A stretch of 64,000 nt of DNA. Origin: Actinomadura rudentiformis. GTDB taxonomy: Bacteria; Actinomycetota; Actinomycetes; Streptosporangiales; Streptosporangiaceae. A program made the translations under genes and the position numbers. Shown here piece after piece: positions 1 to 64,000 of the stretch (position 1 is the stretch's first letter; every line of letters starts with the position of its first letter). The notes beneath the pieces are model-generated. The model was not told the origin of the DNA and ran no database searches. It saw only the letters and a program-made list of their open reading frames with translations. Location of the stretch: assembly GCF_008923185.1 (NCBI RefSeq), contig NZ_WBMT01000011.1:62001-126000 (forward strand), given 5' to 3'.

Positions 1-1734
1 CCGGTCACCGTCTACACCACGCGCCCCGACACCCTGTACGGCGCGACGTTCATGGTCGTGGCCGCCGACGCCGATCTGGCCGAGGAGATCGTCGCGCCCG
101 AGCAGCGCACCGCGTTCGAGGCGTACCGCGAGGAGGTCTCCCGGGAAAGCGAGATCGAGCGGCTGTCCACCGAGCGCGACAAGACCGGCGTCTTCCTGGG
201 CCGGTACGCGATCAACCCGGTCAACGGCGAGCGCATCCCGGTCTGGGCCTCCGACTACGTGCTGGCCGAGTACGGACACGGCGCGATCATGGCCGTGCCC
301 GCGCACGACCAGCGTGACCTCGACTTCGCGCTGAAGTTCGGTCTGGACGTGCGCGTCGTCGTCGACACCGGCGAGCCCCACCCCACCGAGACCGGCGTGG
401 CCACCACGGGCGACGGCCGCATCGTCAACTCCCCGGCGATCGAGGGCCTGAGCAAGGCCGAGGGCATCGCCCGGATCACCGAGGTCCTGGCGGAGCGCGG
501 CACGGGCAAGGCTTCGGTCAACTTCCGCCTGCGCGACTGGCTGGTCTCGCGGCAGCGCTTCTGGGGTTGCCCGATCCCGATCGTTCACTGCGAGGCCTGC
601 GGCGAGGTGCCGGTGCCGGACGAGCAGCTGCCCGTCCGTCTGCCCGACAACCTGCGCGGTGCCGACCTGGCGCCCAAGGGCACGTCGCCGCTGGCCGCGG
701 CGGCCGACTGGGTGAACGTGGAATGCCCCAAGTGCGGCGGCTCCGCCAAGCGCGACACCGACACCATGGACACGTTCGTCGACTCGTCCTGGTACTACTT
801 CCGCTACTGCTCGCCGGACTACACCGAGGGCCCGTTCGACGTCGAGCAGGTCCGCAAGTGGATGCCGATCGACCAGTACACGGGCGGCGTCGAGCACGCC
901 ATCCTGCACCTGCTGTACAGCCGCTTCTTCACCAAGGTGCTGTACGACATGGGCATGGTCGACTTCACCGAGCCGTTCACGCGCCTGCTGAACCAGGGCC
1001 AGGTGATCCTGAACGCCAAGGCGATGTCCAAGACCACGGGCAACCTGGTCGACCTGGGCGAGCAGATCGCCGAGCACGGGGTCGACGTCGTGCGCCTGGC
1101 GATGTTGTTCTCCGGGCCGCCCGAGGACGACATCGACTGGGCGGACGTGTCGCTGCACGGCATGGCCAAGTTCCTGTCCCGCGTCCACCGCATCGCCTCC
1201 GAGGTCGCCTCCGACCCCGGCGCCGACGCGACGACCGGCGACGAGGGCCTGCGCCGCGTCACCCACCACACGATCTCCGAGGCCACGACCCTGGTCGATT
1301 CCCACCGCTTCAACGTGGCGATCTCCCGGATCATGGAGCTGGTCAACGCCACCCGTAAGGCCATCGACTCCGGCCCCGGCGCCGCCGACCCGGCCGTACG
1401 CGAGGCGGCCGAGACGATCGCGATCCTGCTGTCGCTGTTCGCCCCGTACACGGCGGAGGAGTCGTGGGCGCTGCTGGGCCGTTCCGCCCCGGTCACCAAG
1501 GCCGGCTGGCCCACCGCCGACCCGGTCCTGCTGGTGCAGGAGACGGTCACGTGCGTGGTCCAGGTCGCGGGCAAGGTCAAGGACCGCCTGGAGATCTCCC
1601 CGGAGATCTCCGACGCCGATCTGGAGGCGCTGGCCCTGGCCTCCCCGAAGGTCCAGGACGCCCTGGGGGGCCCCCCCCCGCGCCGCGTGATCGTCCGCGC
1701 CCCCAAGATCGTCAACATCGTCCCCGGAGCCTGA
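1..1734 (+). CDS. leuS: Leucyl-tRNA synthetase, 3' part (5' end outside window)
   Basis: This class I aminoacyl-tRNA synthetase charges tRNA-Leu with leucine in the cytoplasm. The window opens inside the CP1 editing domain, where the threonine-rich TTRPDTLYG motif is read from base 10s onward in frame 1. Next come the RQRFWG catalytic-core motif, two CxxC-type zinc-ribbon segments (CEACG and CPKCGG), SSWYYFRY, and a KMSKS-loop variant, AMSKT. A helical anticodon-binding domain and a small C-terminal domain follow. 577 residues are present; the family is usually about 950, so roughly the first 370 are missing off the left edge. A G6C9 homopolymer near 1665-1680 lies close to the C-terminus, but the frame reads through cleanly to VNIVPGA. 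Confidence 0.97.
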
Positions 1735-1754
1735 CGCACACCGACCGTTCCCCC

Positions 1755-1791
1755 AGACCCTGCGGCGCGACGGCCTTGATCCGCAGGGTCT
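1755..1791 (+). terminator. Stem-loop after leuS
   Basis: Perfect 11-bp inverted repeat (AGACCCTGCGG / CCGCAGGGTCT) with a 15-nt loop, 20 bp after the leuS stop; C and G runs flank it outside. There is no U-tract, which is common for actinobacterial terminators. Confidence 0.6.
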
Positions 1792-1831
1792 GCGGGGCGG
1801 CACGTGCGGCCACGGACGGCCCGGCGCCGGG

Positions 1832-1860
1832 TTGTGCGCGGAAGGATCTTGGTCAAGACT
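1832..1860 (+). promoter_or_regulatory. Candidate promoter of the 1867 gene
   Basis: TTGTGC (1832-1837) and AAGACT (1855-1860) are separated by 17 bp, and the second hexamer ends six bases before the ATG at 1867. This spacing fits a leaderless transcript. It is a visual call; the -10 match is only moderate. Confidence 0.35.
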
Positions 1861-1866
1861 GCGGGC

Positions 1867-2844
1867 ATGGCGGACGACCTCCTCAGCAATGGACCCGAGA
1901 GGCCGCGCCGCCCGTTGGCACGCCGTGCCGCCGTCGCGGCGGCGGTCCTGCTGGTGATCGGGGCAGGGGGCGTACGCCTGCTGGCCGCCGATGACACGAA
2001 GACTCCGCGGCGCCCGGTGGAATCTGCGCCCGCCGGAACGTCCCCGACGTCCGGGATCGTCGTGCCCGCCGGACCGGACGCGCGCCTGGAGCCGGGGGAG
2101 ATCCCCGGCATCGCGCTCGGGAACGCTTCCAACGGAAGCACACTCGAACGCCGAGACCGGGCGGGAGCGGCAAACCCATGGAGTGTCGTCGTACGGCGGA
2201 AAGACGGATCACTGGCCAGCCACGGCGCGGTGATCACTTATCCCGTGCCGAAGGCCTCCCCGCAGCGCCGTGTCCGGATCGGCGGCGTGCAAGGCAGGGC
2301 CGGGGACGGGCAGATCATCTGGAAGATCGCCGGGTCGTACGCGCGCATACGGGGCGATCTACCCGAACGCGACCTCGTCCGGCTCGCCGCCGCGACGACG
2401 GTCGTCGACTCGCGGCCCTCGGTGCGGGCCCTGGCAGGGTTCCCGTGGACCGTCGACGGGCACTACCGGCCGCGGGTGATCCGGGAAGCGCGGTACGGCT
2501 CGAAGGAACTGGCCGAGGTCGCCGCTCTCGGCCGCGGCCTCACCCTCGTCGGCGTCGCTCCCCTCGGCGGGGTGGAGGACCGGCTGTACGAGGCGAACGC
2601 GCGACCGGCCGGAACCGTACGCGGCAAGCCCGCCGTCGTCACGTCCGCGCTGGGAGGCAACGGCATACTGGCCTGGGAGGCCACGCCCGGGATGGTGGCC
2701 TTCGTCGGCTACAGCGGCGCGTCCATGAACGATGACGCCGTCGCCGCCCTGCGCCGCGTCGCCGAACGGACCAGGCTGCTGGACGAGCAGCAGTGGCGGT
2801 CCACCGGACCGCACACCACCGACGGCGTCAACGACTTCGGCTGA
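1867..2844 (+). CDS. Secreted or membrane-anchored hypothetical protein
   Basis: The protein has 325 residues and no family that I recognise. An Arg/Pro-rich N-terminus (about residues 10-19) precedes one hydrophobic segment (about 20-38, AAVAAAVLLVIGAGGVRLL). The remaining roughly 285 residues are polar and look extracytoplasmic, so it is either a signal-anchored or an exported protein. An in-frame GTG at 1804 would add 21 basic residues before the hydrophobic segment; ATG 1867 was preferred because a -10-like hexamer lies six bases upstream and the topology is more normal. It converges on lexA with only one base between the stop codons. Confidence 0.7.
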   Translation: MADDLLSNGPERPRRPLARRAAVAAAVLLVIGAGGVRLLAADDTKTPRRPVESAPAGTSPTSGIVVPAGPDARLEPGEIPGIALGNASNGSTLERRDRAGAANPWSVVVRRKDGSLASHGAVITYPVPKASPQRRVRIGGVQGRAGDGQIIWKIAGSYARIRGDLPERDLVRLAAATTVVDSRPSVRALAGFPWTVDGHYRPRVIREARYGSKELAEVAALGRGLTLVGVAPLGGVEDRLYEANARPAGTVRGKPAVVTSALGGNGILAWEATPGMVAFVGYSGASMNDDAVAALRRVAERTRLLDEQQWRSTGPHTTDGVNDFG

Positions 2845-2845
2845 G

Positions 2846-3544
2846 TCACATCTTGCGCAGGACCGCCACCACCCGGCCGAGCACCGACGCCTCGTCACCG
2901 GGGATCGGCTCGTAGGCGGGGTTGGCGGGCATGAGCCAGATGTGCCCGTCCTTGCGCTTGAACGTCTTCACCGTCGCCTCGCCATCGATCATGGCGGCGA
3001 CGATGTCCCCCTGCTCGGCGACGGGCTGCTGCCGGACGACGACCCAGTCGCCGTCGGCGATCGCGGCCTCGATCATCGAGTCACCGGAGACCTTCAGCAG
3101 GAAGTGCGTGCCCTCACCGACCAGCTGCTTGGGCAGCGTGAACACGTCCTCCACGGCCTCCTCAGCGAGGATCGGGCCACCGGCGGCGATCCGGCCGACC
3201 AGCGGGACGTATGCGGGCGCGGGACGGCCCGAGCTCTCCTGCACGCCCACCGTCTCGTACGAGTCGGCCTCGGTCAGCACCGGCGTGGCGCCCGGCACCC
3301 GCACCTCGACGGCCCGCGGGCGGTTGGGGTCGCGCCGGAGGAAGCCCTTGCGCTGAAGCGCGCGCAGCTGGTGTGACACGCTGGAGGTGCTCGTGAGCCC
3401 CACCGCTTCGCCGATCTCCCGCATCGACGGAGGGTAACCGCGGCGCTGGACCGAATCGCGGATCACCTCGAGCACCATGCGTTGCCGCTGGGTGAGGCCG
3501 CTCTCGTCCATCGGCCCATCGGGCAACTCCCGGACCTTGCTCAT
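2846..3544 (-). CDS. lexA: LexA repressor
   Basis: LexA is the SOS repressor and undergoes RecA-stimulated self-cleavage. From ATG 3544 it has 232 residues. An N-terminal winged helix (about 15-75, including the [13 protein letters not shown] recognition region) is followed by an S24 peptidase domain. The self-cleavage bond is Ala121-Gly122 in RIAAGGP, the catalytic Ser156 is in SGDSM and Lys193 is in TVKTF, so all functional residues are present. A longer reading from 3577 adds [11 protein letters not shown] and is unlikely. A LexA box lies 72 bp upstream of the ATG, which implies autoregulation. The gene is divergent from the LysM gene, as in Corynebacterium and Mycobacterium. Confidence 0.97.
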
Positions 3545-3615
3545 CGCTAGTCGCCTCCCGGCGCTTCGATCCGTCACTCCTTGTCATGGAACGTTATCGC
3601 GTCAGAGCGGGATGA

Positions 3616-3631
3616 TCAAACAATTGTTCGA
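3616..3631. promoter_or_regulatory. LexA (SOS) box facing lexA
   Basis: TCAAACAATTGTTCGA matches the actinobacterial SOS consensus TCGAAC-N4-GTTCGA at 11 of 12 fixed positions. It lies between lexA and the LysM gene, nearer lexA. Confidence 0.85.
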
Positions 3632-3687
3632 AGAAAGTGCTCGCGTTTTGTCGGTGCCATGCGATAGAACATCGTACACGCGTTCGA

Positions 3688-3703
3688 TCGAAAATTCGTT
3701 CGA
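3688..3703. promoter_or_regulatory. LexA (SOS) box facing the LysM gene
   Basis: TCGAAAATTCGTTCGA matches TCGAAC-N4-GTTCGA at 11 of 12 fixed positions. Its right edge is 26 bp before the ATG of the LysM gene, a position suited to blocking that promoter. Confidence 0.85.
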
Positions 3704-3729
3704 AGATCAACAGGTGACTGGGGGTCGAG

Positions 3730-4053
3730 ATGGTGGCGTACGAGAGGGCGAGCGACCCGGGAATCAGACTGACCCGCAGAGGCCGCGCCGTACTGACCGC
3801 ATTCGCCGCCTGCACGCTGCTCGTGGCCTTCTGGCTCACCGAGGGCCCCGGCGCCCGCGCCGGCGACGGCGGCCATGCACCCGCCCACCGGCAAACCGTC
3901 GTCGTCGAGCCCGGCGAGACTCTCTGGGACATCGCCGCCCGCCACGCCCCCGACTCCGACCCCCGCCGCACCGTGGACCGCATCATCGACCTCAACAGCC
4001 TCTCCAGCCCGGTCGTCCAGCCAGGCCAGCAACTCCGCCTCCCCGCCCGCTGA
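3730..4053 (+). CDS. Small LysM membrane protein, probable SOS cell-division inhibitor
   Basis: The 107-residue protein has a basic N-terminus, one membrane segment (about 18-36, AVLTAFAACTLLVAFWL) and a C-terminal LysM domain (about 55-105, with VEPGETLWDIAARH and a closing VQPGQQLRLP). LysM binds peptidoglycan, so the protein should be anchored in the membrane and reach the wall. Its size, topology, position divergent from lexA and upstream of nrdR, and its own LexA box match the DivS (Corynebacterium) and Rv2719c/ChiZ (Mycobacterium) genes, which delay septation during SOS. The functional assignment is inferred from this context. A GGGGG Shine-Dalgarno stretch precedes ATG 3730. Confidence 0.85.
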   Translation: MVAYERASDPGIRLTRRGRAVLTAFAACTLLVAFWLTEGPGARAGDGGHAPAHRQTVVVEPGETLWDIAARHAPDSDPRRTVDRIIDLNSLSSPVVQPGQQLRLPAR

Positions 4054-4290
4054 CAAGCCCCCGGCCGACCCCCGCAGAGACCGCCGGTTCCGTGGACCCC
4101 TGGGCGCAGCGCACCTTGGCAGTAGCCGCGCTGCCACCCGGCGCGGCCACTCGCCCGCGTCCGCGTTGCGCGTGCCTGACCCGCACCCGCGCTGCCTCGC
4201 CTGTCCTCCCCACGCCTGCGCTGCGCGCGCCCGCGCCCGCCCAGGCCTGCGCTGTCCACCCCGGTTCTACCCGCGCCACCGCTGCCGCGC

Positions 4291-4500
4291 CTGCCCTGCA
4301 TCTCGGCCGCGCTGCCGCGCCTGCCCTGCATCTCGGCCGCGCTGCCGCGCCTGCCCTGCATCTCGGCCGCGCTGCCGCGCCTGCCCTGCATCTCGGCCGC
4401 GCTGCCGCGCCTGCCCTGCATCTCGGCCGCGCTGCCGCGCCTGCCCTGCATCTCGGCCGCGCTGCCGCGCCTGCCCTGCATCTCGGCCGCGCTGCCGCGC
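4291..4500. repeat. 30-bp minisatellite, seven perfect copies
   Basis: Seven consecutive identical 30-bp units, beginning CTGCCCTGCATCTCGGCCGC, run from 4291 to 4500, with a degenerate partial copy on each side. Because 30 is a multiple of three and no stop occurs in most frames, the array creates long spurious ORFs on both strands (for example a repeated MQGRRGSAAE decapeptide on the minus strand). It lies in the gene-free stretch between the LysM gene and nrdR. Confidence 0.95.
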
Positions 4501-5015
4501 CTGCCTTGCGCGCGCCTGGACTGCCGCGCCCCGCGCTGCGCTCGCCCGTCCTGCGCGCGCTGGCGCGCCCGCCCTGGTCGGCGTCTGCCCGCGCGCGGCT
4601 GCCGTGCGCGTGCCTGCGCTGCCCCTGCGTGCTTGCGCTGTCACCTGGGGGTGCGTGCTCCTCGCGTTTCTGGAGCCGGGATGGTCGCGTGTTGTGGGCG
4701 CTTGTGTGGGGTGCCGGCTCGGTGGGCTTCGCTTGCGGGGGAGGTGGTTGAGGGTGCCTCGGGATCCGGTGGAGGTGATCGTGACCTGATCGTGATCTGA
4801 GAGGTGGGAGGTCCCGGTTTCTGGGGGCTGCGGGGGGTGGGGTGGTGATCTTGCTGGTGGGTGATGGCGGGTGGTTCCGGGTGCGACAGGTGTTCGATGC
4901 TGCAGGTCAAGGGCGCGACACGCCGGGGTGTGACACGGGAGGCCCGGTGTGATCAGGATCTACGTGAGAGGCCCCCGTTGAGGTTGCGAAGGCCTGGCGC
5001 GCGCCCTACGGTTGA
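4501..5015. other. Gene-free stretch upstream of nrdR
   Basis: Together with 4054-4290 this belongs to a roughly 1-kb interval without a convincing gene. To about 4660 it is C-rich on the plus strand and full of short GCGCTG/CCTGCG words; from 4660 to 5000 it switches to G-rich (GGTGG-type words). The open frames here have repeat-driven composition, no Shine-Dalgarno sequence and no recognisable domain. Confidence 0.6.
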
Positions 5016-5031
5016 CCACAACATCTAGTAG
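5016..5031. promoter_or_regulatory. Candidate NrdR box
   Basis: CCACAACATCTAGTAG contains CAACATCTAG, which fits the NrdR core CwAnATnTwG at every fixed position. It lies 77 bp before the nrdR GTG, in line with NrdR autoregulation of nrdR-nrdJ known from Streptomyces. Confidence 0.6.
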
Positions 5032-5049
5032 TTACATGGATGTCATTAA

Positions 5050-5070
5050 CCACAAGTTGTGTTCTTGTGG
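5050..5070. promoter_or_regulatory. Inverted repeat next to the NrdR box
   Basis: CCACAAG and CTTGTGG form perfect 7-bp arms around a 7-nt spacer, 37 bp before the nrdR start. The word ACCACAA also occurs in the first box, 34 bp away, so this may be the second half of a tandem NrdR site, although it fits the core consensus poorly. A 5' leader hairpin is the alternative. Confidence 0.4.
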
Positions 5071-5107
5071 CGATTGTTTTTGATCTGTCAGGGGAGGAGG
5101 GAACGCG

Positions 5108-5581
5108 GTGCACTGCCCGTTCTGCCGTAACCCTGACAGCCGAGTGATCGACAGTCGTTCGACGGATGACGGGGCCGCCATTCGGCGGCGGCGGTCATGC
5201 CCTGAATGCGGCAAACGGTTCACGACGCAGGAGAACGTGCTGCAGATGGTGGCCAAGCGAAGCGGGGTCACCGAGCCGTTCTCGAGAGACAAGATCATCG
5301 CCGGGGTGCGCAGGGCCTGTCAGGGGCGCCCGGTGGACGAGGATGCGCTCGCCAAGTTGGGGCAGCGGGTCGAAGAGGCGATCAGGGCGACCGGGGTTGC
5401 GGAAATCCCCTCGCATGAGATCGGCCTCGCGATCCTGGGACCCCTCGGCGAATTGGACGAGGTCGCCTACCTGCGATTCGCCTCGGTCTACCGGGGCTTC
5501 GAGTCGCTCGACGACTTCGCCAAAGAGATCGAAGCACTGCGCAGAACGGATTCCTCGGGGGAAGCCGACCGGCCTCACTAG
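5108..5581 (+). CDS. nrdR: Transcriptional repressor NrdR
   Basis: NrdR represses ribonucleotide reductase genes when dATP is high. The 157-residue protein has the zinc ribbon with Cys3, Cys6, Cys31 and Cys34, followed by an ATP-cone domain (about 48-138, starting [16 protein letters not shown]). This is the normal length and complete architecture. The start is GTG 5108, preceded by GGGGAGGAGG. It is followed directly by nrdJ and is probably co-transcribed with it. The candidate NrdR box upstream suggests autoregulation. Confidence 0.97.
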
Positions 5582-5689
5582 AGGCCGTTCCTGCAGACAG
5601 TTGAAAGCGCCCGCAGCCGGGATGAGCGGCTGGCAGGGCGACGTTATTCCTGGATAGGGCCCGGCGGAGGCCCGAGGAGGGGGAGTGTC

Positions 5690-8518
5690 ATGACGGAAAC
5701 GGTGAGCGGCTCGGCTCGGCGCGGCAAGGGGGGCCGCAAGGGGCTGAAGGTCGACCGCATTTTCACCAAGCCCGGCGTGCATCCGTACGACGAGATCCGC
5801 TGGGAACGTCGTGACGTGGTCATGACCAACTGGCGCGACGGCTCGGTCAATTTCGAGCAGCGCGGGGTGGAGTTCCCGGAGTTCTGGTCGCTGAACGCCG
5901 CGAACATCGTGACGTCCAAGTACTTCCGTGGCGCGGTGGGCACGCCGCAGCGGGAGTGGAGCCTCAAGCAGCTCGTCGACCGCGTCGTGAAGATGTACGT
6001 CGACACCGGTCTGCAGAACGGCTACTTCGCCTCCGACCAGGATGCGGAAATCTTCGACCACGAACTGAAGTACGCGCTGGTCCACCAGTTGTTCAGCTTC
6101 AACTCCCCGGTGTGGTTCAACGTCGGCACCAAATCCCCACAGCAGGTGTCCGCGTGTTTCATCCTCTCCGTTGACGACTCCATGGAATCGATCCTGGAGT
6201 GGTACAAGGAAGAGGGAACGATCTTCAAGGGCGGCTCCGGCTCGGGGGTCAACCTCTCGCGCATCCGTTCCAGCAAGGAGCTGCTGTCGTCCGGCGGCAC
6301 AGCCAGCGGCCCGGTCTCGTTCATGCGCGGCGCGGACGCCTCGGCCGGAACGATCAAGTCGGGCGGCGCCACCCGGCGTGCGGCCAAGATGGTCGTGCTG
6401 GACGTCGACCACCCGGACGTTGCCGAGTTCATCGAGACCAAGGCGCGTGAAGAGGACAAGATCCGCGCGCTGCGGGACGCCGGGTTCGACATGGACCTGG
6501 GCGGCAAGGACATAGTGAGTGTCCAGTACCAGAACGCCAACAACTCCGTCCGGGTGTCGGACGAGTTCATGCGCGCGGTGGAGACGGACGGGGAGTTCGC
6601 GCTGCGCGCCCGTCTGACCGGCGACGTCGTCGAGAAGGTCCAGGCCAAGGAGCTCTTCCGGCTGATGGCCAAGGCGGCGTGGGAGTGCGCCGACCCGGGC
6701 ATCCAGTACGACGACACGATCAACGACTGGCACACCAACCCCGAGTCGGGCCGCATCACCGCGTCCAACCCGTGCTCGGAGTACATGTCGCTCGACAACT
6801 CCTCCTGCAACCTCGCCAGCATCAACCTGCTGAAGTTCCTCCGCGCGGACGGCACGTTCGACGTCGAGAAGTTCGTCAAGCTGACCGAGCTGATCATCAC
6901 CGCGATGGACGCGTCCATCACGTTCGCCGACTTCCCGACCCAGAAGATCGGCGAGACGACGCGCGACTACCGCCAGCTGGGCATCGGCTACGCCAACCTC
7001 GGCGCGCTGCTCATGGCGACCGGCCACGCGTACGACTCCGATGGCGGCCGCTCGCTCGCCGCCACGATCACCTCGTTGATGACGGGCGTCGCCTACCGCC
7101 GTTCCGCCGAGCTCGCCGGCGTGGTCGGCCCGTACGAGGGGTACGCGCGCAACGCCGAGGCCCACAAGCGCGTCATGCGCAAGCACGCCGCCGCCAACGA
7201 CGAGGTCCGTACGCTCGACGAGATGGGCAAGGCCGTCCACGCCGCCGCCACCAAGCAGTGGCAGGAGTGCCTCAAGGCCGGCGAGAAGTACGGCTACCGA
7301 AACGCCCAGGCGTCCCTCCTCGCGCCGACCGGCACCATCGGCCTGATGATGGACTGCGACACCACCGGCATCGAGCCGGACCTCGCGCTGATGAAGTTCA
7401 AGAAGCTCGTCGGCGGCGGCTCCATGCAGATCGTCAACCACACGGTGCCGCGGGCGCTCGAGATGCTCGGCTACCAGCAGGAGCAGATCGAGGCCATCGT
7501 CGAGTACATCGCCGAGAACGGCCACGTCGTGGACGCGCCCGGGCTGCGTCCCGAGCACTACGAGGTGTTCGACTGCGCCATGGGCGAGCGCGCGATCAGC
7601 CCGATGGGCCACGTGCGCATGATGGCCGCGGTCCAGCCGTTCCTCTCCGGTGCGATCTCCAAGACCGTCAACATGCCCGAGCAGGCCTCCATCGAGGACA
7701 TCGAGAAGGTGTACTTCGAGGGCTGGAAGCTCGGCCTCAAGGCCCTGGCGATCTACCGGGACAACTGCAAGGTCGGCCAGCCCCTGTCGGCCGCCGGCAC
7801 CAAGACCAAGGAGGAGCCGGTCGCCGTCGAGGCCGCGGCCCCGGCGCGCCCCGTCCGCAAGCGCCTGCCCAAGCAGCGCCCCGCGACCGTGACCCGCTTC
7901 TCGGTCGCCGGTGCCGAGGGCTACATGACCGCCTCGTCCTACCCGGACGACGGTCTCGGCGAGGTGTTCCTCAAGCTCGGCAAGCAGGGCTCGACCCTCG
8001 CCGGAGTCATGGACGCGTTCTCCATGGCGATCTCCATCAGCCTCCAGTACGGGGTGCCGCTGGAGACGTGGGTGGAGAAGTTCACCAACATGCGCTTCGA
8101 GCCGGCCGGCATGACGGACGACCCGGACATCCGCATGGCGACCTCGGTGATGGACTACATCTTCCGCCGCCTCGCCCTCGACCACCTGCCGTACGACGAG
8201 CGCGCCGAGCTCGGCATCTTCACCGCCGACGAACGCGCCATGCAGGCGAACGGCGAGGACCCGGCGTCCCTGCACACCGATGCCGAACTCGAGCACGAGA
8301 CCCTGGCCCAGTCCGCCGAGATCACCAGGCCGTCCACGGCCGCCGCCAAGTCCGCGGCGGCCCCGGCCCCCGAGGCGCATTCGTCGATGGAGGTCATCGA
8401 GAGCCGCCAGGGCCGCACCGCCGACGCACCGCTCTGCCTCACCTGCGGCACGAAGATGCGCCCGGCCGGCAGCTGCTACGTCTGCGAAGGCTGCGGCTCC
8501 ACCAGCGGCTGCAGCTGA
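5690..8518 (+). CDS. nrdJ: Adenosylcobalamin-dependent (class II) ribonucleoside-diphosphate reductase
   Basis: This enzyme reduces ribonucleotides to deoxyribonucleotides with a B12-generated thiyl radical and needs no oxygen. In the 942-residue protein the redox pair is visible as Cys156 (VSACFIL) and Cys373 (SSCNLASINL), and the radical cysteine as Cys362 in NPCSE, with the 11-residue spacing seen in other class II enzymes. PTGTIGLMMDCDTTGIEPD follows. After a low-complexity Ala/Pro linker the C-terminus carries CLTC, CYVCEGC and a final GCS, the zinc-binding tail of the long NrdJ type. The Shine-Dalgarno sequence is GAGGAGGGGG before ATG 5690. Regulation by NrdR is likely. Confidence 0.97.
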   Translation: MTETVSGSARRGKGGRKGLKVDRIFTKPGVHPYDEIRWERRDVVMTNWRDGSVNFEQRGVEFPEFWSLNAANIVTSKYFRGAVGTPQREWSLKQLVDRVVKMYVDTGLQNGYFASDQDAEIFDHELKYALVHQLFSFNSPVWFNVGTKSPQQVSACFILSVDDSMESILEWYKEEGTIFKGGSGSGVNLSRIRSSKELLSSGGTASGPVSFMRGADASAGTIKSGGATRRAAKMVVLDVDHPDVAEFIETKAREEDKIRALRDAGFDMDLGGKDIVSVQYQNANNSVRVSDEFMRAVETDGEFALRARLTGDVVEKVQAKELFRLMAKAAWECADPGIQYDDTINDWHTNPESGRITASNPCSEYMSLDNSSCNLASINLLKFLRADGTFDVEKFVKLTELIITAMDASITFADFPTQKIGETTRDYRQLGIGYANLGALLMATGHAYDSDGGRSLAATITSLMTGVAYRRSAELAGVVGPYEGYARNAEAHKRVMRKHAAANDEVRTLDEMGKAVHAAATKQWQECLKAGEKYGYRNAQASLLAPTGTIGLMMDCDTTGIEPDLALMKFKKLVGGGSMQIVNHTVPRALEMLGYQQEQIEAIVEYIAENGHVVDAPGLRPEHYEVFDCAMGERAISPMGHVRMMAAVQPFLSGAISKTVNMPEQASIEDIEKVYFEGWKLGLKALAIYRDNCKVGQPLSAAGTKTKEEPVAVEAAAPARPVRKRLPKQRPATVTRFSVAGAEGYMTASSYPDDGLGEVFLKLGKQGSTLAGVMDAFSMAISISLQYGVPLETWVEKFTNMRFEPAGMTDDPDIRMATSVMDYIFRRLALDHLPYDERAELGIFTADERAMQANGEDPASLHTDAELEHETLAQSAEITRPSTAAAKSAAAPAPEAHSSMEVIESRQGRTADAPLCLTCGTKMRPAGSCYVCEGCGSTSGCS

Positions 8519-8524
8519 TTTCGG

Positions 8525-8565
8525 GAACGGGCAGGGCGCTTTCTGGAGCGGCGTCCTGCCCGTTC
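8525..8565. terminator. Stem-loop after nrdJ
   Basis: GAACGGGCAGG and CCTGCCCGTTC are perfect 11-bp arms with a 19-nt loop. They lie seven bases after the nrdJ stop and before the convergent gene at 8589, so they could serve both strands. Confidence 0.75.
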
Positions 8566-8588
8566 GGCTGCGGTTGACGTCCCAAACG

Positions 8589-9404
8589 TCAGAAGGGGGG
8601 AGCCGGCCAGTGCCGGTTCTTCCCTTCGTCGTGTCCGGCCGGGGCGGTCGCGGCGCCGGCGTTCTCCTGGAATTCGGTGGACGGTGATCTCTTGGCCTCC
8701 AAGGCCGATAGGACGGAGAAGGCCGTGTCACAGGTGCCGCATTCCGCGTCGCCGAACACGTGCCTGAGGCCCCAGGCGAGTCTCGGCTGCTCGTCTCTTA
8801 TCGCTGCGTGATGCAGTCCCTGGGCGGCGTCCTGCAAATCGTCCGGGGCGGCCGGGCGCAGCGGGATGGGGTGCACGTCACCGAGATTCCAGTCGCGAAT
8901 CGACGAGTAGCAGCCGAAGTCTCCGATCACAATGCTGACTTTGTCGGAGCACTGGGGGCAGGAGACGTCACAGCAGAAGTCCAGGAAATCGTCGAGGACG
9001 TCGCTCAGGACAGGGAAGCCGTCCAGCGCGAGCTTCGCGCGGAAACAGACCCGGTAGCCGGCTGGCCGTTCCGACAGCCATCCGTCGGCCAAGGCGCTGA
9101 GCATGGCCACCGGCTGGTGGAGCTCCTTCATCTTTTCCAGGGGACGACCTTCGCGGAGACCAGCCCCCACGATCTCGCCTGCGAGCTCGATCGCAGGGAA
9201 CCTCACCGCTCGGTTCGTATGCTGTGCGAGGGAGGCCAGGGCCGGCAACGCTGCAATGCCGGCATCGCAGGTATTCCCCTGGTGCCAGAGTTGGATCCAC
9301 AGCTCGTCCCAGGCTTCCTTGGCGCCGTTCCCCGCTGCCTGGAGAAGCGTGGGGACGTCGTGCGCCGGCCCGTACACACCCTGCAAACGCGCCCAGTCGA
9401 TCAC
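8589..9404 (-). CDS. Actinobacterial hypothetical protein with HEAT-like N-terminus
   Basis: The 271-residue soluble protein begins MIDWARLQGVYGPAHDVP and continues with WDELWIQLWHQGNT and AALPALASLA. From memory, this opening is typical of an actinobacterial family of predicted alpha-helical-repeat (HEAT-like) proteins of unknown role. Two cysteine groups, CCDVSCPQC (about residues 143-151) and CGTC (about 227-230), could bind a metal. There is no signal peptide or membrane segment. It stands alone, convergent with nrdJ. Codon use is less extreme than in the core genes, which hints at accessory status. I cannot assign a function. Confidence 0.7.
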   Translation of the reverse strand: MIDWARLQGVYGPAHDVPTLLQAAGNGAKEAWDELWIQLWHQGNTCDAGIAALPALASLAQHTNRAVRFPAIELAGEIVGAGLREGRPLEKMKELHQPVAMLSALADGWLSERPAGYRVCFRAKLALDGFPVLSDVLDDFLDFCCDVSCPQCSDKVSIVIGDFGCYSSIRDWNLGDVHPIPLRPAAPDDLQDAAQGLHHAAIRDEQPRLAWGLRHVFGDAECGTCDTAFSVLSALEAKRSPSTEFQENAGAATAPAGHDEGKNRHWPAPPF

Positions 9405-9640
9405 AGGCCGAGTTAAGCACGGCTGTGGCGGTCACTCGGGCGATGTCCGCGGGAATGCTGCACACTCCGAATAAGTGCTCTCCCCCAGTAGCGCGACGCC
9501 GCAAGGTGTAGGAGAGAACACGAGGGCGGGGAGCCCCGGCAAGAGCCGGGCTCTCCGCTCTTTCATGTGGAAAGTCTCGTCGTCAGTCGCCCATACCGCA
9601 GCGTGCGAGTCCGCCTTCACCGCAGCGTGCGGATATCGAG

Positions 9641-9671
9641 TTGAGGTTCCAGTAACTGGAAGGTGCACGGT
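9641..9671 (+). promoter_or_regulatory. MerR-type promoter with operator in a 19-bp spacer
   Basis: TTGAGG (9641-9646) and CACGGT (9666-9671) are 19 bp apart. The spacer holds the perfect palindrome TTCCAGTAACTGGAA (9647-9661). Over-long 19-bp spacers with a central palindrome are the hallmark of MerR-family activated promoters. The -10 ends six bases before the ATG of the MerR gene. Confidence 0.7.
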
Positions 9672-9677
9672 GTCTTC

Positions 9678-10589
9678 ATGAGCACGGACGCGGAGTCGTT
9701 CACCATCGGGCAGCTTGCTCGCCGGACCGGATTGCCGGCCCGGACGATCAGGTTCTGGTCGGACGCAGGCCTGGTGCCTCATGCACGATCAGCCGGGGGT
9801 TACCGCCTCTACGGACCCGAGGCGGTGCTCCGGCTCGAACTCGTCAGGACTCTGCGGGAGCTGGGCCTTGGCCTGGACGTGGTGCAGCAGATCCTCTCGC
9901 GGGCGGTCACCGTGACGGATGTCGCCACGACGCAGATCGCTGCGCTGGACGCGGAGATCCGGACGTTGAGGCTGCGCCGCGCGGTGCTCAGCACCATTGC
10001 CAACCGTGGAAGCTCGATTGAGGAGACACTTCTGATGCACAAACTGGCCCGGCTGTCGGCGCAGGAACGGCAGCAGATCATCGATGATTTCGTGACGGAC
10101 ATCGTGACCGGCATCGATCCGGACTCGCCCGCCATGGGAGTCGCGAACAGCATGCGGCAGATGCCCGTCGAGCTCCCCGACGACCCCGCCCCCGAGCAGG
10201 TGGACGCCTGGATCGAGCTGGGCGAGCTGGTCGCGAACGAGGACTTCCGCAACCGAGTACGTGCGATGGTGGTGGCAGGGGCTGGAGCGGACGAACTCGG
10301 CTACGAGCCGGACTACCAAGCGGTCTCAGAACATGCCGGACGGGCGCTGGCAGAGGGTGTCGAGCCCGGCTCGGTCCAGGGGAAGGCCGTCCTCGACCGC
10401 CTCATAGCGCCCGAACTCCCCTCCGGAGAGCGCGCCCGGCTCCTCGAACAGCTTGAGGTCTTCGTCGACGCGAGGGTGGAACGCTACTGGCAGCTATTGG
10501 CGATCATCAACGGCCGTCCACCACACCCGGCTGCCGTTCCGAACTTCGAGTGGCTGATCGCCGCCCTCCGCGCCCACACGAACGAATGA
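9678..10589 (+). CDS. MerR family transcriptional regulator
   Basis: An N-terminal MerR winged helix (about residues 8-75: FTIGQLARRTGLPARTIRFWSDAGL, then GGYRLY) is followed by a coiled dimerisation helix (about 90-115) and a C-terminal helical domain of roughly 190 residues with no obvious cysteine ligands. The last part probably senses a small molecule. The start is set at ATG 9678 rather than the upstream 9663 codon, because a MerR-type promoter ends six bases before it. With 303 residues it belongs to the long MerR class. The palindrome in its own promoter implies autoregulation. The inducer is unknown. Confidence 0.88.
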   Translation: MSTDAESFTIGQLARRTGLPARTIRFWSDAGLVPHARSAGGYRLYGPEAVLRLELVRTLRELGLGLDVVQQILSRAVTVTDVATTQIAALDAEIRTLRLRRAVLSTIANRGSSIEETLLMHKLARLSAQERQQIIDDFVTDIVTGIDPDSPAMGVANSMRQMPVELPDDPAPEQVDAWIELGELVANEDFRNRVRAMVVAGAGADELGYEPDYQAVSEHAGRALAEGVEPGSVQGKAVLDRLIAPELPSGERARLLEQLEVFVDARVERYWQLLAIINGRPPHPAAVPNFEWLIAALRAHTNE

Positions 10590-10596
10590 TCACCTT

Positions 10597-10629
10597 GATG
10601 CGGCCTCGCTGGGGAAGCGAGGCCGCATC
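10597..10629. terminator. Bidirectional stem-loop
   Basis: Perfect 14-bp arms (GATGCGGCCTCGCT / AGCGAGGCCGCATC) flank a 5-nt loop, in the 43 bp between the stops of the convergent MerR and SnoaL-like genes. Confidence 0.85.
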
Positions 10630-10632
10630 GGC

Positions 10633-11013
10633 TCAGAGCATCCCGTTGGGAACATCCGCAGGGTCGGGGACGGGCTGGACGACGTCCCAATGCTCGACGA
10701 TCAAGCCGTCCTCGATCCGCCAGAGATCGACAACGGCGATGCCACGTTCGTCTCCGGGCGGCGTCATCAGGTAGTGCACCACCGCGTACTGCTCGTCCAC
10801 GACGACCCGCTTGAGGTCGAGCCTGGCGTCGGCGATCGGTGACTTGGCGATGAACTCGATGAACGCGTCGCGGCCCGAGGGATTCCCGGGGCTGTGCTCG
10901 ACGAAGTCCTCCGTGAGGACGTTCCGGAGATACTCGACGTTCCCGTTCACGAACTCCTGGAAAGAGCGTTCGATGAGTTGCCTGTTGCGTGCGGCTTGCG
11001 CGGTCTCGTTCAT
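10633..11013 (-). CDS. SnoaL-like / NTF2-fold protein
   Basis: The 126-residue protein fits the SnoaL-like polyketide-cyclase/NTF2 superfamily: an N-terminal helix pair (NRQLIERSFQEFVNGNVEYL), LTEDFVEHSPGNPSGRDAF, and strands ending DLWRIEDGLIVEHWDVVQPVPDP. The last motif is typical of the small 'nuclear transport factor 2 family' enzymes or binding proteins. ATG 11013 was chosen; an upstream codon at 11043 adds MVTGGCDGLG with no support. It is divergent from the XRE-type regulator at 11101, which probably controls it. The substrate is unknown. Confidence 0.85.
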   Translation of the reverse strand: MNETAQAARNRQLIERSFQEFVNGNVEYLRNVLTEDFVEHSPGNPSGRDAFIEFIAKSPIADARLDLKRVVVDEQYAVVHYLMTPPGDERGIAVVDLWRIEDGLIVEHWDVVQPVPDPADVPNGML

Positions 11014-11050
11014 GCCCAGACCATCGCAACCCCCCGTGACCACTGTCGAT

Positions 11051-11063
11051 TACATGGCATGTA
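11051..11063. promoter_or_regulatory. Palindrome between SnoaL-like gene and XRE regulator
   Basis: TACATGGCATGTA is a perfect 13-bp palindrome in the 87-bp divergent intergenic region, flanked by ACCACT (11039-11044) and AGTGGT (11063-11068). It is a likely operator for the adjacent XRE/MmyB-type regulator. Confidence 0.6.
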
Positions 11064-11088
11064 GTGGTGACCGGCGCCGCACCTTCGA

Positions 11089-11094
11089 TAGAAC
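11089..11094 (+). promoter_or_regulatory. -10 hexamer of the XRE gene (leaderless)
   Basis: TAGAAC ends six bases before ATG 11101 and no Shine-Dalgarno sequence is visible, consistent with a leaderless mRNA. Confidence 0.4.
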
Positions 11095-11100
11095 GGCTGC

Positions 11101-11874
11101 ATGACGGAGGACCGGCCTGTCGGGGAGTTGCTGCGGGATTGGCGGCACCGGCGGAAGCTCAGCCAGCTTGACCTGGCGATTCAGGCGGATGTGTCGCCGA
11201 GGCATGTCAGCTTCGTGGAGACCGGTCGCACGATCCCCAGTCGGCCGATGGTGCTGCATCTTGCCGAACACCTGGGTGTTCCGCTGCGCGAGCGCAATCG
11301 GCTGCTTGTCGCGGCTGGCCATGCGCCCGTCTACCAGCAGCGTCCGTTGGACGACCCGGATCTGGCCAAGGCTCTGGAAGCGGTCGAACGAGTGCTGCGC
11401 GGGCATGAGCCGTTTCCCGCAGTCGCGCTGGATCGCCGCTGGAACGTGATCCTGGCCAACTCGGCGATCGGCGTGTTCTTCGAGGACGCTGACGCGGAGT
11501 TGCTGGAGCCACCGATCAACATGATGCGCCTTGGCCTGCACCCGAAGGGCTTTGCGCCGCGGCTGAGCAACCTGGCCCAGGTGCGCGCGTTCCTGATGCC
11601 GCGCCTCGCGCGCCAGGTCGCGCAGACCGGCGATCCGGAGTTGAGCGCGCTGCACGAGGAGCTGGTGTCGTACGGGGTTGAGGGGGACCTGCCTCCGCCT
11701 GATCCGGCCGATATCGCCCTGCCGATCCGGATCCGGCATCGTGGCGTTGAGCTCAGCCTCTTCAGCACGATCACCACGTTCGGCACGGCCTTCGACATCA
11801 CTCTCGAAGAGATCGCCGTCGAGGCCTTCTTTCCGGCCGATGATGTGACTGCCGAATTCTTTCGGGCCGCCTAG
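11101..11874 (+). CDS. XRE family regulator with MmyB-type ligand domain
   Basis: The 257-residue protein has a Cro/C1-type helix-turn-helix (about 8-65: LLRDWRHRRKLSQLDLAIQA, then VSPRHVSFVETGRTIPS) and a C-terminal MmyB-like domain (about 90-250), a PAS-related fold known in this family to bind fatty-acid-like ligands. AVALDRRWNVILANSA is the characteristic start of that domain. It is divergent from the SnoaL-like gene across a palindromic site and probably regulates both. It ends 58 bp before the stop of the convergent CMD gene. Confidence 0.9.
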   Translation: MTEDRPVGELLRDWRHRRKLSQLDLAIQADVSPRHVSFVETGRTIPSRPMVLHLAEHLGVPLRERNRLLVAAGHAPVYQQRPLDDPDLAKALEAVERVLRGHEPFPAVALDRRWNVILANSAIGVFFEDADAELLEPPINMMRLGLHPKGFAPRLSNLAQVRAFLMPRLARQVAQTGDPELSALHEELVSYGVEGDLPPPDPADIALPIRIRHRGVELSLFSTITTFGTAFDITLEEIAVEAFFPADDVTAEFFRAA

Positions 11875-11932
11875 TGGCCCACACACTGACGAATGTGCGA
11901 CACGGGTGGCGCCAGTGAGTATCGGCGGTCAT

Positions 11933-12481
11933 TCAGGCGGGGAACGTGGCGGCCCAGCGTTCGTTGTCGAGTCGCAGCGAGTTGGCCAGCTGCCCGATGG
12001 TGCGGTACCAGCCCGCCAGGACGACGAACTCCAGCATCTGGGCTTGGTCGTAGTGCCCGGCCAGTTCGTTCCATGCGTCCTCGGACAGGTTCGCCGAGTC
12101 GTGGAGCTCGTCGACCGCTTGGATCAGGGCGCGTTGCCGTGGTGACCATGGGGTGGGGTCCCCGGTGACGGTGGCGTCGATCTGCTTCTTTGTGAGCCCG
12201 ACCGCCTCCGCGAAGGTCGCGGCGTGCACACCCCATTCGTACTCACAGCCGGTGCGGGCGCAGGCTCGGGCGATGACGATCTCGCGGTCTTCCGCAGGGA
12301 GCCGGCCGTGTGCCAGCAGTCCGGCACCCAGGACACGCATTCGAGAGGCGAGTTCGGGATTGCGGTGAAGCACTCGGAAGAGCTGCAGCGGGTCGTGGGC
12401 CACGCCGGGTGGCATCCACTTGCGCAGAGCCTCGCTGATCTCAGGCGCGTACGGGGGAGTGAGCGGTTCGATGCGCGGCAT
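11933..12481 (-). CDS. Carboxymuconolactone decarboxylase family protein
   Basis: The 182-residue all-helical AhpD-like protein carries the family segment ILARACARTGCEYEWGVHAATFAEAVGL-type around residues 68-95 (Cys in TGCEYEW, His in GVHAA), followed by ELHDSANLSEDAW and a final helix with GWYRTIGQLANSL. Only one cysteine sits at the active site, so it is of the CMD rather than the two-cysteine AhpD peroxidase type; lactone decarboxylation or a redox role are both possible. It lies downstream of hxlR on the same strand, with a 12-bp inverted repeat between them, and is the probable target of that regulator. Confidence 0.88.
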   Translation of the reverse strand: MPRIEPLTPPYAPEISEALRKWMPPGVAHDPLQLFRVLHRNPELASRMRVLGAGLLAHGRLPAEDREIVIARACARTGCEYEWGVHAATFAEAVGLTKKQIDATVTGDPTPWSPRQRALIQAVDELHDSANLSEDAWNELAGHYDQAQMLEFVVLAGWYRTIGQLANSLRLDNERWAATFPA

Positions 12482-12500
12482 GGGGCAGGCCCTCCATGAT

Positions 12501-12542
12501 GCTTCTGTTTTCGAATCACTATGGCGCTTTGAAAACAGAAGC
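12501..12542. promoter_or_regulatory. Long inverted repeat upstream of the CMD gene
   Basis: GCTTCTGTTTTC and GAAAACAGAAGC are perfect 12-bp arms around 18 bp, ending 20 bp before the CMD start. It shares TTTTCGAA with the repeat upstream of hxlR (12903-12919), so an HxlR operator is the best reading. A terminator of hxlR is the alternative. Confidence 0.65.
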
Positions 12543-12550
12543 GCAAGGTC

Positions 12551-12889
12551 TCAGCTCCCTCCGGAGAGCGTCGACGCCCAGCGTTCTGACCAGGTGGCAA
12601 GCGGCCGGAGTGCCTCGTACGCCTCCTGGCCGAGAGCGGTGAGCGTGTACGGCCCCTCGGGTGTCTGATCGACGAGTCCCGCGGTGGTGAGTTCGACGAG
12701 GCGCTGCCGCAGCACGCTCGACGACATGTTGTCGCATCGCTGTTGCAAAGGGCGGAATCCCTGCGGCCCCTCGTGCAGCTCCCACACGATCCGCAGAGTC
12801 CAACGCCGACCGAACAGGTCGAGCGCCGCCATCAGTGGTCGGCCAGTACTGGAGCCCCGTACGGGCCGTCCTGGCGTAGGCGTCGTCAT
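12551..12889 (-). CDS. HxlR family transcriptional regulator
   Basis: From ATG 12889 this is a 112-residue winged-helix protein. It has the HxlR core: ALDLFGRRWTLRIVWELHEG, then GFRPLQQRCDNMSSSVLRQRL, then LTTAGLVDQTPEGPYTLTALG. Length and order match the family. The open frame continues upstream to 13234, but that extension is basic, has no homology signature and crosses the divergent gene, so it was not used. GGGGGCC precedes the ATG. HxlR proteins usually respond to aldehydes or redox signals; here the downstream CMD gene is the likely target. Confidence 0.88.
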   Translation of the reverse strand: MTTPTPGRPVRGSSTGRPLMAALDLFGRRWTLRIVWELHEGPQGFRPLQQRCDNMSSSVLRQRLVELTTAGLVDQTPEGPYTLTALGQEAYEALRPLATWSERWASTLSGGS

Positions 12890-12902
12890 CGGAGGCCCCC
12901 GT

Positions 12903-12919
12903 GTTTCGTTTTTCGAAAC
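12903..12919. promoter_or_regulatory. Inverted repeat upstream of hxlR
   Basis: GTTTCG-TTTTT-CGAAAC, 14 bp upstream of the hxlR-type ATG. It shares TTTTCGAA with the repeat in front of the CMD gene and is a candidate autoregulatory operator. Confidence 0.55.
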
Positions 12920-13010
12920 GCTAGCAGCCGGCCGCCATTGGCACTGCTCGCCTTTCCAGCAGAGCGCACTGGAGCTCTGATGGCCGGAGTGTGTCCGGCG
13001 GCGACGCCCT

Positions 13011-13052
13011 TGTGGTGGACGAGTGATGTGGTGGATGAGTGATGTGGTGGGC
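13011..13052. repeat. 16-bp tandem repeat, 2.6 copies
   Basis: TGTGGTGGACGAGTGA is repeated with one change (C to T) and then partially, at 13011-13052. It overlaps the most upstream possible starts of the lipoate ligase, which argues for a later start of that gene. Confidence 0.75.
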
Positions 13053-13085
13053 GCGGGAGTTGGAATCTGGGCGGTGGGCCGGCTG

Positions 13086-14150
13086 TTGACCTTGTACGTG
13101 ACACACGGTGAGTACAAGGTCCCAGGTGGGAAGCTCGTGGCCGTCGACCTTGAGGTCGAGGATGGTCGTCTCCGGCAGGTGAGGGTCAGCGGGGACTTTT
13201 TCCTTGAGCCGGACGAGGCACTGGACAGCATCAATGCGGCTCTGGAGGGCCTGCCCGCAGGGCTGGAGGCCCGAGACTTCGCTGGCCGGGTGGACGCCGG
13301 CCTGCCTCAGGGCACCGTCATGCTCGGCGTCTCGTCCGAGGCCATCGGCATTGCTGTCCGCCGCGCTCTGGCGCACGCGTCCGACTGGCGTGACCACGAC
13401 TGGCAGCTCATTCACACCGAACCCCAGGCTCCCGTCCTCCATATGGCTCTGGATCAAGTACTCGCCGAGGAGGTCGGTGCCGGCCGGCGGCCGCCCACGC
13501 TGCGCGTGTGGGAATGGGCCTCCAATTCTGTGATCATCGGTAGCTTCCAGTCGTTGCGGAACGAGGTGGACGCCGAGCAGGCGGAGCGTCACGGGGTGAC
13601 GGTCGTCCGCCGGATCAGCGGTGGCGGTGCGATGTTCGTCGAGCCCGGCAACACCATCACCTATTCGCTGTACGCGCCGGAGTCGCTCGTGGCGGGCATG
13701 TCCTTCGCCGAGAGCTACGCCTTCCTGGACGACTGGGTGCTGGGCGCGCTCGGTGACCTGGGGATCAAGGCCTGGTACCAGCCGCTGAACGACATCGCGT
13801 CCGCCAACGGGAAGATCGCCGGAGCCGCCCAGAAACGGCTGGCGGCGGGTGCGGTGCTGCACCACGTGACCATGGCGTACGACATCGACGCGGACAAGAT
13901 GACCCAGGTCCTCCGCATCGGCCGCGAGAAGATCTCCGACAAGGGCATCGCCAGCGCCAACAAGCGGGTCGATCCGCTCCGTAGCCAGACCGGCCTGCCT
14001 CGCGAACAGATCATCGACCGGATGATCGCTCATTTCCGCGCTCGGTATGGCCTCACCGACGATCGGCTCACCGAAGCCGAGCTCCGTACGGCGGAGAAGC
14101 TCGCCATGGAGAAGTTCTCCAGACCGTCCTGGACCGCCCGCGTTCCCTGA
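13086..14150 (+). CDS. lplA: Lipoate--protein ligase A family
   Basis: This enzyme attaches lipoate (or octanoate) to E2 and GcvH proteins. Residues about 1-95 form the small accessory domain that in E. coli LplA is C-terminal (HGEYKVPGGKLVAVDLEVED, GDFFLEPDEAL), here fused at the N-terminus. The BPL/LplA catalytic domain follows, with RVWEWASNSVIIGSFQS, RRISGGGAMF (the RRxSGGGxV lipoate-binding signature) and the NDI...GKIAGAAQKR lysine motif. The start is uncertain: TTG 13086 has GGTGGG seven bases upstream, whereas ATG 13038 and 13023 fall in a tandem repeat and GTG 13098 is also possible. It is divergent from hxlR. Confidence 0.85.
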   Translation: MTLYVTHGEYKVPGGKLVAVDLEVEDGRLRQVRVSGDFFLEPDEALDSINAALEGLPAGLEARDFAGRVDAGLPQGTVMLGVSSEAIGIAVRRALAHASDWRDHDWQLIHTEPQAPVLHMALDQVLAEEVGAGRRPPTLRVWEWASNSVIIGSFQSLRNEVDAEQAERHGVTVVRRISGGGAMFVEPGNTITYSLYAPESLVAGMSFAESYAFLDDWVLGALGDLGIKAWYQPLNDIASANGKIAGAAQKRLAAGAVLHHVTMAYDIDADKMTQVLRIGREKISDKGIASANKRVDPLRSQTGLPREQIIDRMIAHFRARYGLTDDRLTEAELRTAEKLAMEKFSRPSWTARVP

Positions 14151-14189
14151 CATTCCGACTTCTTCGGCCCGGGTGTTGTCGGTGGCGGC

Positions 14190-14648
14190 GTGTTCAATGC
14201 GCTCATGGAGATGGACACGCAGCGGCCTGGGTTGTTTTGGGATGTGCAGGCAGGGCGGGTCCCGCCACCCCCTGCCGCGGTCACGCTCGGCTGGGAACTG
14301 GTCGAGGTCGATCCGGAGCAGGGCACCATCCAGGTGGCCTTTCAGGCGGGCGAGCAGTTCGTCAATCCTGTCGGCGTGATCCAGGGCGGCTTCCTGGCGG
14401 CGATGCTCGATGACACGCTCGGCCCGGCGCTGGTCGCGACGTTGCCGGCGAACCAGTTCGCGCCGACTCTTGATCTGCATGTTCAGTTCCTCCGTCCTGC
14501 CCGTCCTGGAAGGCTCCTGGGACATGGCCGGATCGTGAAGCGCGGCAAGGATGTGTGCTTTCTTTCCGGCGAGCTCATTGGGCCCGACGGCAAGACGGTC
14601 GCTGTGGCGACGGCGACCGCACGAATCCAGACCACTGGCCAGGGGTGA
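14190..14648 (+). CDS. PaaI family hot-dog thioesterase
   Basis: The 152-residue single hot-dog domain has the PaaI/4HBT signature: NPVGVIQGGFLAAMLDDTLG (the G-G-x-hydrophobic-x4-D motif, with the acidic catalytic residue in MLDD), then TLDLHVQFLRPARPG and GKTVAVATATARI. Such proteins hydrolyse acyl-CoA or related thioesters; the substrate is unknown. The start is GTG 14190 (GGTGGCGGC upstream); ATG 14205 is an alternative. It lies 39 bp after lplA and may be co-transcribed with it. Two hairpin-bearing repeats follow the stop. Confidence 0.88.
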   Translation: MFNALMEMDTQRPGLFWDVQAGRVPPPPAAVTLGWELVEVDPEQGTIQVAFQAGEQFVNPVGVIQGGFLAAMLDDTLGPALVATLPANQFAPTLDLHVQFLRPARPGRLLGHGRIVKRGKDVCFLSGELIGPDGKTVAVATATARIQTTGQG

Positions 14649-14680
14649 CCGCGACTGGCGGCCGTGTCGCCGTGTGACCA

Positions 14681-14726
14681 CCCACCTGGATCGGCGGTGG
14701 GCTACTCCCACCTGGATCGGCGGTGG
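14681..14726. repeat. 20-bp direct repeat, each copy a hairpin
   Basis: CCCACCTGGATCGGCGGTGG occurs twice (14681-14700 and 14707-14726), six bases apart. Each copy can fold through CCACC/GGTGG. It fills the 78 bp between convergent genes and may act as a double bidirectional terminator. Confidence 0.7.
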
Positions 14727-15608
14727 CTAGCGGGGCGGCGGATGAGTGGGGAGGGAGAATCCCGGCTCGTACCGTGTGGTGGGTGAGCCGGGGGTATGGG
14801 CCGAGTACGCGCTGCGGACCTCCATCGCCGACAGCGGCTCCAGACGGCCGCCGTTCAGCAGCCAGCCACGGACGGTCTCGCTGCCGTCGCCCTCGGTACG
14901 GATGGTGACGGCGGCTGACTCTCCGAGGGCGTACGCGGCGGCGAGGATCGTGGTGAAGATGCCTAATGGCGGGCCGTACGACAAGACCTGGTGTGCCGAC
15001 TTCTCGAAGTCTGCCTGGATCGAGAGTTGCTCCGGGCCTGCGTCCATGACGCAGGTGAGCCTGTGGACTCCAAGGCCCACGCCTCGTATGAGAGCGAGGA
15101 GGATTGCGGTCGCACGCGCTGTCGCTTCTCGGGCCGGATCGTTGGGCTCGTCGCCAGGCTCGGGTCTGGTGGCGTTGCCCAGGAGTTCGAGGGCGGCGGC
15201 CGCGGTGCGTTCGTCATCGCGTTGACGGCTGAGCGCGTGAAACAGCACGTCGAGCGGCTCTCCTGCGTAAAGCTGCGGCGGCAGAAGACGAGGACTCGCG
15301 GAGTAGTGCGCGCGGCTCTGGACGTGGTCTGTCGGCAGACTCTCGCCTGCGCAGAAAGAGCGGTAGTCCCCCGGATCGAACGGGCGCACCCAGACCCGAC
15401 TGCCGTGGCGACGCAGATCTCGCAGGAGTAAGCGCAAACGTTCGCGATATCTGGCGTAATCGCCGAACTCCGGCGTTGGGCACACCTGATGCATGGCCTC
15501 GAAGTCGGCCTCGCTGCAGATCAGGGCAACGGTGATCTCCGGGCCTGGTCGCCGGACGGCGGACGGAGTCCGGCGGTGGCGAGCATTGCGGATCTTCTTG
15601 GTGGCCAT
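14727..15608 (-). CDS. Actinobacterial hypothetical protein
   Basis: The 293-residue soluble protein has a basic N-terminus (MATKKIRNARHRR). Around residue 30 an ALICSEADFEAMHQVCPTPEF segment and a REGLxLLLRDLRRHG-like helix lead into VWVRPFDPGDYRSFC. The C-terminal half has an Ala-rich helical region (about 120-240) and a short polar tail. From memory, similar proteins occur as conserved single genes in filamentous actinomycetes, without known function. GGGAGGG precedes ATG 15608. No membrane segment or catalytic motif is visible. It neighbours a DoxX gene on the same strand, but 105 bp separates them. Confidence 0.7.
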   Translation of the reverse strand: MATKKIRNARHRRTPSAVRRPGPEITVALICSEADFEAMHQVCPTPEFGDYARYRERLRLLLRDLRRHGSRVWVRPFDPGDYRSFCAGESLPTDHVQSRAHYSASPRLLPPQLYAGEPLDVLFHALSRQRDDERTAAAALELLGNATRPEPGDEPNDPAREATARATAILLALIRGVGLGVHRLTCVMDAGPEQLSIQADFEKSAHQVLSYGPPLGIFTTILAAAYALGESAAVTIRTEGDGSETVRGWLLNGGRLEPLSAMEVRSAYSAHTPGSPTTRYEPGFSLPTHPPPR

Positions 15609-15713
15609 GATCCCTCCCGGGTCGGATACCTTGCGGAGTCGGATGACTCCTTATGGTGACGACCGTAGGCCGCGCGTCTGACATTTCCGCGCGGCCGCTC
15701 CCCGGGCTGCCGA

Positions 15714-16400
15714 TCAGGGGGTCGGCGGGCCTTCTTCGGGGCGTTCGACGGGTTGGGTATGGGAAGGACGGCGACGACGGATGCCGCGGCGACCGGCCAC
15801 GAGGGTGTCGTCTTCGGTGCCTTCGATGATGGCGGCGGCTGTGCGCGGCTCGTCCGGGGCGTGAGCGCGTGGCTCGTCCGGGGCGGGAGAAGGCGTGCCC
15901 GGGGATTCGCCGACCTCGACGAAGTGCTTGAGGGCCTCGGTGACTTCCGGATCCGGATCCGGGTCCTCCTGAGGCCACGCGCCGCGCTTGAACACCAGCG
16001 CGTCAACGGAGAGGCGGCCGCCGGCGCCGGCGGCGAAGAGAAGGCTCACCAGGCCCAGGACCAGCACGAGTTCGTACCCGTAGCCGACCTTGTCGCCTTC
16101 CACGAGCATCAGGCCCTGGTCGACGTGGACGAAGACGAACGCGCCTGCCATGTCCAGGAAGAGAAGGGCGCCCGCGATCGGGAGGCCCGCACCGGCGATC
16201 AGGGCGGCGCCGCCCAGCAGTTCGACGAACGCCGCGTACGCGGCGGCGGCCGTGGGGACGGGTACGCCGAGGTCGTCGAAGCTCTGGCCGGTCGCGGTGA
16301 TGCCTGCTTCGATCTTCTGCCAGCCGTGGGCGATGAAGACGACTCCGACGGCGATTCGTGCGAGCAGGGCCACGACGTCGTAGAACAGCGATGGACGCAT
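15714..16400 (-). CDS. DoxX family membrane protein with long acidic tail
   Basis: From ATG 16400 (GGAAGGAG upstream) the protein has 228 residues. The first about 140 form a DoxX-type four-helix membrane domain: LARIAVGVVFIAHGWQKI (the typical first helix), AYAAFVELLGGAALIAGAG, FLDMAGAFVFVHVDQG and ELVLVLGLVSLLFA. The last about 85 residues are Pro/Glu/Asp-rich, probably disordered and cytoplasmic. DoxX-like proteins act in respiratory or redox complexes, but this one has no partner nearby. The open frame upstream to 16697 has no coding character and was dropped. Confidence 0.88.
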   Translation of the reverse strand: MRPSLFYDVVALLARIAVGVVFIAHGWQKIEAGITATGQSFDDLGVPVPTAAAAYAAFVELLGGAALIAGAGLPIAGALLFLDMAGAFVFVHVDQGLMLVEGDKVGYGYELVLVLGLVSLLFAAGAGGRLSVDALVFKRGAWPQEDPDPDPEVTEALKHFVEVGESPGTPSPAPDEPRAHAPDEPRTAAAIIEGTEDDTLVAGRRGIRRRRPSHTQPVERPEEGPPTP

Positions 16401-16569
16401 TGACGTCGCTCCTTCCGTATGGGCAGGGGCCGCTCGTGAGTATGACCCGTAGCAGGGCGAATCCGCGAGCCTTCCTGGCCAGGGGCGGCAGCATAAGCGG
16501 CGGGTGTTGTCGCCCATAGGCCGCTCCTGGTCATAGGTTGGGGACCGTCGGATGAGAAGGGGTGCGTAG

Positions 16570-17853
16570 ATGTCGATGCAGAAGGGCGCCAACACGGCGG
16601 TGCCTGTGGCCTCGGTCCGGGTGGAGCTGGGATGGCAGGGTGGTCCTGGCGTGCTTGATGCCGACGCTTCCGCGCTGTTGCTCGCTGGGACGGGCAAAGT
16701 ACGTTCGGACGACGATTTCGTCTTCTACAACCAGCCGGTGCACGGTTCTGGTTCGGTACGGCACGAGGGCAAGCAACGGGGGCCGACCGTACGGGACGTC
16801 CTCGCCGTGAACCTGTCGGCGGTCGAGCCGGACATCGAGAAGATCGTGGTCGCGGCCTCGGCGGACGGCGGTACGTTCGGTCAGTTCCAGGGGCTGTATG
16901 TCCGGGTGGTGGACGCCGCGGCCGGGACTGAGGTCGCGCGTTTCGACAACCCTGGCGCCACGACCGAGACTGCGTTCGTCCTGGGGGAGCTCTACCGGCG
17001 CCAGGGTGCCTGGAAGTTCCGCGCCATCGGGCAGGGGTACGACTCGGGTCTCGCGGGTCTGGCCACTGACTTCGGTATCTCCGTAGACGAGCCGAGCGAG
17101 AGCGCCGCCCCGCCGCCACCCGTACAGCCGCCAGCTCCTCCCGCTCCGCCCCAGCAACCCGTGCAGCCGCCGCCCCCGCCCCAGCCGCAACAGGCTGCAC
17201 AGCCGCAGCCTCAGGTGCAAGGCGGGATGATTTCGCTGACGAAGAGCTCCCCGTCGGTGTCGCTCACCAAGCAGGGTGCCACGTCGGGCAACATGCGGGT
17301 CAACCTCAACTGGACCGCGCGCGAGGGCGTCGCGACCGGGCGGTTCGGCAAGCGGCGCCGTGGCTACGACCTCGACCTGGACCTGTGCTGCCTCTGGGAG
17401 CTGATGGACGGCCGCAAGGGAATCATCCACGCCGTCGGTGACTTCGGCGCGCTCGACCGCCCGCCGTTCATCCAGCTCGACAAGGACGACCGCACGGGCT
17501 CGGTCGAGACCGGCGAGAACCTCACGATCAACCTCGACCACACCGCGCAGTTCAAGCGCATCCTGGTGTTCGCGGAGATCTACGACGGCGCCGACGACTT
17601 CCGCGGCCTGGACGCGATCGCCACGCTCTACCCGGTGGGCTCCCCGCCGATCGAGATGCGCATGGACGACTGCCACGACGCCTCGCGAGACGCCGTCCTC
17701 GCCCTCATCGAGAACGTGAACGGGGACCTGGTGGTCCGCCGTGAGGGCCGGTTCGTCCTGCCCCCGCCCGGCCGCCCGCGTTGGGGCAAGATGTCGGTCG
17801 ACCAGGCGTACAACTGGAACCTCGAATGGGTCGCTTCCCGCGGCAAGGACTGA
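16570..17853 (+). CDS. Tandem TerD-domain protein with Pro/Gln linker
   Basis: The 427-residue protein has a first TerD-like domain (about 1-178: QKGANTAVPVASVRVELGW, DADASALLL, DDDFVFYNQP, NLSAVEPDIEKIVVAAS), a linker of about 45 residues almost wholly Pro, Gln and Ala, and a second TerD domain (about 222-425: MISLTKSSPSVSLTKQ, NLNWTA, YDLDLDLCCLWEL). TerD domains bind calcium and occur in tellurite- and stress-response modules. Streptomycetes carry many TerD paralogues. No ter operon partner is adjacent, so a general envelope or stress role is inferred only weakly. Confidence 0.9.
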   Translation: MSMQKGANTAVPVASVRVELGWQGGPGVLDADASALLLAGTGKVRSDDDFVFYNQPVHGSGSVRHEGKQRGPTVRDVLAVNLSAVEPDIEKIVVAASADGGTFGQFQGLYVRVVDAAAGTEVARFDNPGATTETAFVLGELYRRQGAWKFRAIGQGYDSGLAGLATDFGISVDEPSESAAPPPPVQPPAPPAPPQQPVQPPPPPQPQQAAQPQPQVQGGMISLTKSSPSVSLTKQGATSGNMRVNLNWTAREGVATGRFGKRRRGYDLDLDLCCLWELMDGRKGIIHAVGDFGALDRPPFIQLDKDDRTGSVETGENLTINLDHTAQFKRILVFAEIYDGADDFRGLDAIATLYPVGSPPIEMRMDDCHDASRDAVLALIENVNGDLVVRREGRFVLPPPGRPRWGKMSVDQAYNWNLEWVASRGKD

Positions 17854-17856
17854 GCC

Positions 17857-17891
17857 AGCGCAGGGCACACCTTGTCAGTGTGCCCTGCGCT
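17857..17891 (+). terminator. Stem-loop after TerD gene
   Basis: Perfect 14-bp arms (AGCGCAGGGCACAC / GTGTGCCCTGCGCT) with a 7-nt loop start three bases after the TerD stop codon and lie before the convergent HhH gene. Confidence 0.85.
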
Positions 17892-17920
17892 GTCGTATCG
17901 GCGGGCTGTCGTATCGGCGG
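17890..17920. repeat. 15-bp direct repeat
   Basis: CTGTCGTATCGGCGG occurs at 17890-17904 and 17906-17920, just after the terminator and before the convergent HhH gene. No function is apparent. Confidence 0.7.
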
Positions 17921-17926
17921 CCGCGC

Positions 17927-18556
17927 TCAGGACTTGATGGTTTCGGCGAGCTTCTTGTCTTTGCTCACTCGTACGAGGGCGGCGGCGAAGCGGGCCAGGT
18001 CCTTCTCTGGGACCTCGTCGGCGAGGCGCTTGGGGTCGGCGGGAAGACCCAGTCGTTCGGCGCCCTTGAGGGTCTGGCTGTCGAAGTAGGGGCGCAGCCA
18101 AGGCCACATGGCCTGGGCCTCGCGGCAGAAGATGTCGACACCTGTGGGACCGATCCCTGGGAACTCCCGCAGCAGCTTGCCCGCGCGTTCCCTGTCGCGC
18201 CCTGACTCGATCGCGAGCCGCCGCATGTCGCCCTGGTACTTCTCCTGAACCATCTCCGCCATATCGCCGAGCCGCGTCGCGGTGCTCTCGTCGTACCGCA
18301 CGTAGTGTCCCCGTCCCAGGGCGTCGACGCGGTCCTGCCAGCTCAGCCTGTTCATACCGCGCGGTGTGCCGCCGCCCGCCTCGAACAGCTCATGGGCAGC
18401 CGCCATCGCGATGTCCGAGGAGATGCGGGTGCTCATCAGGTTGGCCAGGACCAGCAACTTGAAGAGAGCGGCAGGCTGGTCCTTCAGTGGGATGCCGGCC
18501 TCCTCCGCATAGGTCGTGCTCGCCTCTCGCATCAGCTTTCGTACGACAGCGTCCAT
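17927..18556 (-). CDS. HhH-GPD superfamily endonuclease III-like protein
   Basis: The 209-residue helical protein resembles the endonuclease III/HhH-GPD fold: an N-terminal helix set (LFKLLVLANLMSTRISSDIAMAA), the helix-hairpin-helix REFPGIGPTGVDIF (about 135-148), and YFDSQ downstream. The C-terminal 4Fe-4S cysteines of Nth are absent and no catalytic lysine is seen just before the hairpin, so it is probably a structural relative or a monofunctional glycosylase rather than a true Nth. GGAGG precedes ATG 18556. It lies 73 bp downstream of rnhB on the same strand, a DNA-repair-themed pair. Confidence 0.8.
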   Translation of the reverse strand: MDAVVRKLMREASTTYAEEAGIPLKDQPAALFKLLVLANLMSTRISSDIAMAAAHELFEAGGGTPRGMNRLSWQDRVDALGRGHYVRYDESTATRLGDMAEMVQEKYQGDMRRLAIESGRDRERAGKLLREFPGIGPTGVDIFCREAQAMWPWLRPYFDSQTLKGAERLGLPADPKRLADEVPEKDLARFAAALVRVSKDKKLAETIKS

Positions 18557-18629
18557 GGCATCGTCCTCCCGTCATCGAGCGGCTTACCCCGGCTGTGGGG
18601 AACAACTCCGCCCGAAGTCAAAGACGATG

Positions 18630-19526
18630 TCAGATCAGGCTGAGCTGTCCCTCTCCCGCGAGCGGGTCGCGGTGCTTCTTAAGGTGACGCCATCGCGGGA
18701 GGTCGTCCAGATATGACCACGACATCCGGTGATGAGGTGTTGGTCCGTGTTCCTCCAGGGCCTTCTGGTGGACGGGCGACGGGTATCCGGCACACGCGCC
18801 GAAGCCGTACGCCGGGAACTCCGGGTCGAGCCCGGCCATCAGGCGATCGCGATGCACCTTGGCCAGGACGGACGCCGCCGCGACCGTGACGGACCGTTGG
18901 TCGGCTTTGACTTCGCAGCGCACGCGCCAAGGCCGCTTCAGGAAGTCGTTGTTGCCGTCGAGGATCACCATGTCGGGCGGCTCCGGCAGGGCCTTGAGCG
19001 CGCGCAGGGTTGCGCGGCGCAGCGCCTCTGTCATGCCGAGCTCGTCGATCTCCTCGGGCGAGGACGAACCGATGGCGTACGAGGCCAGCCAGCCGGGCAA
19101 CACCTCGGCGAACGCCTCCCTGTGCGCCTCGGTGAGGAGCTTGGAGTCGGTGAGCTTGACCTTGCGCTTGCCCCGTCCAGGTAGCTCCGGCGGCGGGCTG
19201 AGATCGGTGACCGCCGCGCACACCACCACAGGCCCGGCCCAGGCGCCGCGCCCGACCTCGTCCACGCCTGCGATCCGCAGGGCGCCACCCTTCCGCAGCT
19301 GATTCTCGATCTCGTACCCCGCCACCCGAGGCAACGGAGGCGGGGACGAGCCTTCACCTGCCGATTCGAGACCTGGGAGCGATTCCCCGCCGGCTTCCAC
19401 GAGGTCCGCGTCATCTATGGGGCGGCGACCAGTCGCGCTGCGGCGACCACTTGCGCTGCGGCCAGCGATGCGGGGCCGGACGCCCCCGTTGGAGTTGGCG
19501 GTTCCGCGGGGATCGTTGTCGGTCAA
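18630..19526 (-). CDS. rnhB: Ribonuclease HII
   Basis: RNase HII cuts RNA in DNA hybrids, including single misincorporated ribonucleotides. Catalytic motifs are present: [16 protein letters not shown] (Asp-Glu), LDGNND, and KADQ followed by [16 protein letters not shown]. The Ala-to-Val change in DEVGRG and KADQ instead of KGDA are unusual. With the TTG start at 19526 the protein has 298 residues, including a low-complexity N-terminal stretch of about 65 with an [13 protein letters not shown] repeat. GTG 19325, just before AGYEIENQL, would give the usual size of about 231 and may be the real start. Confidence 0.9.
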
Positions 19527-19591
19527 GTGGGCTCCGGTCCAAGAGTGTCGTCCTCCAAGAGTATTGACTCGCGTCCTGCGATCACCATGCT

Positions 19592-19597
19592 TAGGCT
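19592..19597 (+). promoter_or_regulatory. -10 hexamer of VOC gene (leaderless)
   Basis: TAGGCT ends six bases before ATG 19604. A TTGACT at 19564 is too far away to be its -35. CATGCT at 19586 with a 16-bp spacer is the alternative. Confidence 0.4.
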
Positions 19598-19603
19598 GCC
19601 GAC

Positions 19604-19993
19604 ATGGCCGTGTCTTTGTTCGCCGTCACACTCGACTGTCCCGATCCGGAGAAGCTTGCGCGGTTCTACGAGGGCTTCCTCGGTGGCCGTGTGCATGTCG
19701 CGGACGATGGCCATTTCGCGGTGCTGGTCATCGAGGGCGAAGTGCGGCTCGACTTCCAGCGGGCGGACAATCCGGCGCCGCCGAAGTGGCCCGACCCGAC
19801 AGCGCCGCTGCGCCATCATCTCGAGTTCGCCATAGACGAGGAACCGGATGAGATGGAACGCAGGCTCCGTGAACTCGGGGCCTCGGTGCCCTCTCACCAG
19901 CCCGATGACGACCATTTCCGGGTTTACGTCGACCCGGCAGGTCACCTGTTCTGCGTGGCCCCCAGAGCCAACACCTACGTCCGCGAGGATTAG
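19604..19993 (+). CDS. VOC family (glyoxalase-like) protein
   Basis: The 129-residue vicinal-oxygen-chelate fold is built from two beta-alpha-beta-beta-beta modules: [23 protein letters not shown] in the first, and [23 protein letters not shown] with [15 protein letters not shown] in the second. VOC proteins are metal-dependent lyases, dioxygenases or antibiotic-binding proteins. The putative metal ligands His (HHLEF) and Asp/His near the C-terminus (DPAGHLFC) are present. It is divergent from rnhB with 77 bp between starts. Substrate unknown. Confidence 0.87.
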
Positions 19994-20049
19994 GCCCGGT
20001 CGACCAGGACAGGCAGTCGACCAGGACAGGCAGTGGAGGCGCCGGGAGT

Positions 20050-20655
20050 TCAGAGCCAGCCGTTGTGGCGGGCGGTGCCCACGGCCTCGATGCGGTTGCG
20101 TGCGCCGGTCTTGCCGATGGCGGACGAGAGGTAGTTGCGGACCGTGCTCTCCGACAGGTGCAGCCGGGTGGCGATGTCGGCGACCGTGGAGCCGTCAGCC
20201 GCGGCTGTCAGTACGTCGCGTTCGCGATCGGTGAGCGGGTTGGGGCCGACCGAGAGGGCGGCGGCGGCGAGGGCGGGGTCCACGACCTGTTCGCCGGCGA
20301 GAACGCGTCGAATGGCATCGACGAGGTTCTCGATCGGGCCGTCCTTGACCAGGAAGCCGCTGGCGCCGGCCTCCATCGCGCGGCGCAGGTAGCCGGGACG
20401 GCCGAAGGTCGTGACGATCAGGACCTTGCAGGACGGCAGCTCGCGGCGAAGGTCGGCGGCGACGTCCAGGCCGCTGCGGCCCGGCATCTCGATGTCGAGC
20501 ACGGCGACGTCGGGCTCGGACTGGAGTGCTGCCGCGAGCGCCGAGCCCCCGTCCGCGACCTGGGCGACGATCTCCAAGTCCTCTTCGAGGTCGAGCAGGA
20601 GCGCGAGCGCGCTGCGCATCATGCCCTGGTCCTCGGCGAGCAGAACTCTGATCAC
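20050..20655 (-). CDS. NarL/LuxR-type response regulator
   Basis: The 201-residue protein has a receiver domain (1-120) with the acidic pair in LLAEDQ, phospho-acceptor Asp54 in VAVLDIEMPG, Thr in VTTFG and Lys in FLVKDG. A LuxR helix-turn-helix follows (about 138-195: LTDRERDVLTAAADGSTVAD, LHLSESTVRNYLS). It starts with GTG 20655, 17 bp after the kinase stop, so the pair is one operon. The architecture matches the DesR-type regulators of membrane-stress or drug-export systems. No ABC transporter gene is adjacent, so the target is unknown. Confidence 0.95.
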   Translation of the reverse strand: MIRVLLAEDQGMMRSALALLLDLEEDLEIVAQVADGGSALAAALQSEPDVAVLDIEMPGRSGLDVAADLRRELPSCKVLIVTTFGRPGYLRRAMEAGASGFLVKDGPIENLVDAIRRVLAGEQVVDPALAAAALSVGPNPLTDRERDVLTAAADGSTVADIATRLHLSESTVRNYLSSAIGKTGARNRIEAVGTARHNGWL

Positions 20656-20672
20656 GCGACCATTGTCTGTCC

Positions 20673-21878
20673 TTACGGGTCTCCGGTGACCGGAATGGCG
20701 ACCTTCAGCATGTAACCGCCACCGGGGTGCGGGCCCGCCTCGACGGTCCCGTTCGCAGCGGCCATGCGTTCCTTGAGGCCCTTCAGCCCATAGCCGCCGG
20801 TGTCCAATGACAGCCCGTCCCCAGCAGAACCCGTTGGATGGCCGTGCCCGGTATTCGCGCCAGAGCCGTCGTCGTGAATTTCCAGGACGGCGTGGTAGCC
20901 GTCGTTGTGGACGGAGATCTCGCAGTGCCGGGCGCCGCTGTGCCGGATCACGTTCGTGATGCCCTCCCGGACCGCCCAGCCCAGCAACGCGTCGGGCTCG
21001 GGCGGCGGCGGAGGCCCTTCGCGGCGTACGACCGGCTCGATTCCGGCGTCGGCCAGCGCCGTGTGCGCGGCGTCCAGTTCACCGGCCAGGCCGCGCCCCC
21101 GATAGCCGTGGACCGCCTGGCGTACTTCGCCCAGTGCCTGACGGCCCACGGTCTCGATGTCGGCGGCCTGCTCGGCCGCGACCTTGGGATCATGCTCGGC
21201 TATGCGCCGCACGGCCTGGGCCTTCACCACCATGATCGACAGGGTGTGGCCGAGGAGGTCGTGCAGGTCGCGGGAGAATCGCAGCCGCTCCCGTTCGACG
21301 GCGGCGTGCGCGAGCTCCTCGCGTGCCTCGCGGAGCATTCCGATGACGATGAAGAGCCGCAGCACGATCGCGGTCACCAGCGCGGCGGTCGCCGTTCCGT
21401 ACGCGTATCCGAGCACGCTCTCGCCGCTCTCGTCCGCCAGCCAGGGAACGAGGATGGACAGCGCCGTCGGCAAGCCGATGATCACCAGAAGGGGCAGGTC
21501 CGGCCCGTTCTCCCGGGCTCGAACGTGGCCTGCCAGCGCTCCGGAGGCCAGTCCCAGCATCGGGAAGAGCGGGTACCACCCGTCCCCGAAACCGAACGTC
21601 GCTCCGCCCACGACGGCCATCAAGGCCCCGAACAGCAGGAACGGCAACCGCAGCGGCACGCGCCCACTGAACGCCGTGAACACGACCGCCACGTACAGCG
21701 CGCCGGCAGCCACGATCGCGGGCAGCGCCAGCCAGAGCGGCCCGGTCCCGTCGCCCAGAACGTTCTTGATGGGCCACGCCAGGAAGAGCATCCAGATGCA
21801 CAACGCTCCCGCGCTCGGGCCCTTCCGGTCGACCTTGTCGAGATCGATGTCCGGACGCCGCCGCCGGCTGCCGCTCAC
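20673..21878 (-). CDS. Sensor histidine kinase (HisKA_3 type)
   Basis: The 401-residue kinase is the partner of the downstream regulator. About six membrane segments lie between residues 20 and 165, with only short external loops, which suggests that it senses a state of the membrane. The dimerisation/phospho-acceptor helix RDLHDLLGHTLSIMVVKAQAV follows (His at about 205), then the HATPase domain with REGITNVIRHSGA (N box) and GYGLKGLKERM (G boxes). GTG 21878 was chosen because GAGGTGAT lies nine bases upstream and the next 97 codons upstream are not protein-like. Confidence 0.93.
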   Translation of the reverse strand: MSGSRRRRPDIDLDKVDRKGPSAGALCIWMLFLAWPIKNVLGDGTGPLWLALPAIVAAGALYVAVVFTAFSGRVPLRLPFLLFGALMAVVGGATFGFGDGWYPLFPMLGLASGALAGHVRARENGPDLPLLVIIGLPTALSILVPWLADESGESVLGYAYGTATAALVTAIVLRLFIVIGMLREAREELAHAAVERERLRFSRDLHDLLGHTLSIMVVKAQAVRRIAEHDPKVAAEQAADIETVGRQALGEVRQAVHGYRGRGLAGELDAAHTALADAGIEPVVRREGPPPPPEPDALLGWAVREGITNVIRHSGARHCEISVHNDGYHAVLEIHDDGSGANTGHGHPTGSAGDGLSLDTGGYGLKGLKERMAAANGTVEAGPHPGGGYMLKVAIPVTGDP

Positions 21879-22224
21879 CTGGCGATCACCTCGTTCACGC
21901 GCGCCGGCGTATGCCGGTCCGCCTGGGCCGCTCATGCTGAGCGAGCCGTGCGCCGATGCGCGCGGACGGCCGGGGGCGCGAACGCCGGCCAGCAGCACGC
22001 CGGCGGGTTTGCCGGTCTTGGTTGTCACATGACAGACGCTACGAGTGTGTCCGACAAGTCTGGCAGGGTCGACGATCCACCGTTGCCCGGTACAAATGTC
22101 CTGTTCGCTGGGCTCGCCGCCTGCCTCGTTCGACAGAAACTTTCGCCGTCCTGTCCCGGCAGGAGTCAACGAACCGCGTGCGAGGAGTCCCGTTCGAGCC
22201 TGTCCTGCGCTTTACTCGCCTGTG
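21879..22224. other. Divergent intergenic region, kinase / AAA+ gene
   Basis: 346 bp without a credible gene. It should hold both promoters. TGTCA-CA-TGACA (22023-22034) is a small inverted repeat about 145 bp upstream of the kinase. TACTCG at 22213-22218 lies six bases before the ATG of the AAA+ gene and may be its -10. Confidence 0.5.
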
Positions 22225-24942
22225 ATGGCATTGTTCGGCAGATCCCGCTCCCGCCCGGCGGGCACCGCGGCGCGGGATCTATTCGAGCGCCTGCGATGGC
22301 GTTACTTCCAGGTCCAGGCGGGACTGCGCTTCCTGGGCGGGCTGCTGCTGCTCACCCTGGCGGTGGCAGGGGCCGTGCTGCTGAACGGACCGGTGCTCAG
22401 CGCCGCCGCGTTCACCCTCATCCTGCTGATCGTGGTGCATCTGACCCTGCGATCGCCGGCGGGCATGGCCGTGGTCTCGGTGATCGTGGGCTGGCTGGTG
22501 GTGTCGGTTCCGCTCGGCCATCTGTACCCAGGACATGAGGACCAGCGGCCCTACCTCAGCCCGTCTCTACTGCTCGCGCTCCTCGCTCTGCCTGTCGCGT
22601 TCGTGGCGCTGCGCCTGCGGGGGTACGCGCCGTGGCGCACGGCGTTGCTCGCCTTCGCCGCGGCCGGAATCGTCACGGCTGCGGCAGCCCATCCGCTACC
22701 GGACTTGCAGGTGCTGCCCGGCTGGCTGGCTGCGCTCGGCTTCCTGGCCTACCGATGGGACCAGGCGCGCCGTTCGGTGCCCGCCGAGGCGTACGAGACG
22801 GGATGGGTGCAGGAACAGTCCAACCCGGGAGGCGACGGCATGACGGCGCCCGGCAAGCCTCGTCCCGATCGCCGCACCGGTGCAGGGTCGCGCAAAGGGC
22901 CGAAGCCTGGCGTTGGTCCGCGTTCGGGCGGCGGCTCCGGGAAGGGAAGCGGGCCAGGTCCGGGTGGCGGCTCAGGCGCGGGTGGCGGCTCTGGCACTGG
23001 TGGCGGTTCAGGCATGGGCGGCGGGCTGGAGGGCGCGTCTGGAGGAAGCTCAGGGAGCGGGTCCGGCTCGGGTAGGAGTGGCGGGACGCTGGACTCCGCC
23101 GGGGTGCCTGTGGCCACGCAGGCGGCGTACGAGGCGCGCGCGGCGGCGCAGGCTCAGGAGCTCGGCGGCGGTGAGGGGTCGCGGGACGACGGCACGCAGG
23201 ACGGACGTGCCGAGGACCAGCCGGAGATCTCGGTCGCCGAGGCGCTCGCCGAGCTGACCGGCATGATCGGGCTGGAGCCGGTGAAGCGCCAGGTGCGTTC
23301 CATCGCCGCGTCCATCGAGGCCGCACACCTGCGAGCCGCCGCCGGTGTGCCGACCGAGAAGCCCATGCGGCACTTCGTCTTCGTCGGCCCGTCGGGCACC
23401 GGCAAGACCAGCGTGGCCCGCGTGCTGGCCAAGATCTTCTACGCCTTCGGGCTGCTGCCGACGCCGAACCTGGTGGAGGCGCACCGCGCCGACCTCGTCG
23501 GGGAGTTCCTCGGCGCCACCGCGATCAAGACCAACCAGCTCGTGGACTCGGCGATCGGCGGCGTGCTGTTCATCGACGAGGCGTACGCGCTGGTCAACTC
23601 CGGCGAAGGGCAGCCGGACCGGTTCGGCAACGAGGCCGTGCAGACCCTCCTCAAGCGCGCCGAGGACGACCGCGAGAATCTGGTCATCATCCTCGCCGGG
23701 TACGAGGCGCAGATGACCGAGTTCCTCGACTCCAACCCCGGGCTGGCCTCGCGGTTCGGCACGCGCGTGCATTTCCCCTCGTACCGGACGGCCGAGCTCC
23801 TGTGCATCGCCGACTACCACACCGGCCTGCGCGACGACCGGCTCGACGACGAGGCCCGGCGCCGCCTGGGTGCGCGTTTCGAGGAGATCGAACGGCGCGG
23901 CATCGTCGACGAACTCGGCAACGGGCGGTTCGTGCGTTCGCTGACCGAGGCCGCCGCCCGCGCGCGTGACGTCCGCGTGGTCGAGGCATCCGACCGGCCC
24001 ACCGCCGACGACCTGGTCACACTGCGCACCGAGGACGTCGAGACCGCGTTCGCCGAGCTCACCGAGCGGTACCGCGGGTACGCCGAGACGCCGACCCTCG
24101 ACGAGGCCCTCGGCTCCCTCGACGCGATGATCGGGCTGTCCGCCGTCAAACGCCAGGTGCGTGAGATCGCCGCGCAGCTCCAGGTCGCCCAGATGCGCGC
24201 CGAACAGGGCCTGGTCACCCGCTCGCCGACCCGCCACTTCGTCTTCACCGGGCCGCCCGGCACGGGCAAGACCACCGTCGCCCGCGTCCTCGGCCGTATC
24301 TTCGCGGCGCTCGGCCTCCTGGCGCGGCCCTCCGTCGTCGAGGCCCAGCGCGCCGATCTCGTCGGCGACCACCTCGGCGCCACCGCCCTCAAGACCAACA
24401 AGGTCATCGACTCGGCGCTCGGCGGCGTGCTCTTCGTCGACGAGGCGTACGCGCTGAGCAATCCCGGCTACAGCGGCGGCGACGCGTTCGGTGCCGAGGC
24501 CGTCCAGACGCTTCTCAAACGAGCCGAGGACGACCGCGACCGCCTCGTCGTCGTCCTGGCGGGATATGACCGGGACATGGAGCGCTTCCTGGCCTCCAAC
24601 CCGGGCCTGGGCTCGCGCTTCGACGTGCGGGTCGACTTCCCCTCGTACGGCCCGGACGAGCTCCTCCAGATCGCCCAGCTGATCGCCGAGCAGGAAGGTG
24701 ACCGCTGGGAGGAACAGGCGCTGGACGACCTGGCGCTCGTCTTCCAGCGTGCCTGCGGCACGGGACGCATCGACGAACTGGGCAATGGCCGCTTCGCGCG
24801 TTCTCTCTACGAGAAGGCCTGCGCCTCACGTGCCGTACGAGCAGCCCAGCTGGGCCCGGCCGCCACCACTGCCGACCTGACCATCCTCACCACCGACGAC
24901 GTCCGCGCCGCATTCGCAGAGGTGACACACCGCCTCGGCTGA
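22225..24942 (+). CDS. Membrane-anchored double AAA+ ATPase (CbxX/CfqX, EccA-like)
   Basis: From ATG 22225 the protein has 905 residues. Residues about 25-190 carry five or six hydrophobic helices; a Gly/Ser-rich linker of about 100 residues follows (about 205-305, repeated GGGSG units). Then come two CbxX/CfqX AAA+ modules: Walker A GPSGTGKTSVARVLAKIF with Walker B GVLFIDEAYAL, and GPPGTGKTTVARVLGRIF with GVLFVDEAYAL. Both keep the sensor and arginine regions. EccA of type VII secretion has one such domain and no membrane part, and no other esx gene is nearby. The role is therefore open: unfoldase, complex remodelling or secretion support. Confidence 0.9.
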   Translation: MALFGRSRSRPAGTAARDLFERLRWRYFQVQAGLRFLGGLLLLTLAVAGAVLLNGPVLSAAAFTLILLIVVHLTLRSPAGMAVVSVIVGWLVVSVPLGHLYPGHEDQRPYLSPSLLLALLALPVAFVALRLRGYAPWRTALLAFAAAGIVTAAAAHPLPDLQVLPGWLAALGFLAYRWDQARRSVPAEAYETGWVQEQSNPGGDGMTAPGKPRPDRRTGAGSRKGPKPGVGPRSGGGSGKGSGPGPGGGSGAGGGSGTGGGSGMGGGLEGASGGSSGSGSGSGRSGGTLDSAGVPVATQAAYEARAAAQAQELGGGEGSRDDGTQDGRAEDQPEISVAEALAELTGMIGLEPVKRQVRSIAASIEAAHLRAAAGVPTEKPMRHFVFVGPSGTGKTSVARVLAKIFYAFGLLPTPNLVEAHRADLVGEFLGATAIKTNQLVDSAIGGVLFIDEAYALVNSGEGQPDRFGNEAVQTLLKRAEDDRENLVIILAGYEAQMTEFLDSNPGLASRFGTRVHFPSYRTAELLCIADYHTGLRDDRLDDEARRRLGARFEEIERRGIVDELGNGRFVRSLTEAAARARDVRVVEASDRPTADDLVTLRTEDVETAFAELTERYRGYAETPTLDEALGSLDAMIGLSAVKRQVREIAAQLQVAQMRAEQGLVTRSPTRHFVFTGPPGTGKTTVARVLGRIFAALGLLARPSVVEAQRADLVGDHLGATALKTNKVIDSALGGVLFVDEAYALSNPGYSGGDAFGAEAVQTLLKRAEDDRDRLVVVLAGYDRDMERFLASNPGLGSRFDVRVDFPSYGPDELLQIAQLIAEQEGDRWEEQALDDLALVFQRACGTGRIDELGNGRFARSLYEKACASRAVRAAQLGPAATTADLTILTTDDVRAAFAEVTHRLG

Positions 24943-24974
24943 ACACACCTCCACGGATTGTCGGATGGATGCGG

Positions 24975-24980
24975 TCTAAT
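24975..24980 (+). promoter_or_regulatory. -10 hexamer of AlkZ-like gene (leaderless)
   Basis: TCTAAT ends six bases before ATG 24987, with no Shine-Dalgarno sequence. This supports ATG 24987 over the upstream 24969 codon. Confidence 0.4.
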
Positions 24981-24986
24981 CGGGCT

Positions 24987-26087
24987 ATGGGATCAGTGAC
25001 GTGGGCTCAGGTGCTGGCCTGGCGAATGCGGCGGCAGCTCCTCGAACCGGCCGGAGACCTCCCGGCCGTGGAGGTGGCGCGGCGGCTGGCCGGCGTGCAG
25101 GCGCAGGTCGCGTCGTCCGCCGAGCTGGCGATCGCGGTCCGGCAGGCGACGCCCGCGCCTGGGGAAGTGCCGAAGGCGCTCTGGGACGAACGTTCACTCG
25201 TCAAGACGTGGGCCATGCGCGGGACGCTCCATCTGCTGCCCGCCGACGTCGCCGGGGCCTACCTCGCGCTGTGCGCCACGCTCCGCCACTGGGAGAAGCC
25301 TTCGTGGGCCAAGGCCTTCGGAGCGAGCCCGCCCGACCTGGAGGCGATCGCCGAGGCCGCCGGAGAAGCGTTGGCCGGGGGAGCGGCGCTCACCCGCGAG
25401 GAGCTGAACGCGGCGATCGTGGAGAAAACGGACTCGGCGCATCTCGCCGAGGTCTTGGGATCGGGCTGGGGGCCGCTGCTCAAGCCGCTCGCCTGGTGGG
25501 GCGTGCTCTGCTACGGCCCTTCGCAGGGCCAGCGCGTGACGTTCGCGTCGCCTGAGCAGTTCGTGCCCGGCTGGAAGGGGTTGCCCGAGGTCGAGGACGC
25601 GGCCCGTACGGTCGTGCGTGCCTTTCTTGGGGCGCACGGGCCTGCGACGCCGGAGATGTTCGACAACTGGCTGACGCGCAAGTCCTCCCGCAAGAAGGAC
25701 GTCAAGGCGTGGTTCGCGGCGGCGGGCGAGCTCGCCACGGTCGACGTCGAGGGCGTCGAGATGTTCGTTCTGCCGGAGCATCTGGACGCGCTCATCGACA
25801 CCGCACCGACGCGTTCCGTGCGCCTTCTGGGTGGGTTCGACCAGTACGTGCTCGGCGCCGGAACGGCCGCCACGTACCTCATCCCGGCCGAGCGCCGCGC
25901 CGCGGTCAGCCGGACGGCAGGCTGGATCTCGCCGGTGGTGCTCTACGAAGGCCGCGTGGCCGGGGTGTGGGAGGGCAAGGACGGCGACATCGCCGTGACG
26001 CAGTTCGAGGACATCCCTGCCAAACCGCTGGCCGCCGAGATCGCCAGGATCACTCCGCTCCTGTCCCGTACGGCCAAGGCCTCCTGA
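24987..26087 (+). CDS. Winged-helix DNA-binding (HTH_42) protein, AlkZ/YcaQ-type glycosylase family
   Basis: The 366-residue protein belongs to the HTH_42 family of tandem winged helices. Near residue 35-40 it has LAGVQAQVASSAELAIAVR, which contains the QxQ (QAQ) element used for catalysis by AlkZ, the glycosylase that unhooks interstrand crosslinks. KTWAMRGTLHLLPADV and the C-terminal LLGGFDQYVLGAGTAATYL, ISPVVLYEGRVAGVWEG are further family motifs. Crosslink or alkyl-base repair is inferred from the family. It is a single gene, 44 bp after the AAA+ gene. The downstream gene is convergent. Confidence 0.87.
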   Translation: MGSVTWAQVLAWRMRRQLLEPAGDLPAVEVARRLAGVQAQVASSAELAIAVRQATPAPGEVPKALWDERSLVKTWAMRGTLHLLPADVAGAYLALCATLRHWEKPSWAKAFGASPPDLEAIAEAAGEALAGGAALTREELNAAIVEKTDSAHLAEVLGSGWGPLLKPLAWWGVLCYGPSQGQRVTFASPEQFVPGWKGLPEVEDAARTVVRAFLGAHGPATPEMFDNWLTRKSSRKKDVKAWFAAAGELATVDVEGVEMFVLPEHLDALIDTAPTRSVRLLGGFDQYVLGAGTAATYLIPAERRAAVSRTAGWISPVVLYEGRVAGVWEGKDGDIAVTQFEDIPAKPLAAEIARITPLLSRTAKAS

Positions 26088-26120
26088 CTCCGGGCGCGCG
26101 CGCCTGGATCCGGCGTTGTT

Positions 26121-26714
26121 TCAAGCTTCGAGGAAGTCCTTGAGGGCGGCGAGGCGGTCGCGCCAGAGGGCCTTGAGTTCGGCCGCCGTCTCGGCATCGG
26201 GCAGCTTCTCGTGCAGCAAGGCGACCTGGGCCCTGTTGTGGCCCTTGGGGGTGAAGCCGACAGCGATGCGCGTCGAACCGTCCTCCCAGTCGGCCCGCAG
26301 AGATTTGGGCTCGGCGGCGGTGCGGATCTTGATCTGGTCCGGGAGCCAGCGTTTGCGGAGTTTCGGATCGGTGAACGCCTCGAACAGCCGTTCCGCCGAA
26401 GCGTCCACGGTCTTGCTGACGCTTGCCGAGAAATAGCCGGAGGCGTTCTGCCCCGGCGCGCGCATGCCGCGTTCCTGCTCGTACCCCACGGTGAGCGTCT
26501 GCGCCCACCAGTGATCGATTCCCTGCTCGTCGGTGAGCCAGCGCACGATGTCGCCGTGCTCGCGACCCATGGCGCCCCAGTCGTCCAGCAATGCGAACCA
26601 GTCGTCCCAGGTGCGAGCCGTGTGCTCGTGGACGGAGGCATTGGTGATCTTGGACGTGAGCGCCTTGGGGGCCCCGGCATCCGGAGCCTTGGGCTTGGAC
26701 GGCTTCTGACTCAT
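26121..26714 (-). CDS. DUF4287 plus SRPBCC (AHSA1-like) protein
   Basis: The 197-residue protein has an N-terminal DUF4287 segment (about 20-75: TWDDWFALLDDWGAMGREHGDIVRWL, GIDHWWAQTLTVGYEQERG) followed by an SRPBCC/START-like hydrophobic-cavity domain (about 85-195: SKTVDASAERLFEAFTDPKLRKRWLP and so on). GGAAGGAAC upstream supports ATG 26714. Such proteins are small lipid- or ligand-binding or co-chaperone-like factors; the ligand is unknown. A further in-frame start at 26747 adds MTTAQLGKELI. Confidence 0.87.
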   Translation of the reverse strand: MSQKPSKPKAPDAGAPKALTSKITNASVHEHTARTWDDWFALLDDWGAMGREHGDIVRWLTDEQGIDHWWAQTLTVGYEQERGMRAPGQNASGYFSASVSKTVDASAERLFEAFTDPKLRKRWLPDQIKIRTAAEPKSLRADWEDGSTRIAVGFTPKGHNRAQVALLHEKLPDAETAAELKALWRDRLAALKDFLEA

Positions 26715-26813
26715 GATCAGTTCCTTCCCCAGTTGTGCCGTCGTCATGGCGTTGACCTGCTCTTTCGATTGTCGAAGACCCCGGACGGGCTCCGTTGCAC
26801 GTTGTGACCGCCC

Positions 26814-26843
26814 GGGGACGACCGCCCGGGGACGGTCGTCCCC
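26814..26843 (-). terminator. Stem-loop after the SMP-30 gene
   Basis: GGGGACGACC and GGTCGTCCCC are perfect 10-bp arms around 10 nt, downstream of the minus-strand SMP-30 gene. They overlap a 14-bp tandem duplication (GACCGCCCGGGGAC). Confidence 0.7.
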
Positions 26844-26859
26844 TAGCTCTCTCGGGGTG

Positions 26860-27702
26860 TTAGGGGCGGCCGGCGTGGGGGACGTCCACCTGGCAGGTGA
26901 GGATGCGGGCCTGACGGATCTTGGCGGCTTCCTCCGGGTCGTAGGTGGGGGCGGCGCACAGGAAGAGGGTGCGCCCGTCCTCACCGCCCAGAGCACAGGC
27001 GAAGACGCCCAGGTCACCGGCGCTGATCTCCTCCAGGATCTCGCCGCCCTCCCGGACGCGGAGGGCGCGGTTGCCGCCCGCGTCGGCCATCCAGACGGCC
27101 CCTTCGGCGTCGAGGGTGATGCCGTCCGGAGGGCTGCCGGGCGTTTCCGCCCAGATCCTCCGGCCGGCCAGCGTCCCGTCCGGCTGGATGTCGAACGCGG
27201 TGAGGCGTTCGGCCCAGGACTCGGCGATGATCAGGGTCGAGCCGTCCGGGGTGATGGCCGGGCCGTTCGGGAACGACATCCCGTCCGAGACCACGGCGAC
27301 GCTGCCGTCAATGTCCACGCGGAGCAGGACGGTGGTCGGCTGCTCGTCCCAGGCCATGTAGTCGACGCAGCCGATGTACGCGCGGCCCTCGGCGTCCACG
27401 ACCAGGTCGTTGGCCGTTCCGCCGCCGGCGTACGAGGAAAGATCGGCATGGACGGCGGGCTTGCCGTCCTCCAGGCGGAGCAGCTTGTTGTCCATCATGG
27501 AGACGATCAGCTGGGTGCCGTCGGGCAGCCAGCCGAGGCCCGATGGCGACCCGGGTACCTCGGCCACCGTTTCGGCCGTACCGTCGAGAGAGACCGCCAG
27601 TACCTGGTGGCGCCAGAAATCGGAGACCCACAGGCAGCCGTCGTGCCAGCGCGGGCCCTCGAAGAACGCGCCGCCGGTGATGAGGGTGTCGAGTGAACGC
27701 AT
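26860..27702 (-). CDS. SMP-30/gluconolactonase family protein
   Basis: The 280-residue six-bladed propeller of the SMP-30/regucalcin/gluconolactonase type has GGAFFEGPRWHDGCLWVSDF (metal-ligand Glu in FFEGPRW), TANDLVVDAEGRAY, SFPNGPAITPDG (Asn ligand) and TPGSPPDGITLDAEGAVW (Asp ligand). Lactone hydrolysis with a divalent metal is the family activity. AGGGGAGC precedes ATG 27702. No signal peptide is present, so it is cytoplasmic. It is divergent from the DGPF/sigma-factor pair, with 120 bp between starts. Confidence 0.9.
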   Translation of the reverse strand: MRSLDTLITGGAFFEGPRWHDGCLWVSDFWRHQVLAVSLDGTAETVAEVPGSPSGLGWLPDGTQLIVSMMDNKLLRLEDGKPAVHADLSSYAGGGTANDLVVDAEGRAYIGCVDYMAWDEQPTTVLLRVDIDGSVAVVSDGMSFPNGPAITPDGSTLIIAESWAERLTAFDIQPDGTLAGRRIWAETPGSPPDGITLDAEGAVWMADAGGNRALRVREGGEILEEISAGDLGVFACALGGEDGRTLFLCAAPTYDPEEAAKIRQARILTCQVDVPHAGRP

Positions 27703-27822
27703 GATCGTGCTCCCCTGCTCGGGGCGCCCTCGGTGGGCGCCTTTCACCGGGGACGTAGAGACCGCCTCGACGTTCTCGACATTGCGTGGGGGAGAATTTC
27801 CCAAGGATCTCTGGAGGCGGCC

Positions 27823-28194
27823 GTGAAGTTTCTGATCATGATCTACCACAACCCGGAGAGCCGGGCGATATGGGCGGAGATGTCCCCGGAAGACCAGAAC
27901 CTGGGGCTGGACGCCTACGAGGCCCTCGACGCGGCGCTCACCGAGTCCGGGGAGCTCATCGCCTCCGAACGGCTGGCCTTCCCCGAGACCGCCCGCCGGG
28001 TCAGCGTCCGCGACGGCAAGACGATCTCCACGGACGGCCCGTTCGCGGAGGTCAAGGAACAGCTGGCGGGCTTCTACCTGGTCGACTGCGAGGACATCGA
28101 ACGTGCCACCGAGATCGCGGGGCAGATCCCGGAGGCGTTCCTCGGCATGATCGAGGTACGACCCGTCATGGGCTTGCGAGGCCCGGAGATGTGA
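27823..28194 (+). CDS. YciI/DGPF-domain protein
   Basis: The 123-residue ferredoxin-like YCII domain contains the eponymous STDGPFAEVKEQLAGFYLVDC motif (about 70-90), the signature of DGPF proteins that accompany ECF42 sigma factors. GGAGG precedes GTG 27823. The stop overlaps the start of the sigma-factor gene by four bases (GTGA), so the two are translationally coupled. DGPF proteins are thought to be related to YciI-type enzymes; their exact role with the sigma factor is not settled. Confidence 0.92.
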   Translation: MKFLIMIYHNPESRAIWAEMSPEDQNLGLDAYEALDAALTESGELIASERLAFPETARRVSVRDGKTISTDGPFAEVKEQLAGFYLVDCEDIERATEIAGQIPEAFLGMIEVRPVMGLRGPEM

Positions 28195-29399
28195 AAGGCA
28201 CCGAGGACCTCCTGCGCGAGCTCGCCCCGCAGGTGCTCACCGCCCTCGTACGGCATCACGGCGATTTCGACGCCTGTGAGGACGCCGTGCAAGAGGCGCT
28301 GCTGGCCGCCGCCGTGCAATGGCCGGACGAGGGCGTGCCCGACAACCCCAAGGGCTGGCTGATCACGGTCGCGTCCCGCCGCCGGATCGAGCTGTGGCGC
28401 AGCGACTCGGCCCGCAGACGCCGCGAGGAGACCGTGGCCGCCCTGGCGCCGGCGGCCCCCGAGGCCGTGCCCGCCACAGACGACACTGTCACGCTCCTCC
28501 TGCTGTGCTGCCACCCGTCCCTGACGACGGCCTCCCAGATCGCCCTGACCCTGCGCGCGGTCGGAGGCCTGACCACCGCTGAGATCGCCCGCGCGCTCCT
28601 GGTGCCCGAGACGACCGTCGCCCAGCGGATCAGCCGGGCCAAGGCGCGCATCAAGGCCGATGGCGCCGAGTTCCGGATGCCGCCCCCCGCCCAGCTGCCC
28701 GAACGCGTCGCCGCGGTCCTGCACGTCCTTTACCTGATCTTCAACGAGGGCTACACGGCCAGCTCCGGCCCGGTACTCCACCGCGTCGAGCTCTCCGGCG
28801 AAGCGATCCGCCTGACCCGCCAGCTCCACACCCTGCTCCCCGAGGACGGCGAAGTGGCAGGCCTCCTGGCCCTCATGCTGCTCACGGACGCCCGCCGCCC
28901 CGCCCGGACCCGTTCAGACGGTGCCCTCGTCCCCCTGAACGAACAGGACCGCACCCGCTGGGACCGCACTGCCATAGCCGAAGGCACCGCGCTTGTAACC
29001 CGCGCCCTGGCCACCACCCCGATCGGCCCCTACCAGCTCCAAGCCGCGATAGCCGCCCTCCACGACGAGGCTGCCCGCGCCGAAGACACCGACTGGCGCC
29101 AGATCCTCGGCCTCTATGAACTCCTGGAAACCATGGCCCCAGGCCCCATGGTCACCCTCAACCGCATAGTCGCGTACGCCATGGTCCACGGCCCGCGGGC
29201 AGGCCTAGAACGCCTGGCCGCCGCAGAGTCGGCCCCCGCGCTAGCCGATAACCACCGGGTCCACGCCGTACGAGCCCACCTGCTCGACCTAGCCGGCGAC
29301 CACGCCGCCGCCCGTCCCCACTACGAACGAGCCGCGCGCCTAACCCTCAGCATCCCGGAACAGCGCTACCTCCACTCCCGCGCCACCGCCCAGCCCTGA
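28191..29399 (+). CDS. ECF RNA polymerase sigma factor, ECF42 type (with C-terminal DUF6596)
   Basis: The 402-residue protein has sigma region 2 (about 25-70: VRHHGDFDACEDAVQEALLAA, NPKGWLITVASRR), sigma region 4 (about 115-160: ALTLRAVGGLTTAEIARALL, PETTVAQRISRAKARIK) and a C-terminal helical domain of about 230 residues (DUF6596: LYLIFNEGYTASSG and so on) that in ECF42 proteins replaces an anti-sigma factor. GTG 28191 overlaps the DGPF stop. The 3' end runs 60 bp into the convergent tetR-type gene. Confidence 0.93.
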   Translation: MKGTEDLLRELAPQVLTALVRHHGDFDACEDAVQEALLAAAVQWPDEGVPDNPKGWLITVASRRRIELWRSDSARRRREETVAALAPAAPEAVPATDDTVTLLLLCCHPSLTTASQIALTLRAVGGLTTAEIARALLVPETTVAQRISRAKARIKADGAEFRMPPPAQLPERVAAVLHVLYLIFNEGYTASSGPVLHRVELSGEAIRLTRQLHTLLPEDGEVAGLLALMLLTDARRPARTRSDGALVPLNEQDRTRWDRTAIAEGTALVTRALATTPIGPYQLQAAIAALHDEAARAEDTDWRQILGLYELLETMAPGPMVTLNRIVAYAMVHGPRAGLERLAAAESAPALADNHRVHAVRAHLLDLAGDHAAARPHYERAARLTLSIPEQRYLHSRATAQP

Positions 29400-29990
29400 A
29401 GACCCAACCCCCGCCAGGGGCCAGGTGGTGAGGAGCAGGTCTACGGCTTGGTGGAGTTCTTCGGCTGTGGCGCCGCTGGTGGCTTGGACTGAGAGGCCGT
29501 TGGTCGTTGCCCAGATGAGGCGGGACAGGGCGTTCGGGTCTGCGTCGGGCGGGAGGTCGCCTTCGGCTTGGGCTCGTTCGAAGCGGGCTCGGAGGGCGGC
29601 GTGGCCTGCTTGGCGGCGTGCGGTCAGTTCTTTGCGGGCGGCGGCGCCTTGTTGGCCGGTGGCCAGGGCGCCTTGGACGAAGAGGCAGCCGCCTGGGGCC
29701 GAGGTCGTGAGTTCTATGGCGCCGCGCATGAGTGTCTCGGCGGTGGCGCGGGCGGTGGGTTCGGCCATGGCCTTGGTGGCGTAGTTGGCCGGGCCGGTGG
29801 CGTAGCGGTCGAGGACCTTGATGAAGAGGGCGTCCTTGTTGCCGTAAGCCGCGTACAGGCTCGGCTTGTTGATGCCCATCGCCTTGGTCAGGTCGGAGAG
29901 CGCGGTGCCCTCGTAGCCCTGGCGCCAGAAGACCTCCAGGGCGCGGTCCAGGCGTTCGTCGACGTCGAACTCGCGTGGCCGTCCCGTCAT
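29340..29990 (-). CDS. TetR family repressor
   Basis: The 216-residue protein has an N-terminal TetR helix-turn-helix (about 8-55: FDVDERLDRALEVFWRQGYEGTAL, LTKAMGINKPSLYAAYGNKDALF), then a helical ligand domain with SAPGGCLFVQGAL. The pattern is close to the subgroup that controls adjacent SDR or flavin genes. GGAGGGG precedes ATG 29990. Twin operators lie between it and the divergent SDR gene. The last 20 codons overlap the 3' end of the sigma-factor gene on the other strand, and the tail is Gly-rich. Confidence 0.93.
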   Translation of the reverse strand: MTGRPREFDVDERLDRALEVFWRQGYEGTALSDLTKAMGINKPSLYAAYGNKDALFIKVLDRYATGPANYATKAMAEPTARATAETLMRGAIELTTSAPGGCLFVQGALATGQQGAAARKELTARRQAGHAALRARFERAQAEGDLPPDADPNALSRLIWATTNGLSVQATSGATAEELHQAVDLLLTTWPLAGVGSSGLGGGAGVEVALFRDAEG

Positions 29991-30013
29991 CGTCCCCTCC
30001 GTTGCGTAATCCG

Positions 30014-30057
30014 TACCGATCGGTATAGTACTCCACGTCATTCCATACTGCTCGGTA
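30014..30057. promoter_or_regulatory. Twin TetR operators
   Basis: TACCGATCGGTA (30014-30025) is a perfect 12-bp palindrome. TACTGCTCGGTA (30046-30057) is a degenerate copy exactly 32 bp downstream, about three helical turns. They lie between the divergent TetR and SDR genes, each 18 to 24 bp from one start codon. Confidence 0.75.
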
Positions 30058-30075
30058 CATAAGTGGAGGCTGGAC

Positions 30076-30822
30076 GTGGGCAAGGTTCTGGACGGCAAGG
30101 TCGCGCTGGTGACCGGTGGGTCGCGGGGCATCGGCGCGGCGACGGCGCGGGCGCTGGCGGACGCGGGCGCGGACGTGGCGATCAGCTATGCCGCTTCGGC
30201 GGACAAGGCGGCGGACGTGGTCCGGGACTTGGCGAGCCGGGGTGTACGGGCCGACGCCTACAAGGCCGACCAGTCCGACCCGGAGCAGGTCGCCGGGCTG
30301 GTGGAGGGAGTGGTGGCGGACTTCGGCGCGCTGGACGTGCTGGTCAACAACGCCGGGGTGATCACGTACGGGGGCGTGGGCGACGAGATCGACGAGGCGG
30401 CGTTCGACCACATGTACGCGGTCAACATCAGGGGAGTCGTCGCGGGTACGCGGGCCGCTGCGAAGGCCGTCCGGGACGGCGGGCGGATCATCACGGTGGG
30501 GTCCAACCTCGCGAGCCGTACGAGCTTCCCGGGGATGGCCGACTACGCGGCGACCAAGGCTGCGATCGTCGCGTACGCGCAGGGCGCCGCGCGCGACCTC
30601 GCACCGCGGGGCGTGACGGTGAACGTGGTGCAGTCGGGGTCGGTGGCGACGGACATGAACCCGGAGGACGGGCCGATGGCCGACGCCCAGCGGGCGGGCA
30701 ACGCCATGGGACGGTTCGGGCGGCCGGAGGAGATCGCCGCCGGGATCGTCTTCCTGGCGAGTCCGGCCGCGTCGTTCGTGACGGGGACCGTTCTGACCAT
30801 CGACGGCGGTGCCCTCGCCTGA
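30076..30822 (+). CDS. SDR family oxidoreductase
   Basis: The 248-residue classical short-chain dehydrogenase has TGGSRGIG (cofactor glycine motif, about 13-20), NNAG (about 92-95), catalytic Ser in VGSNLASR and YAATK (Tyr and Lys). SYAASADKA after strand 2, with no acidic residue at its end, suggests NADPH. The substrate is probably a small ketone or alcohol. GGAGG precedes GTG 30076. It is divergent from the TetR gene and very probably repressed by it through the twin operators. Confidence 0.93.
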   Translation: MGKVLDGKVALVTGGSRGIGAATARALADAGADVAISYAASADKAADVVRDLASRGVRADAYKADQSDPEQVAGLVEGVVADFGALDVLVNNAGVITYGGVGDEIDEAAFDHMYAVNIRGVVAGTRAAAKAVRDGGRIITVGSNLASRTSFPGMADYAATKAAIVAYAQGAARDLAPRGVTVNVVQSGSVATDMNPEDGPMADAQRAGNAMGRFGRPEEIAAGIVFLASPAASFVTGTVLTIDGGALA

Positions 30823-30857
30823 AGTCGCGCCCGGGTGGCGGTCATGGTCGCAGCGGT

Positions 30858-30863
30858 TAGGGT
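30858..30863 (+). promoter_or_regulatory. -10 hexamer of the phosphatase gene (leaderless)
   Basis: TAGGGT ends six bases before GTG 30870; no Shine-Dalgarno sequence is visible. Confidence 0.4.
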
Positions 30864-30869
30864 CTCGGT

Positions 30870-31574
30870 GTGGCGCCGAACGACGATCAGACCGAGTACC
30901 GCCAGACCCCCTACGCGCCGCCGCCCGGGGCGACCGAGATCCTGCTCGTCCGGCACGGGGCGTCGGAACCCGCACGGCCTGACCGCCCCTTCCCGCTGGT
31001 GGACGGGCACGGAGACCCCGAGCTGGCACCGGAAGGCCGTGAGCAGGCCGGACGGGTCGCAGAGCGGCTGAGCAAGATCCGGCTCGACGCCGTCTACGTG
31101 ACGTCGCTGCGGCGGACCACGCAGACCGCCGAGCCGCTGGTGCGGATGAGCGGGATCGAGCCGCAGGTCGAGAAGGACCTGCGCGAGGTTCATCTGGGGG
31201 AGTGGGAGGGCGGCCTCTTCCGCAAGATGATCCGGGAGAACGGTCCGATCGCGCAGCGGTTCTGGGCCGAGGAACGGTGGGACGTCATCCCCGGCGGAGA
31301 GCCGACCGAGGCGTTCGCCGCACGCGTGCGCGGCGCGGTGGACCGCATCGCGGCGGCGCATCCGGACGGGCGGGTCGCGGTGTTCACGCATGGCGGCGTG
31401 ATCGCCCAGGCGCTGGCGATGGCCAGCGGGGCTCGGCCGTTCGCCTTCCTCGGCGCCGACAACGGGTCGATCTCGCAGCTGGTGGTGCTTGGTGGCCTGT
31501 GGTCCGTACGGCGTTTCAACGACACCGCCCATTTCGAGTCCGCCCTGGGCGCCGGCTTCACACCGCTGAGCTGA
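30870..31574 (+). CDS. Histidine phosphatase (phosphoglycerate-mutase-like) protein
   Basis: The 234-residue protein has LLVRHGASEP (catalytic RHG, about 27-29), SLRRTTQTAEPL, REVHLGEWEGGLF and VAVFTHGGVIAQALA (second catalytic His). These are all residues of the histidine phosphatase superfamily, clade 1. The substrate could be a sugar phosphate, a nucleotide or a cofactor intermediate. The N-terminal about 20 residues are Pro-rich and variable. It stands alone, convergent with pxpC. Confidence 0.9.
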   Translation: MAPNDDQTEYRQTPYAPPPGATEILLVRHGASEPARPDRPFPLVDGHGDPELAPEGREQAGRVAERLSKIRLDAVYVTSLRRTTQTAEPLVRMSGIEPQVEKDLREVHLGEWEGGLFRKMIRENGPIAQRFWAEERWDVIPGGEPTEAFAARVRGAVDRIAAAHPDGRVAVFTHGGVIAQALAMASGARPFAFLGADNGSISQLVVLGGLWSVRRFNDTAHFESALGAGFTPLS

Positions 31575-31599
31575 CCCGGGACGGCCGCCTCCACGGTGA

Positions 31600-32454
31600 T
31601 CAGGTCGCCGGGGTGAAGCGGAGTCGCTGGCCGGGCCTCAGCTGGGCGGCCAGGGGGATGTCGGCCGCGCGGACGACCGCCACCACAGGGTAGCCGCCGG
31701 TCGTCGGGTGATCGGCCAGAAAGATGATCGGCAGGCCGCTGGGCGGCACCTGGAGGGCGCCGGTCACCATGCCCTCGCTGCCCAGTTCGCCGTCACGGGC
31801 GCGGAGGAGCTTCGGGCCGTCGAGGCGTACGCCCACGCGGTTGCTGTCCGGCGTCACCTCGTACGGCTGCCCGCACAGCACGGAGATCGCGTCGGGCACG
31901 AACCAGTCGTCGCGGGGGCCCGGCAGGATCCGCAGTATGGGGACATCGGGCGGCTGCGCCACGGGAGCGACGTCCACCCCGATGTCACTCAATCCGGACG
32001 ACCCACCGATCGGCAAGCGGTCACCGGCCGAGAGCGGAGCGGGGCCGAGTCCGGAGAGGAGGTCCGTGGACCGGCTGCCGAGCACCGGCTCGACCCCGAG
32101 CCCGCCGCGTACGGCCAGGTAGGTGCGCAGGCCGCGGGCGGGAAGCCCCACCTCGACGAGGCTGTCCGGCGGGACCCGGCAGGGCGCGTTCATGCCGTGT
32201 GCGCGTCCGTTGATGAGGAGCGGGGCCGGGGCGCCGGAGACGGCGATCCATGCGGCACGGTGGAAGCGGAAGGCGGCGCCGCCGAGGGTGAGTTCGACGC
32301 CCGCCTCACTCTCGGGGTTGCCGACGAGACGGTTGGCCAGCCGCAGCGCGCGGCCGTCGGCGGCTCCTGAGCATGGCACGCCCAGATGCGCGTGGCCGGG
32401 ACGGCCGAGGTCCTGCACGGTCGCCAGCGGCCCGGGTCGGACGACCTCGATCAC
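31600..32454 (-). CDS. pxpC: 5-oxoprolinase subunit C (biotin-dependent carboxyltransferase family)
   Basis: PxpC with PxpA and PxpB opens 5-oxoproline to glutamate with ATP. The 284-residue protein begins IEVVRPGPLATVQDLGRPGHAHLGVP, the diagnostic N-terminus of this family, and has GSRSTDLLSGLGPAPLSAGD, GPRDDWF, YEVTPDSNRVGVRLDG and a final IIFLADHPTTGGYPVVAVV. GTG 32454 overlaps the pxpB stop by four bases. It is the last gene of a minus-strand operon. Length and motifs are normal. Confidence 0.95.
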   Translation of the reverse strand: MIEVVRPGPLATVQDLGRPGHAHLGVPCSGAADGRALRLANRLVGNPESEAGVELTLGGAAFRFHRAAWIAVSGAPAPLLINGRAHGMNAPCRVPPDSLVEVGLPARGLRTYLAVRGGLGVEPVLGSRSTDLLSGLGPAPLSAGDRLPIGGSSGLSDIGVDVAPVAQPPDVPILRILPGPRDDWFVPDAISVLCGQPYEVTPDSNRVGVRLDGPKLLRARDGELGSEGMVTGALQVPPSGLPIIFLADHPTTGGYPVVAVVRAADIPLAAQLRPGQRLRFTPAT

Positions 32455-33092
32455 CGCGCATCCTCCGGGGAGCGGACGAAGCGGACGCGGGTACCGGGCT
32501 GGAGGAGGGACGGCGGGTCGCGCGTCACGTCCCACAGCCGCAGGTCCGTACGGCCGAGGAGCCGCCAGCCGCCCGGTGACGCGGACGGGTAGACGGCGGC
32601 GTACGGCCCGGCGATCGCGACCGACCCCGCGGGTACGGAGGTGCGCGGCGACTCCCGGCGCGGGACGTGCAGGGCGGGGTCGAGGCCGGTGAGGTATCCG
32701 AAGCCAGGCGAGAACCCGAGATACGCCACGGTGTACGCGGCGGACGCGTGGCGTTCGATCACTTCGTTCCGCGAGAGGCCCGTGAGCTGGGCGACCTCGT
32801 CGACGTCCGTGCCGTCGTACACCACCGGGATCTCCACGGCGGGAGCCTCACCGGCCGCCGATTCCGGAAGGGGCAGCTCCGGCAGCCGGGCGGCGAGCCG
32901 GCTGAGATCGCAGCGGGCCGGGTCGATGACGACCAGGACCGTGCGTTCGCCGGGAATGACGTCGAGCACGCCGGTCACGGTCGCGTCCTGGCCCGTGGCC
33001 GCCTTGCGCACGGCGGCGTGGAGACGGTGTGCGGTCTCCAGATCGCCGGTCTCGACCAGAAGCGCGGTGTCGCCCGCCCTCCGGACCCTCAC
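32451..33092 (-). CDS. pxpB: 5-oxoprolinase subunit B
   Basis: The 213-residue carboxyltransferase domain (subdomain 1 type) has GDTALLVE, a central EIPVVYDGTDVDEVAQLTGLS, AYTVAYLGFSPGFGYL (signature of PxpB/KipI) and PRTSVPAGSVAIAGPYAAVYPSASPGGWRLLG. GTG 33092 overlaps the pxpA stop, and the pxpB stop overlaps the pxpC start, each by four bases. The three subunits should be made in equal amounts by coupled translation. Confidence 0.95.
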   Translation of the reverse strand: MRVRRAGDTALLVETGDLETAHRLHAAVRKAATGQDATVTGVLDVIPGERTVLVVIDPARCDLSRLAARLPELPLPESAAGEAPAVEIPVVYDGTDVDEVAQLTGLSRNEVIERHASAAYTVAYLGFSPGFGYLTGLDPALHVPRRESPRTSVPAGSVAIAGPYAAVYPSASPGGWRLLGRTDLRLWDVTRDPPSLLQPGTRVRFVRSPEDAR

Positions 33093-33841
33093 GCGAAGGG
33101 CTCCAGCGCGACGCCCGCCTCCGCCAGCGCGGCCCGGACGGACCTGGCGAGCTCGACGGCGCCGGGGGTGTCGCCGTGAACGCAGATCGAGCGGGCCCGC
33201 AGCGGGACCTCGGCGCCGCCGACCGCGACGACCACCCCGTCGACCGCCATCCGGACGGCCCGTTCGACGACGACGGCGGCTTCATGGATGACCGCTCCCG
33301 GCTCGCGCCGCGACACCAGCCTGCCCTCCGGCGTGTAGGCGCGGTCGGCGAAGCATTCGGCGACGACCGTGAGGCCGTCGGCGACCTCGTGCACCGCCGA
33401 GCCCGGCAAGGTGAGGAGCGGCAGCGACGGGTCGTACGCGCGGACCGCGTCGGTGACCGCGCGAGCCTGTGCCGGATCACCCGCGATGCGGTTGTAGAGG
33501 GCGCCGTGGGGCTTGACGTAGGCGACGCGGCCGCCCTCGACACGGGCGATCCCGTCGAGCGCCGCGAGCTGGTAGAGGATCTCGGCCGTCAGTTCCGGCG
33601 CCGCGACGTCCATTTCGCGGCGGCCGAACCCGGCCAGATCCCGGTAGGACACCTGCGCGCCGATCGTCACCCCGCGGGCGACCGCGCCAGCGCACACCCG
33701 CCGCATGATGAGCGGATCGCCGGCGTGGAAGCCGCACGCCACGTTCGCGCTGGTGATCACGTCGAGCAGGGCGAGGTCGTCGCCGAGCTCCCAGATGCCG
33801 AATCCCTCACCCAGGTCGGCGTTGATGTCCATGACGGGCAT
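33089..33841 (-). CDS. pxpA: 5-oxoprolinase subunit A (LamB/YcsF family)
   Basis: The 250-residue metal-type TIM barrel starts MPVMDINADLGEGFGIWELGDD, the family signature. NVACGFHAGDPLIMRR, VSYRDLAGFGRREMDV and VKPHGALYNRIAGDP follow, and then FADRAYTPEGRLVSRREPGAVI. It supplies the amidohydrolase part of the PxpABC complex. ATG 33841 is used; ATG 33832 (MDINADLG) is the alternative. It lies 59 bp downstream of the YcsI-type gene. Confidence 0.95.
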   Translation of the reverse strand: MPVMDINADLGEGFGIWELGDDLALLDVITSANVACGFHAGDPLIMRRVCAGAVARGVTIGAQVSYRDLAGFGRREMDVAAPELTAEILYQLAALDGIARVEGGRVAYVKPHGALYNRIAGDPAQARAVTDAVRAYDPSLPLLTLPGSAVHEVADGLTVVAECFADRAYTPEGRLVSRREPGAVIHEAAVVVERAVRMAVDGVVVAVGGAEVPLRARSICVHGDTPGAVELARSVRAALAEAGVALEPFA

Positions 33842-33900
33842 GTCCCAGATCTATCACCCGGCCGCACCGGCGCCGCGCCCGAGTGCTCGGCGTGGTGTGG

Positions 33901-34698
33901 TCACAGTGGGGCGGCGTCCGAGTGGTCGGTGATGAACATCCGGCCCGGCGAGTGGGTGACGGCGAACGCCGGCTTGCTCGCCATCACGACCGCCTGGGGA
34001 GTGACCCCGCACGCCCAGAAGACCGGCACGTCGTCCGGCGCGAACTCGACCGCGTCACCGAAGTCGGGCCGGTCGAGATCGGCGATTCCCAGCTCCGCGG
34101 GGTCGCCGACGTGGACCGGCGGTCCGTGCATCTCCGGATGGCGCGCGCTCACCTCGATGGCGGTGGAGACGAGCGCGGGCGGGACCGGGCGCATCGACAC
34201 CACGAGGGGCCCGGAGAGCCGTCCGGCGGGAACGCACGGCCGGTTGGTCACGTACATCGACACGTTCCGGCCCTGGCCTATGTGCCGTACCGGCACGCCC
34301 GCAGCCGACAGCGCCGCCTCGAAGCTGAAGCTGCACCCGAACAGGAAGCCGATCAGGTCGGGCCGCCAGTACTCGGTGGCGTCGGCCACCTCGGCCAGGA
34401 GCGTGCCGTTCTCGTAGATCCGGTAGGCGGGCAGGTCAGTGCGCAGATCCGCGGCCGGTGCGACGCCGCGGGGATGCGGGTCGCCGGGGTCGGTCACGTC
34501 CAGCAGCGGGCACGGACCGGGATTGCGATGCGCGAACAGCAGCGCGTCGAACGCGAGCTCACGTGGCACGGCGAGCAGGTTCGCCTGCGCGTATCCGCGG
34601 CACCAGCCGCTCGTCGTCGGCGTCGTGGCGCCCGTACGGAACAGGGCGCGGGCCTGCGTCGGCGTCAGAACCGACGGTTGGTCGAGGGCCTGGCTCAT
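33901..34698 (-). CDS. Putative hydro-lyase / D-glutamate cyclase (YcsI, DUF1445 family)
   Basis: The 265-residue protein carries the DUF1445 marks: ARALFRTGATTPTTSGWCRGYAQANL, FLFGCSFSFEAAL, GRNVSMYVTNRPC, GPLVVSMRPVPP, HGPPVHVGDPAELGI and a final VFWACGVTPQAVVMASKPAFAVTHSPGRMFITD. The related mitochondrial enzyme converts D-glutamate to 5-oxo-D-proline, which fits its place directly upstream of pxpABC: cyclisation followed by ring opening. ATG 34698 was chosen; upstream frame to 35058 overlaps another gene. Whether this protein is a cyclase or a hydro-lyase is not settled. Confidence 0.9.
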   Translation of the reverse strand: MSQALDQPSVLTPTQARALFRTGATTPTTSGWCRGYAQANLLAVPRELAFDALLFAHRNPGPCPLLDVTDPGDPHPRGVAPAADLRTDLPAYRIYENGTLLAEVADATEYWRPDLIGFLFGCSFSFEAALSAAGVPVRHIGQGRNVSMYVTNRPCVPAGRLSGPLVVSMRPVPPALVSTAIEVSARHPEMHGPPVHVGDPAELGIADLDRPDFGDAVEFAPDDVPVFWACGVTPQAVVMASKPAFAVTHSPGRMFITDHSDAAPL

Positions 34699-34726
34699 GC
34701 AGGCGTCATGCCCGATTACCGCCTCT

Positions 34727-35095
34727 TTAGACGGTTTCCTCGCGCAGATCCGCCACGTCGGCACGCGGCGCCCACGCCTGGTAGACACCGCGGTCGAACG
34801 TTTCGAGGCCGAGCCGTTCGGCCACCGGCGCCTTGCCTCCCGTGTACTCCACCCGGAGCCAGGTCTGGTGCTCGCCGAGCACCACGAAGGGCTCGCCCTG
34901 CCACGTGCAGAACGTGTTGACGTACGAGAGGTGCTCCAGCTCCGCAGCCGGCACCACCCGCACGAAGCGACCCGGCGCCGCCTCGGTGAAACCGTCCGCC
35001 GGGGCCGCCGAGTAAAGCCGCACTTCGGCCCCATCCGGGCTCGCCTCGTACTCCGCACCGCGCCAGCCCGCGTAGTAGCCGTGCCGGAAGCTCAT
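34727..35095 (-). CDS. Small hypothetical protein, partner of the proline-rich gene upstream
   Basis: The 122-residue acidic soluble protein starts MSFRHGYYAGWRGAEYEASP and has a central HLSYVNTFCTWQGEPFVVLG-like segment (LSYVNTFCTWQGEPFVVL), then WLRVEYTGGKAPVAERLGL and FDRGVYQAWAPRADV. I recognise this pattern as an actinobacterial family of unknown function. The start overlaps the stop of the 619-residue gene by four bases, so it is translated with it. A small soluble protein coupled to a large modular one could be an immunity or chaperone partner, but nothing in the sequence proves this. Confidence 0.75.
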   Translation of the reverse strand: MSFRHGYYAGWRGAEYEASPDGAEVRLYSAAPADGFTEAAPGRFVRVVPAAELEHLSYVNTFCTWQGEPFVVLGEHQTWLRVEYTGGKAPVAERLGLETFDRGVYQAWAPRADVADLREETV

Positions 35096-36951
35096 ACGCC
35101 CTCCACTCGCACCCAGCGGCGGCGGTCCGCGTCGTATCCGGCGACCAACGCCTCCACTCCGGACCGGTGGATCCGGTACATCTCCGCACCGTGCGGCAGG
35201 CGCTGGCTGTCGACCTTGAACTCCGGGATCGCGGGCCCGTCACCCGGCGCGTACCCCGACCCCGGGAACGGCGCCTTCTCGATCACCCAGCCGCCCGGAA
35301 TGATCCCCATGCTCCACTCGTCGATCCCGCCCAGTGGCCGCCGGAACAACGACGGCTTCACGGCCGGCCACCGGATCACGTAGATGTCCTCGTCCCTGGC
35401 CGAGAACGGCGACCCTTCGTAGACCAGGCCAAGCGCGCGCACGAGCAGCTGTGGAGTATTCAGCTCCGCCACGTCCTGCAGCCGATGCACATACCCGGCG
35501 ACCCACTCGTAGCCGCCGTCGAGATAGTGCGCCACATGCTCCGGCCGGACCACCTTCTGCATCACGACGAAGTCCGCATCGACAGGCGGTGCCGTAGATG
35601 GAGACCCCGGTACGGGCGGCTGCGGTGGCACGAAGTCTCGCCCATATGGCGGTGCGCTCTCTCGCATAGGCGGGGGCGCTATCTCCTGCACCGACGATGC
35701 GGCGCCCTCCCGCACGGGCGGTGGCGCGCCCTCCTGTATTGGTGGTGGCGGGCTTTCCTGTACGGCGGGTGATGCGCCCTCTTGCACGGGCGGTGCTGAG
35801 GCCTGCTGCGAGGACGGCGGTGCGTCTCGCACAGGCGATGGTGCGCTCTCTTGCACCGACGATGCCGCGAACTCTCGCAGGGGCGGTAGCGCGCTCCCGC
35901 GTGAAGATGGCGCGTTCTCCTGAACGAGTCGCGGCGCCGTCTCCCGAATAGGCGGCGTGGTTTCCCGCACGGACGGTGGCGCGCTTTCCGGCACGGGCGG
36001 TGACGCGGCTTCTTGAAGGGGCGGGGCGAGGTCTCGTACGGGTGGCGGCGCGGCTTCTCGTACGGCAGGTGCGGGCTCCGGTGCCGCTTGAGGCGCAGGA
36101 GCAGGTGCCTTTTGCTTGGCTGACTTAAGGAGGGCGGCGTCCAGATAGGCGGCGCTGGGAAGCCCGGGGTTGACGGCGAGCTGCCACTCGGGGCGAGGCC
36201 AGTTGCCGGCGAGTTCGGTGAGGGTGGCGGGCCGGTGATGGACCGCTTGCCCTCGCAGCGAACGATCCATCGCGTCCGGCGACGTGAAGGCCAGGACGAA
36301 CGTGCCGTCGCCGAACTGGGCGGTCGCGTAGTGATGCCCGGCGCGCGACGGGTCACCGGGGACCGGGAGATGGAGGACCGCCCCGGCGAGCAGATCCAGA
36401 TAACCGCGCTGGTCACCGCGATCACGGGCCTCGGCGAGCGCGGCCTCCAGGTCGGCGTCGGAGGCCTCTGCCTCCTGCTCCTCGGGGGCCGACTCGTCGG
36501 GGATGGCCAGCGGGATGCCCAGGCCGGGCAGCGCGAGAGGCCCTCCGTCAGGGCCGCTGCGGCTCGCCTGGTAGACGAGCTCCAGCGGGGAGCCCACCCC
36601 GTGCACGTCCCGGAACGCCGCCGCCATCCGGCCCGCCATCTGCTCGCAGGTGGCGGAGAGGTCGTCGAGGGGACGCCCGGCGCGGTCGGCGACGGAGGCA
36701 CGGTGCCACCAGTTGAGCCGGTTGCGATCGTTCGGCGGACGCCAGCCCAGGTCGGTCAGCAGACTCTCCTGGCGCGCGTTCAGCGGGCTGGGCAGGAAGG
36801 CGCTGCTGACAGCCTCGGCGTCAAGCGCGTCCTGCGCGCGCATCACCTGAACGTAGGGCAGGCCACCGGGTTTCTGCAGGATCAGGAACGACTGGACCGG
36901 CAACCTCATCAGCTCGATGGCCAGCCGCTTGGCGAAGTCCTCCCAGTCCAC
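35092..36951 (-). CDS. Large protein: TY-Chap/SseB-like N-terminus, proline-rich repeats, unknown C-terminal domain
   Basis: The protein has 619 residues. Residues about 1-115 form a first domain (WEDFAKRLAIELMRLPVQSFLIL, LGWRPP, NWWHR) resembling TY-Chap-type chaperone domains; about 165-275 is SseB-like (YLDLLAGAVLHLPVP, FVLAFTSPDAM, WQLAVNPGLPSAAYLDA). About 290-445 is a low-complexity chain of roughly ten-residue units around APPPVREGA / SSVQESAP. The final about 165 residues fold separately (VQEV-like start, GLVYEGSPFSARDEDIYVIRWP, GGWVIEKAPFPGSGYAPGDG, YRIHRSGVEALVAGYDADRRRW). It is paralogous to the next upstream gene. Starts at GTG 36951. Function unknown. Confidence 0.75.
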   Translation of the reverse strand: MDWEDFAKRLAIELMRLPVQSFLILQKPGGLPYVQVMRAQDALDAEAVSSAFLPSPLNARQESLLTDLGWRPPNDRNRLNWWHRASVADRAGRPLDDLSATCEQMAGRMAAAFRDVHGVGSPLELVYQASRSGPDGGPLALPGLGIPLAIPDESAPEEQEAEASDADLEAALAEARDRGDQRGYLDLLAGAVLHLPVPGDPSRAGHHYATAQFGDGTFVLAFTSPDAMDRSLRGQAVHHRPATLTELAGNWPRPEWQLAVNPGLPSAAYLDAALLKSAKQKAPAPAPQAAPEPAPAVREAAPPPVRDLAPPLQEAASPPVPESAPPSVRETTPPIRETAPRLVQENAPSSRGSALPPLREFAASSVQESAPSPVRDAPPSSQQASAPPVQEGASPAVQESPPPPIQEGAPPPVREGAASSVQEIAPPPMRESAPPYGRDFVPPQPPVPGSPSTAPPVDADFVVMQKVVRPEHVAHYLDGGYEWVAGYVHRLQDVAELNTPQLLVRALGLVYEGSPFSARDEDIYVIRWPAVKPSLFRRPLGGIDEWSMGIIPGGWVIEKAPFPGSGYAPGDGPAIPEFKVDSQRLPHGAEMYRIHRSGVEALVAGYDADRRRWVRVEGV

Positions 36952-36972
36952 TTTTCGACCGTACCCGGAACG

Positions 36973-38526
36973 TCACTCGGTCCAAGGGGCAGGCACGGCG
37001 TCGGTGCGGACCGGAGTCCACGATCCGCCGATCGCGTCGTAGACGGCCACGGGGACGGCCCTCTCGTTCTCGTCTCCCTCGCCGTTCCAACGCCAGAGCC
37101 GTGTGCCCTGGGGGGCGCGGACAGGGACCACAGGACCCGACAGCACCGCACCAGGCGGGGGGGCCGGTTCCGGAGCCACCGGTCCCGGAGACGACGCGCC
37201 GGGGGACATCGGTCCCTGGGGCGTCAGCCCGGGCTGTGCGGGCGCGGGAGACACCGAGCCGAGCTGACTGGGGCCGGGACCCGGACCGGGGCCCGGGCCC
37301 GAACCGGGACTGGAACCGGAACCGGGAGTCCCTGCACCAGGCTGAGGGGTCTCAGGAAACGCGGAACGGGGCCGAGCGGCCTCCGGGATAGGCGAGCCAG
37401 GCTGAGGGGCCTCCGGGAAAGGAGGGCCGGGCTGTGGGGCTCCTGGGAAGGCCGCGCCGGGCTGTGGGGCTCCGGGCGACGCCTGACCCAGCTGCGCGGG
37501 ATTCGGCGGGACGGAGCCCGGCTTGGGCTCTGGGGCGATGGGGGCCGACAGCATGGCGGACGCCCCTGGACGGCCTGATGGAACGGGTGGCTGCTCAGGC
37601 GGAGCGACGGCCGGAGCGGCGGCCGGAGGGAGAGCGGTCGGCCGCTGGGAGGCGAGGCGGGTGACGGCGGTGGCGTCGAGGTGGACCTCGCTTGGCAGGC
37701 CCGCGTTGATGGCGAGCTGCCACGTCGGGTCCGGCCAGGCGGCGGCGAGCTGACCGAAGGAGGAGCGGCGGTAGAGCCCCGCGGCCCGGTCGCCGACCGA
37801 GCGGGCGAGGGCCTGCGGGGAGGTGAAGACCATGAGGTACGTGCCGGAGCCGATGGTGGTCGTCGGGAACTCGGCGTACTCCGGATCTTCGACGGCCGCG
37901 CCGGTGGCGGGCAGGACGAGGTCCGCCGCGAGCAGCAGCTGGAAGTACGTCGCGTGGTCGGCGCGCTGCTTGGCCTCGGTGAGCTGCACCTCCAGCTCTT
38001 CGGGATCCATGGCCGGGGCGGTCACGTTCTCGATGACCGACCGCCGCCGCATGCTGATCCGGCTCGGGTCGGCGGCCTCGATGCCGAAGTCCAGCAGTTC
38101 GATCAGGCCGCTGCCGTGCCGGTGGAACGACTCGTACACCAGGTCGGACGGGCGCCGCACGCCCTGCACGTCGCGCAGCGCGGTCACCATCACGTCGGCG
38201 AGGCGGGCGTAGTCGCCCGGGGTCACCGTGTGGATCCCGGTGCCCGACTCGGGCAGCTCAGTCCACCAGTTGCGCGGTGACGGCTCGGCGGGCGGGCGCC
38301 ACCCGGCCTCGCTCATCACCTCTTCGTCGGCGAGCGTGAGCAGCAGCGGCCCGTCGAGGAAGTTGTTGCTGACGGCCTCGGCGTACAGCCGGTCCGGCTC
38401 CCGCATCGCCTGGACGTAGTGGCGGCTCTCATCGCGCTCCCGCACGATGAGGATGGTGTCCCTCTCGAGGACCGCCAGCTCGCGTCCAAGGTGCCGGGCG
38501 AACTCGGACCACTCCAACAAGATCAC
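36973..38526 (-). CDS. Paralogue: TY-Chap/SseB-like N-terminus, Pro/Gly-rich region, short C-terminal module
   Basis: The protein has 517 residues. The first about 285 parallel the next gene: WSEFARHLGRELAVLERDTILIV, AGWRPPAEPSPRNWWTELP, then an SseB-like part (YFQLLLAADLVLPA, YLMVFTSPQALA, WQLAINAGLPSEVHLDA). About 300-470 is Pro/Gly/Ser-rich with repeated PGAPQPGAAFPG-like units and a GPGPGPG run. The last about 45 residues (LWRWNGEGDENERAVPVAVYDAIGGSWTPVR) align by eye with the end of the 619-residue protein. GTG 38526 has GGTAGGGA upstream. The two genes are 21 bp apart and clearly arose by duplication. Confidence 0.75.
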   Translation of the reverse strand: MILLEWSEFARHLGRELAVLERDTILIVRERDESRHYVQAMREPDRLYAEAVSNNFLDGPLLLTLADEEVMSEAGWRPPAEPSPRNWWTELPESGTGIHTVTPGDYARLADVMVTALRDVQGVRRPSDLVYESFHRHGSGLIELLDFGIEAADPSRISMRRRSVIENVTAPAMDPEELEVQLTEAKQRADHATYFQLLLAADLVLPATGAAVEDPEYAEFPTTTIGSGTYLMVFTSPQALARSVGDRAAGLYRRSSFGQLAAAWPDPTWQLAINAGLPSEVHLDATAVTRLASQRPTALPPAAAPAVAPPEQPPVPSGRPGASAMLSAPIAPEPKPGSVPPNPAQLGQASPGAPQPGAAFPGAPQPGPPFPEAPQPGSPIPEAARPRSAFPETPQPGAGTPGSGSSPGSGPGPGPGPGPSQLGSVSPAPAQPGLTPQGPMSPGASSPGPVAPEPAPPPGAVLSGPVVPVRAPQGTRLWRWNGEGDENERAVPVAVYDAIGGSWTPVRTDAVPAPWTE

Positions 38527-38631
38527 TCCCTACCGCCGAGCCGTCCCCGAGGCTCCGGCGAAGACCGCCGCGGCGCCGTTGCCCGAGATCTCGATGATTG
38601 TCGTCCCGGACGCCTCTGGCAAACCGGAAGT

Positions 38632-40227
38632 TCACTCAGGTGGGGGTTCGTGACGCAACACACGCAAGGATTTCACCAGCTCAGCATCATCGTCGCCGCA
38701 CCGGTCGAGAACGTCGATCAACTTGTGCAGGATCTCGTGCCGTTCGTAGCCGACGTCCAGCAGTGCTTGCGCGGTCTCCCACAGTTGCGGCGGATCGCCG
38801 TTCCACAGGCGTTCGGTCAGCCGTTCGTGCGAGTCGAGGTGGTCGGCGGGGGCACCGGGGTGCTCGAACTCGAGCATGACGCGCCGGTCGTCGGGGTCCG
38901 ACGGATCGAGGGTGGACAGGTCGATCGAGCCGTGCCGCCCGGAGAGCCGGTGCTTGCCCGACAGGAACGGCAGCGCGAACGCCCGGCGCGGGAGCGCCTC
39001 CAGGTCGCCGTCGGGCAGCAGCCGGTCGACGAGCTCGCGCTCCAGGCCGAACGCCGAGGGGTCGCGGTACGCCTCGGCGAACTTGGTCGTGGCGTCCCAG
39101 ATCGCGTCGAGCGTGGCACGGACGCCCTCCTCGGGCAGCCCGGTCTGCCTGCCCGCCCAGCGCACCCAGGCCGCCAGCACGTGCGGCACGGCCTCCTGCT
39201 CGGTCGGTGACAGCAGGACCTTGCGGGGCAGCCAGTCCAGCAGGAACATCTCGCTCTTGATCGGGCTGACCCGCAGCGGCCGGCCGAAGTCGTGCGCGCA
39301 CCCGTAGTCGATGATCCGGTCGACGCAGCGGCTGGCGGCGGACCGGTCGGAGAGGTCCTCGGCCTCGTCGGAGGCCAGGAAGCTCACCGCGATCTTCGCG
39401 CGGCGGTCCTTGCCGTAGGTCTCGGGGCGCGGTGGCCGCCCGCCCGGTGGCAGCGCGCGCACGCGGGCCCGGAGGAACGCGTGGTACGAGCCGAAGTTCT
39501 CGTTGACCGGCGGGTCGATGGTCTCGTTGGTGAACTCCAGCGCGCGCTGGAGCACCGCCCTGGTGTCGCGCGGATCGAGCTGCTCGAACCGCATCAGCGG
39601 ATTGGTGCGGCCCTCCCGGCGGCAGTGGTCGAGAAGCGTGCCGACCTGCGACGACACCCACGCGTCGCGGACCATCCCGAAGGCGGGCGGGCCGCCGTTG
39701 CCGGTGGGGGCGGCCTTGTTACGGTCCACCAGGACCACGAGCGCGTGCCGTTCCGCGCCGCCGTAGGTGTACGTACAGATGATCGAATCCTGGTCTCCGT
39801 AGACGTCGCGGGAGACGTAGCACTCCTCGTGCGCGACCGCCCCGACCCGGTCGGCCCAGCCTGGCCGGGCCACACCGCGGTCCATGAGCGCCAGCGCGGC
39901 GCGTTCGGCCTTGGCCTGCTGCCGGGTGGTGCCGAGATAGGAGATGCCGGTCAGCAGCGCCAGCGCGGCCGGGGTGCCGGCCTGCCCGGCATGGTCGACC
40001 AGGGCCTCGCCGATGACCTCTTCGACCTCTCCCTCGCCGATGCGGTGCCCCCACCAGGAGCCGAGGATCTCGCTCACGATCAGCTCGGCGTCCAGCGGGC
40101 TGCGCACCGCCAGCAGTTCCCGGGCGTGCCGCAGCATGTCGTCGAAGATCGCGGAGACCTCGTCCGAGGGCGGCCTGCCGTCCCCCGCGGAATCCCCGTG
40201 GGGATGGCGGCGGCTGCGGGAACTCAC
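38632..40227 (-). CDS. Conserved hypothetical protein, 531 residues
   Basis: This is a large soluble, mostly helical protein with no recognised domain. Notable parts are an N-terminal helical region (FDDMLRHARELLAVRSPLDAELIVSEILGSWWG), a central strand-rich part (ICTYTYGGAERHALVVLVDRNKA), LDWLPRKVLLSPTEQEAVPHVLAAWVRWAGRQTGLPEE, and a C-terminal helical block with ERLWNGDPPQLWETAQALLDVGYERHEILHKLI. The last element resembles C-terminal segments of some plant-repeat or SEC-C-associated proteins, but weakly. It precedes the proline-rich pair on the same strand, 105 bp away, and may be functionally linked. Confidence 0.7.
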   Translation of the reverse strand: MSSRSRRHPHGDSAGDGRPPSDEVSAIFDDMLRHARELLAVRSPLDAELIVSEILGSWWGHRIGEGEVEEVIGEALVDHAGQAGTPAALALLTGISYLGTTRQQAKAERAALALMDRGVARPGWADRVGAVAHEECYVSRDVYGDQDSIICTYTYGGAERHALVVLVDRNKAAPTGNGGPPAFGMVRDAWVSSQVGTLLDHCRREGRTNPLMRFEQLDPRDTRAVLQRALEFTNETIDPPVNENFGSYHAFLRARVRALPPGGRPPRPETYGKDRRAKIAVSFLASDEAEDLSDRSAASRCVDRIIDYGCAHDFGRPLRVSPIKSEMFLLDWLPRKVLLSPTEQEAVPHVLAAWVRWAGRQTGLPEEGVRATLDAIWDATTKFAEAYRDPSAFGLERELVDRLLPDGDLEALPRRAFALPFLSGKHRLSGRHGSIDLSTLDPSDPDDRRVMLEFEHPGAPADHLDSHERLTERLWNGDPPQLWETAQALLDVGYERHEILHKLIDVLDRCGDDDAELVKSLRVLRHEPPPE

Positions 40228-40384
40228 GGTCCTAGCTTCTCAGATCCCGTGCCGGACGGTGTCAAGGACATCGCGCGCCGACCGGATTGGGACGCGACAT
40301 GCCCGCCGGACACCCCCCGCCACCTGGGATGGCAAGGACCGGCCACCGTCCGCGACGCGCCGGTGGCTGCAGAGATCGCCGTGT

Positions 40385-40639
40385 TCAGAGGTCGCCGTGC
40401 CCCGAATGGAACGGGCCGCGCCCCGACGGCGGTTCGGATTTGATCATTCCGACCAGGTGCTCGCGCGCCAGCCGTTCCACGAGATCCGGCGTGGCGTCGA
40501 GTCCCAGATGGGTCATACAGGCGTGGACGTCGGCCACGCAGCGTTCCACAGTGCCGGTGCTGAACGTCGCGAACTCCGCAGCGAGACGCCGCGCGAGAAC
40601 GTCGCGGGTCTCGCTCCGGTGAGCGGCAAGTGCAGGCAT
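40385..40639 (-). CDS. Small helical protein (three-helix-bundle dimerisation type)
   Basis: The 84-residue protein has three predicted helices: ETRDVLARRLAAEFATF, GTVERCVADVHACMTHLG and TPDLVERLAREHLVGMI. These match the small 'three-helix bundle dimerisation domain' proteins common in actinomycetes, often linked to regulators. GGAGGG lies about ten bases before ATG 40639. No partner is adjacent. The C-terminal tail is Gly/Ser/His-rich. Confidence 0.65.
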   Translation of the reverse strand: MPALAAHRSETRDVLARRLAAEFATFSTGTVERCVADVHACMTHLGLDATPDLVERLAREHLVGMIKSEPPSGRGPFHSGHGDL

Positions 40640-40732
40640 CTACGCACACCCTCCGAGCCCGAGAGGTCCCAGCGGACGGGGTTCCGACCAACCTCTCCTC
40701 GATGTCCTATTCCAACGCGTTTATGTGGAGTG

Positions 40733-41518
40733 TCAAGGGCTCTCCGGGCCACGTTTTCGGGGCACGGCGGCGTCCGTCAGTGGAACGCTCTGAGAACCCA
40801 TATCTTCTGCTGCTCCGTCTCTTACCCCGTTTGAGCTGGAACGATCCATCGCCGTCAGCCATCCGGCGTGATGGCGAGCCGCCCATGACCGGTCCACCCG
40901 GCCGGTGAGCATCCCGGTCAACGCCCCCTGGTCGCGCAGCGCGTACCAGAGGTGGCCGAACGTCATGACCACGATCGCCAGCGTCAGCCAGTCGTGCACG
41001 AACGTCGCGCCGCCCCGCCACGAGTCCGGCCACGGATCGGGGAAGGTGAGCATCGCGCCGGTGCCGAGCATGACCAGGATCGACCCGGCCACGAACGCGG
41101 CGTTCAGCTTCTGGCCCGCGTTGAACTTGCCCACCTCGATCACGCCGCGCCCGTTCAGCACGGCCCGCCGATCACGCCGGCGCAGCCACTCGGTGTCCCG
41201 CGGCCCGAACCGGTTGAGGCGCCGCAGGTCTTGCCGGAACGCCCGAGACAGCACTCCGAGCAGCACGGGCACCGGCAGCAGGAACCCCGCCCACACATGG
41301 ATCGGCTTGATGAGGTTGCGCCGCCCCACCAGCGTCGAGAGATCCGGCACGTACAAGCACGCCGCCGTGACCAGGCAGACCAGCATCAGGAGCCCGGTGA
41401 CATGGTGAACGGCCCGCTCGGCGACGCTGAACCGCGCCACCCACGCCGCACGCCCGTCCACCGCACGGCCGTCCACCGCACGGCCGTCCACTCGGGGGCG
41501 CTCGTCAGGTCGGTTCAT
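40733..41518 (-). CDS. Cytochrome b subunit (formate dehydrogenase gamma / Ni-Fe hydrogenase cytochrome b type)
   Basis: The 261-residue protein has four membrane helices with histidines placed as haem ligands: RAVHHVTGLLMLVCLVTAACL, KPIHVWAGFLLPVPVLLGV, FVAGSILVMLGTGAML and ATFVHDWLTLAIVVMTFGHLWYAL. A DGRAVDGRAVDGRA repeat near the N-terminus comes from a 15-bp tandem duplication. ATG 41518 is used; GTG 41524 is also open. The start overlaps the end of the upstream molybdenum-enzyme gene, so it should be its membrane electron partner. Confidence 0.87.
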   Translation of the reverse strand: MNRPDERPRVDGRAVDGRAVDGRAAWVARFSVAERAVHHVTGLLMLVCLVTAACLYVPDLSTLVGRRNLIKPIHVWAGFLLPVPVLLGVLSRAFRQDLRRLNRFGPRDTEWLRRRDRRAVLNGRGVIEVGKFNAGQKLNAAFVAGSILVMLGTGAMLTFPDPWPDSWRGGATFVHDWLTLAIVVMTFGHLWYALRDQGALTGMLTGRVDRSWAARHHAGWLTAMDRSSSNGVRDGAAEDMGSQSVPLTDAAVPRKRGPESP

Positions 41519-42209
41519 CGTCACGTCCGTTCGATCTGCCCACCCAGGCGTCGACGTCGTAGCCCCGTTCCTCCCAGTAGCCCGGGATGACGTCGGAGGT
41601 CAGCTCGATCCGGCCGAGCCACTTGAGGGACTTGTAGGCGTACATCGGCGCCACGTACAGGCGTACGGGGCCGCCGTGGTCGTGCTCCACCGGCCCGCTG
41701 AGCATCCCGGTCGCGACCAGGACGTCCCGCCGCCGTGCCTGTTCGAGCGTGAGCGACTCGGTGTAGACGCCGTCGAACGAGTGGAACCGCACCGCCTGGG
41801 CCTGCGGCGGCACGCCCACGGCGTCCAGCAGATCGGGGAGCGCGACACCCGCCCAGGCGACGTTCTCCACCCGCCAGCCCGTCACGCACTGGAAGTCCTT
41901 GGTCATCTGGGTCTGGGGGAGACGTTGCAGGTCGGCGAACGAGAACGTGCGCGGTTTCTTCACCAGGCCGTTCACCGTCAGCCGGTAGTTCTCGGGCTTG
42001 CGCGCCTTCACGCCCGCGACCACCGAGTAGTAGCGGAAGCCGCCCGCCGCGGGCAGCACCTGGCCGACCGGGCCGAGCGGCGCCAGCGCGCGGTTGACCT
42101 TCTGCTGCGCGTTCGCGCCCACGGCGATCCCCAGGGCGCCGAGGCCGAGCATGCCGAAGATCACCCGCCGCCCGACGGGCGCGCCGGTGGTCTCGTCGTC
42201 TTCGTTCAC
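41505..42209 (-). CDS. Molybdopterin-dependent oxidoreductase (sulfite-oxidase fold)
   Basis: From GTG 42209 the protein has 234 residues. GRRVIFGMLGLGALGIAVGA is a signal-anchor or Tat-like N-terminus (only one Arg pair in a weak twin-arginine context). The sulfite-oxidase-type Moco domain follows: YRLTVNGLVKKPRTFSFADLQRLP, then FQCVTGWRVENVAWAGVAL with the molybdenum-ligand Cys, and HDHGGPVRLYVAPMYAYKSLKWLGRIEL. It resembles MsrP/YedY-like and nitrate-reductase-like small periplasmic enzymes. A TTG start at 42245 would add 12 residues. It pairs with the overlapping cytochrome b gene. The substrate is unknown. Confidence 0.88.
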   Translation of the reverse strand: MNEDDETTGAPVGRRVIFGMLGLGALGIAVGANAQQKVNRALAPLGPVGQVLPAAGGFRYYSVVAGVKARKPENYRLTVNGLVKKPRTFSFADLQRLPQTQMTKDFQCVTGWRVENVAWAGVALPDLLDAVGVPPQAQAVRFHSFDGVYTESLTLEQARRRDVLVATGMLSGPVEHDHGGPVRLYVAPMYAYKSLKWLGRIELTSDVIPGYWEERGYDVDAWVGRSNGRDDEPT

Positions 42210-42266
42210 CTTCCCATTCGAGCACCGCGGACTCGGCGGCGCCAAGGGCGGCCGCCGGACGTAAGG

Positions 42267-42279
42267 GATCTGTCAGATC
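42267..42279. promoter_or_regulatory. Palindrome in the divergent promoter
   Basis: GATCTGTCAGATC is a perfect 13-bp palindrome immediately upstream of the TAAGCT hexamer of the HhH gene. It could be a repressor site. Confidence 0.45.
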
Positions 42280-42285
42280 TAAGCT
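42280..42285 (+). promoter_or_regulatory. -10 hexamer of HhH gene (leaderless)
   Basis: TAAGCT ends six bases before ATG 42292; no Shine-Dalgarno sequence. Confidence 0.45.
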
Positions 42286-42291
42286 GAGGGC

Positions 42292-42873
42292 ATGGCCACC
42301 AAGGTTCACCTCGCACAGCAGCCGGAGGCGGACGAGCTGCTCGGACGCAGCCCGCTCGCCGCCCTGGTCGGCATGCTGCTCGATCAGCAATTTCCCATGG
42401 AACGCGCCTTCGCCGGGCCGTACGTGATCATGCAGCGCGCGGGCTGGGACGATCTCGACGCGCACGAGATCGCCGCCTACGACCCGGAACGCTTCGAGGC
42501 GCTGATGGCGGAGCCGCCCGTGGTGCACCGCTACCCGAGGTCGATGGGCAAGCGGGTGCAGCAGCTGTGCCAGTACCTGGTCGAGCATTACGAGGGTGAC
42601 GCCGAGGCGATCTGGCGGGACGCGCCGAACGGACGCGAACTTTTCAAGCGGCTCAACGCACTGCCGGGGTACGGCAAGCAGAAGGCCCAGATCTTCACGG
42701 CGCTGCTCGGCAAGCAGTACGGGGTGACGCCGGAGGGCTGGCGGGAGGCGGCCGGTGCGTACGGCGAGGAGGGCTCGTACCGTTCGGTGGCCGACATCAC
42801 AGGGCCCGAGTCGCTGGAGAAGGTCCGCGCCTTCAAGAAGGAGATGAAAGCCGCCGCCAAGGCCAAGGACTGA
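42292..42873 (+). CDS. HhH-GPD-type base excision repair protein
   Basis: The 193-residue small helical protein of the HhH-GPD superfamily has GRSPLAALVGMLLDQQFPMERAF at the N-terminus (the QQ-type substrate helix), LFKRLNALPGYGKQKAQIFTALLG as helix-hairpin-helix (about 115-140), and an unusual C-terminal Lys-rich tail. The Asp expected after the hairpin is not in the usual place, so activity is uncertain. It is divergent from the molybdenum-enzyme gene over a palindrome. Confidence 0.85.
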   Translation: MATKVHLAQQPEADELLGRSPLAALVGMLLDQQFPMERAFAGPYVIMQRAGWDDLDAHEIAAYDPERFEALMAEPPVVHRYPRSMGKRVQQLCQYLVEHYEGDAEAIWRDAPNGRELFKRLNALPGYGKQKAQIFTALLGKQYGVTPEGWREAAGAYGEEGSYRSVADITGPESLEKVRAFKKEMKAAAKAKD

Positions 42874-43327
42874 CGCTGGTCCAAGCGGGCGGCCCCAAAA
42901 GAACGCTCAGTTTGGACCATGCCGACCGGGCTGACCAAGGAGACTGACCCTCCGTAAGGCTTTACCTTCTTTTTGCAAAAGGAAGCGACCCAGCTAGGCC
43001 CCTATTCGGTGCATCCTTAAACCTGATCTTCATCGAACTCCCGCCCCGGAGAGCGCCTTGGCGTCGTAACATCTGCTACTCGCCGTCCGAACGGGCCTCC
43101 CCCGGAAAATTTCGGGGGATACCGGCCGGGCGGCGTCCGAATTCCCGAGGAGTCGTCCGACATGGATGCCTGCCAGGGCTTCCGTCCACGGCGAACCATC
43201 GGGATGATGAGTACCTGACTCCGACCGGTGTTGTGATGGAGGCGGGAGCGTTAGCCTGCTCCCATTCACTCATTGTGATGAAGACTTGCCTCGCGGTACG
43301 GGACCCCCTGGGACGGAGGTGTTGTCC
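42874..43327. other. Intergenic region upstream of the SpoIIE-type phosphatase
   Basis: 454 bp without a gene. It has a strong hairpin, TCCCCCG-N8-CGGGGGA (43098-43119), and an AT-rich imperfect inverted repeat at 42966-42985 (CTTCTTTTT / AAAAGGAAG) that may terminate the HhH transcript. Its lower GC content than the neighbouring genes suits a regulatory region for the sensor phosphatase. Confidence 0.55.
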
Positions 43328-45625
43328 ATGAGCACCGACACGTCCGTTCCGCGTCCCCGGATCTCTGGGGTGGAGGGCAAGCCCATGGATGCGTCCGACT
43401 CCGCGCTGTACGTGACGTTGATGAAGGAGGCTCCAGCAGGGTTCGCGTTCTTCGACACCGGGCACGGTTGCCGCCGGGTCAACGACGCGCTCGCCCGCAT
43501 GCTCGGCGTGGCCGCCGGCGACCTGCAGGACCGCCGCCCTGCCGAGGTGCTTCCCGAGGAGCTCGCGACCGCCTTCGAGGCAGCGCTCCGCAAGGTCCTG
43601 GCCGAGGACCGGCCGCTGACGGACATCGACCTGGTCGTACGGGGCGCGACGTCGTCCGCGCCGGGTGAGCCGGGCCAGGCCCCGGCAGGCGACCCGTCCA
43701 ACGAGATGAACGGCCCTCACAGCTCCAACGGCCCGTCCACCGTGTCCTTTCCGGAGTCCGCCGCGGACCGAGGGGCCGATGGCGGCGACCCGGCCGGCAT
43801 CGGTGTCAGCGCCGCCGACACGCCCGGGCGCCCGTTCGGCGACGAACGGATCCTGAGCTGCTCGTGGCTGCCTTCGCACGGCCGCGACGGCAAGCAGCTC
43901 GGCGTCGTGCTCACCGCGCTGGACGTGACCGAGCGCCGCCGCGCCGAGGAGGTCATCCGCCGCAAGGAGCAGCGTTACCGCTCGCTCGTGGAGGCCAGCT
44001 CCCAGGTGGTGTGGGTGGCGGCGCCCGAGGGCGGCGTGATCGACGACGCGCCCGAGTGGCGGTCGATCACCGGCCAGACGCCCGACGACTACGCCCGCGA
44101 CGGCTGGCTGGCGGTCGTGCACCCGGAGGACCGCCCCCGCATCGAGGCGACCTGGCGTGAGTGCGTCGAGGACGACCGCGTCTTCGAGACCAACTACCGG
44201 ATCCGCACCAAGAGCGGCACGTACCGCCACTTCGACGTCCGCGCAGTGCCGATCCGGCAGGGCGAGACGGTGATCGAGTGGGTCGGCGCCAACACCGACG
44301 TGACCGGCCAGCGCGAGGCCGAGGAGATGCGCGGCCGCCTCACCGAGCAGCTGTCGGCCGCCGCGCTGCGCACCGCGCGGCTCCAGCAGGCCACCTCGAT
44401 GCTGGCCGAGGCACTCACCGTCAGCCAGGTCGTCCAGGTGATCACCGAGGTGGGCCGGTCGGCGATCGGCGCCGACTACTCCGCGGTGGCGCTGCTGGAC
44501 GACGACAAGCTGCGGCTGAGCATCGTCGCGCCGTCCCAGCCGGGCGCCGAACGGGACGGCCGCGGCGGGGAGGGCAGGCCCTCCTCCCGCGATGACTTCA
44601 AAGTAAGTGACCAAACTGTTATGTCGGTCGCCGTGCGCGAGAGCCGGCCGTTCCTCGCCGAGCATCCCGACAGCCTCCGGCTGCAGCTGGGCCGCGACGA
44701 GGCGGGCCTGTTCCTGCAGCACACCGAGGAACGCGCGTGGGTCGGCCTGCCGCTGCTCGCGGCCGGTGCCCCGATCGGCGCCCTGCGGTTCTCGTTCACC
44801 CGCCCACGGGAGATCACCGAGGAGGAGCGGGTCTTCCTGGAGGCGCTGGCGGGCCAGTGCGCCCTGGCCGTCGAGCGCGCGCTGCTGTTCGAGCGCGAGC
44901 ACAAGACCGCCGAGGAGCTGCAGCGCAGCCTGCTGCCCAGCGATCTTCCACAGCTGCCCGGGATGCAGCTGGCGGCCCGCTACAACCCGGCGACACGCCA
45001 TGTGCAGGTCGGTGGCGACTGGTACGACGTGTTCCGGCTGCCGGACGACCGGCTCGCCGTCGCCGTCGGCGACGTCATGGGCAAGGGCGTGCTCGCCGCG
45101 GCCGGAATGGGCCGCGTCCGCAACGCCCTGCGCGCCCTCGCGCTGAACGACCCCCGGCCCGCCGCGGTGCTGGCGGGCCTCGACCGGCTGTTCAGCGCCA
45201 CCGAGGACGAGGAGCAGTTCACCACGGTCGCCTACGCGGTGATCGACCCCGAGACGGGCCGCGGCGCGTTCAGCAACGCGGGCCACCCGCCACCCCTGTT
45301 GATCTCGCCCGACACGCCCGCGCGCGTGAGCACGCGGGAGCCCGGCACGCCCCTCGGGTGGCCGAGTCAGAGACAACAGACAAGTTTTTCCATCGAGACC
45401 GGCAACACTGTGGTGTTCTATTCCGATGGACTGGTGGAGAACCGTAGGCGTGGAGTGGACGCCGGCCTCGAGGAGCTCGTCTCCGTGGCCATGGACGCTC
45501 CACCTGAAGTGGTAGGAGACCCAGAGAGACTTGTCGACTTCCTGGTCGATCGCATGCTTGCCGGGTATGAGCAAGTGGACGATGTGACCGTACTTGCCCT
45601 GCACGTCCCGCCGAAGTCCGCCTGA
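43328..45625 (+). CDS. PAS-PAS-GAF-SpoIIE protein phosphatase
   Basis: The 765-residue protein has an N-terminal PAS-like domain (about 20-90, ALYVTLMKEAPAGFAFFD), a linker, a second PAS/PAC domain (about 215-335, RYRSLVEASSQVVWVAAPEG), GAF (about 350-525, TARLQQATSMLAEALTVSQV, HTEERAWVGLPLLAAGAP) and a C-terminal PP2C-type SpoIIE phosphatase (about 540-760, LPGMQLAARYNPATRHVQVGGDWYD, DVMGKGVLAAAGMG, FSNAGHPPPLL, VVFYSDGLVE). In actinomycetes this architecture dephosphorylates anti-anti-sigma factors. GGAGG precedes ATG 43328. No antisigma or STAS gene is adjacent. Confidence 0.95.
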   Translation: MSTDTSVPRPRISGVEGKPMDASDSALYVTLMKEAPAGFAFFDTGHGCRRVNDALARMLGVAAGDLQDRRPAEVLPEELATAFEAALRKVLAEDRPLTDIDLVVRGATSSAPGEPGQAPAGDPSNEMNGPHSSNGPSTVSFPESAADRGADGGDPAGIGVSAADTPGRPFGDERILSCSWLPSHGRDGKQLGVVLTALDVTERRRAEEVIRRKEQRYRSLVEASSQVVWVAAPEGGVIDDAPEWRSITGQTPDDYARDGWLAVVHPEDRPRIEATWRECVEDDRVFETNYRIRTKSGTYRHFDVRAVPIRQGETVIEWVGANTDVTGQREAEEMRGRLTEQLSAAALRTARLQQATSMLAEALTVSQVVQVITEVGRSAIGADYSAVALLDDDKLRLSIVAPSQPGAERDGRGGEGRPSSRDDFKVSDQTVMSVAVRESRPFLAEHPDSLRLQLGRDEAGLFLQHTEERAWVGLPLLAAGAPIGALRFSFTRPREITEEERVFLEALAGQCALAVERALLFEREHKTAEELQRSLLPSDLPQLPGMQLAARYNPATRHVQVGGDWYDVFRLPDDRLAVAVGDVMGKGVLAAAGMGRVRNALRALALNDPRPAAVLAGLDRLFSATEDEEQFTTVAYAVIDPETGRGAFSNAGHPPPLLISPDTPARVSTREPGTPLGWPSQRQQTSFSIETGNTVVFYSDGLVENRRRGVDAGLEELVSVAMDAPPEVVGDPERLVDFLVDRMLAGYEQVDDVTVLALHVPPKSA

Positions 45626-45880
45626 TCACCACCGAAGACCCGCGCAAGACGGCGTAGTACGTACGAAGGACCGCTCCGCGCCCCCTAAGGTGGTGTGTTA
45701 CCGGGCAGGACATCGATGCGGAATGCGCAGCCGTGCCAGAATGCTTGACCCTAGTAAGAGCGGGTACGCTGCGGTCCCGCACCGGGGAGTCCCGCCCAGT
45801 GTGTGGCCCCACCCAGTGTGAGGCCGGGCCCGTCAGGGCACTTGGGTCAACCAAGCCACACGTTCGTTCGAGAGGTATTT

Positions 45881-47542
<1,662 letters not shown>

Positions 47543-47554
47543 TCACCCACTCAC

Positions 47555-47596
47555 GGGAAACGCCGGTCTGCCCCACGGGCAAGACCGGCGTTTTCC
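47555..47596 (+). terminator. Terminator after sigma-factor gene
   Basis: A 15-bp stem with one mismatch (GGGAAACGCCGGTCT / AGACCGGCGTTTTCC) and a TTTT on the descending arm, 12 bp after the stop of the sigma gene. Confidence 0.88.
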
Positions 47597-47631
47597 GTCC
47601 CAAACCCCCAACCGCCGCCTCAAGGGCTTGG

Positions 47632-48375
47632 TCAGGTGGGGAGGATCACGTCCAGATCGGTGCCGTTCAGCTCGACGGTGTAGCCGAGGTCGGCGACGGC
47701 CTTGAGGAGGGCTTCGGGCGTCCGCGGGTTCGCGCCCGCCTTGATCAGATCGTGGGCGACCTTGCCGCGGGTGGCCTTGGCCATGTGGCTGACGACGGTG
47801 CGCTTCGGCACGCCGCCGAGCATGCGCTCGCGGAACACGCGGACCGTCACGGCCGGCTGCGGGGCCTTCCACGCAGCCATGTACGGGCCGGAACGCATGT
47901 CCACCACCAGCCGGCCGTCCGGGTGCAGGGCCTCCTTGAGGGCGGGGCGCCAGACGGCCGCCAGACGCCCCTCGGAGGGCAGGGTCACGCCCATGGCCAG
48001 CCGGTATGGCGGGATGCGGTCGGTGAGCCGCAGTGCGCCCCACAAGCCCGAGAAGACGATGATCTGCTCGGCGGCGCGGTCCGCGTCCAGGTCGGGGAGG
48101 GCCAGATTGTCGTACAGCACGCCGGTGTAGAGGCGGGACACGGGCAGCGTCGGCGCCTCGTACAGGACCCGGTTGCGGCCGAGCGCCTCGACGATCTGCC
48201 CGGCGGGCAGGCACAGGACCTCCGGCGCGTCCGCGCGCACGCACACCTCGGCCAGCGCGCCGAGCACGCGTTCGCGGGTGGGGTTGAGCTCCGGGAAGCT
48301 GAGCCCGGACAGGTCGAGCGGCGGGCCCTCCCCGTCGATCGCCTTCCGTTCCGACGGCGGCAGCAGGATGAGCAC
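47632..48375 (-). CDS. yaaA: Peroxide stress protein YaaA
   Basis: The 247-residue UPF0246/YaaA family protein starts at GTG 48375 (GGGGAGGAAA upstream). Family motifs seen: LILLPPSERKAI, LSFPELNPTRERVL, LYTGVLYDNLAL, IIVFSGLWGALRLTDRIPPYRLAMG, VVDMRSGPYMAAWK and MAKATRGKVAHDLI. In E. coli YaaA limits DNA damage by lowering free iron during peroxide stress. The upstream frame to 49095 crosses the acetyltransferase gene and was rejected. It is divergent from that gene with 33 bp between the starts. Confidence 0.93.
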   Translation of the reverse strand: MLILLPPSERKAIDGEGPPLDLSGLSFPELNPTRERVLGALAEVCVRADAPEVLCLPAGQIVEALGRNRVLYEAPTLPVSRLYTGVLYDNLALPDLDADRAAEQIIVFSGLWGALRLTDRIPPYRLAMGVTLPSEGRLAAVWRPALKEALHPDGRLVVDMRSGPYMAAWKAPQPAVTVRVFRERMLGGVPKRTVVSHMAKATRGKVAHDLIKAGANPRTPEALLKAVADLGYTVELNGTDLDVILPT

Positions 48376-48396
48376 TTTCCTCCCCGAAACTTCCCA

Positions 48397-48402
48397 TAGG
48401 GT
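48397..48402 (+). promoter_or_regulatory. -10 hexamer of GNAT gene (leaderless)
   Basis: TAGGGT ends six bases before ATG 48409 in the 33-bp gap to yaaA. Confidence 0.4.
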
Positions 48403-48408
48403 TCTGCG

Positions 48409-49110
48409 ATGGACGGCCTGAACATCGACGACCTTGTGGCCGCGGCGTGGCCGGCTCCGTTCTCCCAGGATATGGCGGGCTGGCGGCTGCGACACGCCGG
48501 CGGGGTGACCAAGCGCGCGAACTCGGTGCTCCCGCTGGGAGATCCGGGGCCGGTGGACGCGGCGATCGAGCGGGCCGAACGTTTCTATGCCGAGCTCGGC
48601 CTTCCCACCGTCTTCTCGGTGAGCGGGCGGGCGTGTCCGGCAGAGTTGGACGGGATGCTTGCCGATCGGGGTTATGCCCTGGTCGATCCCACGCTGGCGA
48701 TGATCAGGGAGATCGGCGAGGGAGGCGGCGGGGTGGCGGTCGACGACACGCCGTCGCGTGAATGGCTGGACCTGTGGTGGTCGGTGGACGGCCGGTATCC
48801 GGAGCAACTGCCGATGGCCGAGAAGATCCTCACGGGTGTTCCCGCCGGATACGTGATGCTCGACGGCGTGGCCGTGGGGCGAGGTGTGGTCCAGGGGGAA
48901 TGGCTCGGGATCTACTCGATGGCGGTGGCGCCTGAGGCGCGGCGGCGGGGCCTCGCCAGGCGCGTGCTCCGCGCGCTGCTGGAATGGGGCAGCGGACGGG
49001 GATGTACGCGTGCCTATTTGCTGGTCGTCGAGGAGAACGCGGCGGCCCGGGCGCTGTACGCGTCGGAGGGATTCGAGGTGGCCGGGGGCTATCACTATCG
49101 CGTGAAGTGA
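48409..49110 (+). CDS. GNAT family N-acetyltransferase
   Basis: The 233-residue protein has an N-terminal domain of about 100 residues (SQDMAGWRLRHAGGVTKRANSVLPLG) and a C-terminal GNAT fold. The acetyl-CoA signature is EWLGIYSMAVAPEARRRGLARRVLRALLEWG (about 165-195), and YLLVVEENAAARALYASEGFEVAGGYHYR closes the domain. The N-terminal half matches a known actinobacterial group that acetylates amines or protein N-termini; the substrate is unknown. It has no convincing Shine-Dalgarno sequence and is probably leaderless. Confidence 0.9.
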   Translation: MDGLNIDDLVAAAWPAPFSQDMAGWRLRHAGGVTKRANSVLPLGDPGPVDAAIERAERFYAELGLPTVFSVSGRACPAELDGMLADRGYALVDPTLAMIREIGEGGGGVAVDDTPSREWLDLWWSVDGRYPEQLPMAEKILTGVPAGYVMLDGVAVGRGVVQGEWLGIYSMAVAPEARRRGLARRVLRALLEWGSGRGCTRAYLLVVEENAAARALYASEGFEVAGGYHYRVK

Positions 49111-49113
49111 TTT

Positions 49114-49132
49114 TCAATACGGAGAGTATTGA
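49114..49132. terminator. Small stem-loop after the GNAT gene
   Basis: TCAATAC-GGAGA-GTATTGA, with perfect 7-bp arms, begins three bases after the GNAT stop. It is AT-rich and could be an operator instead. Confidence 0.45.
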
Positions 49133-49171
49133 TGTGATAACCGTGTGAAACTAGGCCTTCCCGAAATACCA

Positions 49172-49201
49172 ACGGCGGCCACCCACACCGGTGACCGCCG
49201 T
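49172..49201. terminator. Terminator stem-loop between GNAT and DUF7455 genes
   Basis: ACGGCGGCCACC and GGTGACCGCCGT pair over 12 bp with one mismatch and a 6-nt loop; a T-rich tract (TTCTTTT) follows on the plus strand. It serves the convergent genes at 49110 and 49226. Confidence 0.75.
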
Positions 49202-49225
49202 CGAGGGATTCTTTTATGTAGGGGC

Positions 49226-49456
49226 TTACCGCTCTTCGGCCGGGGCAGAAGCCGGGGTTTCGTTCAGCCTGTCGCTCTCGTCCTGAATGTCGGCCCCGTT
49301 CGCGCGGAGAGCCTCTGCGTACTTACGCCCGTGGTGGGCGCAGAACAGAAGGTCGCCGCCGCCTACAAGGACTGCACGGACGTAGGCCTGGGCGCCGCAG
49401 CGGTCGCAACGGTCTGCGACGGACAGCGGCTTGGTTGGGGCAAGGGCTCCAGTCAC
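49226..49456 (-). CDS. Small DUF7455-type zinc protein
   Basis: The 76-residue protein has CDRCGAQAYVRAVLVGGGDLLFCAHHG-type ligands: CDRC (about 17-20) and CAHH (about 39-42), which form a probable zinc site. The tail is acidic. This tiny protein is conserved in actinobacteria and often placed near the principal sigma factor and parE, as here. Its role is unknown. GTG 49456 is used. Its high conservation and size make it easy to overlook. Confidence 0.85.
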   Translation of the reverse strand: MTGALAPTKPLSVADRCDRCGAQAYVRAVLVGGGDLLFCAHHGRKYAEALRANGADIQDESDRLNETPASAPAEER

Positions 49457-49600
49457 GGCACCTTCCTCATGCTCGGGGTCGGTACTTAGGAGAACATCTA
49501 ACCCGACGCTGGCGTTCCCAACCTGCCGTGAAGTACGCCCAGAGCAGAATGGGGGGTTAAGTGACCGACGTCACACGTTTTGGCAAGGGTTTTATGAACG

Positions 49601-50674
49601 TCATGCGGCATCCCAGCGGAACAGTCTGGTAGCGACCACTGCGCCCGCCAACGAGATGCCCAGAAGGATTCCGATCTGCGGGAGGGCCGACGAGGGGCCG
49701 AGGCCCCGCATCATGACGTTGAGCATCCCCTCGTTCAGATACCGCAGGGGGAAGACGTACGACAGGGCCTGCAGCCAGCCGGGCGCGCCGTCCAGCGGGA
49801 AGAACGAACCGCCCAGGAACGCCATCGGCAGCACGATCAGCTGGGTGACGGTCTGCGCCGCCTCCTGGGTCTTGGCCCAGGCGCCGATCACCATGCCGAT
49901 CGACAGGAAGGCCAGCACGCCCGAGACCACCAGCGGGATCGCCATCCACCAGGAGTCCTGCAGTTTGAGGCCGAAGACCGGCAGCCGGGCGATCGCCAGG
50001 AACAACGCCATCTGGGCCAGCGCGATGCCGATGCTGACGACCACCCGGGCGCCGAAGACGGCCGAGATCGGCGCCGGCGACAACCGGAGCCGCCGCAGGA
50101 TGCCCTTGGTGCGCCAGGTCACGAGCGTCTGGGACGCGCCGAACACGCCCGCCGAGGCCAACGCCCAGCCCAGAAGGCTCGGAGTGAAGAACTGGATCGC
50201 CTTCGTGGAGTCGTCCTCGACCTGCTCCGGCACCATCCGATAGGTCGGCGGCCTGCCCGTGACGGCGATGTTGGCCGTCTGCACGATCGACTCCATGTAG
50301 CCGCGGACCGTGCCGGACTTGACCTGGTCGGCGGCCGAATAGTGCATGACGACGCTGTCGCCCCGCTGCTCGACGGCCGCGTCGGCGTCGCCCTCGCGGA
50401 CCTTCTTCAGCGCGGCCGCCCGGTCGGTGCCGCCGGTGATCGACATGATCTTGCCGAGCTCGGCGCCGTCGTGCGCCCGGGCCTGGTCCAGCACGGTCAC
50501 CCGGCCGATCTGGATCACCTTGGCCTTGGACGTGGTCTGGTTGCCGAACACCCCGCCGAAGATCACCAGGAACATCAGCGGGAAGACGATCGTGAAGAAC
50601 AACGCGCCCTTATCCCGCCGGAAACCCAGGTACATCGCGCGGGACAGGCTCTTGAAGCTCGCGAACGTGCTCAT
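49601..50674 (-). CDS. ABC transporter permease (ABC-2 type)
   Basis: The 357-residue protein has one N-terminal membrane helix (LFFTIVFPLMFLVIFGGVFG), an external domain of about 170 residues and five C-terminal helices (SLLGWALASAGVFGASQTLVTWRTKGILRRLR, ARVVVSIGIALAQMALFLAIA, MAIPLVVSGVLAFLSIGMVIG, QTVTQLIVLPMAFLGGSFFPL, IGILLGISLAGAVVATRLFRW). This is the ABC-2 (daunorubicin/YhgE-like) export topology. It overlaps the ATPase gene by ATGA. Probable substrates are drugs, lipids or polysaccharides, but the sequence does not say which. Confidence 0.93.
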   Translation of the reverse strand: MSTFASFKSLSRAMYLGFRRDKGALFFTIVFPLMFLVIFGGVFGNQTTSKAKVIQIGRVTVLDQARAHDGAELGKIMSITGGTDRAAALKKVREGDADAAVEQRGDSVVMHYSAADQVKSGTVRGYMESIVQTANIAVTGRPPTYRMVPEQVEDDSTKAIQFFTPSLLGWALASAGVFGASQTLVTWRTKGILRRLRLSPAPISAVFGARVVVSIGIALAQMALFLAIARLPVFGLKLQDSWWMAIPLVVSGVLAFLSIGMVIGAWAKTQEAAQTVTQLIVLPMAFLGGSFFPLDGAPGWLQALSYVFPLRYLNEGMLNVMMRGLGPSSALPQIGILLGISLAGAVVATRLFRWDAA

Positions 50675-51573
50675 GCGCGGTACTCCCTGCCGGTGAGCTC
50701 GAGGAAGACGTCTTCGAGGGTGCCGCCGTGGATCTGCACGCCCGCCAGGGCGTCCTTGGCGGCCATCGCGGCGACGACGGCCGACGGGTCGCGGGTCGAG
50801 ATCGTCAGGGACACGCCGTCGTCGCTGACCGTGTCGGCGCCCGGCAGCGCGCGGGCGTCCTCCTCCGCCAGGAGCCCGCTGGCGACGCTGATCCGGGCCG
50901 GAGCGTCCAGCCCGCGGACGAGGGCGGCGGGCGGGCCCAGCTGCAGGATCCGGCCCCGGTCCATGATCGCGACACGGTCGCAGAGCACCTCGGCCTCGTC
51001 CATGTGGTGGGTGGTGAGCACGATCGTCCGGCCGCCGGTGTTGATCTCGCGCAGCAGGTCCCACAGGTTGCGGCGTGCCTGCGGATCGAGGGCGGCGGTC
51101 GGCTCGTCCAGGAACACCAGCTCGGGATCGTGCACGAGCGCGCAGGCGATGGACAGCCGCTGGGCCTGCCCGCCCGACAGCTTCTCGACCTGCACGTCGG
51201 CCTTCTCTCCGAGGCCGACCGTCTCCAGCATGGCGTCGGCCTTCTCGGCGGGCACGCCGTAGAGGGAGCCGAAGGTCTGCAGTTGCTCGCGCGCGGTCAG
51301 CCGTTCAAAGAACGACGACGCCTGGAGCTGGACCCCTATCCGGGGCAGTAGCGTGGAGTTGCGCGGCCATGGCGGCAGTCCGAGGACGGTCACCGTGCCC
51401 TCGTCCGCCTCCCGGAGGCCCTCGATGATCTCCAGGGTGGTGGTCTTGCCGGCGCCGTTCGGGCCCAGGATCCCGAAGAACTCGCCCTGATGCACATCGA
51501 ACGACACGCCGTCGACCGCTCGCACGTCCCCGTACCGTTTGCGGAGACCGTCAACGCTGATGGTGTATGCCAT
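50671..51573 (-). CDS. ABC transporter ATP-binding protein (export, DrrA-like)
   Basis: The 300-residue protein has Walker A GPNGAGKTTT (about 37-46), LSGGQAQRLSIACALVHDPEL (signature), LVFLDEPTAALDP (Walker B), and the H-loop TTHHMDEAE. A C-terminal extension (about 220-300) is the DrrA-type regulatory domain. ATG 51573 was chosen by alignment to SVDGLRKRYGDVRAVDGVSF. It is first in a two-gene operon with the permease. No regulatory gene lies next to it. Confidence 0.93.
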   Translation of the reverse strand: MAYTISVDGLRKRYGDVRAVDGVSFDVHQGEFFGILGPNGAGKTTTLEIIEGLREADEGTVTVLGLPPWPRNSTLLPRIGVQLQASSFFERLTAREQLQTFGSLYGVPAEKADAMLETVGLGEKADVQVEKLSGGQAQRLSIACALVHDPELVFLDEPTAALDPQARRNLWDLLREINTGGRTIVLTTHHMDEAEVLCDRVAIMDRGRILQLGPPAALVRGLDAPARISVASGLLAEEDARALPGADTVSDDGVSLTISTRDPSAVVAAMAAKDALAGVQIHGGTLEDVFLELTGREYRA

Positions 51574-51897
51574 GATCAGGAAGTTACGGAGGGCGAGGCC
51601 GGGGGACACCCGTCCACGGGTGGAGTTCGGCTTCTCCACCCGCCGTGCCCCCCTGGAGGACCCCACCGATGCAAGATTCGATGGTATGTTCGAACATCCG
51701 CTCGCCGGTATCGGCGAGCCTGGCGGAGGACCGTCCGCACCCGGGGGTACTCTGCTGCCGACGTCCACCTACCTCCGAGCCGCCGACACCAGCCCCCACC
51801 CAGCCACTCTTTCGAAGGACAAGCCTCGCTTGGCCGACCGCAACCCCCGACCGTTGCGCGTGACAAGCCTCGCTTGCGTCTCTAGGAGCACACGCAG
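51574..51897. other. Upstream region of parE and of the ABC operon
   Basis: 324 bp without a gene, but rich in structure: an SOS-like site TCGATGGTATGTTCGA (51678-51693), a perfect hairpin GCTCGCCG-N4-CGGCGAGC (51700-51719), and two copies of GACAAGCCTCGCTTG (51818-51832 and 51862-51876), each containing the inverted repeat CAAGC-CTC-GCTTG. It should hold the divergent promoters of parE and the ABC operon. Confidence 0.65.
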
Positions 51898-53985
51898 TTG
51901 ACCGCCGCGACCGCTGAAAAGGCCACTGACGATCCGCACGGCTACTCCGCCCGGCACCTCTCGGTGCTGGAGGGGCTGGAGGCCGTGCGCAAGCGACCCG
52001 GCATGTACATCGGGTCGACCGACAGCCGGGGACTGGCCCACTGTCTCTGGGAGATCGTCGACAACTGCGTCGACGAGGCGCTGGCCGGTTACTGCACCCA
52101 TATCGGCGTGACGATGCACCAGGACGGCTCGTTCGAGGTCGTCGACAACGGCCGCGGCATCCCGGTCGACATCGAGCCCAAGACCGGCCTGGCGGGCGTC
52201 GAGGTCGTCATGACCCGGCTGCACGCCGGTGGCAAGTTCGGCGGGGTGTCCTACACCGCGTCCGGCGGCCTGCACGGTGTCGGCGCGTCCGTCGTCAACG
52301 CGCTCTCCGCCCGCGTCGACGTCGAGGTGGACCGTGACGGCGCCACCCACGCGATCAGCTTCAAGCGCGGCCTGCCGGGCGAGTTCGCCACCCCCGGGCC
52401 CGAGGGCCGGTTCAAGAAGAAGTCCGGCATGCGCACGATCCGCAAGGTGGCCAAGAAGACCACCGGCACCCGCGTGCGATTCTGGCCGGACCTGCAGATC
52501 TTCATCAAGGACGCCACGGTCGAGCAGTCCCTGGTCATGGACCGGATGCGGCAGACCGCGTTCCTCATCCCCGGCCTGACCATCGACGTCCGCGACGAAC
52601 GCGGCGAGGAGGTCGTCGAGGACACCTTCCGCTTCGACGGCGGCATCAGCGAGTTCTGCTCCTACCTGGCCAAGGACGCCGAGATCATCGACGTGCTCCG
52701 GCTGCAGGGCCGCGGCCACTTCACCGAGACCGTGCCCGTGCTCGACGACCAGGGCCACCTCACCCCCACCGACGTCGAACGCGATCTCGAGGTCGACGTG
52801 GCGCTCCGCTGGGGCACCGGCTACGACACCGTCACCAAGTCGTTCGTCAACGTGATCGCCACCCCCAAGGGCGGCACCCACGTGCAGGGCTTCGACCGCG
52901 CCCTCGTCCGCGTTCTCAACGAGCAGCTGCGCGCCACCAAGCTGCTCAAGAACGGCGACGAGAACGTCATCAAGGAGGACATCCTCGAGGGCCTCACCGC
53001 CGTCGTCACCGTCCGCCTGCCCGAGCCGCAGTTCGAGGGCCAGACCAAGGAGATCCTCGGCACCTCCGCCGCCACCCGCATCGTCCAGCAGGTCGTCGGC
53101 CGCGAGCTCAAGAAGGTCTTCGACAACCCTCCGCGCGGCCAGAAGCAGCCGCTCCGCGCCGTTCTCGAGAAGGTCGTCGGCGCCGCCAAGACCCGCATCG
53201 CGGCCCGCACCCAGCGCGACAACCAGCGCCGCAAGAACGCCCTTGAGAACTCCGCCCTCCCGGCCAAGCTGGTCGACTGCCGCACCGCCGACGACCGCAG
53301 CGAGCTCTTCATCGTCGAGGGTGACTCCGCCCTGGGCACCGCCAAGCTGGCCCGCAACTCCGAGTTCCAGGCCCTGCTGCCCATCCGCGGCAAGATCTTG
53401 AACGTGCAGAAGGCGTCCGTCGCCGACATGCTCAAGAACGCCGAGTGCGCCGCCATCATCCAGGTCATCGGGGCCGGCTCCGGCCGCACCTTCGACATCG
53501 ACGCCGCGCGCTACGGCCGCATCATCCTGATGGCCGACGCCGACGTCGACGGCAGTCACATCCGCTGCCTCCTGCTGACGCTGCTCTACCGCTACATGCA
53601 CCCGATGCTGGAGGCGGGCCGGGTCTTCGCCGCCGTGCCGCCGCTGCACCGGATCGAGCTGATCAAGCCCAAGAAGGGCCAGGACAAGTACGTCTACTGC
53701 TACACCGACGGCGAGCTCCGCAAGAAGCTGGTGGAGTTCGAACGCAAGGGCCAGCGCTGGAAGGAGCCGGTCCAGCGTTACAAGGGCCTCGGTGAGATGG
53801 ACGCCGACCAGCTGGCCGAGACCACGATGGACCCGCAGCACCGCATCCTGCGCCGCATCCGCATCGAGGACGCCGAAGAGGCAGCAAAGATCTTCGACCT
53901 TCTGATGGGCAGCGAGGTGGCACCCCGCCGCGAGTTCATCACCGCCGGAGCAGCCGAGCTCGACATCGAGCGCATCGACACCTGA
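51898..53985 (+). CDS. parE: Type IIA DNA topoisomerase subunit B (ParE type)
   Basis: The 695-residue ATPase subunit of topoisomerase IV has the GHKL domain (DNCVDEALAGYC, DNGRGIPVD, HAGGKF, GLHGVGASVVNAL), the transducer, and the Toprim domain (FIVEGDSALGTAKLARNSEFQALLPIRGKILNVQKA, ADADVDGSHIRCLLLTLLY). EGDSALGTAKLAR rather than GyrB's EGDSAGGSAK identifies it as ParE. The start is TTG 51898 behind AGGAG. The parC partner is not in this window. Its proximity to the principal sigma gene matches Streptomyces. Confidence 0.93.
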   Translation: MTAATAEKATDDPHGYSARHLSVLEGLEAVRKRPGMYIGSTDSRGLAHCLWEIVDNCVDEALAGYCTHIGVTMHQDGSFEVVDNGRGIPVDIEPKTGLAGVEVVMTRLHAGGKFGGVSYTASGGLHGVGASVVNALSARVDVEVDRDGATHAISFKRGLPGEFATPGPEGRFKKKSGMRTIRKVAKKTTGTRVRFWPDLQIFIKDATVEQSLVMDRMRQTAFLIPGLTIDVRDERGEEVVEDTFRFDGGISEFCSYLAKDAEIIDVLRLQGRGHFTETVPVLDDQGHLTPTDVERDLEVDVALRWGTGYDTVTKSFVNVIATPKGGTHVQGFDRALVRVLNEQLRATKLLKNGDENVIKEDILEGLTAVVTVRLPEPQFEGQTKEILGTSAATRIVQQVVGRELKKVFDNPPRGQKQPLRAVLEKVVGAAKTRIAARTQRDNQRRKNALENSALPAKLVDCRTADDRSELFIVEGDSALGTAKLARNSEFQALLPIRGKILNVQKASVADMLKNAECAAIIQVIGAGSGRTFDIDAARYGRIILMADADVDGSHIRCLLLTLLYRYMHPMLEAGRVFAAVPPLHRIELIKPKKGQDKYVYCYTDGELRKKLVEFERKGQRWKEPVQRYKGLGEMDADQLAETTMDPQHRILRRIRIEDAEEAAKIFDLLMGSEVAPRREFITAGAAELDIERIDT

Positions 53986-54062
53986 TCACATCGGCCCGGC
54001 GGCAAATCTTACGAGGTTCGTACGGCAGGCCGCCTTTCCGGTTCCGGGGCCCTTCGGCGACC

Positions 54063-54068
54063 TAACGT
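54063..54068 (+). promoter_or_regulatory. -10 hexamer of the epimerase operon (leaderless)
   Basis: TAACGT ends seven bases before ATG 54076; no Shine-Dalgarno sequence. It would start the 54.1-59.9 kb operon. Confidence 0.4.
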
Positions 54069-54075
54069 CGAGGGC

Positions 54076-55083
54076 ATGAACGTGCTGCTCACCGGCTCGG
54101 CCGGGTTCATCGGCTCCCATATCGCCGACGCGCTGACCGCCGCCGGGCACACCGTGCGCGGCCTGGATCAGCGGGCGGACGGCGAGCCCGCCGACGTGCG
54201 CGACGCCCCGGCGGTGGCCCGCGCGCTCCACGGTGTGGACGCGGTCTGCCACCAGGCGGCGATGGTCGGTCTCGGCGTCGACGTCTTCGATCTGCCCGCC
54301 TACGTCTCCGCCAACGCGCACGGCACCGCCGTTCTGCTGGCCGAGATGGCACGGGCAGGGGTGGGCGCGCTCGTGGTCGCCTCCTCGATGGTCGTGTACG
54401 GCGAGGGCGCCTACTCCTGTGCACGGCACGGAGCCGTCCGTCCCGGGCCGCGCGGTGAGGAGGCCCTTCGGGCGGGCCGGTTCGAGCCCGGCTGCCCCCG
54501 CTGCGGCGATCCGCTGGAGCCCGGCACGGTCGGCGAGGACACGGTGCTCGACCCGCGGAACGTCTACGCCGACACCAAGGTCGCGCAGGAACATCTGGCC
54601 ACGTCCTGGGCCCGGATGACCGGCGGTTCGGTGGTGGCGCTGCGCTACCACAACGTCTACGGGCCGCGGATGCCGCTCGACACCCCGTACGCCGGGGTCG
54701 CCGCACTCTTCCGGTCACGGCTGGAACGCGGCGAGCCGCCGCTGGTCTTCGAGGACGGAGGGCAGCGGCGCGACTTCGTCCACGTGCGCGATGTCGCCCG
54801 TGCCAACGTGCTGGCCCTCGAACGCGTGGTCGCGGGCGGCGCCGAGGCGTTCCGCGCGTACAACATCGCCAGCGGCGAACCGCGCACGATCACCGACATG
54901 GCCGAGGCGCTGGCCGCGGCCTACGGTGGCCCGGCGCCGCAGGTGACCGGCGGATACCGGATCGGGGACGTGCGGCACATCATGGCCTCCTCCGACCGCG
55001 CCCGCCGCGAGCTCGGGTTCGCGCCGGAGGTGCCGTTCGACGACGGAATGGCCGAATTCGCCGCGTGCGGGGTGGCGGCATGA
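54076..55083 (+). CDS. NAD-dependent sugar epimerase/dehydratase with cysteine insertion
   Basis: The 335-residue extended SDR has LLTGSAGFIGSHIADAL (NAD-binding, GxxGxxG), SSMVVYGEG, YADTK (catalytic Tyr and Lys), RYHNVYGPRMP and GQRRDFVHVRDVARAN (NDP-sugar signature). Between the active-site serine and the Tyr lies an insertion of about 45 residues with CARHG and CPRCGDPLEPG that could hold a zinc ion. It opens a seven-gene operon; its stop overlaps the next start by ATGA. It probably makes a modified NDP-sugar for the glycosyltransferases downstream. Confidence 0.9.
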   Translation: MNVLLTGSAGFIGSHIADALTAAGHTVRGLDQRADGEPADVRDAPAVARALHGVDAVCHQAAMVGLGVDVFDLPAYVSANAHGTAVLLAEMARAGVGALVVASSMVVYGEGAYSCARHGAVRPGPRGEEALRAGRFEPGCPRCGDPLEPGTVGEDTVLDPRNVYADTKVAQEHLATSWARMTGGSVVALRYHNVYGPRMPLDTPYAGVAALFRSRLERGEPPLVFEDGGQRRDFVHVRDVARANVLALERVVAGGAEAFRAYNIASGEPRTITDMAEALAAAYGGPAPQVTGGYRIGDVRHIMASSDRARRELGFAPEVPFDDGMAEFAACGVAA

Positions 55084-55757
55084 TCGACGTGGTGCTGCCC
55101 TGTCTCAACGAGGCCGAGGCGCTGCCGTGGGTGTTGTCCCGGATGCCGGCGGGGTTCCGGCCGATCGTGGTCGACAACGCCTCCACCGACGACTCCGCGA
55201 GCGTCGCCCGCGACCACGGCGCCGAGGTCGTGGACGCCCCGCAGCGCGGCTTCGGCGCGGCGTGCCACGCCGGGCTGGTGGCGGCGACGGCCGAGGTGGT
55301 GTGCGTCATGGACGCCGACGCCTCGCTCGATCCGGGTGAGCTTCCCCGGCTCGTCGCGGAGCTGGACGCGGGCACCCGCCTGGAGGCAGGCACCCGGCCC
55401 AAGCTCGTCATGGGGCGGCGGCGCCCTGTGGGGCGCCGGGCGTGGCCGCCGCACGCGCGGCTCGGCAACGCCGTGCTGGCTCGTTCGCTCAACAGGCGCG
55501 CGGGCACCCGGCTGCACGACCTGGGACCGATGCGGGCCGGCCGCCGCGCCGATCTGCTTGCTCTGGACCTGCGTGACCGGCGGTTCGGCTATCCGCTGGA
55601 GATGGTGTTGCGCGCCGCCGAGGAGGGCTGGCGGGTCGTCGAGCTGGACGTGCCCTACCTGCCGCGCCGTGGCAGGTCGAAGGTCACCGGAACCGTCGGC
55701 GGCACGGTACGGGCCGTCCGGGACATGCGCCGCGTGCTGGCCGAGGTCGCCTCATGA
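55080..55757 (+). CDS. Family 2 glycosyltransferase (DPM1-like)
   Basis: The 225-residue protein has the GT2 fold: VLPCLNEAEALPWVL, VVDNASTDDSASVA and VVCVMDADASLDPGEL (the DxD-type metal motif), then PRRGRSKVTGTVGGTVRAVRDMRRVL as in DPM1-type enzymes. No membrane segment is visible. The four-base overlap with the epimerase couples their translation. The donor is probably an NDP-sugar; the acceptor could be polyprenyl phosphate or a lipid, which is inferred only from family resemblance. Confidence 0.9.
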   Translation: MIDVVLPCLNEAEALPWVLSRMPAGFRPIVVDNASTDDSASVARDHGAEVVDAPQRGFGAACHAGLVAATAEVVCVMDADASLDPGELPRLVAELDAGTRLEAGTRPKLVMGRRRPVGRRAWPPHARLGNAVLARSLNRRAGTRLHDLGPMRAGRRADLLALDLRDRRFGYPLEMVLRAAEEGWRVVELDVPYLPRRGRSKVTGTVGGTVRAVRDMRRVLAEVAS

Positions 55758-56440
55758 ACACCGCCCACGTCATGAACACCGCCCACCTCATGGACGCTGC
55801 CCACGTCACGTTCCTGGTCATCGCCAAGGAACCCGTCCCCGGACGGGTGAAGACGCGCCTCACTCCCGAGTACACACCTGACGAGGCGGCCGAGCTGGCC
55901 GAGGCCTCACTCGCCGACACCCTCACGACCGTCGCGGCCGTGCCCGCCGCCGAGCGCGTGCTGGCTCTCGCCGGGAGGCCGGGCCGATGGCTGCCGCCGG
56001 GGTTCCGGGTGATCCCGCAGCGCGGGGACGGGCTGGACGAACGGCTCGCGGCCGCCTTCGACGACGCCTGCACGGGGCATCCGCTCGTCCTGATCGGCAT
56101 GGACACCCCTCAGGTCGGCACCCGCCTGCTCCAGCAGGCCGCGCAGGCACTGGGCACGCACGACGCGGTCTTCGGCCCCGCTGCCGACGGCGGATTCTGG
56201 TTGCTGGGGCTCACCCGGCCCGACGCCGGGCTGCTCCATGGCGTTCCGATGTCGCGTTCCAACACCGGCCGGGTCCAGCTGGACCGGCTCCGCGCGGCCG
56301 GCCTGTCGGTGGCGTCGCTGCCGGTGCTGACCGATGTCGACACCGCCGCGGACGCCGAGGCGGTGGCGGCCGCCAGTCCGGACGGCCGGTTCGCGGCCGC
56401 GGTGCGGCGGATGCGGGAGGGGCGGGCCGTCCGGGCATGA
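55754..56440 (+). CDS. DUF2064 / TIGR04282 transferase
   Basis: The 228-residue GT-A-like nucleotidyl- or glycosyltransferase has VTFLVIAKEPVPGRVKTRLTPEYTPDEAAEL at the N-terminus (the family hallmark), VLIGMDTPQVG and PAADGGFWLLGL. Some relatives act in arsenosugar biosynthesis, but no radical-SAM ArsS is here. The reading frame begins with three near-repeats (MNTAHV, MNTAHL, MDAAHV) from a tandem duplication around the start codon, so the functional start may be any of the three ATGs. It overlaps both neighbours by four bases. Confidence 0.88.
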   Translation: MNTAHVMNTAHLMDAAHVTFLVIAKEPVPGRVKTRLTPEYTPDEAAELAEASLADTLTTVAAVPAAERVLALAGRPGRWLPPGFRVIPQRGDGLDERLAAAFDDACTGHPLVLIGMDTPQVGTRLLQQAAQALGTHDAVFGPAADGGFWLLGLTRPDAGLLHGVPMSRSNTGRVQLDRLRAAGLSVASLPVLTDVDTAADAEAVAAASPDGRFAAAVRRMREGRAVRA

Positions 56441-57054
56441 TCGGAGAGCTGTACGAACGCGCGCTGGAGGGCGCGCACCGGGTCGAGATCGAGGACGCCG
56501 CGGGCAGGCGGCGCCCGCTGCCGGTCGCCGACTGGCTGGCGCTGCGGCCCGGGGACGCCGCGCTCCTCGACCGGTGCGCGGGGCCGACGCTGGACGTCGG
56601 TTCGGGTCCTGGACGGCTCACCGTGGCGCTCACCGAACGCGGCTTGCTCGCTCTCGGCATCGACATCGCTCCGCACGCGGTCGCGCTGACCGTCGCGTCG
56701 GGCGGGCCCGCGCTCTGCCGGGACGTGTTCGACCAGGTGCCGGGGGTCGGTCTGTGGCAGACGGTCCTGCTGGCCGACGGCAACATCGGCATCGGCGGCG
56801 ATCCGGTCGCGCTGTTGCGCCGGGCGGGCGAGCTGCTCGGCCAGGACGGCCGGATCCTCGCCGAGGTGACCGGTCCCGGCACGCGTTCGCACACCGAACA
56901 GGTCCGGCTCCGCATGGCGCACACCGTCGGGGAGTGGTTCCCCTGGGCCAGGGTTTCGGCCGATGACATCGGCGTGTTCGCGGCAGGCTGCGGGGCCGCG
57001 GTGGCCGAGAGGTGGGAGGAGGCAGGCCGATGGTTCGTCAGCCTTCGGTTCTAG
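56437..57054 (+). CDS. Class I SAM-dependent methyltransferase
   Basis: The 205-residue protein has the SAM motif LDVGSGPGRLTVALTERGLLALGIDIAP (about 50-77) and a shortened core with ADGNIGIGGDPVALLRRAGELLGQDGRILAEVTGPG. It overlaps the upstream transferase by ATGA; its 3' end runs 25 bp into the next gene. It belongs to the sugar/molybdenum operon, where it may methylate the glycan, but the substrate is unknown. Confidence 0.88.
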   Translation: MIGELYERALEGAHRVEIEDAAGRRRPLPVADWLALRPGDAALLDRCAGPTLDVGSGPGRLTVALTERGLLALGIDIAPHAVALTVASGGPALCRDVFDQVPGVGLWQTVLLADGNIGIGGDPVALLRRAGELLGQDGRILAEVTGPGTRSHTEQVRLRMAHTVGEWFPWARVSADDIGVFAAGCGAAVAERWEEAGRWFVSLRF

Positions 57055-58145
57055 GCCGCTTCAGCAGCCGCCTTCATGACGAGCGCACGGCCTCGTGGCT
57101 GGGCATCTGGCTCGGCGTGAGCTTCGGCGTCGCGTTCCTGACCGGTCTGATCAGCCACTTCATGCAGCAGCCGCCCGACTGGCTGCGCTGGCCGTCCCGG
57201 CCGGTGAACCTCTACAGGGTGACGCAGGGCCTGCACGTCATCGGGGGTCTGGCCACGATCCCGTTGCTGCTGGCCAAGATGTGGACCGTCTATCCCAAGC
57301 TGTTCCAGTGGCCGCCGCTCCGGTCGGCCCGGCACGCCGTGGAGCGGGGGCTGATCTTCCTGCTCGTCGCGGCCGCCCTCTTCCAGATGGTCACCGGACT
57401 GCTCAACATCGCCTACTGGTACGCGTTCCCCTTCTTCTTCACCGTCGCCCACTACTGGACGTCCTACATCCTGATCGGCGCCCTGATCATCCACGTGGTG
57501 AACGAGTGGGCCAAGGTCCAGCGCACGGTGATGAAGCGGCCAGAGGACGGGGTGGACCGGCGTGCCTTCCTGTTCACGGTGGCCGCCGCGTCGGGAGCGG
57601 TGATGCTCACCACGGTCGGGGAGACCTTCTCGCCGCTGGCACGGCTCGCGGTGCTCGCCCCACGCCGTCCGGGCGTCGGTCCCGCACGGTTGCCGGTCAA
57701 CACGTCGGCGGTCGCCGCGGGCGTCACCACGACGGCGCGCAAGCCGGACTGGACGCTGACCGTCACCGGGCAGGTCGAGCGTGAGCTCACCTTCACGATG
57801 GCGGAGCTGCGCGCCCTGCCGCAGCACACCGAACGCCTGCCGATCTCGTGCGTCGAAGGCTGGAGCGCCTCGGGCGACTGGACCGGCGTACGCCTGCGGG
57901 ATCTCCTGCGGATGGCGGGAGTCGCCGCCGACGCGCAGGTGCGGGTCGAGTCCCTGCAGCGCGGCGGCCCGTACCGCAAGTCATGGGTCGATCCGCCGCA
58001 CTGGCGGGATCCGCTGACCCTGCTCGCCCTGGATCTGAACGGCGCACCGCTCGACCTCGACCACGGCAGCCCCTGCAGGCTGATCGCACCCAACCGGCCG
58101 GGCGTACTCCAGACCAAGTGGCTGCACACCGTGGTGGTCGCATGA
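57030..58145 (+). CDS. Fused cytochrome-b / sulfite-oxidase-type molybdenum enzyme
   Basis: The 371-residue protein has four N-terminal membrane helices (about 18-165: WLGIWLGVSFGVAFLTGLISHFM, LHVIGGLATIPLLL, GLIFLLVAAALFQMVTGLL, YWTSYILIGALIIHVVNEW) with His residues suited to haem. A fifth hydrophobic segment follows RRAFLF (about 175-195), then an external sulfite-oxidase-type Moco domain (about 235-370) with the ligand Cys in ISCVEGWSASGDWTGVRL. GGGAGGAGG precedes ATG 57030. It combines in one chain what the 40.7-42.2 kb pair does in two. The electron donor or substrate is unknown. Confidence 0.9.
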   Translation: MVRQPSVLGRFSSRLHDERTASWLGIWLGVSFGVAFLTGLISHFMQQPPDWLRWPSRPVNLYRVTQGLHVIGGLATIPLLLAKMWTVYPKLFQWPPLRSARHAVERGLIFLLVAAALFQMVTGLLNIAYWYAFPFFFTVAHYWTSYILIGALIIHVVNEWAKVQRTVMKRPEDGVDRRAFLFTVAAASGAVMLTTVGETFSPLARLAVLAPRRPGVGPARLPVNTSAVAAGVTTTARKPDWTLTVTGQVERELTFTMAELRALPQHTERLPISCVEGWSASGDWTGVRLRDLLRMAGVAADAQVRVESLQRGGPYRKSWVDPPHWRDPLTLLALDLNGAPLDLDHGSPCRLIAPNRPGVLQTKWLHTVVVA

Positions 58146-58176
58146 AACAGGGTGGTCGCATGAACGGGCTGGTCGC

Positions 58177-58566
58177 ATGAAGACCAGAATCGCCCTGTAC
58201 GCCGTGGGCGGCTCGCTGATCCTGCTCGGTCTGCGCGGGATCGTGACCGAGTCGGAGCCGCGCTCCTGGGTGGTGTGGTTCGCGGGGGCGGTGCTCCTCC
58301 ACGACTTCGTCCTCGTGCCCGCCGTTCTCGTGATCGGCGTGCTCACCGCGTGGTTGCCCGTCGCCTGCCGAACCCCGGTCAGGGCCGCGTTGATCGTCGC
58401 AGGAGCTCTCACCCTGGTGGCGTCGCCGATGGTGCTCAGCACCGGCCAGCGCCCGGACAACCCGTCGATCCTCCCGCTCTCGTACGGGCGTTCCCTCGTC
58501 ATCCTGCTGGCCCTCGTCGTGGCCGTCACGGCCATCTGGCTCCTCCGGAAGCGGACACAGAAATGA
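58177..58566 (+). CDS. Small four-helix membrane protein
   Basis: The 129-residue protein is nearly all hydrophobic, with segments at about 4-22, 32-56, 64-82 and 105-122 (LAVVVA-like). No family is recognised. It sits between the molybdenum enzyme and the polytopic protein, overlapping the latter by ATGA. A GGTCGCATGAA word appears three times just before and at its start, so the start codon lies in a small tandem duplication. It may be an accessory subunit of one of its neighbours. Confidence 0.75.
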   Translation: MKTRIALYAVGGSLILLGLRGIVTESEPRSWVVWFAGAVLLHDFVLVPAVLVIGVLTAWLPVACRTPVRAALIVAGALTLVASPMVLSTGQRPDNPSILPLSYGRSLVILLALVVAVTAIWLLRKRTQK

Positions 58567-59915
58567 TCACTCGCGAGGCGCCGGCCATCCCGATCCGGCC
58601 GGCCGAGCCGGCCCACCGGAGCGGCCGGGTGGCCGTGGCGCTCTGGGCGCTCCTCATCGCGGCCACCTTCGCCGCCGGATATCTCCTGCGGCGTGCCGGG
58701 CTGGCCACCGAGGACGAACTGCCGCCGCTGCACGCGGAGGCCCGGGGCGAACCGCACACCTGGCAGCTCTACCCCGCGATCGCCGTCGCCGTGCTGTACG
58801 TGGCGCTGCTGCCCGTGCTCGTCCGGCGCCTCACCTGGCGACCGCTGCTGGTGGCGGCCTGGCTCGCGACGCTTGCCTGGACGATCGTGCTCGCGCTGAG
58901 CGACGGCTTCGACCACATCGCCAAGCCGCTCGACGCCCCGACCGAGTATCCCGCCGGGCTCGACCCGGTACGGGCCGATCCGGCCGGATGGCTTCGCACG
59001 TTCACCGACCGGCTGAACGGCTACCCGACCCACATCCGCGGCCATCCTCCCCTCCCGACGCTGGTCTTCTGGGCGCTGGACGCCGCCGGCCTGCGCGGGA
59101 CGACCTGGGCCGCGGTCGTGATCATTCTGGTCGCCACCTCCGCGGTCATCGCCATCGCGATGACCGTGCGCCTGCTCGCCGGTGAGGAGCTCGCCCGGCG
59201 TGCGCTGCCGTTCCTCGTCATGGCCCCGCTGGTGCTCTGGATCGCGACCGCCATGGACGCGTTCTTCCTCGGAGTCGGGGCGTGGGGGACCGTCCTCGTG
59301 GCGTTCGCGGCCAAACGCAACCGTGCCCTGGCCGCGCTCGGCGGTGGACTGCTGCTCGGCTCGCTGCCCTATCTGAGTTACGGGCTCCTGCCGCTGTTCG
59401 CGGTCCCGGCGGCCGTGCTGATCGCCGTCCGCCCGTCCGCCCGTGTCGTCGCGGTGCTGCTGTGCGGGTGCGCGATCGTTCCTGTGGCGTTCACCCTGGG
59501 CGGGTTCTGGTGGCCGGACGGCGTGGCGGCCACGTACGAGACCTACCGGGTCAGCCGGGGCTCGGCGATGCGCCCCTACTGGTACTTCCTGGTCGCCGAC
59601 TTCGCCGTCCTGGGGCTGCTCGTCGGCCCGGCCGTAGCCCACGCGCTCCCGTCCACACTCGCGCCGCTCGGCCGTGCCGCACGCGATCGGGTGTTGCCGC
59701 CCGTCCCGACCATGCTGGTGGGCGCGGCGCTGCTGGGGACCATCGCCCTCGCCGTGTCAGGGGTGACCCGGGGCGAGGTCGAACGCATCTGGGTGCCCTA
59801 CGCCGCCTGGATGATGGTCGCCGCCGCCCGCCACACACCTCCGTCGCGCGGCTGGCTCGCGGCTCAGGCCGTCACCGCCCTGCTGGTGCAGTCCCTGGTC
59901 CTGTCTGAATGGTGA
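58563..59915 (+). CDS. Polytopic membrane protein, GT-C-like
   Basis: The 450-residue protein has about ten hydrophobic segments and an external loop between helices 3 and 4 (about 110-165), with DGFDHIAKPLDAPTEYPAGLDPVRADPAGWLRTFTDRLNGYPTHIRGHPPLPTL. The acidic residue in the first external loop and the HxRGHPP element resemble GT-C family mannosyl- or glucosyltransferases that use polyprenyl-phosphate sugars. The GT2 enzyme upstream could supply such a donor. Last gene of the operon; a stem-loop is not obvious after it. Confidence 0.82.
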   Translation: MITREAPAIPIRPAEPAHRSGRVAVALWALLIAATFAAGYLLRRAGLATEDELPPLHAEARGEPHTWQLYPAIAVAVLYVALLPVLVRRLTWRPLLVAAWLATLAWTIVLALSDGFDHIAKPLDAPTEYPAGLDPVRADPAGWLRTFTDRLNGYPTHIRGHPPLPTLVFWALDAAGLRGTTWAAVVIILVATSAVIAIAMTVRLLAGEELARRALPFLVMAPLVLWIATAMDAFFLGVGAWGTVLVAFAAKRNRALAALGGGLLLGSLPYLSYGLLPLFAVPAAVLIAVRPSARVVAVLLCGCAIVPVAFTLGGFWWPDGVAATYETYRVSRGSAMRPYWYFLVADFAVLGLLVGPAVAHALPSTLAPLGRAARDRVLPPVPTMLVGAALLGTIALAVSGVTRGEVERIWVPYAAWMMVAAARHTPPSRGWLAAQAVTALLVQSLVLSEW

Positions 59916-60013
59916 CGGCCTCCGCCGATTTCCCTCTGTCGCCGTCCTTCGACGATAAGTGATCGTTTGTTGGGTAGGTGGTGAATCCAGGGCCGGGGCG
60001 AGGGAGGGCGTGG

Positions 60014-61375
60014 ATGTCGGAGACGGCGATCGATCCGCGGGAGCTCGAGGGCGGGCTCAAGCGTGTCATCGGGCGCAGGATGCTCATGCTGTTCGTGGTC
60101 GGCGACATCCTCGGCGCCGGCATCTACGCGCTGGTCGGGCAGGTCGCGGGCGAGGTCGGCGGGGCGGTGTGGGTGCCGTTCCTCGTGGCGTTCGTGCTGG
60201 CGGCGCTGACCGCGACCGCGTATGCGGAGCTGGTCGGCAAGTATCCCCAGGCCGCCGGGGCCGCCCTCTACACCAACAAGGCGTTCGGCATCCCGTTCGT
60301 GACGTTCATCGTGGCGTTCGCGGTGATGATGAGCGGGATCACCTCGGCGAGCGCGGCGGCGCGGGCGTTCGGCGGGAAGTACCTGGCGGAGTTCGTCTCG
60401 CTGCCGACGCTGGTGGGCGCGCTGTTCTTCCTGGCGCTGGTGACGCTGGTCAACTTCGCCGGGATCTCTGAATCGATCAAGGTCAATGTGGTGCTGACGC
60501 TGATCGAGGCGTTCGGGCTGCTCGTGATCATGGTGATCGGGGTGTTCGCGCTGGTCAGTGGGGACGGTGAGCCGAGCCGGGCGCTGGACTTCCATCCGGC
60601 GAACGGGGCGTTCCTGGGCGTGCTCGGCGGCACCGCGCTGGCGTTCTACGCGCTGCTGGGCTTCGAGGACTCGGTCAACCTGGCTGAGGAGGCGAAGGAG
60701 CCGGCAAGGGACTTCCCGCGAGCGCTCTTCGGGGGCCTGGCCATCACCGTGGTCATCTACATCGCGGTCGCGTTCACGGCGACGATGCTGGTCGACACGA
60801 AGACGCTGGAGAGCTCGACCGGGCCGCTGCTGGAGGTCGTGAAGGTGGCGGGGCTCAGCTTCCCGCCGAAGTTGTTCGCGCTGATCGCGCTGCTGGCGGT
60901 CGGCAACACCGCGCTGATCAACATGATCATGGCGTCGCGGCTGGTGTACGGGATGGCGCGGGAACGGATCGTACCGCGGGTGTTCGCCGTGACCCACCCG
61001 ACGCGGGCGACGCCGTGGGCGGCCATCCTGTTCACCGTGGCGCTGGCGGTGATCCTGGTGAGCACCGGGGACATCAGCGGGCTGGCCGACACGACCGTGT
61101 TGTTGCTGCTGTTCGTCTTCGCGCTGGTGAACATCTGCGTGCTGGTGCTGCGCAGGGAGCCGGTCGAGCATGACCACTTCCGCGCGCCGACCTGGATGCC
61201 CGCATTGGGCGCGGTGAGCTGCCTGTTCCTGACGCTGCCCATCACCGGGCGGGAGGGCGAGGTCTACCTGCGGGCCGCGATCCTGATCGGGATCGGCGTG
61301 CTGCTGTGGATCGTCAACCGGCTCATCGTCGGCAGGGTCGAGAAGATCGACGCCGGCAGGATCGACTCCGAGTAG
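60014..61375 (+). CDS. APC family amino-acid permease
   Basis: The 453-residue protein has about twelve membrane helices. The first has the APC motif FVVGDILGAGIYALVGQVAGEVGG; YPQAAGAALYTNKAFG and ALLGFEDSVNLAEEAKEPARDFPRAL are further APC signatures. GAGGGAGGG precedes ATG 60014; the upstream frame to 59978 has no such support. It is a single gene. The substrate, probably an amino acid or amine, cannot be read from the sequence. Confidence 0.93.
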   Translation: MSETAIDPRELEGGLKRVIGRRMLMLFVVGDILGAGIYALVGQVAGEVGGAVWVPFLVAFVLAALTATAYAELVGKYPQAAGAALYTNKAFGIPFVTFIVAFAVMMSGITSASAAARAFGGKYLAEFVSLPTLVGALFFLALVTLVNFAGISESIKVNVVLTLIEAFGLLVIMVIGVFALVSGDGEPSRALDFHPANGAFLGVLGGTALAFYALLGFEDSVNLAEEAKEPARDFPRALFGGLAITVVIYIAVAFTATMLVDTKTLESSTGPLLEVVKVAGLSFPPKLFALIALLAVGNTALINMIMASRLVYGMARERIVPRVFAVTHPTRATPWAAILFTVALAVILVSTGDISGLADTTVLLLLFVFALVNICVLVLRREPVEHDHFRAPTWMPALGAVSCLFLTLPITGREGEVYLRAAILIGIGVLLWIVNRLIVGRVEKIDAGRIDSE

Positions 61376-61486
61376 CGCCACCGGCCGGGGTGAAGCTAGT
61401 ACCACCCCAAGTCGGCCATAGGGGTTACCGACCCGACCCCTGCCTCCACGGGACCGTAGTGATCACGGTTTCCGGGAGGAGTGGCG

Positions 61487-62068
61487 ATGGGTCTCGAGGA
61501 TGTGGGAGCGGCGGTCCAGGAGTGGTTGTCGCTGCCGCCCATCGCCGTGGCGCTCTCCGGATGGCGGCTGTTCGGGTACGTGACGACCGTCGGCGAAGGC
61601 CTCGGCGGGTTGCAGCGGCATGATGCCCGGGCTGTGTTCGTGGCCGTGTTGTGGTTCGTCCCCTGGTCGTGGGTGTTGCGCGAGGTGGCGGTGGGCTGCC
61701 TGGCGCTGTGGCCCGCGAGCGAACGTGTGCTGCGGGCGACCGGGTTGATCGCCACCGGGTCAGCGCTGGACGGGCAGGGCGATCCAGGACGGGTGCCGGG
61801 CGTCATGCCAGACCTTGATGCCCGCGCCGACCGAGTCGATGAGCTGGGGGACCGGCGCGACCAGATGCGGGAAGTCGCCGGTCTGGATCGAGACGCGCAG
61901 CGTGTGGCCGGGCTTGATGACCCCGGCGACCGGGAAGATCTCGACGTCCACCGGCACCGGGCGGTTCTTCGGCATGGGCCGCGCCGAGGCCTTGGTGTAC
62001 GGGTGCCACGGCTGCACGATCAGGCCGTTCCTCGTCACCGACCGCTTCTTGTCCAGCTTGCGCAGTGA
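61487..62068 (+). CDS. Doubtful ORF: small membrane protein or truncated gene remnant
   Basis: An ATG at 61487 follows a very good Shine-Dalgarno sequence (GGGAGGAG). For the first about 91 codons (to near 61760) third positions are almost all G or C and two hydrophobic stretches appear (PIAVALSGWRLFGYVTTVG and AVFVAVLWFVPWSWVLREVAVGCLALW). After that the frame runs antisense to the 3' end of the CocE-like gene and loses its coding look. It may be a genuine small membrane protein read through a convergent overlap, or a gene whose 3' end was replaced. No family recognised. Confidence 0.3.
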   Translation: MGLEDVGAAVQEWLSLPPIAVALSGWRLFGYVTTVGEGLGGLQRHDARAVFVAVLWFVPWSWVLREVAVGCLALWPASERVLRATGLIATGSALDGQGDPGRVPGVMPDLDARADRVDELGDRRDQMREVAGLDRDAQRVAGLDDPGDREDLDVHRHRAVLRHGPRRGLGVRVPRLHDQAVPRHRPLLVQLAQ

Positions 62069-63664
62069 CAGCACCTGCCAGCCGGCGGTCAACTGGGTGG
62101 CCCTGCCGCCGGGGGCGACGTCCTCAAGGCGCACGGTGAGCTGGCCGTCCTTGGCCGCGGTCGAAACGTTGAGGTGCGCCGAAACCGGTCCGGCCAGCCG
62201 CAGCGCTTTCCTCACCGGGATGTCGTAGACCAGCCCCAGCCTGTCGTTCTCGGAGTTGTCGGTCTCGCACCCGGTGCCGAAGAGACCGGCCAGGCCCGCG
62301 GTCCACTGGCTGGTGGAACGTGTGCACAGGCCGGACAGCGGCGTCCACGGCGCAAGATCGGGTCCGCCGGACGCGGCGCCCGTGGTGAGCCTCCCCGGGC
62401 GGCCGGGCGCGGCGTTCCCCGCGAGGCGCAGCGCCTGGTAGCCCGTACGCGCCGGTGGCCACTGCGCGGCGGCAGGCCACGTGCCCGAGCCGTTCTCGTA
62501 GTACCGGACCGGGGGGAGCGCTTCCAGCGCCGGATCGGCGACGTCCCGCAGGTACCGGTCGTACCAGCGCAGCATCAGCTCGGGCAGTTGCGGACCGGGC
62601 TGGGAGATCGTGCCGGGCATCGTACGGCCGAGCGCGGGCCCGGCGGCCTGGAGGTGGGTCCACGGCCCGTACAGGAACTTGGCGGGTACGCGGCGTGCGA
62701 GACGCTGGTAGAGCATGGGCTCGCCGCGCTGGAAGATGTCGAACTGCCCGCCTACGACGAACGCCGGCACGTTGACCTTGTCCACCACGGTGAGCGGGGA
62801 ACGCGTCCGGTAGAACGGCCCGTCGAACGCCCTGTCGCCGCCGGACAGCGCGCTGAACAACATCGTGAGCTGGAACTCCCCGATGTTGCCCACGTGGTCC
62901 TGCAACGCTCTGAGCGCACCGGTCGGATCGGAGCCGGTATAGGTCGGTGGGAGCACGCTGAGGCCCGCGACGGCGCCGAGCCAGAGCGGCATGAAGCCGA
63001 GGTCGATCTGGCCGCCGCTGCCGACCACGTCGCGGTAGGCGTCGCCCATCGGCACGACCGGGAAGATCGCCCTGAGTCCCTTCGGACGCTGCGCGGCTGT
63101 CAGGATCTGGTTGAGGCCGCCGTACGACGCGCCGTACAGGCCGACCTTGCCGTTGCTCCAGGGGCGCCTGGCCGACGACGCCCATTCGACGATCTCCTTG
63201 CCGTCGCGCTGCTCGCGCGGGTTCATCGCCTGCCACTTGCCGGGCGAGCCGCCGGTGCCGCGCACGTCCATGACGACCTGCACGTAGCCACGCTCGACCA
63301 GGTATGCGCTGGTCATGTTCGCCCCCGGCACCGCTTTGTTGTACGGGGTCTGGCTGACGATGACCGGGAACCTCCCCGGAACGGCCTTGCCGCCGCGGGC
63401 CGGCCGGTAGACGTCGGCCAGCAGCCTGACGCCGTCGCTCATCTTCACCCTGACGTCGCGTTCGACGACGACGTCGTACGTGGCAGGGCGGGCGCCCGCG
63501 GCCAACGCTGAGGGGAACGTCGCCGGGGGGACCTGCGAGGGAAGGGCCTGGGCTGGAGGGGCCTGAGTCGAAAGGGCCTGCGCTGGAAGGGCCGTGCCCG
63601 TGAGTCCCGCGAGGGAGAGGGCGGCGACCGCGGGTGGAGCGGTCCAGCGCAGGGAGCGGCGCAT
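61760..63664 (-). CDS. Secreted CocE/NonD family hydrolase (X-Pro dipeptidyl-peptidase S15 type)
   Basis: From ATG 63664 (GGAGG upstream) the protein has 634 residues. A signal peptide (MRRSLRWTAPPAVAALSLAG, cut near ALPAQA) is followed by a short Ala/Pro/Gln repeat. The alpha/beta hydrolase with GDGVRLLADVYRP-like MSDGVRLLADVYRP, SQTPYNKA, VVMDVRGTGGSPG and nucleophile Ser in GLYGASYGGL comes next. The C-terminal jelly-roll domain is the S15/CocE type (GPVSAHLNVSTAAKDGQLTVRLEDV). The Asp and His of the triad are likely in QFDIF and WTHLQ. The substrates are peptides or esters. Confidence 0.92.
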   Translation of the reverse strand: MRRSLRWTAPPAVAALSLAGLTGTALPAQALSTQAPPAQALPSQVPPATFPSALAAGARPATYDVVVERDVRVKMSDGVRLLADVYRPARGGKAVPGRFPVIVSQTPYNKAVPGANMTSAYLVERGYVQVVMDVRGTGGSPGKWQAMNPREQRDGKEIVEWASSARRPWSNGKVGLYGASYGGLNQILTAAQRPKGLRAIFPVVPMGDAYRDVVGSGGQIDLGFMPLWLGAVAGLSVLPPTYTGSDPTGALRALQDHVGNIGEFQLTMLFSALSGGDRAFDGPFYRTRSPLTVVDKVNVPAFVVGGQFDIFQRGEPMLYQRLARRVPAKFLYGPWTHLQAAGPALGRTMPGTISQPGPQLPELMLRWYDRYLRDVADPALEALPPVRYYENGSGTWPAAAQWPPARTGYQALRLAGNAAPGRPGRLTTGAASGGPDLAPWTPLSGLCTRSTSQWTAGLAGLFGTGCETDNSENDRLGLVYDIPVRKALRLAGPVSAHLNVSTAAKDGQLTVRLEDVAPGGRATQLTAGWQVLSLRKLDKKRSVTRNGLIVQPWHPYTKASARPMPKNRPVPVDVEIFPVAGVIKPGHTLRVSIQTGDFPHLVAPVPQLIDSVGAGIKVWHDARHPSWIALPVQR

Positions 63665-63685
63665 GCGGATACCTCCGGAGTTGGC

Positions 63686-63697
63686 TACCGGTCGGTA
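63686..63697. promoter_or_regulatory. TetR-like operator upstream of the hydrolase
   Basis: TACCGGTCGGTA differs by one base from the perfect operator TACCGATCGGTA at 30014 and lies 22 bp upstream of the hydrolase ATG. It is a candidate target of the same or a related TetR-family repressor. Confidence 0.4.
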
Positions 63698-63808
63698 ATG
63701 TAACGGATCACTTACTGCCGCACAGTACTGGACGGACACTCCAGTAACACCGGTGACTTCCGTAACAAGAGACGCACATGTCTCCCCTTTTCGGCAGAAT
63801 GCTAGCCC

Positions 63809-64000
63809 GTGCGCGTACTTCGGGGGATCACCAACTGGACCGTGCTCGCCGTGCTTCCCGTGCTCCTTCTCGCCGCATGCGCGTTCGGGAGTGACGACGG
63901 CGGTCGGCGTGGCGGGGGAGCGGGCGGCGGCGGCTCGGCGAGGCCGGGCGTGGCGGCTTCGCCCAAGGTCACCGACACCGTCGCGGAGAACGCGCGGCCC
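63809..64000 (+). CDS. Lipoprotein, 5' part (continues past the window)
   Basis: GTG 63809 opens 64 codons to the window edge without a stop. MRVLRGITNWTVLAVLPVLLLAAC is a lipoprotein signal with lipobox LAAC (Cys at about 24). It is followed by a Gly-rich linker and VAASPKVTDTVAEN. The mature protein would be anchored to the outside of the membrane. The function cannot be seen from this fragment. It is divergent from the secreted hydrolase gene. Confidence 0.7.
   Translation, partial: MRVLRGITNWTVLAVLPVLLLAACAFGSDDGGRRGGGAGGGGSARPGVAASPKVTDTVAENARP

What the first reader, a model, noticed from the sequence alone, without database searches (positions are those of the whole stretch)
34727..38526. 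Duplicated proline-rich modular genes with a small coupled partner: possible undescribed toxin- or secretion-like module
Two paralogues (517 and 619 residues) share TY-Chap/SseB-like N-terminal domains. Each then has a 150-170-residue Pro-rich repeat stretch and a C-terminal module; the end of the 517-residue protein looks like a shortened version of the 619-residue protein's C-terminus (VYDAIGGSWTPVR against GYDADRRRWVRV). The 619-residue gene is translationally coupled (4-bp overlap) to a 122-residue soluble protein. A conserved head, disordered linker, variable tail and small partner is the layout of polymorphic effectors, but no known toxin motif is visible.
Basis: partly seen in the sequence, partly recalled or inferred. 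Interest (0 to 1): 0.6.

Follow-up and report, generated by a model that had tools for sequence, protein, structure and literature searches.

The report
Chaperone-headed, toxin-like gene with coupled partner
A bacterial gene joins two chaperone-like domains to a tail that is probably an NAD-cutting or NAD-using enzyme and is followed by a small overlapping partner gene; the same tail-partner pair arms secreted toxins in other actinomycetes, but here it is fixed and inherited like a core gene.

Summary
The 619- and 517-residue proteins are paralogues with TY-Chap3 and SseB domains and Pro-rich linkers. The 619-residue gene overlaps the 122-residue gene by 4 bp.

The last ~160 residues belong to no Pfam or NCBIfam family found. 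AlphaFold2 models them well (pLDDT 91.7). In a VIA-align second look the top 29 of 47 rows come from ADP-ribosyltransferase (ART)-fold enzymes, best a streptococcal NADase, but Z is only 3.3-5.4. The partner is all-beta, SH3-like.

Elsewhere the same domain ends T7SS export proteins, with a partner homologue beside the tail in 12 of 12 outgroup loci checked. In 7 of 7 testable Micromonosporaceae loci a WXG100 pair lies upstream.

Yet in this genus tails do not vary: tail in all 36 genus genomes searched, partner in 65 of 65, divergence like neighbouring genes. So it is an effector-immunity-like pair that looks domesticated. NAD use, inhibition and secretion are inferred.

The parts
34727..35095 (-). 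122-aa partner; predicted all-beta, tandem SH3-like protein; candidate inhibitor (immunity) of the tail domain
   Evidence: ORF; AF2 pLDDT 94.6; SH3-like rows; weak SH3_3 profile hits in 5 of 14 homologues (best 0.00046); found downstream of the tail in 80 of 80 named loci
35092..36951 (-). 619-aa protein: TY-Chap3 + SseB + Pro-rich linker + ART-fold-like tail
35095..35589 (-). C-terminal (tail) domain, residues 455-619; candidate pocket residues K466 (tail K12), R527 (R73), E577 (E123)
   Evidence: A3 alignment (51 of 81 available rows): R73 and E123 invariant, K12 at least 90%; pattern by architecture; numbering
36127..36450 (-). SseB domain of the 619-aa protein (residues 168-275)
   Evidence: Pfam PF07179
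36577..36951 (-). TY-Chap3 domain of the 619-aa protein (residues 1-125)
   Evidence: Pfam PF22552
35587..36111 (-). Pro-rich linker (residues 281-455)
   Evidence: repeats
36973..38526 (-). 517-aa paralogue: TY-Chap3 + SseB + Pro-rich stretch + probable remnant (last ~35 residues) of the tail domain
38632..40227 (-). 531-aa protein without a family match, conserved neighbour at this locus; relation to the pair unknown
   Evidence: no Pfam/NCBIfam/PADLOC match; same cluster in 37 of 80 named loci and the window

Best explanation
The 619-aa protein and its 122-aa partner are an effector-and-inhibitor-like pair. The tail is probably a divergent ADP-ribosyltransferase-fold domain that binds and cleaves or uses NAD+, with a Lys (K466) on the first strand and a Glu (E577) at the start of a late strand. 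The partner, a tandem SH3-like protein translated by stop/start overlap, probably binds and silences it until it is needed or exported. The two head domains are predicted peptide-binding chaperone domains; the Pro-rich stretch is a flexible tether. The tail family is shared with type VII (ESX) secretion toxins of other actinomycetes, and in Micromonosporaceae the SseB-headed gene sits near WXG100 genes, so the pair was probably derived from, or still works with, ESX secretion. In Actinomadura it is a fixed, vertically inherited, purifying-selected, mostly two-copy system, not a polymorphic weapon. Shown: sequences, domains, coupling, conservation, T7SS export domains on homologues. Inferred: fold class (from a model and weak fold matches), NAD chemistry, inhibition by the partner, export.
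For: Tail model pLDDT 91.7; rows 1-29 of 47 in VIA-align come from ART-fold enzymes (classed by me from their names), first other row Z 2.7. E123 is Glu in 97 of 98 SseB- or TY-Chap3-headed unique aligned rows with at least 8 of 14 positions, the other gapped. Homologues end proteins with T7SS export domains: L066 WXG100_2 1.2e-22; L181, L183, L185 WXG100_2; L182 T7SS_signal 3.3e-34. A partner homologue lies in or next to the tail gene in 12 of 12 outgroup loci checked, by profiles made without that locus's rows or, for L183's separate 143-aa protein, only by the close-relative profile (8.9e-6). WXG100 pair upstream in 7 of 7 Micromonosporaceae loci with at least 4 kb held (three of the seven supplied seeds of that profile; Pfam confirms L150). 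Partner downstream of the tail in 80 of 80 named loci; 4-bp overlap in 65 of 82. Median dN/dS 0.17 (tail) and 0.25 (partner). The Tne5 toxin is an ART-fold NAD(P) glycohydrolase with a proposed Lys/Glu pocket, nearest structure a NAD glycohydrolase (4KT6), relatives in T7SS LXG toxins (PMC13285283, passages and sections 9-10).
Against: Foldseek gives no significant PDB match (best sensible row RhsP2 toxin, E 1.6); all VIA Z are under 8. Profile searches of Pfam and PDB sequences find no ART. The canonical R-S-E triad is absent, and in Tne5 itself the Glu was not critical. The window protein has no WXG/LXG export domain match and no WXG100-like gene was found in the window; the genome's WXG100 matches are on other contigs. 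Some locus-1 copies lack the FxGxG segment (for example L055, L060, L111, L195), L195 the Glu too. In some genomes tail and partner are one polypeptide (L235, L192), odd for a freely diffusing immunity protein. Tail-partner distances correlate no better (0.87) than tail-LamB/YcsF neighbour (0.88); partial r is 0.35.
Confidence: 0.5

Rival explanations
1. Intracellular conflict or stress switch, not exported: the chaperone heads sense modified or phage proteins and release an NAD-depleting tail from its SH3-like inhibitor, as in abortive infection.
For: TY-Chap3 and SseB were predicted as peptide-binding chaperones of ADP-ribose-centred host conflict systems (PMC9503650, section 31 read). No export domain match on the window protein. 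Fixed, vertical inheritance.
Against: No ARG, macro or Nudix domain among the 15 window proteins scanned. No PADLOC match for five proteins. WXG100 genes near the Micromonosporaceae copies and T7SS export domains on homologues point to secretion.
Confidence: 0.25
2. Domesticated, catalytically dead ART-like module used as a structural or peptide-binding part of an ESX-associated chaperone; the partner is a constitutive subunit.
For: Natural tail-partner fusions. Glu lost in 4 of 5 fusions without SseB and replaced by Gln in 10 headless rows; the copy behind L185's toxin, a fusion, has Ile. FxGxG segment lost in some locus-1 copies. Core-gene-like divergence.
Against: The candidate pocket residues stay nearly invariant in SseB-headed copies, which a dead scaffold would not need.
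Confidence: 0.2
3. One reading: polymorphic effector with exchangeable tails.
For: The tail is on different heads in other families.
Against: Of 30 head loci (window included), 20 show the same tail (two cut by the locus end), 2 only the remnant and 8 none in the stretch held; other tail types were not searched for in those 8. Within the genus the tail is constant.
Confidence: 0.05

Closest known systems
Tne5 / Tni5 (ART-fold NAD(P) glycohydrolase toxin and immunity protein, PMC13285283)
   Same: ART-like fold prediction; Lys and Glu proposed in the pocket; a NAD glycohydrolase as nearest structure; downstream immunity gene; relatives on T7SS LXG toxins
   Different: No sequence comparison was made here; heads here are TY-Chap3/SseB; pair fixed in the genus; partner predicted SH3-like
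TNT (Ntox40) NADase toxins and their immunity proteins
   Same: ART toxin domain coupled to an immunity gene (PMC9503650, passage) and found on T7SS toxins (PMC3482391, passage)
   Different: The tail matches no Pfam model as a family (that TNT is among Pfam's models is recalled) and has no DRxxG motif, which PMC3482391 lists for Ntox40
TY-Chap3 / SseB proteins of ADP-ribose (ARG) conflict systems (PMC9503650)
   Same: Same two head families
   Different: No ARG domain among the 15 window proteins scanned; an ART-like tail with partner on these heads is not described in the section read
WXG100_2 / T7SS_signal toxins of actinomycetes
   Same: Same tail family with a partner homologue beside it
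   Different: Export domain not found in the window protein; tail constant in the genus

Membership tests
ADP-ribosyltransferase fold superfamily | Split-sheet ART fold | tested here: inconclusive
   rows 1-29 of VIA-align come from ART-fold enzymes, Z 3.3-5.4; Foldseek E 1.6
Canonical R-S-E ADP-ribosyltransferase | R on strand 1, STS, ExE triad (recalled) | tested here: not met
   K at position 12 in strand 9-14, FxGxG, single E123
Tne5-like NADase | Lys on first strand and Glu pocket | tested here: inconclusive
   K12 and E123 in analogous strands by my reading and PMC13285283; no residue-level structural alignment
Tne5-like NADase | Sequence homology to Tne5 | not tested
   no Tne5 sequence was at hand
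NAD glycohydrolase | Cleaves NAD+ | not testable with these tools
   needs enzyme assay
T7SS polymorphic toxin | WXG/LXG/T7SS export domain in the polypeptide | tested here: not met
   window protein: only TY-Chap3 and SseB; met by homologues L066, L181, L182, L183, L185
T7SS polymorphic toxin | Variable C-terminal tails on a constant head | tested here: not met
   same tail in all 36 genus genomes searched
T7SS polymorphic toxin | Adjacent immunity gene | tested here: inconclusive
   adjacent partner in 80 of 80 named loci and 12 of 12 outgroup loci; protective function untested
TY-Chap3 and SseB families | Profile match above curated cut-off | tested here: met
   98.2 and 29.8 bits vs 27 and 21
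ARG-centred ADP-ribose conflict system | ARG gene in the neighbourhood | tested here: not met
   none among the 15 window proteins scanned with Pfam; other window ORFs were not scanned

The most novel reading that the evidence does not exclude
An undescribed ART-fold NAD-cleaving domain with its own tandem-SH3 inhibitor moved as a pair between T7SS toxins and chaperone-headed proteins and became a fixed core system of Actinomadura, a built-in NAD switch linked to ESX secretion, with a truncated sister protein acting as regulator.
Probability: 0.3. Interest if true: 0.7.

Novelty: new variant of a known kind. Interest (0 to 1): 0.5.

Why it matters
It would add an unnamed toxin-like domain and its inhibitor family to actinomycete type VII biology. 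It would also link the TY-Chap3/SseB heads, whose role is only predicted, to a concrete NAD-using partner, and give a testable case of a weapon turned into a core gene. The residues, partner and loci named here make a direct expression test simple.

Tried and rejected
Sequence-only recognition of the tail and the partner failed: Pfam, NCBIfam and PADLOC (only weak SH3 hits for the partner) and PDB by sequence (I take the PsaD, Src and antibody rows as spurious). Foldseek alone gave nothing significant (PDB, partner, viral). The viral contig scan confirmed no relative. The phylum sample with the broad profile gave 6 of 396 genomes; searches scored only 9 candidates a genome, so both are lower bounds. 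Mirror-tree test on 28 loci: no excess tail-partner correlation over neighbours in the raw values; partial r 0.35, reached by 0 of 2000 permutations. That the SH3-like partner binds the Pro-rich linker was considered and left as untested speculation. Literature: searches; the word TY-Chap3 was found only in PMC9503650; this says nothing about papers outside that library.

Limits: gene calls in my scripts come from a simple GC3-based caller that missed genes, for example the partner behind L187 (found). The genus is inferred as Actinomadura because one genus member's match (G017) has the coordinates of A. rayongensis (L092). One search leaves out of its table rows with fewer than 8 of 14 positions (remnants and split hits such as L060, L111, L195). 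One search keeps the best 80 of 194 confirmed stretches. The names of neighbour genes are from Pfam or my reading.
Full report
Observation. The ORFs are real and in the stated places. Pfam finds TY-Chap3 and SseB above cut-off in both large proteins and nothing in the 122-aa protein or in the last 165 residues. The two large proteins are paralogues (35% over 1-459). Linkers are 27-30% Pro. The stop of the 619-aa gene and the start of the 122-aa gene overlap by 4 bp. The short paralogue seems to end in what is left of the tail domain: in seven of 30 head loci a shorter head protein matches only about the last 33-37 profile positions; the window copy alone is weak and not clearly above shuffles with the close-relative profile.

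Distribution. In 59 genomes searched (own included) both tail and partner occur in the same 37: all 36 of the genus and one of the order. In 65 of 65 genus genomes the partner profile matches: 59 with two matches, 1 with three, 5 with one; a few of these matches are fragments. The second copy in the own genome is a 1620-aa protein with four SseB stretches, Pro-rich spacers and the tail, again with a partner downstream. In named genomes 80 of the best 80 loci (194 stretches confirmed) carry both, the partner within about 1.1 kb downstream. Coupling: 4-bp overlap in 65, other overlap or contact in 12, 1-30 nt in 4, more in 1 of 82 loci. Outside the genus it is patchy: 28 of 394 class genomes, 6 of 396 phylum genomes with the broad profile, both lower bounds; no viral contig relative.

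Homologues with other heads. In outgroup genomes the same domain is the C-terminus of proteins with type VII export domains: L066 (714 aa, WXG100_2 1.2e-22), L181 (1231 aa), L183 (1446 aa), L185 (892 aa) with WXG100_2, L182 (553 aa, T7SS_signal 3.3e-34). L181, L183 and L185 lie beside WXG100-like genes. Behind the toxins of L181, L182, L183 and L185 lies a further tail-partner fusion, and L184 has one behind a different toxin. L183 also encodes a lone TY-Chap3 protein (8.8e-26). In other genera of the same family the tail is a headless protein of about 150 aa; in the one such locus checked, L187, a partner ORF follows directly.

ESX link. In Paractinoplanes L150 the SseB-tail gene follows two WXG100 genes (2e-13, 7e-15), with an EccE match below cut-off nearby (0.007); in Micromonospora L124 a subtilase lies near. 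Two WXG100 matches lie upstream in L124, L133, L138, L146, L147, L148 and L150, that is in 7 of the 7 Micromonosporaceae loci with at least 4 kb held, of 12 found; the profile was seeded partly from L124, L148 and L150. None was found in the Actinomadura loci, some of them held only in part, nor in the 64-kb window. The own genome has WXG100 matches, but on contigs C49, C12 and C48, not on the window's contig C3.

Structure. The tail model is confident (pLDDT 91.7, pTM 0.86; 51 of 81 available rows). Foldseek gives nothing significant. The VIA-align second look lists, in rows 1-29 of 47, entries of ART-fold enzymes (Z 5.4 to 3.3; best 7wvh NADase complex, rmsd 3.6 over 120 residues) and the first other row at 2.7. 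The classing of rows as ART-fold is mine, from the entry names; in complexes I take the chain to be the enzyme. Every Z is below 8, where the tool warns that only a common arrangement may be meant, so I treat the fold as likely, not proven. The partner model (pLDDT 94.6) gives mostly single SH3-like or KOW-like matches (best Z 5.9 over 50 residues); a tandem SH3-like fold is my reading, backed by weak SH3_3 hits in 5 of 14 homologues.

Residues. Across unique aligned sequences with at least 8 of 14 chosen positions, E123 is Glu in 97 of 98 SseB- or TY-Chap3-headed rows (the other has a gap). Among rows without these heads, many of them cut at the locus end, it is Glu in 19, Gln in 10, and Ala, Gly, Ile in 1 each; among tail-partner ORFs without SseB it is Glu in 1, Val in 3, Tyr in 1. 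Of the five proteins with a T7SS export domain four have Glu and L066 has Ala; L186, without a recognised export domain, has Glu. The Ile row is the L185 copy that one search shows to be a fusion. Some locus-1 copies lack the FxGxG segment and L195 the Glu. So headed copies look active in most species, but the window-type locus is decaying in a few; the window copy is intact.

Evolution. Median dN/dS is 0.17 for the tail (132 pairs) and 0.25 for the partner (73 pairs), from 46 sequences and pairs above 85% identity. Mean protein distances (0.27, 0.29; 28 loci) are like those of two neighbouring genes (0.18, 0.27), and raw distance correlations are no higher between tail and partner (0.87) than with neighbours (0.83-0.89); a partial correlation of 0.35 remains. 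This speaks against arms-race diversification.

Mechanism. Best reading: an NAD-binding ART-like effector domain held by a co-translated SH3-like inhibitor and carried by chaperone heads, drawn from the ESX toxin pool and fixed in Actinomadura. The Tne5 toxin offers the closest worked example of this chemistry, with the caution that its Glu was not critical (PMC13285283, passages and sections 9-10). The heads were predicted as peptide-binding chaperones by the authors of PMC9503650 (passages and section 31). NAD use, inhibition and export are inferences.

Verdict. Observation confirmed; interpretation partly supported; a new variant of a known kind.

Noticed in passing
window 22045-24942 (+): 965-aa protein with two AAA stretches and AAA_lid_6. 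A protein alike by eye is in 45 of the 80 named loci, by their list those of the window type. Possible CbbX/EccA-type ATPase (recalled); relation to the pair unknown.
   Followed up: partly
window 31600-34698 (-): Carboxyltransferase subunit pair, LamB/YcsF and a D-glutamate cyclase-type gene directly downstream; a 5-oxoprolinase-like set (my reading), LamB/YcsF gene conserved in 41 loci.
   Followed up: partly
window 38632-40227 (-): 531-aa protein without a family match, upstream of the pair in 37 named loci and the window.
   Followed up: no
L187 5358-6193 (+): Headless ~150-aa tail homologue with Gln in place of the candidate Glu, followed by a partner ORF, beside a nitrilase-like gene (my reading).
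   Followed up: partly
L184 716-7180 (+): 1398-aa protein beside a WXG100-like gene, with a Gln_amidase toxin domain, followed by a tail-partner fusion with Val for the Glu: a different toxin next to a seemingly dead copy.
   Followed up: partly
L005 1063-4986 (-): Long ORF with a solute-binding-protein domain, same cluster near the second locus in 18 loci, L005 included.
   Followed up: no
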